DNA of 36,528 nt from an uncultured Roseovarius sp. (GTDB lineage Bacteria; Pseudomonadota; Alphaproteobacteria; Rhodobacterales; Rhodobacteraceae): positions 1 through 36,528 of the forward strand of contig CAKZYL010000053.1 in assembly GCA_937884705.1 (NCBI GenBank). The letters are read 5' to 3'. The translations under genes were made by a program, and so were the position numbers. Of the stretch, positions 1-36,528 are shown one piece after another. The first letter of the stretch is position 1; each line of letters begins with the position of its first letter. The notes beneath the pieces are model-generated. The model made no database searches. It had not been told where the DNA came from and saw nothing but the letters and a program-made list of their open reading frames with translations.

Positions 1-186
1 GATCATTTGGATCGCGCTGAAGGACGCAGGGATCGAACAGATACCCGTTACAAAACGGCCGACCGCGTCGAAGATCGTCGGGACTTTGTTGAAAGCGTGA
101 TTGACGAGACGTTCGATCATGGCCCGGTCGATGTCATTGAAGACCATCTGGACCGCAGAGAGGGCGTACACGATCGGCTCTGGTGA
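1..186 (+). CDS. 3' end of a truncated CDS, charged D/R/E-rich C-terminus (…DHLDRREGVHDRLW*)
   Basis: Frame 1 is open from base 1 to TGA at 184-186; repeated DHLDR..EG motifs; no start inside the window. Confidence 0.4.
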   Translation, partial: DHLDRAEGRRDRTDTRYKTADRVEDRRDFVESVIDETFDHGPVDVIEDHLDRREGVHDRLW

Positions 187-219
187 GCCCGGAAAGGGCT
201 GGTGGCTTTCAGCTATGGC

Positions 220-1143
220 TCAACTCGTCTTACCGGTGAAGAGGCGCGCTAGTGCGCCGTATTGGCTCAGGCCAACACCCGAGAGGATAAGCGCCATCGC
301 CAGAAAAAGACTTGGTGGCAGGGGCTCTGACAGGATGGTGATCCCGAAGATCACTGACCAGATAGGCACCATGTAATTCACCAGCCCCATGAAAACGGGG
401 CCTGCATCTTTGATAACCTGAATGAGAATGATCTGCGCGATACCCGTGGGCAAAACGCCCAGATAGATCAGTGCCCAGAGGCTGCGGCCTTCGGGCAGTG
501 CCGGCAGCCCTTCCATGAAAAGCGCGTAAGGCGTGAAGACCAGTGCCGCGACCAGCAAAACGGCTGCGGCCAGCTCCAATAGATCCGTCTGTGGGCTGAG
601 CCGCGTGCAGATTGAGCCCATCGCATAGCAACAGGCCGCGCCGACGCAGGCGAGCCTGGCCAGCAGCTCAAGATCTGCACCCGTTGACGCGAAGGCCTCA
701 GGACCAATGAGCACGATGACGCCCAGCGTCCCCGTAGCAAAGCCCACACTGCGCCGCCATGTCAGGCGTTCACCAGGAACCAATAGATGCGCCAAGGGCA
801 AGGTGAAAAGAGGCACAACCGCCATGCAGACGCCGGCAAACCCGGATGCCACATTTTGCTGACCCCAGCTGAGCAAGGAAAATGGCACTGCGTTCGATAA
901 AAGCGCCATGCCACAAATGAAGGCCCAGAGCCGCGCGGATCCCGGTGCCCTGAAAGAGGGGATGGATCTTCCGCGCGCCAGGTTGATCGACAAGAGCAAT
1001 ACCGCACCGAGGCAAAGGCGGACGGCCACGAGTGTCAATGGACCGGTGCCCTCGAGGGCGATCGTTGTCGACATAAACGCCGCGCCCCAGATCACGCCGA
1101 GCGCAGAGATCCGCAGCCAGTTGATAGGGGAGATGTCTTGCAT
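220..1143 (-). CDS. DMT superfamily (EamA-like) transporter
   Basis: 307 aa, about 10 hydrophobic segments, duplicated EamA-like architecture (LGVIWGAAFMSTTIALEG…). Confidence 0.88.
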   Translation of the reverse strand: MQDISPINWLRISALGVIWGAAFMSTTIALEGTGPLTLVAVRLCLGAVLLLSINLARGRSIPSFRAPGSARLWAFICGMALLSNAVPFSLLSWGQQNVASGFAGVCMAVVPLFTLPLAHLLVPGERLTWRRSVGFATGTLGVIVLIGPEAFASTGADLELLARLACVGAACCYAMGSICTRLSPQTDLLELAAAVLLVAALVFTPYALFMEGLPALPEGRSLWALIYLGVLPTGIAQIILIQVIKDAGPVFMGLVNYMVPIWSVIFGITILSEPLPPSLFLAMALILSGVGLSQYGALARLFTGKTS

Positions 1144-1156
1144 TTTGGGCCTTACG

Positions 1157-1183
1157 AAAAGGGGCGCTCAGTGCCGAGCGCCC
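1157..1183 (-). terminator. Probable intrinsic terminator downstream of ilvC
   Basis: Perfect 8-bp stem GGGCGCTC(1162-1169)/GAGCGCCC(1176-1183), loop AGTGCC; followed on the minus strand by CTTTT. Confidence 0.55.
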
Positions 1184-1258
1184 GTTCTCTAGATATCATC
1201 GTAATCGGTAAGGCAAGCGACCGCGTGGGGCAAAGACCACCCGACGGGGGCGCATGGC

Positions 1259-2299
<1,041 letters not shown>

Positions 2300-2411
2300 T
2301 CATTTTGCCGGGGAGCATACGCAGAAACCGGCCATAAGAGCGGCATTTTCCGGTGTGATTGAAGTATTTTTCGCGTATCTATAATCAAGCAATGTAATTC
2401 TTGGTTTTTTC

Positions 2412-2867
2412 ATGCTCGACGACAGCGACCGGCGCCTTCTGCGCCAGTACCAGTATGCCCCTGATCTCTCTGTTGCCGATCTGGCAGAGCAAGCCGGCGT
2501 GACGCCAGGCACCTGTGCTCGCCGATTGGACCGAATGCGAGAGGCGGGGATCATTCGCGCCAATCAGGCGGTGATCAACTGGCGGGCGCTCGGCTATGAA
2601 GTGGAGGTGTCGTTGCGCGTGACCCTGGAGAAATCTGTGCCGCGCGCCTTTGATGCGTTTCTGGCTGCGGCCCGTGACGTAGCAGAGGTGGTCGAGATCC
2701 AGACCTTTCTTGGCCGCGTGGACGTGCGTCTCTCGGTCATTGCCCGCGACATGGGCCATTACCAAGAGATCTATCGCACAGCGATCCTCGCCCTGCCCCA
2801 CATCGCCGATATCGAGGCCCTTATGCATGTCGCGCGGATCAAGAGCGATGAGCTTTTGCCCATATGA
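2412..2867 (+). CDS. Lrp/AsnC family transcriptional regulator
   Basis: 151 aa; N-terminal HTH (LLRQYQYAPDLSVADLAEQAGVTPGTCARRLDRMREAGII) plus RAM-like C-terminal domain. Confidence 0.92.
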   Translation: MLDDSDRRLLRQYQYAPDLSVADLAEQAGVTPGTCARRLDRMREAGIIRANQAVINWRALGYEVEVSLRVTLEKSVPRAFDAFLAAARDVAEVVEIQTFLGRVDVRLSVIARDMGHYQEIYRTAILALPHIADIEALMHVARIKSDELLPI

Positions 2868-3349
2868 TCGAGCTCGACACCACAGACCGGGCCCTTTTGC
2901 GCCTCCTGGCGGATGATGCCACGCAAACGGCCAGCGCCCTGGGTCGCAAACTTGGCCTGTCGCAGCCTGCCATCTGGCGTCGCACCAAACGTTTGCGCGA
3001 GGCCGGCGTTATCATCGGTCAGAGGCTGGATCTTGATGCCGAAGCATTGGGCTTTGGCGTGACGGTGTTTCTCGGGGTGAAACTGGCCACCAAGGGGCGC
3101 GTGAGCATCGCCGATTTTGAACGCGCGGTATCGGCGATCCCCGAAGTGCAAACCGTGGAGCACATTCTCGGGCTCTATGATTATCGCTTGCGGGTGGTGG
3201 CCCGCGATATCGCGGATTTTGAGCGCGTGTTGCGGCGCCGGATCATGATGCTTCCCGGGGTCGGCGATGTAGAAGCAAACGTGCTCTTAAGCGAAGAACG
3301 CAGACCGGGGCCCATCGGTGCCGCGCTTTTAAATGGCGCTTTGCCATAA
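2864..3349 (+). CDS. Lrp/AsnC family transcriptional regulator (second, tandem)
   Basis: 161 aa; HTH LSQPAIWRRTKRLREAGVI; ATGA overlap with the previous gene. Confidence 0.92.
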   Translation: MIELDTTDRALLRLLADDATQTASALGRKLGLSQPAIWRRTKRLREAGVIIGQRLDLDAEALGFGVTVFLGVKLATKGRVSIADFERAVSAIPEVQTVEHILGLYDYRLRVVARDIADFERVLRRRIMMLPGVGDVEANVLLSEERRPGPIGAALLNGALP

Positions 3350-3394
3350 AAGTTCTACAGTCCAAGCAGCGCCACCGACGATAAGGACAGGCCC

Positions 3395-4042
3395 ATGAAC
3401 AAAGCAGCCACGAAAGACGCCTACACGTTGATCCTCGAAGCGATTGACGGGGGGGACTTTCGGCCCGGTGATCGATTGGTGGAAAGCGATTTGGCAGACC
3501 GGTTTGGTGTCTCCCGAACGCCAATCCGAGAGGCGTTACAACGCTTAGAGACACAAAGCCTTCTCACACGCGATGGTCGCAGTCTGATTGTGGCCTCACT
3601 TGATCATAACCAACTTGCAGAGCTTTACGTCGTGCGCGCGGAGCTGGAAGGTCTGGCTGCAGGCTTGGCCGCCCGTCATGCCAGCCCCGAAGAGGTGCGC
3701 GTTTTGCAGGATATGGTCCAAGACGACCACAAGTTGATGGGCAACCCACAAGCGATGGCGCGCGCCAACCGGCGGTTTCACAAGCAGATCCATCTGAGTT
3801 CTCATAATCGGTATCTGGTGCAGCAACTGGATCTGGTGCATCGCTCCATGGCCTTGATGGCGACCACGTCACTTGCAGCCGTTGGGCGCGATGAGGATGC
3901 GCTTAAAGAACACAGCGCGATTGTAGAGGCCATTCATGAGGGTGATGTGGCGACGGCGACAGAAGCGCTCCGATCCCATATCTCGAAAGCCTTTGTGACC
4001 CGGCTGAAGCTCGATTCCGGCGAAGTGGAAAGCGCCGTTTAA
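3395..4042 (+). CDS. GntR family transcriptional regulator (FCD domain)
   Basis: 215 aa; wHTH (RPGDRLVESDLADRFGVSRTPIREALQRLETQSLL) plus FCD-type C-terminal domain. Confidence 0.93.
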   Translation: MNKAATKDAYTLILEAIDGGDFRPGDRLVESDLADRFGVSRTPIREALQRLETQSLLTRDGRSLIVASLDHNQLAELYVVRAELEGLAAGLAARHASPEEVRVLQDMVQDDHKLMGNPQAMARANRRFHKQIHLSSHNRYLVQQLDLVHRSMALMATTSLAAVGRDEDALKEHSAIVEAIHEGDVATATEALRSHISKAFVTRLKLDSGEVESAV

Positions 4043-4073
4043 GGCTAACCCCTCGCTGGTTACCCTTTGGTCA

Positions 4074-6032
4074 TTACTCTCCCGACGGCTTCGCGCTGCG
4101 ATGGTTCATCTTTTCAGGGCCGGTGGTCGCAAAGCCGTGCTGGGTCTTGTCCCAGAAGTAGGGTTTGACGGCCAGCTCGTAGACCGCCTTGTAAGCCGCG
4201 ACCGCCCCTAAAGGTGTGTAAAAATGCATGGTTGGGGTCCAAGGCAGCAAGTGTCGATGTCTGCGCCCCGCAACAGCGCTGGCATGGATCGTGATATTGA
4301 TCACTTCGATTACTAGAAAGCCAGAGCCCAGCCCAATCATCAAATCACGCGAGATAAAGGGGTCGAGGGGATGCGCAAAACCGAAAAGCACCAGCCAAAA
4401 CGACCACAAAACGGGGGCGAGTAGGAACTGAGACAGGGCCGTGACGAAATGCGCCTGAAAGCCCAAGAATTTCCAAAGGCCCAATTGCCTGATCAAAAGC
4501 CCCGGGCGACGCATGTGAACGATATAGGTGGTCATATAGCCTTTGAGCCAGCGGGAGCGTTGTCGGATCCATGCCCACGGCCGGCAATTTGCCTCTTCGT
4601 CTGTGACGGTTGCCAGCATTTCCGTGCGATATCCATGCCGTGCCAGCCGGAAGCCGAGATCAGCATCCTCTGTCACATTATGGGCGTCCCACCCGCCGAG
4701 ATGCTCCAAAATAGCGCGGCGGAAAAACAAGGTGGTGCCGCCAAGCGGGATGGCCCAGCCCAACTGCGATATGCCCGGCAGGATAAGCCTGAACCACGTC
4801 GCGTATTCTATTGTAAAGCACCGAGCGAGCCAGTTTTGCCGCGGATTGTAGTAATCAAGAACGCCCTGGATACAGGCAACATCCGGCGGCAAGGCCTGAA
4901 ATCGGCGAACCACCTGGGTGATCTGATCGGGCGCTGGTGCGTCTTCTGCATCATATACGCCGATGATCTCTCCTTCACAAAAATCGAGCGCGTAGTTCAT
5001 CGCGCGCGGTTTGGTTCGCGGTTGACCATCGGGCACAACAACAGGACGGATCCACGGCGGCAGATCAATCCTGGCCAACATGTTTTGCGTGGTGTCATCG
5101 GCCTCTTCAATCACCAGCAGCACATCCAAGAGGCATTTAGGATAGGTGAGCTTGCTCAATCGGGCGACGAGCGCATGCAACACTTCGGTTTCTCGAAAGA
5201 GCGGCACAAGGATCGAGACCTTGGGCAGCGGTTGGTCATCGTGCTGCAGGAGCGCGTCAGAGTGCGGTTCAGCGGTTTTATGCATGATAAATGCCGCTGT
5301 TTTGAAGACGGCCGAGACAACCAGCGTGAAGATCGCCCAGACAGCACAGGCTGCGAAGACAATTTCCGGGAAAGCCCACGTCGCGTAGGCCAACAAGGAC
5401 ACGGCGCCGGCGATCAATGTCAGACGCAGTGATCTTGACCGACTCCAGGTTCGGCAGCTTTCGCGCTCGGGCACGCGGGTACAGGCCGCTTCTGTCAATT
5501 TCGTGCGGTTGAATGTGGCAATCCGCGTCTGGATCGCCTCACGCGGGGCCAGCAAGATGCGTGCGCGTTCCAATTCCGATGGCAGCATATCCCCGATTTT
5601 GGACAAAACTTCAGGATCTTCCACCACAAGAGCGGGCGAGCCATCGCGATCGACAATGGGCATCACCGCGTGGCTCAATAGCAGCGATGGCTCAAGGTCG
5701 GTCTGCACGTATGGCAAGCGGCGCAGTTCATCTGCTGACAGGCGCCGCGTTTTGCCCGATTTCGCGTGTACATCCAGAAGCGACTGCCGACTCGCCAGAC
5801 CTTCGGTCAGCAAGATACGATCAAGTGACGCATTGCAGTTTCTTTGTACTGTGCGCGCGTGAGAAATGTCCTCAGGTGAAATGGCGCCATAGCGCACCAA
5901 ATCGGCGGCGCGTTTCTCTTGCACGTCCTCCAAGGTTGCCTCGACATCCGCATGGATGCCGCCAACCTGCCGGAGCTCGGTAATCCCCATACCGTTCCCT
6001 ATTTTGTCCTGTTCCCAGGGCGCGTTCGGCAC
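4074..6032 (-). CDS. Family 2 glycosyltransferase (cellulose-synthase-like membrane GT) with N-terminal GspE/MshE-N-like domain
   Basis: 652 aa; GT2 motifs YDAEDAP, TEDADLGFRL, QRSRWLKGYM; TM helices; N-terminal ~190 aa resembles T2SSE_N/MshEN (LVRYGAISPEDISHA…, …AVMPIVDRDGSPALVVEDP). Confidence 0.85.
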   Translation of the reverse strand: MPNAPWEQDKIGNGMGITELRQVGGIHADVEATLEDVQEKRAADLVRYGAISPEDISHARTVQRNCNASLDRILLTEGLASRQSLLDVHAKSGKTRRLSADELRRLPYVQTDLEPSLLLSHAVMPIVDRDGSPALVVEDPEVLSKIGDMLPSELERARILLAPREAIQTRIATFNRTKLTEAACTRVPERESCRTWSRSRSLRLTLIAGAVSLLAYATWAFPEIVFAACAVWAIFTLVVSAVFKTAAFIMHKTAEPHSDALLQHDDQPLPKVSILVPLFRETEVLHALVARLSKLTYPKCLLDVLLVIEEADDTTQNMLARIDLPPWIRPVVVPDGQPRTKPRAMNYALDFCEGEIIGVYDAEDAPAPDQITQVVRRFQALPPDVACIQGVLDYYNPRQNWLARCFTIEYATWFRLILPGISQLGWAIPLGGTTLFFRRAILEHLGGWDAHNVTEDADLGFRLARHGYRTEMLATVTDEEANCRPWAWIRQRSRWLKGYMTTYIVHMRRPGLLIRQLGLWKFLGFQAHFVTALSQFLLAPVLWSFWLVLFGFAHPLDPFISRDLMIGLGSGFLVIEVINITIHASAVAGRRHRHLLPWTPTMHFYTPLGAVAAYKAVYELAVKPYFWDKTQHGFATTGPEKMNHRSAKPSGE

Positions 6033-6045
6033 AGGTTTCGCGTGG

Positions 6046-6086
6046 ATTGGTTAACAAAATGTAAATATTACCGTATGTTAACCAAT
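6046..6086. repeat. Inverted repeat, candidate operator upstream of the GT2 gene
   Basis: ATTGGTTAAC (6046-6055) – 21 nt – GTTAACCAAT (6077-6086), perfect 10-bp dyad. Confidence 0.6.
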
Positions 6087-6140
6087 TAATGTCAGTTTAT
6101 CGCGAAGGGGTACAAAGGCAAAGAAAGCCCCGTTTGCAGG

Positions 6141-7298
6141 CTACTTAGCGGCATCAGCCATGGAGGCTGCAAAGCGCTCAAACAGGTAGAAACTGTCCTG
6201 GGGGCCAGGGCTGGCTTCTGGGTGATGCTGCACTGAAAAGACGGGCTTATCTGCCAGCCTGATCCCACAATTTGAGCCATCAAAGAGCGACACATGCGTC
6301 TCCAAGACACCCTGCGGCAAGCTTTGGCTATCGACAGCGAAGCCGTGGTTCATTGACGTGATTTCGACCTTGCCCGTCTCTATCTCTTTGACCGGGTGAT
6401 TGGCGCCGTGATGGCCGTGATTCATCTTGACCGTTTCGCCCCCAAGCGCGAGGGCCAGCATCTGATGGCCCAAGCAAATACCGAAGATCGGGATGTCCTT
6501 TTCCAGAACGCCCTGGATCATTGGTACCGCATATTCTCCGGTCGCGGCAGGATCGCCAGGGCCGTTTGAGAGAAACACACCATCGGGGTTGTGCCCGAGC
6601 ACATCTTCGGCCGTCGCCGTCGCAGGAAGGACCGTGACATTGCATCCTGCACTGGCCAAGCAGCGCAGGATGTTGCGTTTTGCTCCGTAATCGACGGCGA
6701 CCACCTTGTATTTGGGATCTGCCTGGCGCGTATACCCTTCCGGCCAGGCCCAGCGCATTTCATCCCAGCGATACGACTGCGCGCATGTCACGTCTTTGGC
6801 CAGATCAAGCCCTTCAAGACCGACAAATCCCCGTGCAGAGGCCACGAGAGCTTCTACATCAAACTGGCCGTCGGGATTGTGCGCGAGCGCCACATGAGGC
6901 GCGCCTTGCTGCCGGATGGCGCGGGTCAGCCGACGCGTGTCAATTCCGCCGATCGCAACCCGACCGCGCCGTTCCAGCCAATCGGCCAGACGTTCCGCCG
7001 CGCGCCAATTGCTCGGCTCTGTCGGGTCCCATTTGACAACCATACCTTCGGCCACCGGATCGGCTGTTTCATCGTCATCGGGGTTCACACCGACATTGCC
7101 GATATGGGGGAAGGTAAATGTCACCACCTGGCCCGCATAAGACGGATCGGTCATGATCTCTTGGTAGCCGGTCATCGCGGTGTTGAAGCAGAGTTCAGCG
7201 GTGACCTGCCCGGCGGCGCCAAACCCGTGGCCGTAAAACAACGACCCATCCGCCAACGCAAGGCATGCGGTGGGGCGCGATGGTGTCATGGGGGCCAT
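6141..7298 (-). CDS. carA: Carbamoyl-phosphate synthase small subunit
   Basis: LALADGSLFYGHGFGAAGQVTAELCFNTAMTGYQEIMTDPSYAGQ; GATase motif FGICLGHQMLALALGG; …VQHHPEASPGPQDS. Start trimmed to MAPMTPSRP at 7298. Confidence 0.97.
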   Translation of the reverse strand: MAPMTPSRPTACLALADGSLFYGHGFGAAGQVTAELCFNTAMTGYQEIMTDPSYAGQVVTFTFPHIGNVGVNPDDDETADPVAEGMVVKWDPTEPSNWRAAERLADWLERRGRVAIGGIDTRRLTRAIRQQGAPHVALAHNPDGQFDVEALVASARGFVGLEGLDLAKDVTCAQSYRWDEMRWAWPEGYTRQADPKYKVVAVDYGAKRNILRCLASAGCNVTVLPATATAEDVLGHNPDGVFLSNGPGDPAATGEYAVPMIQGVLEKDIPIFGICLGHQMLALALGGETVKMNHGHHGANHPVKEIETGKVEITSMNHGFAVDSQSLPQGVLETHVSLFDGSNCGIRLADKPVFSVQHHPEASPGPQDSFYLFERFAASMADAAK

Positions 7299-7460
7299 GG
7301 GACAGCTCTCCGGCAGCAGGGTCTGATCGGCAAATTGTCGGAGGTGTATGCAGGGTGAGAGCAAGGGTCAAGGGGCAATGTCACGAGATCAGAACCGGTT
7401 GTCAGACGGCGCGGTTTCCGCTACGCATCGCGTTCTCATCAGAGCAGGACACATCACGAC

Positions 7461-7922
7461 ATGGCACTGAAGACTCGCATCGATGATGCCCTCAAGCGGG
7501 CGATGAAGGACAAAGACAAATTGCGTCTTGGAACGCTGCGCCTGATCAATGCAGTGCTCAAAGATCAATCCATTGCCAGACGGGGCGAAGGCAAAGACCC
7601 CGAATTGTCGGAAGACGATATTCTCGCGGTGCTGGGAAAAATGACCAAGCAGAGACAGGAAAGCCTGCGCGCCTATGAAGAAGGCGGACGCATTGACCTG
7701 GCGGAGCGTGAGAAGGCCGAGATTGGCATTATCGCGGAATTTCTGCCACGCCAATTGACCTCTGACGAAGTGGATGAGGCGATTTCGGCGGCCATTGAAG
7801 CCTCTGGCGCCAGCTCCATCCGGGATATGGGCAAGGTGATGGGGCAGTTGAAAGCAAGCTACACAGGTCAGATGGACTTTGGCGCTGTGGGACCCATGGT
7901 GAAAGCAAAGCTCAGCGGGTGA
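7461..7922 (+). CDS. GatB/YqeY domain-containing protein
   Basis: 153 aa; LKTRIDDALKRAMKDKDKLRLGTLRLINAVLKDQ, C-terminal MGKVMGQLKASYTGQMDFG. Confidence 0.93.
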   Translation: MALKTRIDDALKRAMKDKDKLRLGTLRLINAVLKDQSIARRGEGKDPELSEDDILAVLGKMTKQRQESLRAYEEGGRIDLAEREKAEIGIIAEFLPRQLTSDEVDEAISAAIEASGASSIRDMGKVMGQLKASYTGQMDFGAVGPMVKAKLSG

Positions 7923-8423
7923 TCAGCGACCGGATGCAGTGACGAGCCGATCTGAGAGCTCGTCATAAAGCGAAACTCGCTCGTCTTCGGAGAGAAACGC
8001 GCCGATTTCGACCTCACGCCCTTTGCCGCAGAGCGTCACGTAATGCGGCACTGGCCCTCCGCTTTTGTGCATGTTGGCCTTGGCCCAATAGCTTTCACAC
8101 TCCCATTGCTGCAGGCGGCCATTGGGACTGGTCCGTGTCAGGTGAATTTCATTTGCGTCGATGGTCAGCTCTTCATAGAGACGCCCGTCGCGGTAAGACT
8201 TTTCAATGGCACACCAAACCCCGCCCACAGAGAGCATCAAAAACGGCAACACCCCCCAGAGCACCACTGTCCCTAAAAGCGGATAAAGCGGCACGGAAAT
8301 CATCACGGATGTGATCAGGATAAACCCGGCGAAACCTCGGCGCGACAATGACCTGTGCGGCCACAGATGCAGCGTGTGCACGGGATCAGAGGGCGTATCG
8401 GACAGAGACCATTGGTAAGGCAT
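7923..8423 (-). CDS. DUF2244 domain-containing protein
   Basis: Likely start MPYQWSLSDTPSDPVHTLHLWPHRSLSRRGF at 8423; two TM segments; HLWPHRSL motif. Confidence 0.8.
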   Translation of the reverse strand: MPYQWSLSDTPSDPVHTLHLWPHRSLSRRGFAGFILITSVMISVPLYPLLGTVVLWGVLPFLMLSVGGVWCAIEKSYRDGRLYEELTIDANEIHLTRTSPNGRLQQWECESYWAKANMHKSGGPVPHYVTLCGKGREVEIGAFLSEDERVSLYDELSDRLVTASGR

Positions 8424-8474
8424 ATGGGTACCGTAACCGATTCCGTGAGAAAGCAAAGAAATGAGTGGCTTGGA

Positions 8475-8912
8475 TTACGTTTCCAACCAAATTGTCACAG
8501 GCCCATCATTGACAAGCGCCACTTGCATGTCGGCCCCGAATTGGCCAGTGGCAACCGCGACACCCTCCGTTTCAAGGGTTTTCGCAAAATGAAGGTAGAG
8601 AGCTTCGCCGATATCCGGAGGCGCTGCCGCAGAAAAGCCAGGGCGGTTCCCTCGCGAGGTATCTGCCGCAAGCGTGAACTGGCTGACCACAAGAGCCCCG
8701 CCCCCGATGTCAAGGATCGAGCGGTTCATTTTCCCCGCCTCATCTTTGAAGATGCGCAGTTTTGTGATCTTGAGCGCAAGCTGCTCTACATGATGTTCCT
8801 CATCCCCTCGCATCGCGCACACCAATATCAAAAGGCCCGGGCCCGTTTCGCCGATGTTCATACCCTCGACGGTCACTGAAGCATCAGACACTCTTTGCAA
8901 AAGAGCTTTCAT
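8475..8912 (-). CDS. dtd: D-aminoacyl-tRNA deacylase
   Basis: 145 aa; [46 protein letters not shown]. Confidence 0.96.
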
Positions 8913-8985
8913 TCAATCCATCCAGACATGTTGGAAACGGTACATGCTCGCCTGCCAATCAGACACTTTACCCTCCGGCGCAGGC

Positions 8986-11205
8986 TCAGCGGCCCAAGAT
9001 ATCTCGCAAAATCCGCTCCACTGCGGACTCTCGGCGCGGCGTTCGCTGGCCGCCCGGCGCCCTGGAATTTACATCTTCGACCACGCGCTCGTTGATCCCA
9101 CGCGACATGGGCAAGGGCCGGGGCTCAAGCCCCTCATTGACCCGAGCCATTGTCTCGCGCCAGATATCCGTGGGCAGGCTACCCCCGGTTACTTGCTGCA
9201 GCGGGCTGTTGTCATCATAGCCCATCCAAACCCCGGTGACGTAGTCTGCCGTAAACCCGATGAACCAGGCGTCGCGGGCCGCTTGCGTCGTGCCTGTCTT
9301 TCCCGCAACTTCCCAGCCGTCCAACCGGGCGCGGCGCGCTGTGCCCTCGGAAACCACCTTTTCCATCATGTAGGTGAGTTCACGCGCGGCTTCCTCGCGG
9401 ATCACGCGTTCGCCAATACCACCGGCTGCCCCCATCAAAGCTATGTCTTCGCCAAGCAGCGTCAGCTCTTCGAGACCGTATGGCGTGACGGACGATCCAC
9501 CGTTTAGAATACCGGCATAGGCGCCCGTCATTTCCAGCAGTGTGCTTTCAGACGCCCCAAGCGCAAGAGCGGGCCCAGCGGCAAGATCACTTTCAATGCC
9601 AAAATCTTCTGCAACCTTGCGCACCAAGTCTCGGCCCACAGCCTCGGACACCTTGACGGCAGGGATGTTGAGAGAGAACTTCAACGCATCGATCATCGTC
9701 ACGCGCCCGCGATAATCCTTCTGATAGTTCTTAGGGCACCAGCGCCCCGATCCGGGGATGTCCAAACAATAGGGCTCATCCACGACCGTGGCGTTGGGCC
9801 CATATCCCAACTCCAGCGCGGTGCCATAGACGAACGGCTTAAAGGCTGAGCCTGTCTGTCTGTTCGCCATGGTGGCCCGGTTGAAGGCGCCCGAAACCTT
9901 GCTTTCGCGACCACCGACCATGGCCCGCACGGCCCCATCTGCCGACATCACCACGATCGCCGCCTGCGCCTGGCTGCCCTCTTTGACCTTTTCATCAAAG
10001 ATCACCGAAAGCGCCTCTTCGGCGGCGCGTTGAATCCGCTGATCCAGCGTGGTGCGGATGATGACGTCTTCGGTCGTATCGCGGGTAAAGAAGTCAGGAC
10101 CCGATTCCATGACCCAATCCGCGAAGTATCCGCCCGTTTGCGCCTCTGCTGCCTCAGAGAGCGTGGCCGGGTTTGCCATAGCCCGGCGGCGCTCCTCGGT
10201 GGTGAGATACTCCTGTTCCTCCATGAGGCGCAAAATCGTGGCCGCCCGTGCCTGTGACCTTTCCAGGTTAGAGGTGGGTGAAAGACGTGTGGGCGCAGTC
10301 AAAAGACCCGCCAGCATAGCCCCTTCTTGCGGCGAGAGTGCAGACGCGGGTTTGCCAAAGTAACGCTGCGCTGCCGCCTCTGATCCATAGGCGCCCGCCC
10401 CCATATAGGCGCGGTTGAGATAGATCGAGAGGATCTCGTCCTTGGAGTATTTCGCCTCCATTGCCAGCGCGTAAAGCGCCTCCTTGGCCTTTCGGCCGAG
10501 CGACCCGCGGCGGCAATCACGCACGTAGGCGGCCTCGCTTTCCCACTCTTCTTGGTCATAGGCGACGCCCAGACAGAGCAGCTTGGCCGTCTGTTGTGTG
10601 ATCGTCGACCCCCCGTGGCCCGACAGCGGACCACGCCCTTCGCTCAGGTTGATCCTGATGGCACTTGCAACACCGCGCGGACTGATCCCGAAGTGGCGGT
10701 AAAATCGCTTATCCTCGGTGGCAACCACAGCGTTCTTGAGATGCGAGCTGACACTCGCGGCGGTCACCACACCGCCGAACTGGTCCCCGCGCCAAGCAAA
10801 CACATCCCCCTCCCGGTCCATAAGCGTGACCGAGCCGCGCGCACGCCCATCAAGCAACTCTCGGACATCAGGAAGTGTTGTGTAAGTGTAAAACACGGCG
10901 CCTGCGATCAAGACTAAGGCGACAGCCGTCGCGCGCCAAGAAATCGCCCAGACCAATCGGAACACATATCCGAAGACGCGCCCGAAAAACCCACGGATTG
11001 GGCCGGTCGAGGTTTTCTTTGTCGCCGCTCGTTTCCGCTTGACTGTCGCGTTGGTTTTTCGAGCGACAGGCTTTTTGCTGCGCGCCTTAGTAGAGGGCTG
11101 CGTTGCCCGCTTTTTGAACAAGCTCCAACCTCGCGCCTTCTTTGCGGGCTTTTTGCGCCGTTTGTCAGCCACCAGCCGTGGCTTTTTCTTACCGGAGTTA
11201 CTCAT
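8986..11205 (-). CDS. Class A penicillin-binding protein (transglycosylase/transpeptidase, PBP1 family)
   Basis: 739 aa; basic Lys/Arg-rich N-terminus, TM, GT51 motifs (ATEDKRFYRHFGI, GGSTITQQTAKLL), TP motifs (TGSAFKPF, SLN, GKTGTTQ). Confidence 0.95.
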   Translation of the reverse strand: MSNSGKKKPRLVADKRRKKPAKKARGWSLFKKRATQPSTKARSKKPVARKTNATVKRKRAATKKTSTGPIRGFFGRVFGYVFRLVWAISWRATAVALVLIAGAVFYTYTTLPDVRELLDGRARGSVTLMDREGDVFAWRGDQFGGVVTAASVSSHLKNAVVATEDKRFYRHFGISPRGVASAIRINLSEGRGPLSGHGGSTITQQTAKLLCLGVAYDQEEWESEAAYVRDCRRGSLGRKAKEALYALAMEAKYSKDEILSIYLNRAYMGAGAYGSEAAAQRYFGKPASALSPQEGAMLAGLLTAPTRLSPTSNLERSQARAATILRLMEEQEYLTTEERRRAMANPATLSEAAEAQTGGYFADWVMESGPDFFTRDTTEDVIIRTTLDQRIQRAAEEALSVIFDEKVKEGSQAQAAIVVMSADGAVRAMVGGRESKVSGAFNRATMANRQTGSAFKPFVYGTALELGYGPNATVVDEPYCLDIPGSGRWCPKNYQKDYRGRVTMIDALKFSLNIPAVKVSEAVGRDLVRKVAEDFGIESDLAAGPALALGASESTLLEMTGAYAGILNGGSSVTPYGLEELTLLGEDIALMGAAGGIGERVIREEAARELTYMMEKVVSEGTARRARLDGWEVAGKTGTTQAARDAWFIGFTADYVTGVWMGYDDNSPLQQVTGGSLPTDIWRETMARVNEGLEPRPLPMSRGINERVVEDVNSRAPGGQRTPRRESAVERILRDILGR

Positions 11206-11403
11206 AAGGGTCCTTTAGAGGATTCTGCTCTCATTTTTTTCTCAGAATAGTCTCGATTCGCAGAAATTTGACCCCTAATAGCGATCATCTGTTTGATCAA
11301 AATTTATGCGTTTGCTTTATAGTGCCTATTTTTTAATCATCGCTCTCCCAAACCCCGAGGCAGGCCTCGCGTAGTGCCTTCCCGCAGTCCCATCCGTTGG
11401 GTT

Positions 11404-11435
11404 TTTTCCCCATGCAAACCCGCGAGTGGGGAAAA
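11404..11435. repeat. Inverted repeat in the glnK leader
   Basis: TTTTCCCC (11404-11411) – 16 nt – GGGGAAAA (11428-11435), perfect 8-bp dyad, 17 nt upstream of the glnK GTG. Confidence 0.55.
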
Positions 11436-11452
11436 CTGAAAAGGGGTGTCTA

Positions 11453-11791
11453 GTGAAACTCATTGTTGCAACCATCAAGCCGTTCAAGCTTGAAGATGTC
11501 CGTGAAGCGCTGACCAATATCGGCGTGCGCGGCATGATGGTGACTGAGATCAAGGGGTTCGGCGCACAGTCTGGCCACACAGAGATCTACCGTGGCGCAG
11601 AATACGCCGTGAACTTTGTCCCGAAAATCAAACTGGAGATCGCTGTCGCAGACGGTGTGGCCGATCAGGTGGTCGAAACGATCACATCCACCGCACGCAC
11701 CGGAAAAATCGGTGATGGCAAGATTTTCGTGATGGACCTTGAACAGGCCACGCGCGTGCGCACCGGCGAAACAAACGAAGACGCGCTGTAA
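11453..11791 (+). CDS. glnK: P-II family nitrogen regulatory protein
   Basis: GTG start after AAGGGG; VKLIVATIKPFKLEDVREALTNIGVRGMMVTEIKGFG; T-loop GHTEIYRGAEYAVNFVPK; next to amtB. Confidence 0.95.
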   Translation: MKLIVATIKPFKLEDVREALTNIGVRGMMVTEIKGFGAQSGHTEIYRGAEYAVNFVPKIKLEIAVADGVADQVVETITSTARTGKIGDGKIFVMDLEQATRVRTGETNEDAL

Positions 11792-11818
11792 GGCGAGCAA
11801 GACAAAGGGTTACATCCG

Positions 11819-13153
11819 ATGAACAAAAAACTACTGATACCGACGCTCTTTGCCGCAGCTGCGCTGCCGGTGATGGGCATGGCCCAAGAGGCTGAAGAGG
11901 CCGCCGCAGTGGCGTCTGACGAATTTGTATGGATCATGAACTCGCTTCTGTTCTTGATCGGCGGCTTTCTTGTGTTTTTCATGGCTGCGGGTTTTGCCAT
12001 GCTTGAAGGCGGTTTGGTTCGGTCCAAAAACGCCACAACGCAGATGACGAAGAACGTTGGCCTGTTCTCGATTGCGGCCATCATGTACTGGCTGGTCGGC
12101 TACAACCTGATGTACCCGCTTGGGGATTGGGCGATTGAGGGCTATTTTTCGGCGCTCTTCCCGTCTGTTGGTGTTCTGGAGGCCGTTGGTGTGACGTTGG
12201 CTGACGCTGATGATGCAAGCTATGCCTCGACCGGTTCCGACTACATCTTCCAGCTCATGTTCTGTGCGGCGACCGCATCTATCGTGTCCGGCGCTTTGGC
12301 CGAGCGCATCAAATTGTGGCCCTTCCTGATCTTTTCAGCAATCCTGACGGGCTTTATCTACCCGCTCACAGCCTCCTGGCAGTGGGGCGGCGGATGGCTG
12401 TCTGAAGCTGGGTTCTCTGACTTTGCGGGGTCTACAGTTGTTCACGCGTGCGGCGCCGCGGCTGCCTTGGCGGGTGCCATTGTTCTCGGCCCACGGCTTG
12501 GCAAGTACAAAGACGGCCAAGTTGTTCCGATGCCGGGCTCTAACCTGCCGTTGGCGACGCTCGGTATGTTTATCCTGTGGCTTGGGTGGTTCGGCTTCAA
12601 CGGCGGCTCGCAGCTGGCGATGGGCTCTGTCGGCGATGTGGCCGACGTGTCCCGGATCTTCTCCAACACAAACATGGCCGCTTCAGCTGGCGCTGTAACA
12701 GCTCTGATCCTGACACAGATCCTCTACAAAAAACCGGACCTCACCATGGTGCTGAACGGTGCTTTGGCGGGCCTTGTGTCCATCACAGCTGAACCATTAA
12801 TGCCAACGCTCTTCGGTGCGCTTTGGATCGGTGCGATTGGTGGTGTGATTGTCGTCTTCACGGTTCCAATGCTCGACAAAATGAAAATCGACGATGTGGT
12901 CGGCGCGATCCCGGTGCACGGTTTTGCCGGTATCTGGGGCACCTTCGCGGTTGTCTTTTACGGGGACGCCTCTGTTGGCACACAGGTTCTCGGCATGGTC
13001 GCGATCATCGGCGCCACATTTGTGATGTCCCTGGTCGTGTGGGGTATCCTCAGAGCTGTGGTTGGCATCCGTGTCAGCGAAGAGGCCGAGATCGCAGGCC
13101 TGGATAATTCCGAATTGGGCATGGAAGCCTATCCGGATTTCTCTAACGGCTAA
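11819..13153 (+). CDS. amtB: Ammonium transporter
   Basis: 444 aa; signal peptide, FFMAAGFAMLEGGLVRSKN, VHACGAAAALAGAIVLGPR, HGFAGIWG. Confidence 0.97.
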   Translation: MNKKLLIPTLFAAAALPVMGMAQEAEEAAAVASDEFVWIMNSLLFLIGGFLVFFMAAGFAMLEGGLVRSKNATTQMTKNVGLFSIAAIMYWLVGYNLMYPLGDWAIEGYFSALFPSVGVLEAVGVTLADADDASYASTGSDYIFQLMFCAATASIVSGALAERIKLWPFLIFSAILTGFIYPLTASWQWGGGWLSEAGFSDFAGSTVVHACGAAAALAGAIVLGPRLGKYKDGQVVPMPGSNLPLATLGMFILWLGWFGFNGGSQLAMGSVGDVADVSRIFSNTNMAASAGAVTALILTQILYKKPDLTMVLNGALAGLVSITAEPLMPTLFGALWIGAIGGVIVVFTVPMLDKMKIDDVVGAIPVHGFAGIWGTFAVVFYGDASVGTQVLGMVAIIGATFVMSLVVWGILRAVVGIRVSEEAEIAGLDNSELGMEAYPDFSNG

Positions 13154-13176
13154 GCGTTTCCTTCCTGGAGTGACTG

Positions 13177-13206
13177 ACCCCTGGGCTTCGGCTCAGGGGT
13201 TTTTTC
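13177..13206 (+). terminator. Rho-independent terminator after amtB
   Basis: ACCCCTGGGC-TTCG-GCTCAGGGGT stem (one G·U), followed by TTTTT. Confidence 0.9.
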
Positions 13207-13267
13207 ATGCAGACCCCTTCAGATTGAACAGTTTCGAATCGTGACATGACATGCTACCCTTAGTGGC

Positions 13268-15097
13268 ATGAATGAGCTGAACCCCAATATAGGCGATGTA
13301 ACACCTGTTATTCGACAACTCGACGAGGCGGCGATCAACCGGATTGCAGCTGGCGAAGTGGTGGAACGTCCCGCCTCTGCGGTCAAAGAGCTGGTCGAAA
13401 ACGCATTGGATGCTGGTGCGCGCCGAATTGAGGTGAGCTATTCGCAGGGGGGCAAAAGTCTCATCCGCGTGTCCGATGACGGCTGTGGCATACCTGGCGA
13501 AGACTTGCCCCTGGCGCTTAGCCGCCATGCCACTTCGAAAATCGACGGCTCCGACCTGCTCAACATCCAGAGTTTTGGCTTCAGGGGCGAGGCGCTGCCG
13601 TCCTTGGGGGCCGTCGGGCGTTTGTCCATCACGACCCGCGCCTCCGGCCAAGACGGCGCGGAGATCCACGTGACGGGCGGATGCATGACGGGCGTGAAGC
13701 CCGCCGCGTTGAATGCTGGCACCGTCGTCACGCTCAAGGACCTCTTTTTCGCGACCCCGGCCCGACTGAAATTCATGCGCTCCGATCGGGCAGAGGCACA
13801 AGCCATAGGCGATGTGATCAAACGGCTTGCCATGGCAGAACCTTTCGTTGGTTTTGTTCTGCGGGACGTCTCTGACGGGGGCGATGGACGGATCGTCTTT
13901 CGCGCGGATCCGGAAAACGGTGACATGTTCGATGCGATCTTGGGCCGATTGTCCCGTGTTTTGGGGCCGCAGTTTGCCGAGAACGCCGTGCCAATAGACG
14001 CAGAACGGGACGGCATTCGCATGGCAGGCTATGCGGCACTGCCCACCTACTCTCGCGGCTCGGCTGTCACACAGTATCTTTTTGTGAACGGTCGCCCTGT
14101 GCGCGACCGCATGCTCTATGGCGCTTTGCGCGCTGCCTACAACGATCTCTTATCACGCGATCGGCATCCCGCCGCGGCGCTATTTCTGACATGCGATCCG
14201 CTGCTGGTGGACGTGAATGTCCACCCTGCCAAAACCGAGGTCCGGTTTCGTGATCCAGCGGTTGTGCGCGGTCTCATCGTCTCTGGTCTGCGCCATGCTT
14301 TGGCTCAGGCGGGGCACCGGTCATCTTCGACGGTCTCGCAGGCAGCCCTTGGCGCGATCAGCCCTCCGCCTGCCGCGCCGCGTGTCTACCAGATGGATCG
14401 TACGGAAAAGGCGTCTGTATTTGCTGAATTTCAGGGCGCCTACAGCGCGCGGGTTGAGCGTCACGCACCTGATGATGCGCACGTGGACACAGGAGAGCCT
14501 GCCGCACCGACGAACGATACCCCGCTGGGTGCCGCGCGCGCGCAGATGTTTGAGAACTACATCTTTGCTCAGACAGAAGACGGCATGGTGATCGTTGATC
14601 AGCATGCCGCACATGAGCGCATCGTATATGAAAACCTGAAATCTCAGATGGCGGAAAACGGCGTGGCAGCGCAAGCTCTCTTGATCCCCGACATTGTCGA
14701 TCTGGGCGAAGCAGATGCCACGCGCTTGTTGGATGAAGCGGAGACTTTGAGTGAGCTGGGCCTCACGATTGAGCCCTTCGGACCGGGTACGATTGCCGTG
14801 CGCGAAACGCCTGCCATCCTCGGGCCCTGCGATGCTGCAGCAATCCTGCAGGATGTTCTTGATGAGCTGCACGAGCAGGGCGAAAGCTCTACCGTCCGGG
14901 GTCGCATCGAAGCGATCCTGTCGCGCGTCGCTTGCCATGGTTCCATACGGTCTGGGCGTCGCATGAATGCAGATGAAATGAACGCGCTCTTGCGTCAAAT
15001 GGAGAGCACGCCCCATTCCGGGCAGTGCAATCACGGACGCCCAACATATGTCGAACTGAAATTCTCCGACATTGAAAAACTGTTTGACCGCACGTGA
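13268..15097 (+). CDS. mutL: DNA mismatch repair endonuclease MutL
   Basis: 609 aa; IRQLDEAAINRIAAGEVVERPASAVKELVENALDAGA, GFRGEALPSLGAVG, C-terminal DQHAAHERIVYE. Confidence 0.98.
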   Translation: MNELNPNIGDVTPVIRQLDEAAINRIAAGEVVERPASAVKELVENALDAGARRIEVSYSQGGKSLIRVSDDGCGIPGEDLPLALSRHATSKIDGSDLLNIQSFGFRGEALPSLGAVGRLSITTRASGQDGAEIHVTGGCMTGVKPAALNAGTVVTLKDLFFATPARLKFMRSDRAEAQAIGDVIKRLAMAEPFVGFVLRDVSDGGDGRIVFRADPENGDMFDAILGRLSRVLGPQFAENAVPIDAERDGIRMAGYAALPTYSRGSAVTQYLFVNGRPVRDRMLYGALRAAYNDLLSRDRHPAAALFLTCDPLLVDVNVHPAKTEVRFRDPAVVRGLIVSGLRHALAQAGHRSSSTVSQAALGAISPPPAAPRVYQMDRTEKASVFAEFQGAYSARVERHAPDDAHVDTGEPAAPTNDTPLGAARAQMFENYIFAQTEDGMVIVDQHAAHERIVYENLKSQMAENGVAAQALLIPDIVDLGEADATRLLDEAETLSELGLTIEPFGPGTIAVRETPAILGPCDAAAILQDVLDELHEQGESSTVRGRIEAILSRVACHGSIRSGRRMNADEMNALLRQMESTPHSGQCNHGRPTYVELKFSDIEKLFDRT

Positions 15098-16263
15098 TCC
15101 AGCTTGGCGAGATATCCCTGAACCTGAGTGATCCGCTGGTCCTCGCCGCGCTGATATTTGGGGCTGTTCTGATCCTCATCTTGTCGCTTGTGATCGCCAC
15201 CAATCGATCCGCGACCCGCTCAGCCCGCATGGCGGAACCCATGATTGCTCAGATGAATGATCTGGCCACCCGCGTGCAGGGGCTCAGCGACGGTCAGCAC
15301 CAATTGACGGGCGGTCTGACCCATGTGTCCGAAGCGCAAGCCCAGTCGCAGACCAGTATGTTGCAACTGATGGAGCGGCGTCTTGCCCAAGTCCAAGAGC
15401 AGATGAATGAAAACCTGCATGGCTCCGCGCGACGCACGGCTCAGTCATTGGGCGAGCTGCAACAGCGGCTAACTGCCATCGACAAGGCGCAAGACAACAT
15501 CACCAAACTGTCCGGCGATGTGCTGAGCCTGCAGGACATTCTGTCGAACAAGCAAACGCGAGGCGCGTTTGGAGAAATCCAGCTGACCGACATCGTCTCC
15601 AAAGCCTTGCCGTCAGACAGCTATACCCTTCAACACACGCTGTCGAACGGCAAACGCGCCGATTGCCTGATACATCTGCCCAATCCGCCCGGGCCCATCT
15701 GCATCGACAGCAAATTTCCTCTCGAGGCCTATGAAGCGCTAAGACGCGCGACGACGGATTGGGAGCTCAATGAAGCGGCAAAACTGCTGCGGACATCGGT
15801 GAAAAAACACATCAAAGACATCGCTGAGAAATACATCCTCGATGGCGAAACGGCAGACGGGGCATTGATGTTCCTACCCTCAGAGGCGGTTTATGCCGAA
15901 CTGCACTCGAACTTTCCGGAATTGGTGCGGGATGGGTTTGCCAGCCGCGTCTGGATCGTGTCCCCAACCACCTGCATGGCCACGCTGAACACGATGCGGG
16001 CCATCCTGAAGGATGCGCGCATGCGGGAACAGGCCGGAGCCATTCGCAGTGAGCTGAGCAAGCTTTTTGCCGATGTGGAGCGTCTCGGCACACGTGTTGA
16101 GAACCTGGATCGGCATTTCAATCAAGCCTCCAAGGACATCGCCGACATTAAGGTCTCAGCAGACAAAGCAGGGCGACGCGCAAAACGGCTTGATAACTTC
16201 GACTTCGAAGAGCTGGTTCCTGAACCTGAGAGCAAAATCGTGAAGCTGGGCAACGACAGCTAA
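15094..16263 (+). CDS. rmuC: DNA recombination protein RmuC
   Basis: 389 aa, GTG start overlapping the mutL stop (GTGA); N-terminal TM, coiled coil, RmuC core (RGAFGEIQLTDIVSKALP, CIDSKFPLEAYEAL, AVYAELHSNFPEL). Confidence 0.93.
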   Translation: MIQLGEISLNLSDPLVLAALIFGAVLILILSLVIATNRSATRSARMAEPMIAQMNDLATRVQGLSDGQHQLTGGLTHVSEAQAQSQTSMLQLMERRLAQVQEQMNENLHGSARRTAQSLGELQQRLTAIDKAQDNITKLSGDVLSLQDILSNKQTRGAFGEIQLTDIVSKALPSDSYTLQHTLSNGKRADCLIHLPNPPGPICIDSKFPLEAYEALRRATTDWELNEAAKLLRTSVKKHIKDIAEKYILDGETADGALMFLPSEAVYAELHSNFPELVRDGFASRVWIVSPTTCMATLNTMRAILKDARMREQAGAIRSELSKLFADVERLGTRVENLDRHFNQASKDIADIKVSADKAGRRAKRLDNFDFEELVPEPESKIVKLGNDS

Positions 16264-16283
16264 TGCTCGACCGTGGTGCCCAT

Positions 16284-16328
16284 CGAAATCTTTGAAAGAT
16301 TTCGGTCCGCATTCTTTCAAAGAATGCG
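16284..16328. repeat. Double-palindrome intergenic element, copy 1
   Basis: CGAAATCTTTGAAAGATTTCG GTC CGCATTCTTTCAAAGAATGCG; near-identical copy at 25622-25666. Confidence 0.85.
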
Positions 16329-16339
16329 CTGCCCGAAGC

Positions 16340-16819
16340 TTAGGTTCTGCAGTGTTTGGCAATTTCGCGGTTGAGAAGCCCGGTTTCGACGAGCAAGCAA
16401 CGATCACGCGCCTCGTAGTAGTATCCGCGGGCGTACCACATGACGGCACGGTCCATGTTCCCATCTGAGACCAACCATGCACCACGCAGGTATTTCACGG
16501 CCCATGTGAGGTTCACGTCGGGATCCAGCAAATCTTCGTTCTTTCCCTGAAACCCCATCCCGCGCGCGGTTGCCGGCAGGATCTGCATCATCCCGTAATA
16601 TGGACCATTTCTCGCACGCGGGCGATAATCGCTTTCCCGCTGCACCACCTTATGCACCAAGAGCCGTGGCACCTCATAGTTGTCAGCATGTTTGTTGATC
16701 AGCTGCCGCAGTTCGGGGGTTTCATTGGGAAAAAGGTCAAAATCCCTTTGCACCGGCTCTTGTCTGCCGCACGCGGCGACCAGAAGACACGTGAGGGCGA
16801 CCCAGACACCGCGCATCAC
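16340..16819 (-). CDS. Lytic transglycosylase (SLT domain) lipoprotein
   Basis: 159 aa; lipobox LLVAACGRQ; SLT motifs QRESDYRPRARNGPYYGMMQILPATARGMGF. Confidence 0.88.
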   Translation of the reverse strand: MMRGVWVALTCLLVAACGRQEPVQRDFDLFPNETPELRQLINKHADNYEVPRLLVHKVVQRESDYRPRARNGPYYGMMQILPATARGMGFQGKNEDLLDPDVNLTWAVKYLRGAWLVSDGNMDRAVMWYARGYYYEARDRCLLVETGLLNREIAKHCRT

Positions 16820-17193
16820 ATCGTCTCAAGACAATGGCGGCGGAACGCGCGTTTCAACATGTCCAGCTCTTCGCGCAACAGCGTGACCTCGGCGCGGATG
16901 TCATAGCCGAGCTCTTCTCCTGCAACGAGGCAAAACTGGCCCAAGGTCGTGTTGGCATCGGCATCACTTATCAAGAAAGTCTGCACCCCGTCTGCGATCG
17001 CGTGAGGTGGAACAGGGACACGCAGCAGCCATCCAGTTCCATCTTCCATCTTGGATAGCTGAACCCCCTCAACCTTTTGCAGTTGCCATGTCACTTCGAT
17101 ATTGGGCGCATCCTGGGCGCCCCCTTTGCGATACAAAGCGCCTTCCCAAACTCCTTCGAAAAGACGCATCTTGGTCAAGGTTAAGTTGCTCAT
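16816..17193 (-). CDS. Hypothetical protein
   Basis: Likely start MSNLTLTKMRLFEGVWEGALY at 17193; stop overlaps the SLT gene start (ATGA). Confidence 0.6.
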   Translation of the reverse strand: MSNLTLTKMRLFEGVWEGALYRKGGAQDAPNIEVTWQLQKVEGVQLSKMEDGTGWLLRVPVPPHAIADGVQTFLISDADANTTLGQFCLVAGEELGYDIRAEVTLLREELDMLKRAFRRHCLETM

Positions 17194-17204
17194 TGGAGTG
17201 TCCT

Positions 17205-17981
17205 TCAGAGTTCCGTGCGCAGGCGACGGCTCATCGTCAAATCGCGGATCGTGACCTGGCTCATCTGTGGATTTTCGAAAATAAGGTCCACCCAAGCCCG
17301 CTCCACGCGCTTTTCGTTTATCTTCGAATAGGCCAGATCAAACTCCACCATCAACTGCTCTTCATGCAGAGGCAATTCGCGCACCAATTGCTCGGTGTTG
17401 GGACCGTGCTTGACGTTGAGCCTGATGAAGATCTCCAGCGGCTTTTCCAGCTCAACAATGGTATCGAGGCGCACCAGATGGCGCCGCTTGATGTCCTGCA
17501 TCGCTGCCTGGGGCAAATCCAGCACCAGCGACAAAAACGATCCGTCGAAATTGAAGACGTCCATGCGCAATCCAAACGGCGCCAGATCGGCGGCGCGCAG
17601 GTTGCGGATCTGGCGCAGTGTCAACTCTGATCGTTCACAATCGTGAAACAATACCAGCTCTTTGCCGAGGCCCGTATTGCTGCTTGCCGACGACATGCCC
17701 GGCACATCCAAAGCGCTGCGCCACAGCGAAGGTCGCCAAGACCAATCCGTGCCGTGGGGTTTTTCGAATGCATTTGACCCGATGACAGGCAAGGCCAAAC
17801 GATGATCAGCCGTGGCGATGACCTCATTGAGGTGAAAGCGAAGTTTCCTTGCAACAGACCGCTCTGCTTGAAGCTTTTCCAAATTCAGCTTGTCCAGACC
17901 ACGCGACAGATGACGCCACCTCCGCCAGGCTTGTCGCTTCACAACCCAATCCAGAACGTTACTTCTGAGTTCCACAGTCAC
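17205..17981 (-). CDS. Conserved hypothetical protein (possibly DUF6478 family)
   Basis: 258 aa, strong coding character, co-oriented with neighbours; family assignment from memory only. Confidence 0.6.
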   Translation of the reverse strand: MTVELRSNVLDWVVKRQAWRRWRHLSRGLDKLNLEKLQAERSVARKLRFHLNEVIATADHRLALPVIGSNAFEKPHGTDWSWRPSLWRSALDVPGMSSASSNTGLGKELVLFHDCERSELTLRQIRNLRAADLAPFGLRMDVFNFDGSFLSLVLDLPQAAMQDIKRRHLVRLDTIVELEKPLEIFIRLNVKHGPNTEQLVRELPLHEEQLMVEFDLAYSKINEKRVERAWVDLIFENPQMSQVTIRDLTMSRRLRTEL

Positions 17982-18036
17982 TGCCCCAGATTATAGAATA
18001 CCCGGCCACTTTGCGCCGGGCCGTCTTGCCATAGCA

Positions 18037-18738
18037 TTAACCCGAATTTGGAAACAATACACCCCAAAGCGGCTTGGTGGGCTCTGATGCGGCGGACGGC
18101 GCCACTTCGGCTGCGCTTTCTACAATCAAAGAGCGTACAGGGCTGCTGGCTTTCGTGTTTTTTGCCAAGGCGCGAAGGAGAAGCTGGCCATCGGTGCCCG
18201 CCATCGGGCTGCCCTGAGGACCGTAAAGCGACAGAGCAACCAGATGCCCGTTGATGGCCATAGCACCCCGCCAGTGTTTGGGGTCTTTCTCGGCCAGCGC
18301 TTGATCGCCCCCGCTTGCAAAATGTACGAGACTTAGGTCCGTGTCATCGATGGACGTGATCACGGATGTGCCAGACATGGAGTTTGCAATCTCTGCAGAG
18401 GACGGGTTCGCGGCCCCTGCTCCGCCAGGCACGATGGTCAGTGTCATGATCACAGGTTCCACATTTTGCCCTCGCGTCCCGCTAAGGGATTCGCAACTGG
18501 CAAGCATAACAAAGCCCCGGCTCACACGGTCGCGCAAAAACCGTCGGTCGATGCAATACCCATCGGGCGCGCTTACGACCACGTCACCATCATACAGGGA
18601 TACTGAGCGGATGACGTCTCTTTGAACGTCTCCCCCAGCACCGAAACCGGGAAAGCCCGCACCAAGGCACCCTGACAGGCTCAAGACGCCCGCCAGAGCG
18701 ATGAGACAGCGCCCTATATTAGATATCCATGTAGACAT
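18037..18738 (-). CDS. Putative lipoprotein, hypothetical
   Basis: Likely start [28 protein letters not shown] (lipobox LSGC) at 18738, overlapping the 3' end of ilvD. Confidence 0.65.
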
Positions 18739-20446
18739 GCCGTTCCGCTTGTCCGCCCGGATGGGTGACAGCACCTTTGTATGTCTCCTGGACGAGTTGG
18801 GCGAATTTCCAAAGCGCCCCGGACGCGTAAATCGTTTCTTTCGGGCCTGGCCACGCCGCTTTGCGCGCCTCAAAATCTTCCTCGTTCAGGGCTACGCTAA
18901 GCTCACCATTGATCGCGTCAATGGTGATCAAATCCCCATCCTGTAAAAGCGCGATCGGACCGCAATGGGCGGCTTCGGGACCCACATGGCCGACACAGAA
19001 GCCACGGGTCGCGCCGGAAAAGCGACCGTCGGTGATCAGCGCGACCTTCTTGCCCATGCCTTGCCCCGACAGCGCGGCGGTCGTGGCCAGCATCTCCCGC
19101 ATGCCAGGGCCTCCTGAGGGGCCTTCGTTGCGGATCACCAGCACCTCGCCTTCCTTGTAGGCGCGTGCCTTTACGGCCTCAAAGGCATCCTCTTCGCACT
19201 CAAAAACACGCGCGGGGCCGCTAAAGACCTGCTCGTCCTGGCTCATCCCGGCGACTTTCACGATGGCACCCTGTGGGGCCAGATTGCCCTTGAGACCAAC
19301 GACACCGCCGGTTTCGGTCAGGGGTGTTTCAATGGGATAGATCACCCTGCCATCCGCTTCGCGATCAACGAGGTCAAGCTCTTCGCCGATGGTCCGACCG
19401 GTGGCTGTGATGCAGTCCTCATGAATGAGGCCCGCCTTGCGCAACTCCCTCATGACCACCGGAACGCCGCCCGACTCGTAGAGATCCTTGGCCACATACT
19501 GGCCACCAGGCTTCAGGTCGACGAAGTACGGTGTGTCTTTGAATATCTCGCAAACATCATCAAGGAAGAACTCCAGCCCCGCCTCGTGCGCAATCGCTGG
19601 CAAGTGCAGCCCGGCATTCGTTGAACCACCCGTGCACGCCACGACGCGGGCCGCATTTTCCAAACTCTTGAGCGTGACCACATCGCGGGCGCGAATGTTC
19701 CCGTCGAGCAGGTTCATCACGGCAACGCCCGACGCTGTTCCATAGGCATCCCGGCTCTCATAGGGCGCAGGCGCACCGGATGAATTCGGCAGCGCAAGGC
19801 CAATAGCCTCACTTACGCACGCCATCGTGTTGGCCGTGAACTGACCGCCACACGCGCCGGCGGATGGACAGGCGACCTTCTCCAGCGCTTTGAGCTCTTC
19901 ATCGGAATTGGCACCGGCCTGATGTCGGCCCACGGCTTCAAAGACGTCCTGAACCGTCACGTCCTTGCCCTCGAAACGGCCCGGCAAGATGGACCCGCCA
20001 TAGATGAAAACAGACGGCACGTTGAGGCGCACCATGGCCATCATCATGCCCGGCAGAGACTTGTCGCATCCCGCGAGACCGACCAGCGCATCATAGCAAT
20101 GGCCTCGCATGGTCAGCTCAACGGTGTCGGCAATCGCTTCACGGCTCGCGAGCGAAGAGCGCATGCCCTCGTGGCCCATGGCGATACCATCGGTCACGGT
20201 TATGGTGGTGAATTCACGTGGCGTGCCGCCCGCCTCCTTGACGCCCATCTTCACGGATTGCGCCTGACGGTTGAGGGCGATGTTGCAAGGTGCCGCTTCG
20301 TTCCAGCACGTGGCAACTCCGATCAAAGGCCGGTGAATTTCATCTTCGCTCAGCCCCATGGCGTACATGTAAGACCGATGCGGGGCGCGTGCGGGCCCTT
20401 CTGTAACGTGTCGGCTGGGCAGGATATTTTTGTCAAACTTCGTCAT
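18719..20446 (-). CDS. ilvD: Dihydroxy-acid dehydratase
   Basis: 575 aa; [76 protein letters not shown]. Confidence 0.98.
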
Positions 20447-20558
20447 TGATGGGTTCCCACGTGGCTTTGAAGCTACGGTCTAGGGCAGAGGCCTATCGGG
20501 GGCAAGATGCTTGTTCCGCGGTACGGTGGGCCCGTCCAGGATATCAAAGCGAGGCGCC

Positions 20559-22283
20559 TCAGCCCGCCATCGCAGCCTGTGCACAAAAACACGATGCAGC
20601 AACAGCTGCGTCCGCGCGGGCCTGAGCAAGCTCCAGACGCTGACGGACTTGAACGATCTCCACCGTCTCTCCCCGCGCCTTCAGACAATCATGCAGACCC
20701 TTCAACGCCCAAACATTGTCTGGATGGATACTGGCACGAGACAGCGCACCACCAAGGCCCAAATCTTCGCGGTAGACCGCTTCGGCCTCTGCAAAATGGC
20801 CCTGTTCAAAAAGCAAGGCTCCAAGCGCATGTCGCGTTGGCTGCATCCAGCCCCATGGCTCATCGTAAAGCAGCCCGTCATCCAAGGCCACCGAGCGGCG
20901 CAGCGCCGCAAAGGCCTCGTCATGCTGGCCCTGGCGATAGAGGATCTCCCCGCGCAGCATCTCGGCTCCCACAGCCAAAAGATCGATAACCGTGTTGTTG
21001 TGAACCACGCGCGCCGCGGGCACGCGTTCCATCGCGGCGAGGTACTTCTCTTCCTCCCGCAGCGCGGCATCAACCTCCCCCAGCGCGGCATGGCCGACAC
21101 CGCGCGCGTAGTGCACATGGGCGGTCAGCGTGGCGTAGAGCTTTTGGTCTTCGGGCAATGGCAAGGCGATGGCGTCTTGCCACTTGCCAAACCGCACCAG
21201 CACGTGCGGCTCAAAACTGACATAGGACTCAAAGTAATCCGCCATGGGCGGGCTTTCGATGCGCAGCATCTCCTCCGGGCAGGTATCCCACGCACCCCTT
21301 ACGGCGCGCAAGGCAGGCTCGATCTGGCCCAGAAACATCGCGCCATAGATGATGAAGTGATAGTTGTGCAGCCGGTAGCCAGTGTAGAGGTTCATGGCCC
21401 CGTGCTTGCGCCAGTATTTGAGGTCTGCATCGACCGCCGCCTCATTCCAATCCACCACGTTCTGGTAGTGGCCACACAGCACGTCGATATGCGTGGGCAT
21501 GTGGATCAGATGCCCGGCATCCGGCATCATACGGCGCAGTACGTCACCGGCCTTCAGCGCGCGCTCAGGCACCGGGGACATTTCCATAAGGTGAACGTAA
21601 AGGTGCAAGAGACCGGGATGTGACCACGCCTCAGGCATGGAATTCATTGCACTTTCCAGAGCCTCTTGCGCCTCCAAGGTAGCCGCGCCCTCTGCCGGTG
21701 CACCGCTCTGCAGATCCCACATCTGCCAGGGCGTCAAATTCATCAAGGCCTCAACAAACACGGTACGCACATCCAGGTTGTCAGGGTGACGGGCCAAGAC
21801 CCTGCGCATGTCATCGGCGAACTCCGCGTTCCAAGCCTCCATGGTGGCGATGTCGGTAATGTCTGGCTGCGGAAATCGTTTTGTTAACGCGCGCAACAGA
21901 CCGGCCTCCCATGACGTCACTTTGTCCGCGAGAGCGGCCCCCGCCTTGGCTGCCTCATGCCCCCTTTTGAGCGCTTTGGCACGCTGCGCCTCATCAAACA
22001 GCGCCCATGGCATGTTGTAGTTCGGTCCTGCGGCATAGGCGCGGCCCCAATACGCCATGGCGCAGTTGGGATCAGCCTCCAGAGCACGCTCAAAGCATGC
22101 AATCGCCTCAGCGTGGTTAAACCCATAGGTCCAGAGCAGCCCGCGATTGAACCAGAGCTGTGCATCCTCATTTTCGGTTGTGATTGGAAACTCAAAGCCT
22201 CCAAGATCGAAATAGTCGTCCATTTTTGCCTTCTTATCCGTCTTAGCTTTGGTCAGCTTCATGTGCATTGCGCTTTGGGTCAA
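20559..22283 (-). CDS. Tetratricopeptide repeat protein
   Basis: 574 aa; LWFNRGLLWTYGFNHAEAIACFERALEADPNCAMAYWGRAYAAGPNYN, further TPR-like C-terminal repeats; start uncertain. Confidence 0.85.
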   Translation of the reverse strand: MTQSAMHMKLTKAKTDKKAKMDDYFDLGGFEFPITTENEDAQLWFNRGLLWTYGFNHAEAIACFERALEADPNCAMAYWGRAYAAGPNYNMPWALFDEAQRAKALKRGHEAAKAGAALADKVTSWEAGLLRALTKRFPQPDITDIATMEAWNAEFADDMRRVLARHPDNLDVRTVFVEALMNLTPWQMWDLQSGAPAEGAATLEAQEALESAMNSMPEAWSHPGLLHLYVHLMEMSPVPERALKAGDVLRRMMPDAGHLIHMPTHIDVLCGHYQNVVDWNEAAVDADLKYWRKHGAMNLYTGYRLHNYHFIIYGAMFLGQIEPALRAVRGAWDTCPEEMLRIESPPMADYFESYVSFEPHVLVRFGKWQDAIALPLPEDQKLYATLTAHVHYARGVGHAALGEVDAALREEEKYLAAMERVPAARVVHNNTVIDLLAVGAEMLRGEILYRQGQHDEAFAALRRSVALDDGLLYDEPWGWMQPTRHALGALLFEQGHFAEAEAVYREDLGLGGALSRASIHPDNVWALKGLHDCLKARGETVEIVQVRQRLELAQARADAAVAASCFCAQAAMAG

Positions 22284-22291
22284 TCCAAAGC

Positions 22292-22407
22292 TAAAGCGTT
22301 TCGCCTTTGACCTAAGACATCAACGAAAGTCGAAACGCATGCATCTGTCGAACGGTAGACTGCGTTTCGAGAAAAGTTGTGATTCAAGTCGTTCTCGAAA
22401 CGCTTTA
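22292..22407. repeat. 116-bp palindromic element with four alternating GCGTTTCG/CGAAACGC arms
   Basis: Outer arms TAAAGCGTTTCG (22292-22303)/CGAAACGCTTTA (22396-22407) perfect; hairpin 1 22296-22338 (12/13 bp); hairpin 2 22362-22403 (12/12 bp). Confidence 0.85.
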
Positions 22408-22418
22408 TGTGACGCGTC

Positions 22419-23294
22419 ATGTCCTATGAACCTCATGACAGTCTGATCCGGCCAGCGCGCACATCAGCCAATCCCGCCCGCCTGGTTATAGGGTGCGTCA
22501 TGGTGGTGGCGGTCTACATGTCGCTGCTCTTCCTGTTTGCGCAGTATTTGCCCGCGTTCATTGGGGCCGACGCGGCACTGGCCGCCTATGACGAAGACAG
22601 CGCGTCTTATGTCTTTTTGATGCTGTTTCAGTTCGTCTTCATAATTGTGGCGCTCAGCATGGTGTTGCGCACGATCCACCGCCGTCAGCTGCGCACGCTC
22701 ATCGGGCGACGAGACCGCGCGATCTATGATTTTTGGCTCTGCGTGAAGTTTCTCGCGCCGCTTTACCTCGTCTTTTGGATCATGCCGATGCCAGAGGGCC
22801 TCCAGTTGGAGGCGCATTTGCGTCTGGGACAGTGGCTCCTCTTTCTGCCGCTGGCACTGGGCCTGGTGATGATCCAGATCAGCGCAGAAGAGCTTCTCTT
22901 TCGCGGCTACCTGCAAAGCCAGCTGGCCGCTCAATTCCGGCATCCGATTGTTTGGATGGCGATCCCGTCTGTCCTCTTTGGGCTTCTGCACTATAGCCCA
23001 AACATGGCCGGGGAGAACGCGTGGGTGCTGGTGGTCTGGGCGTCCATTTTCGGCGTTGCGGCCGCAGATCTCACCGCGCGCAGCGGCACGCTGGGCCCGG
23101 CCCTGGCGCTCCACTTCACCAACAACATCTTTGCGATCCTATTTGCGGCGCCGCAGGGCAACTTGGACGGGGCCGCGCTCTATACCTTTCCCCTCAAACT
23201 TGACGCGCCCGGCCTTGCCGCCACCGTCTTGCCACTGGAATTATTGATGACACTCTGCGCCTGGCTGTGCTGCCGCCTGGCGATCAGGGCGTGA
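22419..23294 (+). CDS. CPBP family intramembrane metalloprotease
   Basis: 291 aa; multiple TMs; motifs AEELLFRGYLQSQL, FGLLHYS, HFTNN. Confidence 0.9.
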   Translation: MSYEPHDSLIRPARTSANPARLVIGCVMVVAVYMSLLFLFAQYLPAFIGADAALAAYDEDSASYVFLMLFQFVFIIVALSMVLRTIHRRQLRTLIGRRDRAIYDFWLCVKFLAPLYLVFWIMPMPEGLQLEAHLRLGQWLLFLPLALGLVMIQISAEELLFRGYLQSQLAAQFRHPIVWMAIPSVLFGLLHYSPNMAGENAWVLVVWASIFGVAAADLTARSGTLGPALALHFTNNIFAILFAAPQGNLDGAALYTFPLKLDAPGLAATVLPLELLMTLCAWLCCRLAIRA

Positions 23295-23356
23295 TTGCAA
23301 ATCTTTGAGGCACCGATTATGTCAGGCCAACGCGGAATGAGGGGACGTTTGCCCGT

Positions 23357-24334
23357 ATGAACTGGATCACGAACTATGTGCGCCCGCGGATCAATTCGAT
23401 CTTTTCGCGCAGGGAAGTGCCTGAAAACCTTTGGGTAAAATGTGATGCCTGCGGCACGATGCTGTTTCATCGTGAGCTTTCCGGCAACCATTACGTCTGC
23501 ACCAATTGCGGACATCATTTCGGGATAACGCCGCGCCAGAGGTTTGATCGCTTGTTTGATGGCGGTCTCTACACCGAAGTTGAGGTACCCATACCAGAGC
23601 CTGATCCCCTGCAGTTCCGCGATCAGAAGAGATACCCCGATAGGATGAAAGCCGCGCAAAAGGAAAAAGGCGAGGCCGAGGCCATGCTGGTCGTACGGGG
23701 AGAGATGGGACGCACGCCCATCATTGCCGCTGCTCAGGATTTTTCTTTCATGGCAGGCTCGATGGGCATGTATGTCGGAAATGCCATTATTGCCGCGGCA
23801 GAGGAAGCGGTGAAACTGCACCGCCCGCTCATTTTGTTCTCCGCAGCCGGGGGCGCCCGCATGCAGGAGGGCATTTTGTCCCTGATGCAAATGCCGCGCA
23901 CCACCGTGGCTGTACAGATGCTGCGCGAAGCCGGGCTGCCCTACATTGTCGTTCTGACCCATCCGACGACGGGCGGCGTCACGGCGTCTTACGCCATGTT
24001 GGGCGACGTCCACATTGCTGAGCCCGGCGCGCTCATCTGCTTCGCAGGCCCCCGGGTGATCGAGCAAACCATCCGGGAGAAGCTTCCCGAAGGCTTTCAA
24101 CGGGCCGAATATCTGCTCGATCACGGCATGCTGGACCGGGTGACATCCCGCACTGAGATGCGCGACGAGCTGATAACAATCACGCGCATGCTGCTGGGTC
24201 TTCCACCTGCGATCAAAGGTGATTTGCCCCCGCCGCAGCCAGAGGCAGAACCAGAAGCCGTGCGCGAGCCAGAAAAGGCGAGACCGCCCGAAAGGGCGGA
24301 AGAGCCAGCCGCCGCCGAGACACCGACGGAATGA
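23357..24334 (+). CDS. accD: Acetyl-CoA carboxylase carboxyltransferase subunit beta
   Basis: Zn finger CDACGTMLFHRELSGNHYVCTNCGHHF; FSAAGGARMQEGILSLMQM; HPTTGGVTASYAMLGD; E/P-rich tail. Confidence 0.98.
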   Translation: MNWITNYVRPRINSIFSRREVPENLWVKCDACGTMLFHRELSGNHYVCTNCGHHFGITPRQRFDRLFDGGLYTEVEVPIPEPDPLQFRDQKRYPDRMKAAQKEKGEAEAMLVVRGEMGRTPIIAAAQDFSFMAGSMGMYVGNAIIAAAEEAVKLHRPLILFSAAGGARMQEGILSLMQMPRTTVAVQMLREAGLPYIVVLTHPTTGGVTASYAMLGDVHIAEPGALICFAGPRVIEQTIREKLPEGFQRAEYLLDHGMLDRVTSRTEMRDELITITRMLLGLPPAIKGDLPPPQPEAEPEAVREPEKARPPERAEEPAAAETPTE

Positions 24335-25605
24335 CGCAACTCGCCTCGGACATCATTCTGGATCGGATGATGTCGCTTCACCCCAAAATCATCGATCTCA
24401 CGCTGGATCGCGTCTGGCATCTGCTGGACCGGTTGGGCAATCCGCAAAACGCCCTGCCGCCCGTCGTGCACATCGCAGGCACAAATGGCAAAGGCTCAAC
24501 GCTGGCCATGTTGCGCGCCGGGCTGGAAGGGGCGGGCCACCGCGTCCACGCCTATACCTCCCCCCATCTGGCGCGGTTTCATGAGCGAATTTACCTGGCA
24601 GGCTCTCTCATTTCCGAGGCGGATCTCACAACCGTGCTTGATGAATGCTACGCCGCCAATGACGGCGCCCCGATCACCTATTTTGAGATCACGACCTGCG
24701 CGGCCTTGCTTGCCATGTCCCGCATCCCCGCCGATTACACCTTGCTGGAGGTCGGCCTCGGAGGGCGTCTCGACGCCACAAATGTCATTGAGAAACCAGC
24801 TCTGACAGTGATCACGCCGGTGTCCATGGATCACGAGGGCTTCCTCGGCGACACGATAGACCAGATCGCAGGCGAAAAGGCGGGTATCTTGAAGCGCGGG
24901 GTGACCTGTGTGGTCAGTCCGCAGGCAGATGCTGGCATGGAGATGATTGAGGCACGCGCCGCACAAATCGGTGCACCGCTTTTGGCCCACGGACAACACT
25001 GGCACGTGACCACGGAACGGGAACGGCTGGTCTTTCAGGATGAGACAGGCTTGCGCGATTTGCCGATGCCTAACCTTCTGGGCGCGCATCAGGTCCAGAA
25101 TGCCGGGGCCGCCCTGGCCGGATTGCGGCATTTGGGCATCTCAGAGCGCGGTCTCGAAGCTGCTGTTACGCAGGCGCGGTGGCCTGCGCGGATGCAACGG
25201 TTGCGCTCAGGACCCTTGGTCGATGCCGCGGGCCACGCAGAGCTTTGGCTCGATGGCGGGCACAATCCGGCAGCCGGAGAGGCGCTAGGCGCTTACCTAT
25301 CCACGCTGCCCGGACGCGCGACCCATCTGGTTTGCGGCATGATGAACACGAAGGATGTTGCAGGGTACATGGCCCCGCTCGCCGCCCATGCCGCAAGCCT
25401 GACCGCACTTTCGATCCCGGGGGAGGTGAATACCTTGCCTGCAGAAGAAACCGCCCGGGTTGCAAAAAGTTGCGGCATGGCGGTCAACACGGCAGAAAAC
25501 GCTGAGGCCGCCGTGGCAGCGATTGTCGCAGAAGAGCCCGAGGCACGCATCTTGATCTGCGGCTCTCTCTATCTGGCAGGGGCCATCCTGCGCGAAAACG
25601 CCTGA
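24331..25605 (+). CDS. folC: Bifunctional folylpolyglutamate synthase/dihydrofolate synthase
   Basis: 424 aa; HIAGTNGKGSTLAML, YTSPHLARFHERI, EVGLGGRLDATNV; ATGA overlap with accD. Confidence 0.96.
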   Translation: MTQLASDIILDRMMSLHPKIIDLTLDRVWHLLDRLGNPQNALPPVVHIAGTNGKGSTLAMLRAGLEGAGHRVHAYTSPHLARFHERIYLAGSLISEADLTTVLDECYAANDGAPITYFEITTCAALLAMSRIPADYTLLEVGLGGRLDATNVIEKPALTVITPVSMDHEGFLGDTIDQIAGEKAGILKRGVTCVVSPQADAGMEMIEARAAQIGAPLLAHGQHWHVTTERERLVFQDETGLRDLPMPNLLGAHQVQNAGAALAGLRHLGISERGLEAAVTQARWPARMQRLRSGPLVDAAGHAELWLDGGHNPAAGEALGAYLSTLPGRATHLVCGMMNTKDVAGYMAPLAAHAASLTALSIPGEVNTLPAEETARVAKSCGMAVNTAENAEAAVAAIVAEEPEARILICGSLYLAGAILRENA

Positions 25606-25620
25606 CTTTGATACAAGGCG

Positions 25621-25666
25621 CCGAAATCTTTGAAAGATTTCGGCCCGCATTCTTTCAAAGAATGCG
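25621..25666. repeat. Double-palindrome intergenic element, copy 2
   Basis: CCGAAATCTTTGAAAGATTTCGGCCCGCATTCTTTCAAAGAATGCG; one T/C difference from copy 1 over 45 bp. Confidence 0.85.
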
Positions 25667-25683
25667 CGCTCAGATCAAAAGGA

Positions 25684-26238
25684 TCACTTCACGGCCTCAA
25701 TATTCAGTGAGACCAGACGTCCATTTTCTTTGTCCATATGCGGCAAGTAGGCTTGCGAATAGTCATCCATATGGGCGTGCTCAGTGGTCCGCCAATCCCA
25801 CAAACGCACCTCCGAAAAACCGATGTCGGTCAGCGTTGTATCCAGCGTTTCGTAATCAAAGATCATGCCGTGGAAATCATACTGATCGCGCTGGCCTCCA
25901 ATCACCAGACCGCGCACATCCTCAAGACCGCGGGGCATCCTGCCCGAGAGGTAAAGCTCTGCGGCCGCGCGAAAATCCGGCACCGCAAGACGGAGAATGC
26001 CGCCCGGGGCCAACACACGAAACCACTCCTCCAGCGGCTCGCGGTACGTTTTGCGCCCAAAATGCTCCAGCACGTGACACGCATAGATCAACTGTGCTGC
26101 GTTGTCAGAGATAAAGCCAAGGTCTTCGACGCGCCCCACATGATCCACATGGGGATACTCAAGCGCATCGACGTGAAACCACCCCTCCAGATGCTTTACG
26201 CCACAGCCCAAATGGATCTTATCAAACTGTCCCATCAC
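25684..26238 (-). CDS. Class I SAM-dependent methyltransferase
   Basis: 184 aa; KIHLGCGVKHLEGWFHVDALEYPHVDHVG, ACHVLEHF, RVLAPGGILRLAVPDF; coupled to fcl. Confidence 0.85.
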   Translation of the reverse strand: MMGQFDKIHLGCGVKHLEGWFHVDALEYPHVDHVGRVEDLGFISDNAAQLIYACHVLEHFGRKTYREPLEEWFRVLAPGGILRLAVPDFRAAAELYLSGRMPRGLEDVRGLVIGGQRDQYDFHGMIFDYETLDTTLTDIGFSEVRLWDWRTTEHAHMDDYSQAYLPHMDKENGRLVSLNIEAVK

Positions 26239-27200
26239 ATCCGTCCTTCATTCGGTGCGCCTTGCATGGCTTCAAAGCTCGCAATACAGCCCGCAACGCC
26301 TTCGGCCAATGATATCTGCGCCTGCCACCCCAGACCATGGAGGACGGAGCTGGCCATCAACTTACGCGGGGTGCCGTCAGGCGTATCGCTGTCCTGCACG
26401 ATGCGGCCCGTGAAACCGGCCTTCTCGACGATCAGATCCGCGAGCCCCCGAATTGAGATCTCTTGTCCGGATCCGACATTCACATGGGGCGCGTCGGAAT
26501 AGTGTTCCATCAAGAAAATGAGGGCATCGGCCAGATCATCTGCGTGCATAAATTCCCGCAGGGGTGTCCCTGTGCCCCACATGACAATCTCTTCCGTGCC
26601 ACTGTCGCGCGCTTCCACGACTTTGCGAATGAGGGCTGGCAGCACATGGCTGGTTTCCAGATTGTAATTGTCGCCGGGCCCATAGAGGTTGGTGGGCATG
26701 GCGGAAATGAAATCCGCGCCATATTGCTTGCGGTAAGCCTGGCACAGCTTGATCCCGGCGATCTTGGCCACGGCATACCACTCATTGGTGGGCTCGAGCG
26801 GGCCGGTCAAAAGCGCGTCCTCGCGCATTGGCTGCTCTGCCAGTTTGGGGTAGATGCAGGACGAGCCCAGAAACATCAGTTTACCAACGTCTGTGGCATG
26901 CGCCGCCTGAATGACATTGGTTTCAATCATCAGATTGTCGTAGAGAAAATCCACCGGATAGCTGTCATTGGCCAGAATGCCGCCGACCCGCGCAGCAGCA
27001 ACAAACACGGCGTCCGGGCGGTTGGCTGCAAACCACGCCTCAACCTCAGTCTGACGCGTGAGATCCGCATCTGTCCGCGTCGCTGTCAGCACCTCACAGT
27101 CAATATGCTGCAGCCGACGGACGATCGCAGATCCCACCATGCCGCGATGGCCCGCAACATAGACGCGCTTTCCCTTGAGATCGTAAAGGCGATCAGCCAC
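26235..27200 (-). CDS. fcl: GDP-L-fucose synthase
   Basis: GTG start at 27200 ([30 protein letters not shown]); [17 protein letters not shown]; adjacent to gmd. Confidence 0.94.
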
Positions 27201-28266
27201 CCGCTGCGGCCTCCCTTTGGGCCTCGGAAAAATCAGCCTCAACCATCTCGCGCACCAATGCATCAAAGCTCGTACTCGGCTCCCAGCCCAGCTTTTCACG
27301 GGCGTTTGAGGCATCCCCCAAAAGCGTCTCAACTTCTGCTGGGCGGATATAGGTTGGGTTCACTTTCACCACTACGCGGCCGTCGCTGTCTTTGGCCACT
27401 TCGGCAAGCCCCTCGCCCTCAAATGTCAGCGGCATCTCCAAGACCTCTGCTGCACGCCGCACAAAGTCACGCACCGAATATTGCTCGCCCGTGGCGATCA
27501 CGAAATCCTCTGGCGTCTCTTGCTGCAGCATGAGCCACATCATTTCTACATAGTCCCGGGCATGGCCCCAATCGCGCTTGGCATCCATGTTACCAAGCTC
27601 AAGGCTCGCTTGCGTGCCGAGCTTGATCCGCGACAGCGCGCGGGTGATTTTGCGGGTGACAAAGGTCTCGCCCCTGAGCGGGCTTTCATGATTAAAAAGC
27701 GTGCCATTGCAGGCATAAAGCCCATAGGCCTCACGATAATTCACCGTGATCCAATAGGCATAGAGCTTTGCCACCGCATAGGGCGAGCGGGGGTAGAACG
27801 GCGTTCTTTCTGTCTGCGGCGTTTCCTGCACGAGGCCGTAAAGCTCTGACGTGGACGCCTGATAAAAGCGTGTCTTTTCGCCCAGGCCGAGAAACCGGAT
27901 CGCTTCCAGCAAACGCAGCGGACCCAAAGCATCGGAATTGGCCGTATACTCGGGCTCTTCAAAAGATACCGCGACGTGGCTTTGTGCGGCGAGGTTATAG
28001 ACCTCATCAGGCTGGGTTTTCTGCAGGATATTGGTGAGCGATGAGCTGTCAGTCATATCGCCGTGATGGAGGCGAAAGCGCCCGTTATGGCCCGCTTCGC
28101 CTTCGATCAAATGGTCAATTCTGGCGGTGTTGAACAGGGACGTACGCCGTTTGATGCCGTGCACCGCATAGCCTTTGTCCAACAAGAATTCTGCCAGATA
28201 GGCACCATCCTGGCCGGTAATCCCGGTGATAAGTGCTGTTTTCAACGGTTCCGTCCCTTTGCGCAT
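27193..28266 (-). CDS. gmd: GDP-mannose 4,6-dehydratase
   Basis: 357 aa; [61 protein letters not shown]. Confidence 0.97.
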
Positions 28267-28362
28267 TTATCCGCGCGACATCGGATACGCATTTTTGCAA
28301 TGGAAGAAAAGGCAGCACTTGGGCGAGAACGGCGCTCGTTGGCAAAAGAGCCTGCACACCGC

Positions 28363-29103
28363 TCAGATGCAGCGCCCGCCATCCACTTCCATGCAGACGC
28401 CGGTGACCATGCTGGCCTCATCACTGCAAAGATACACGGCCGCATGACCCATATCGTCGGGCTGAGAAAACCGGCCTAGGGGAATGGTCGACAAAAACTT
28501 CTCACGCATTTCTGGCGTGTCTTCACCCATGAAGGATTTGAGCAAAGGCGTCTCGCCAGCGACCGGGTTGATCGCGTTCACGCGAATGCCCATCGGGGCC
28601 AGCTCTACAGCCAAAGTGCGCGTTGCCGTGTTCATCCAGCCCTTAGAGGCGTTGTACCAATTGAGTTTTGGCCGCGGGCTGACCCCGGCTGTTGACGCGA
28701 CATTGAGAATGACACCGGCTTGGCGCTCTTTCATATCCGGCACAAACGCACGCGCAGTCAGGTAGACCGACTTGCAATTTACGGCAAAAACGCGATCGAA
28801 ATCCTCTTCTGTCACATCTTCCAGCGGTTGCGGCAGGTGCGTGATACCGGCGTTGTTGACCAGAATATCGACATGCCCCATCTCATGCTCTGCCAGCTCG
28901 GCCATCGCTTCGACGCTCGTGCGGTCAGAGACATCTACCGTGCAGCTCACTCCACCATAAATCTCTGCCGCATAACGCGCGCCGTCGGCGTTGACATCCG
29001 CCACCATGACCTTGGCGCCTTCCTCGGCAAAACGTCGAACGATGGCTTCGCCGAATCCGCTTGCTCCGCCGGTTACAATGGCGGTTTTGTTCTTCAATCG
29101 CAT
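28363..29103 (-). CDS. SDR family oxidoreductase
   Basis: Likely start MRLKNKTAIVTGGASGFGEAIVRRF at 29103; NNAG, S-YxxxK (WYNASKG). Confidence 0.92.
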   Translation of the reverse strand: MRLKNKTAIVTGGASGFGEAIVRRFAEEGAKVMVADVNADGARYAAEIYGGVSCTVDVSDRTSVEAMAELAEHEMGHVDILVNNAGITHLPQPLEDVTEEDFDRVFAVNCKSVYLTARAFVPDMKERQAGVILNVASTAGVSPRPKLNWYNASKGWMNTATRTLAVELAPMGIRVNAINPVAGETPLLKSFMGEDTPEMREKFLSTIPLGRFSQPDDMGHAAVYLCSDEASMVTGVCMEVDGGRCI

Positions 29104-29146
29104 GTTACGGCCCTTCTGATGTCTTCGGCCCACCCTACACGTCAAA

Positions 29147-30310
29147 TCATGGACGCGGAACAGACCAACCCACGTCTTTGATGCCCGCCAGTCGTGCGAA
29201 ACGCACAAGTTCTGCGTCGAACTTGTCCATGCGCGCGGGCGGCCATTTCACTTTTGGCTCAGGCCAGAACCCTGTGACCCGCAGCCATCCCTCCGAACGA
29301 TCTGCTTTGAGCTCGCAGCGGCCGACAAAGCGCGAGCCTTCCAAGAGCGGATAGACATAGTAGCCCCATAGCCGCTTTTCCTTGGGCACAAACATCTCAT
29401 TTCGGTAGTCAAATCCAAAGAGCCGCTGAATGCGCGCGCGGTCGCGGATGGCCGGATCGAAAGGGTTCAGAATGCGCAGCCGTGTGGTCGGCTCGGTTGT
29501 GCATGCCAATCGCTCTTCGATGTCATCTGCGGCGAAGGCTGCGCGCCACGCGCCGTCAGCGCCTTGCACCTCCACTTCGATTGGCGCGCGCTTTTGCGCC
29601 CATGTTTTGGCCTCGTTGGCGCTCATCGCCTCCCAAAACCGTTGCACCTCGCCACAGGTCCCAACGGATATGAAATCGAGCGCGCGATCACAGAGCCAGT
29701 CTGCCGCCTCCTCATACCCTGGTCCCTCCCGCAGTTGCGACGGGAACACGCGCTCACCCAGGTCATAGAATTTCACAAAATTCTCGCGATGACAGGTGGC
29801 CAGGTCGCCCGCGTACCACATTTGATCCAGCGCTTTCTTGTGAGGGGGCCGCGCCCACATCTCCCGGCTTTCCGCCTTGGTATCAAAGGCGTGTGTCGAA
29901 AGCGCACCTTCTCGCTCGATGCGCTGCCGGATGCCGGCAATCTCGGCCTGCCCAAGCCCGGATTGAAACCATTCAGAGGCGGCAGCCTTACGGCCCAGAC
30001 GATCAAACTGCCGCTGCCAGAAGGGCAGCACCTCCATGGGGATGAGAGAGGCATCATGCGTGAAATGTTCGAATAGATCGCGCCCATGCAGGCGCGGCCA
30101 CAGCATGGTTTCGCGATAGTTCTGGTTGCGGCTCCAAAGGATGTGGTGATGGGCGCGGGTGACATTGCGGATCGTGTCGATCTGCACGAAACCCAAGGAC
30201 CGGATGATCTTCATGACATCCACTGGGCCAACCGGCGTCTCAGAGAGCCCGTTGGTCCAGAGCCATAACCGCCGCGCATCCCGATTGGCGATCCGCAACC
30301 GTGCCGTCAC
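29147..30310 (-). CDS. YcaQ-type crosslink-repair DNA glycosylase / winged-helix protein
   Basis: 387 aa, GTG start; SLGFVQIDTIRNVTRAHHHILWSR, FVPKEKRLWGYYVYPLLEG. Confidence 0.85.
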   Translation of the reverse strand: MTARLRIANRDARRLWLWTNGLSETPVGPVDVMKIIRSLGFVQIDTIRNVTRAHHHILWSRNQNYRETMLWPRLHGRDLFEHFTHDASLIPMEVLPFWQRQFDRLGRKAAASEWFQSGLGQAEIAGIRQRIEREGALSTHAFDTKAESREMWARPPHKKALDQMWYAGDLATCHRENFVKFYDLGERVFPSQLREGPGYEEAADWLCDRALDFISVGTCGEVQRFWEAMSANEAKTWAQKRAPIEVEVQGADGAWRAAFAADDIEERLACTTEPTTRLRILNPFDPAIRDRARIQRLFGFDYRNEMFVPKEKRLWGYYVYPLLEGSRFVGRCELKADRSEGWLRVTGFWPEPKVKWPPARMDKFDAELVRFARLAGIKDVGWSVPRP

Positions 30311-31176
30311 TGTTGACCTAACATGATAAGCCCATTGCGCTGAATTTTCGGGTCAAGCGTTATCACCGCCTCGTAAAAGATCCGACCGATCCGGCAGGCA
30401 TTCTTGTTATTGGCGCGGGCTATGTCTTGCATGGCGGCACGCAGACGCACCGCATCCGGCTCTTCGTCGAGTAGCGCTTCGACCCGCGCGTCAATCGCTG
30501 CAGCAACGTCTTGCATGGTCGCCGTGGACAATGCGACAGGCCCGCGGGTTGCGCCCAGTTTGGCCGCCTTGAATTCAATTCTGTAGAACTCTCGTAGCGC
30601 GTCCGTCTCAAGCCGGGCGGCGACCCGTGACATCGCATCGGCATAGGCCTTGTCAGAATAGGTTCCGCGCATGGCCTGGCCGCACTCCCGGCTGGGCAGC
30701 GCATTGATCATGGCCTGCTCAACTGAGTAGTAGTATCGCAATTCCACAAGCGGCAAATGTCCCATACCGCGGGCCACCATGGGCCAGATCAGACCCTGCG
30801 GATTCACCTCGAAACTGGGGTCGGTATAGGCGGCAATCACCTGATCTGCGATAAACCCTGCGATGGTGGGATCTTTGTAAAACGACCCCGCCTGTGCCAC
30901 CGCCAGCTCTAGGTTATCCCCCGAAAACCCCTGTTTTTGCAGATCCTCGCGAATGGGCATCGCGGAAGGCAGCTCCCCCAGAATTCGGATCATTTCAGCG
31001 CGGTTCACGCCGACATCCCTGTTCTGAGCTGAAAGCCCATCGGGCACGCCAGCCGCTACGCAAAGCAAAAGCAGTGTCAAACTCAGATAAAGCAGGCGCG
31101 GCACATGGTTCTCCAGACGGTCAGCCAGAAGAAGTCTAGGCGGGTCCTTCGGCAAAGGCCAAGGGTCATTTGGCAT
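30307..31176 (-). CDS. Hypothetical exported/membrane-anchored protein
   Basis: Likely start [17 protein letters not shown] at 31176, N-terminal TM ([17 protein letters not shown]); GTGA overlap with the downstream YcaQ-like gene. Confidence 0.65.
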
Positions 31177-31290
31177 GGTTTGATCACCTTTTGCGGCATT
31201 GGGCCCAGACATTTGTTTTTGACGCACTGGCGTGGTGACAAACGACCTGATATCCACGTGCCTGACGAGTTTTGCCAGGCCCCTAAGACC

Positions 31291-32118
31291 ATGAGCGCCA
31301 CCGCCAAGAAAACAGCCCCCCTCCCCGATGATATTGTTGCGATGAAAGGGAAAGCCCCGATCGTTAGCCTGACAGCCTACACCACGCCCATGGCACGGCT
31401 GATGGATGAGGCCTGTGACTTTGTGCTGGTGGGGGATTCCGTGGGCATGGTGCTGCACGGCATGCACTCCACCTTGGGCGTGACCATGGACATGATGGTG
31501 ATGCATGGCAAAGCGGTGGCACGGGGTTTGTCGCAAGCGATGCTTGTGATCGATATGCCCTTTGGATCCTACGAAGAAGGACCAGATCAGGCTTTTCGCA
31601 ACGCCGCGACGATCATGCGGGAAACCGGAGCGGCGGCAATCAAGCTGGAAGGCGGCACGCATATGGCCGAAACCATCGCGTTTCTGGTCACACGGGGCGT
31701 GCCCGTCATGGCCCATATCGGGCTCACACCGCAATCGATCAACACGCTGGGCGGGTACAAGGTGCAGGGCCGGGACGATGCAGGTGAGGCGCTTTTGAAG
31801 GATGCCCACGCGGTTGCGGATGCAGGCGCGTTTTCTATTGTGTTGGAAAAGGTGCCAGCCACCCTTGCCGACAAAATCACAGCTGAGATCGCCATTCCGA
31901 CAATAGGAATTGGCGCGGGCGCCGGATGCGACGGACAAATCCTTGTTGTGGATGACATGTTGGGGCTCTTTACCGCGTTCAAACCCAAATTCGTCAAACG
32001 CTTCGCGACACTGGGCGATGACGCCAAAGTGGCCATTGAGGCCTATGCGGAGGAGGTGCGCGCCCGGAGCTTTCCCGCGTCCGAGCACACTTTCAGCGAC
32101 AAGGCCCCATCGAGGTGA
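31291..32118 (+). CDS. panB: 3-methyl-2-oxobutanoate hydroxymethyltransferase
   Basis: Start [14 protein letters not shown] at 31291; MLTAYT-like [51 protein letters not shown]. Confidence 0.97.
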
Positions 32119-32972
32119 AGGACGCGGTGACGCCACCACCGATCGTGCGCCAACTGGCCGAGCTGCGCGCCATGACAGCCGGTTGGCATCTCGCCCAGGA
32201 AAGCGTGGGCGTCGTGCCCACCATGGGCGCTTTGCATGACGGGCATCTCTCGCTTGTTGCGGCCGCAAAGAAACTCTGCGATCGGGTGATCGTGACAATT
32301 TTCGTGAACCCCAAACAGTTCAACAATCCCGAAGATCTGGCCAACTATCCGCGGACTGAGGCTGAAGATGCCAAGAAGCTCGCGCGGTTTGGCATCGACG
32401 CGGTCTATGTTCCGGAGCCTGATCAAATTTACCCCAATGGTTTCTCGACCACTGTTTCGGTCGCTGGCCTCACCGACGTCATGGACGGTGTGCATCGGCC
32501 CGGGCATTTCGACGGCGTGGCGACAGTGGTGACAAAGCTCTTCACGCAAAGCACGGCGACGGATGCCTTCTTTGGCGAAAAAGACTTCCAGCAACTGCAA
32601 GTGGTGAAGCGCTTAGCACGCGACTTGGATTTGCAAATCACCGTGCATGGTTGCCCCACCATCCGCGATATCGATGGGCTTGCTCTGTCTTCGCGCAACT
32701 TGCTGCTGTCTGACCGCGCCCGCACCAAGGCGTGCCGTCTCTTTGAGGAGATGGAAAAGATCGCGGAGGGGCTCAATGCCGGTGAGGCTTTTGAGGATCT
32801 GCATGCGGCCGCGGTAAAAGCGCTCGAGACTGCAGGGTTCACCAAGGTGGAATATCTCGATCTGCGCGCGGCAGATGACCTGACCGAGCTTGCTGCGCCC
32901 ACGCGTGAGGCGCGGCTCTTCGCGGCCGCATGGCTGGCGGGCGTGCGGTTGATCGACAATATCGCCGTCTAA
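32115..32972 (+). CDS. panC: Pantoate--beta-alanine ligase
   Basis: GTG start overlapping the panB stop (GTGA); [61 protein letters not shown]. Confidence 0.97.
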
Positions 32973-33044
32973 ATCCACATGTCGCAAACAGAGATGACAG
33001 GGGCTCTTCGCGCGTCATGATGACGCCCAAGGGAGGGACGTCAC

Positions 33045-33881
33045 ATGAAAGCAAGCAGGCTGATCAATCTGGCAGATTATCCAATCCATCAGCAAGGGCC
33101 TGAGCGAAATGCCGTCCTTGCCCGAGTTCGGGCAGATCTCGCCAAAGACGGCTGTGCGGTCCTCAAGGGGTTTCTGACTAAAGATGGCATCGACGCCCTG
33201 ACCGAAGAGGCCGACGGGGTGGCACCGCGTGCGCATCGCTCCTTCAACCGAACGAACCCCTATTTCACGCAGGACGACCCGAACCTGCCGGAAGATGACC
33301 CCCGCCGCCGGTTTTACGACCGGTCCAACGCATTCATTCCTGCCGACAATTTTGCCAAAGACGGCCCGCTGCGGGGCGTTCATGATTTTGAGGGCTTCGA
33401 CGCGTTTATCCGCGACTGCCTTCAAGAGGCGCATTTCCACCGCTACGCCGATCCGCTGGCCGATGTGATCGTGAACATGGCCGAAGAGGGCAACGGTTTT
33501 CCCTGGCATTTCGACACCAACAATTTCACCGTCACGCTGGCCATTCAGAACGCCAATGACGGCGGTGCTTTCGAATACGCGCCCGGCATCCGAGAGGGCG
33601 ATGAAAACTTTGACGAGGTGGCCCGCGTGCTGGATGGCACGTCCGACAAGGTCACCGTACTGGAGCTCGAGCCGGGCGATCTTCAGATCTTCAGCGGTCG
33701 CTACTCTCTGCATCGCGTGGCACCGCTCAAAGGGAAACGCCCGCGCTATGTCGCGATCTTCTCATATGTCGAGAAGCCGGACATGGTTGGCAGCCCTGAG
33801 CGCACGCAGCAACTTTACGGACGCACCCTGCCCATTCACTGGGAACGCGCAGGGCGGCGGGCGGACGCCTATCTCGACTAG
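33045..33881 (+). CDS. Fe(II)/2-oxoglutarate-dependent dioxygenase (possibly HalD/BesD-related)
   Basis: 278 aa; HxD in FPWHFDTNNFTVTLAIQ, distal FSGRYSLHRVAPLKGKRPRYVAIFSY. Confidence 0.7.
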   Translation: MKASRLINLADYPIHQQGPERNAVLARVRADLAKDGCAVLKGFLTKDGIDALTEEADGVAPRAHRSFNRTNPYFTQDDPNLPEDDPRRRFYDRSNAFIPADNFAKDGPLRGVHDFEGFDAFIRDCLQEAHFHRYADPLADVIVNMAEEGNGFPWHFDTNNFTVTLAIQNANDGGAFEYAPGIREGDENFDEVARVLDGTSDKVTVLELEPGDLQIFSGRYSLHRVAPLKGKRPRYVAIFSYVEKPDMVGSPERTQQLYGRTLPIHWERAGRRADAYLD

Positions 33882-35392
33882 GTCGCCATTTCCTCGCTCA
33901 GGAATGCCTCGGGGTCATCCACTTCTTCCAGCCGCTTGCCTTTGATCCTCCAGAACCGGTTGCCGACATTGCGCAGGAAACTGCGGTCGTGGCTGACCAG
34001 AAGACAGGCGGCGCCGTGGGTGATCAGCTCTTCCTCCAGCGCTTCCTGGCCTTCGATATCCAGATGGTTCGTGGGCTCGTCCAGCAAGTAGAAATTGGGC
34101 CTCGCAAGCCGCAGCATGAGCATCGCCAGCCGCGCCTTCTGACCGCCGGAAAGCGCATCGACCTTGGTGTTCTGCATCGTCATTACGATCCCTGCCCCGG
34201 CCAACACGCCCCGCGCGCGCTGATCGCCGATGTCAAAACGTTCTGTGATCAGCAACATGGGCGTCTGTCCAGGCGTCAACTGCGTCAGATGCTGGTCAGA
34301 GACACCGGGGATCACCGATGGGGCCGCGCGGATGGGTCCGTCTGGATCTTCAAAAGCCCGCGCCACCAGATTGATGAGCTGCGTTTTACCCGTCCCATTG
34401 GCCCCCAGCAGAACCACGCGTTCCCCCGGTGAAATCCACTTTTTCCCCGTCCGGTAAAGCAACCTATCGTCCGGCGCGCTCACCTCTACATCGGGCAGAG
34501 TGAGCAGCGCCTTGGCATGGGTTCCGCTATTGGTGAGCTTGATATCGCCCGCGCTGCGTTCCTGATGCGCAGGCCGGGCCGCAGCCTCCATTTTCTCCGC
34601 CCGCTCGGTCAGTTGCTTGGTCTTGATCAGCAACAGGTCCGAGCCGGAGTTGATGCCAACATTCTTTAGCTTCGCCGCCTGCCGCCGCAGTGTTTTGGCC
34701 TTGTTGAGGTCATTGGCAAAGCGCCGTTCATCTGCCGCATCCGCTTCGTCCAGCGCCTGACGCGCCTTCGTGAAAGGCAGTGGAAAACTGCGCGATCTTT
34801 CAGCCCGCAGAAACAACGTGCAATTGGTCGTGGCATCCAGAAACGCCCGGTCGTGGGACGTAATGATCAACGCAGTATCGCGCGGCAACGCAGCCAACCA
34901 CTCCTGCAGCTGACCAATGCGGCGCAGATCCAGATGGTTGGTGGGCTCGTCCAACATCAGCACGTCGGGTTCCAGCACCCATTCGGCGGCCAGCATCGCA
35001 ATACGCTGCCATCCGCCACTGAGCTCTGCCAAGGGCTGGTGCTGCAATTCATAAGGCATCTGCAACTCACCCAAGACCACATCGACGCGCCAGCTTTCAT
35101 AATCCGCTTGCTCTTCGGGCAACGCGGCGAGGGTCAGTTCATAGGGCGTCAGCGCCTGTGTCCCCTCTGGCAGCGTCTGGCGCACATAGCCCATGCGCAG
35201 TCCGCGCCCACGGGTGATCTCGCCATGGGTGGCATCGGCCTGCCCCGTCAGGCAGTTCAAGAGCGTGGATTTTCCGCGCCCATTTGCGGCCACAAGGCCA
35301 AGCCGGTCGCCCTTGGTGATGGTCAGGGTGAGGTCAGTGAACAAAGGCTCACTCAGAGTGATGCCTAAGGATTGGATGTGTAGAAGTGTCAT
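33878..35392 (-). CDS. ABC-F family ATP-binding cassette protein
   Basis: Start MTLLHIQSLGITLSEP at 35392; two Walker A (GLVAANGRGKST, LLGANGTGKTQ), two signatures (LSGGWQ, LSGGQK), no TM domain. Confidence 0.94.
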   Translation of the reverse strand: MTLLHIQSLGITLSEPLFTDLTLTITKGDRLGLVAANGRGKSTLLNCLTGQADATHGEITRGRGLRMGYVRQTLPEGTQALTPYELTLAALPEEQADYESWRVDVVLGELQMPYELQHQPLAELSGGWQRIAMLAAEWVLEPDVLMLDEPTNHLDLRRIGQLQEWLAALPRDTALIITSHDRAFLDATTNCTLFLRAERSRSFPLPFTKARQALDEADAADERRFANDLNKAKTLRRQAAKLKNVGINSGSDLLLIKTKQLTERAEKMEAAARPAHQERSAGDIKLTNSGTHAKALLTLPDVEVSAPDDRLLYRTGKKWISPGERVVLLGANGTGKTQLINLVARAFEDPDGPIRAAPSVIPGVSDQHLTQLTPGQTPMLLITERFDIGDQRARGVLAGAGIVMTMQNTKVDALSGGQKARLAMLMLRLARPNFYLLDEPTNHLDIEGQEALEEELITHGAACLLVSHDRSFLRNVGNRFWRIKGKRLEEVDDPEAFLSEEMAT

Positions 35393-35441
35393 GTCTGTCT
35401 CAGCTATTTTGGGGTTACCGCTCAAAAAAATGGCGGCGAAA

Positions 35442-35487
35442 GGCTGATCAAGACACGCAGGTAGAAAGCGTCGTTATCAGATCAGCC
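35442..35487 (-). promoter_or_regulatory. Candidate leader hairpin 2 upstream of the ABC-F gene
   Basis: RNA arms GGCTGATC (35487-35480) and GATCAGCC (35449-35442); enclosed GACGC…GCGTGTC sub-stem; overlaps hairpin 1 by 3 nt. Confidence 0.5.
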
Positions 35488-35547
35488 CTGCAAACGGATC
35501 TGCAGGGCGTAACGGGGACCATGCTGAAGTCGGCGGATGATACGCAT
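35482..35547 (-). CDS. Candidate 21-aa leader peptide MRIIRRLQHGPRYALQIRLQG
   Basis: ATG at 35547, TGA at 35484-35482; upstream CAGGAGGG (35567-35560, long 13-nt spacing); hairpin 1 lies within its last codons. Confidence 0.35.
   Translation of the reverse strand: MRIIRRLQHGPRYALQIRLQG
35485..35508 (-). promoter_or_regulatory. Candidate leader hairpin 1 upstream of the ABC-F gene
   Basis: GCCCTGC (35508-35502)/GCAGGGC (35491-35485), perfect 7-bp stem, 10-nt loop. Confidence 0.5.
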
Positions 35548-35590
35548 GTTCAGCTTGTGCCCTCCTGTTGTGATGCGTTTCAACTGCTGC

Positions 35591-35620
35591 CTGATATGCC
35601 AATCGGCGGGTGTTTGGCAA
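35591..35620 (-). promoter_or_regulatory. Possible sigma-70-type promoter for the ABC-F leader
   Basis: TTGCCA (35620-35615) – 18 nt – TATCAG (35596-35591). Confidence 0.25.
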
Positions 35621-35656
35621 GAAAGATCGCGCCACACTGCAAACACCAGTTTCTAT

Positions 35657-35685
35657 TGACACTGGCAGGCGTTGCTCCTATCCCC
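35657..35685 (+). promoter_or_regulatory. Possible sigma-70-type promoter upstream of the ffh-leader RNA
   Basis: TTGACA (35657-35662) – 17 nt – TATCCC (35680-35685). Confidence 0.35.
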
Positions 35686-35689
35686 CGCT

Positions 35690-35779
35690 CAACTTCCGGA
35701 AGGCTTGTCTCTTCCGGTCCCTTGGGCAAAACGCCCGGGATCGCCCCCCACCAGCGAGTTTCGCCCGTGGGGGCGTTTA
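35690..35779 (+). ncRNA. Candidate small/leader RNA upstream of ffh
   Basis: Three consecutive stems: CCGGAAG/CTTCCGG (35696-35717), CTTGGGC/GCCCGGG (35721-35739), CGCCCCC/GGGGGCG terminator; promoter-like motif immediately upstream; no convincing ORF. Confidence 0.5.
35742..35779 (+). terminator. Intrinsic-terminator-like hairpin upstream of ffh
   Basis: CGCCCCCCAC (35742-35751)/GTGGGGGCG (35767-35775), one bulged C, followed by TTTA. Confidence 0.6.
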
Positions 35780-35843
35780 TGCTTTGAGCCGCTCTGCTTA
35801 TATTGGCAGGGCATCGTGACAACCGGCAAAGGAGGCCGCGCTG

Positions 35844-36528
35844 ATGTTTGAAAATCTATCCGAACGTCTCTCTGGCGTCCTTGATCGGCTGACGAAGCAG
35901 GGCGCGCTATCCGAGGATGACGTCAAAACAGCTTTGCGCGAGGTGCGCGTGGCGCTTCTAGAAGCGGACGTATCCCTGCCCGTCGCGCGCGAGTTCATCA
36001 AGAAGGTGCAAGAGCAGGCGACCGGCCAGGCCGTCACCAAGTCCATCACACCCGGCCAGCAGGTCGTCAAGATCGTGCATGATGCACTGGTGGATACTCT
36101 GACAGGTGAGGAAGACCCTGGCGCGCTCAAGATCGACAATCCCCCTGCCCCGATCCTGATGGTCGGTCTGCAAGGTTCAGGTAAGACGACCACCACGGCG
36201 AAACTGGCCAAGCGGCTAAAGGATCGCGACGGCAAGCGCGTGCTGATGGCCTCGCTCGACGTCAATCGCCCGGCGGCAATGGAACAGCTGCAGATCCTCG
36301 GCACACAGATCGGCGTGGATACGCTGCCCATCGTGAAGGGTGAAGACCCGGTCACGATCGCCAAGCGGGCGAAAACACAAGCCTCTTTGGGCGGTTATGA
36401 CGTCTACATGCTTGATACGGCAGGCCGTCTGCCCATCGACGAAGAGCTGATCAACCCTGCCGCCGACGTGCGTGACGTAGCGCCCCCGCGCGAGCCTCAG
36501 CTGGTGGTTGAAGGCTTGACAGGGAAGG
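35844..36528 (+). CDS. ffh: Signal recognition particle protein Ffh (5' part, truncated by window end)
   Basis: AAAGGAGG RBS then MFENLSERLSGVLDRLTKQGALSEDDVKTALREVRVALLEADVSLPVAREF; P-loop GLQGSGKTTTTAKLA; LDTAGRL. No stop, so absent from the ORF track. Confidence 0.96.
   Translation, partial: MFENLSERLSGVLDRLTKQGALSEDDVKTALREVRVALLEADVSLPVAREFIKKVQEQATGQAVTKSITPGQQVVKIVHDALVDTLTGEEDPGALKIDNPPAPILMVGLQGSGKTTTTAKLAKRLKDRDGKRVLMASLDVNRPAAMEQLQILGTQIGVDTLPIVKGEDPVTIAKRAKTQASLGGYDVYMLDTAGRLPIDEELINPAADVRDVAPPREPQLVVEGLTGK

Follow-up and report, generated by a model that had tools for sequence, protein, structure and literature searches.

The leader region analyzed here lies in a stretch of 36,528 nucleotides from an uncultured Roseovarius sp. 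(contig CAKZYL010000053.1), which is referred to throughout as the window. It is located between a gene for an ABC-F ATPase, starting at position 35392 and read from the minus strand, and a divergent ffh gene that begins at 35844 on the plus strand. The elements of the region, with the evidence on which each assignment rests, are as follows.

35560..35565, minus strand: Shine-Dalgarno sequence GGAGGG of the leader ORF (sequence)
35551..35553, minus strand: in-frame CTG, 7 nt after GGAGG, possibly the true leader start (inferred from the sequence and from homolog L154)
35482..35547, minus strand: leader ORF MRIIRRLQHGPRYALQIRLQG of 21 codons, with ATG at 35547 and TGA at 35484-35482 (sequence, frame conservation)
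35512..35520, minus strand: Gly-Pro-Arg codons, representing the G-P-[V/R] motif, proposed stall site (residue conservation)
35499..35508, minus strand: arm 1 (GCCCTGCAGA) (covariation of hairpin 1:2)
35485..35494, minus strand: arm 2 (TTTGCAGGGC), partner of arm 1 (covariation of hairpin 1:2)
35480..35488, minus strand: extension of arm 2 (GGGCTGATC), putative partner of arm 3 in the ON state (sequence, 2:3 partner-swap)
35442..35458, minus strand: arm 3 (GCGTGTCTTGATCAGCC), putative partner of arm 2 (ON) or arm 4 (OFF) (partner-swap tests, predicted fold)
35393..35406, minus strand: arm 4 (TAGCTGAGACAGAC), over the ABC-F ribosome-binding site (predicted fold, 3:4 partner-swap)
33878..35392, minus strand: ABC-F ATPase gene, 504 aa, two ABC domains (two Pfam ABC_tran stretches)

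The original prediction had read this region as a short leader ORF overlapping alternative hairpins, that is, as a ribosome-mediated attenuator of the ABC-F gene. The parts it named are all present on the minus strand: the GGAGGG tract, the ATG, the 21 codons and the TGA; the GCCCTGC/GCAGGGC hairpin, which can be extended to 10 bp if one G-U pair is included (35508-35499 with 35494-35485); and a second pairing of 8 bp, GGCTGATC (35487-35480) with GATCAGCC (35449-35442), which shares 3 nt with arm 2. What escaped notice at that stage was a fourth arm, lying over the ABC-F ribosome-binding site. Folding of the window's leader region gave -47.1 kcal/mol, compared with -37.1 kcal/mol in shuffles (z -2.6; 4/200 shuffles).

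Two other features of the window may be recorded. An Rfam ffh RNA (RF01793, 65.2 bits) occupies 35730-35781 of the plus strand, just 5′ of the divergent ffh gene, and contains the sole terminator-like site called in the intergenic region. Two adjacent ORFs at 31105-32972 (plus strand) resemble panB and panC of pantothenate synthesis by sequence alone.

The ABC-F protein scored 275.8 bits with the NCBIfam ribosomal-protection-like ABC-F model, under its cut-off of 380, and was far under the cut-offs of the Vga, Msr, Sal and Lsa models; no curated antibiotic-resistance ABC-F (ARE) family was matched above cut-off. Judged by these models, the protein cannot be assigned to any known resistance family. 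Its predicted structure (pLDDT 88; plasmid-record rows were excluded from the alignment used for prediction) has linker helices at 207-249 and 252-272, and the best fold matches were VmlR2 (top PDB match), human ABCF1, PoxtA, EttA, YbiT and Uup. The protein has the architecture that defines the ABC-F fold, a pair of ABC domains with a long helical linker between them, a hallmark which is not ARE-specific. Because resistance and housekeeping proteins are both among the fold matches, the two roles could not be distinguished.

Distribution of the leader and of the ABC-F gene

An initial exact DNA pattern returned 13 matches, seven of which looked like chance, so a covariance model was built from 60 sequences and run genome-wide. 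Orthologs of the ABC-F protein, mostly of 55-73% identity, were gathered from whole genomes, genome contigs and plasmids; a related-loci search with the ABC-F alignment caught mostly the general LDEPTNH motif and yielded five true orthologs. In the family set (397 genomes, about one per genus) the leader was found in 44 out of 44 genomes carrying the ortholog. Elsewhere in Alphaproteobacteria, where 289 class genomes were searched, eight of the nine ortholog-bearing genomes have it, and so do all of the plasmid-borne and Rhizobiales copies that were fetched. The element is therefore spread over Alphaproteobacteria and is not confined to Rhodobacteraceae. These counts come with the caveat that most of the genomes counted had also served to train the model; G425, G266, G127, G725 and G630 played no part in training.

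Every covariance-model match at E<=1e-6 belongs to this ABC-F gene, broken or contig-cut copies included. In the apparent exceptions, G127 and G725, this gene is truncated by the end of the contig, and in G266 the contig ends shortly after the leader. In G022 the gene is broken by a stop and the leader, matched at E<=1e-6, is kept, which suggests that loss of this ABC-F was recent. At this locus (L008, 850-2064) the interruption is an internal TAG, and the leader peptide and hairpin are still largely intact. Among 24 loci of other ABC-F genes no leader match better than E 0.09 was obtained.

The genomic surroundings differ among loci (ffh in the window, pSymA, a rimK-like gene in L002 and L004, and others), indicating that the leader travels with the ABC-F gene. 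Orthologs without the leader also exist: one is in G708, and in the same-genus loci L003 and L005 the ABC-F gene stands directly behind the rimK-like gene. At about 950-1500 of these two loci arms 1-3 and the peptide are absent and the ABC-F start region is kept, which makes them a natural leaderless control.

The ortholog itself is patchy, being present in 44 of 397 family genomes and in a few of the 60 in the window's genus. This resembles the distribution of resistance ABC-Fs by the criterion given in PMC6723617; protection of the ribosome from a drug is inferred. No matching Rfam family was found for the leader element, and no report of it was met with in the open-access papers searched (subscription journals and preprints were outside the scope).

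Conservation of the leader peptide and of the RNA pairings

Conservation of peptide and stems at orthologous loci was the check proposed together with the original prediction, and its outcome was clearly positive. Among 66 leaders the glycine and the proline are each conserved in 64, and the next residue is valine in 46 and arginine in 15 (V or R in 61/66). Arg or His often directly precedes Gly-Pro, and the motif stands constantly exactly four codons 5′ of arm 1. It could be supposed that the RNA structure alone is conserved and that the ORF is incidental; the N-terminus and tail of the peptide are indeed highly variable, and some leaders end within arm 1. However, the Gly and Pro codons have entropies of 1.63 and 1.20 bits at the third position against 0.11-0.23 at positions 1-2, and this freedom of third positions next to conserved first and second ones shows that the peptide is under selection. 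In all 66 sequences, moreover, at least 12 codons preceding arm 1 contain no stop in this frame (57 and 55 sequences in the other frames), and 53 of the 65 homologs scored have an SD-like tract no more than 18 nt from the chosen start. A purely structural role for this RNA is, in our opinion, very hard to maintain. By conservation, the element has the short leader ORF with its own SD that is expected of a translated leader; translation itself is inferred.

The 13-nt distance between the SD and the ATG had been named as a weak point. An in-frame CTG at 35553, found 7 nt after GGAGG in the window's clade (a Rhodobacteraceae subgroup), may account for it: in homolog L154 the only candidate start in frame between the SD and the motif is CTG, ATG, GTG and TTG all being absent, and this codon may be the leader start in the clade.

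Beyond arm 1 the peptide is dictated by RNA pairing. Ketogulonicigenium and Gemmobacter have APRLISRG/APRLTSRG in place of the consensus ALQxRLQG because both hairpin arms changed together. Several homologs have a shortened leader (..HGPRxAL followed by the stop) with both RNA arms retained, and in one Rhodobacteraceae subgroup the stop is inside arm 1 with the arms intact; since early-stop homologs keep both arms, the tail serves RNA pairing. A divergent leader is found at 3600-4000 of L047, with its stop in the loop and arms 3 and 4 reading ATTCTGCC/GGCAGAAT.

Two other modes of sensing were considered. Macrolide-dependent stalling at +X+ (R-X-R) is disfavoured, as the second Arg occurs in only 25 of 66 leaders; by geometry, an inference, a ribosome stalled there would fail to reach arm 1 by about 3 nt. 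An amino-acid attenuator was rejected, there being a single conserved Pro codon and no run of one amino acid.

Hairpin 1:2 is paired in 96% of cells, with 42 two-sided changes compared to 10.4 in shuffled data (0/500) and a covariation of 0.276 against 0.139 (0/500). The regular expression behind the training set biases pairs 43-48/65-70 of this hairpin; pairs 49-52/61-64 are free of it and also covary. At one 1:2 pair the state changed between UA and CG at least five times on a tree of 56 ABC-F proteins. Together with the presence of the leader in all 44 ortholog genomes of the family, the two-sided changes show that the element exceeds chance, and we regard it as practically certain that the leader element is real, conserved and functional-looking.

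For the remaining pairings own and swapped partners were compared; the sequences are related, and the p values are guides rather than exact. The 3:4 duplex was more stable with its own partner (-23.7 vs -19.4 kcal/mol, p 7e-8), as was its longest run (p 3e-7), and the control, the coding region just downstream, gave p 0.30. Arm 4 usually begins 8 to 20 nt 5′ of the ABC-F start. Arms 3 and 4 read CGGTCTG/CAGACCG in L164, GGGTCTG/CAGACCC in L162 and CTTTCGATCTG/CAGATCGAAAG in L169, and in many Rhizobiales copies part of arm 2 is repeated in arm 4 (GACCAGAG). The 2:3 duplex gave -19.3 vs -18.1 kcal/mol (p 5e-4), and p 0.04 outside the GGGC/GCCC bases; since these are nearly invariant, swap support for 2:3 is weak.

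The direction of the switch was followed in silico. With arm 1 masked, the ABC-F start became easier to open, by about 2 kcal/mol, in 55 out of 66 sequences (p 2e-8); the remaining 11 did not respond, and the mean change in accessibility is modest (about 2 kcal/mol). With arms 1 and 2 both masked no effect on opening of the start was seen (28/66, p 0.64). In the window the predicted fold shifts from 1:2 plus 3:4 to 2:3, leaving the ABC-F start single-stranded. By geometry, which is again an inference, 7 of the 10 nt in arm 1 would lie beneath a ribosome holding the motif proline in the P site.

These results bear on whether the leader acts, in the manner of vmlR and msrD, on intrinsic or Rho-dependent termination before the ABC-F gene. 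Such ribosome-mediated transcription attenuation has precedent in Firmicutes ABC-F genes (PMC9226507, PMC10314930), and genes repressed at the level of translation can be targets of Rho (PMC12121999). The T-run after arm 3 described in the original prediction does exist in the window; however, no homolog other than the window has it (1 of 66), none follows arm 4, and no terminator was called on the ABC-F strand of the window. Moreover, a stall 5′ of arm 1 would favour 2:3, so that a terminator formed by 2:3 would work in the wrong direction, and arm 4 is situated over the ABC-F start. A terminator as the main switch was rejected, the U-tract being private to the window; Rho as a secondary layer is not excluded. 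Transcription attenuation thus remains an unlikely account of the leader. Translational attenuation is preferred because the U-tract is unconserved and because 2:3 would form on stalling. The proposal of ribosome-mediated attenuation of the ABC-F gene was upheld in this altered form, with the terminator-type switch replaced by a translational one that fits better; stalling and the effect on expression are inferred.

Proposed mechanism and comparison with known systems

We consider it likely that an erm-type translational attenuator governs the ABC-F gene in the following way, there being no experimental data and both stalling and expression being inferred. In the absence of a stalled ribosome 1:2 would form, and arm 3, left free, would take arm 4 as its partner and so occlude the ABC-F ribosome-binding site (OFF). 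A ribosome stalled at the G-P-[V/R] codons would cover arm 1, allowing arm 2 to pair with arm 3, so that arm 4 is freed and ABC-F can be translated (ON). One standing at the leader stop codon would cover arms 1 and 2, and the ABC-F start is predicted to stay closed. The model is built on the observed conservation and fixed spacing of the motif, the covariation of 1:2, the co-variation of 3:4 (weaker for 2:3) and the predicted direction of the switch; that ribosomes stall at the motif, and what triggers this, is inferred only.

The trigger, likewise by inference, is most likely a ribosome-targeting antibiotic countered by the ABC-F protein. Autoregulation dependent on ABC-F is a serious rival, which concerns the trigger only and can be combined with the same switch: stalling would be intrinsic to R/H-G-P-V/R and relieved by ABC-F, so that low ABC-F gives more stalling and hence more ABC-F. 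The motif resembles RAPP-like arrest motifs, which arrest the ribosome once their third residue occupies the P site (PMC10987492), a position that would here account for the coverage of arm 1 given above; ribosomes stalled at proline-rich and acidic sequences are rescued by ABC-F factors (PMC11381351, PMC11282234), and MsrD represses its own induction (PMC10314930). On the other hand, the fourth residue is V or R rather than P or G, arrest has not been shown, and the patchy distribution of the gene resembles that of a resistance gene. Intrinsic stalling as the trigger is accordingly a possibility that we hold only tentatively. Somewhat more speculative still is a self-tuning ribosome-rescue circuit, in which the leader would arrest ribosomes intrinsically and be at the same time a substrate for the very ABC-F that is under its control. 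If this were true, the cell would gauge unmet need for ABC-F directly, antibiotics being one cause of that need, and R/H-G-P-V/R would represent a new arrest-peptide family across Alphaproteobacteria.

If the attenuator model holds, an inducible and apparently undescribed system of ribosome protection is present in Alphaproteobacteria (rhizobia, roseobacters and relatives). The inducer that stalls the short peptide would be directly screenable and would reveal what the uncharacterised ABC-F protects against, and the leader would constitute a natural sensor and new stalling motif linked by strict spacing to an RNA switch.

In ermC-type attenuators four arms pair alternately, the leader runs over arm 1, and the target start is held in 3:4 and freed by 2:3. 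The ABC-F leader has the same four-arm logic, with mutually exclusive 1:2, 2:3 and 3:4 pairings and 3:4 over the target start, support for 2:3 being weaker. It differs from this family of macrolide-inducible rRNA methylase genes (PMC11264731) in its target, an ABC-F gene, in its alphaproteobacterial host, in having no known drug, and in its proposed stall motif, G-P-[V/R] as opposed to IFVI or +X+.

The vmlR uORF(MIN) and the msrD leader MsrDL are likewise short uORFs before ABC-F genes with ribosome stalling as the signal (inferred in our case), and the vmlR leader additionally has a start-sequestering hairpin (PMC9226507, PMC10314930). Their main switch is an intrinsic terminator, whereas between the alphaproteobacterial leader and its gene no such terminator was called or is conserved. 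Their peptides, of 3-6 residues, are unrelated to the conserved one of about 15-28 residues found here.

The RAPP-like (RQH) motif is defined as (R/Q/H)-(A/G/D)-(P/G/S)-(P/G) (PMC10987492). With ApdP, ApdA and SecM the leader shares Arg/His-Gly-Pro, and ApdP is alphaproteobacterial as well (PMC10987492), but the definition is not met: G-P is kept and the fourth residue is V or R instead of P/G. The leader, moreover, is without an evident N-terminal localization signal, being too short and basic, and its target is not sec or yidC.

The toiL-topAI uORF of Escherichia coli is an antibiotic sensor that unmasks a ribosome-binding site (PMC12121999), also in a Gram-negative host, and sensing by the ABC-F leader is inferred by comparison. 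Sequence and target are unrelated, and toiL works with stalling anywhere, while the ABC-F leader has a conserved, fixed spacing from motif to arm. Overall, ABC-F attenuators are already known in Firmicutes, and the leader described here is a new version in a new class.
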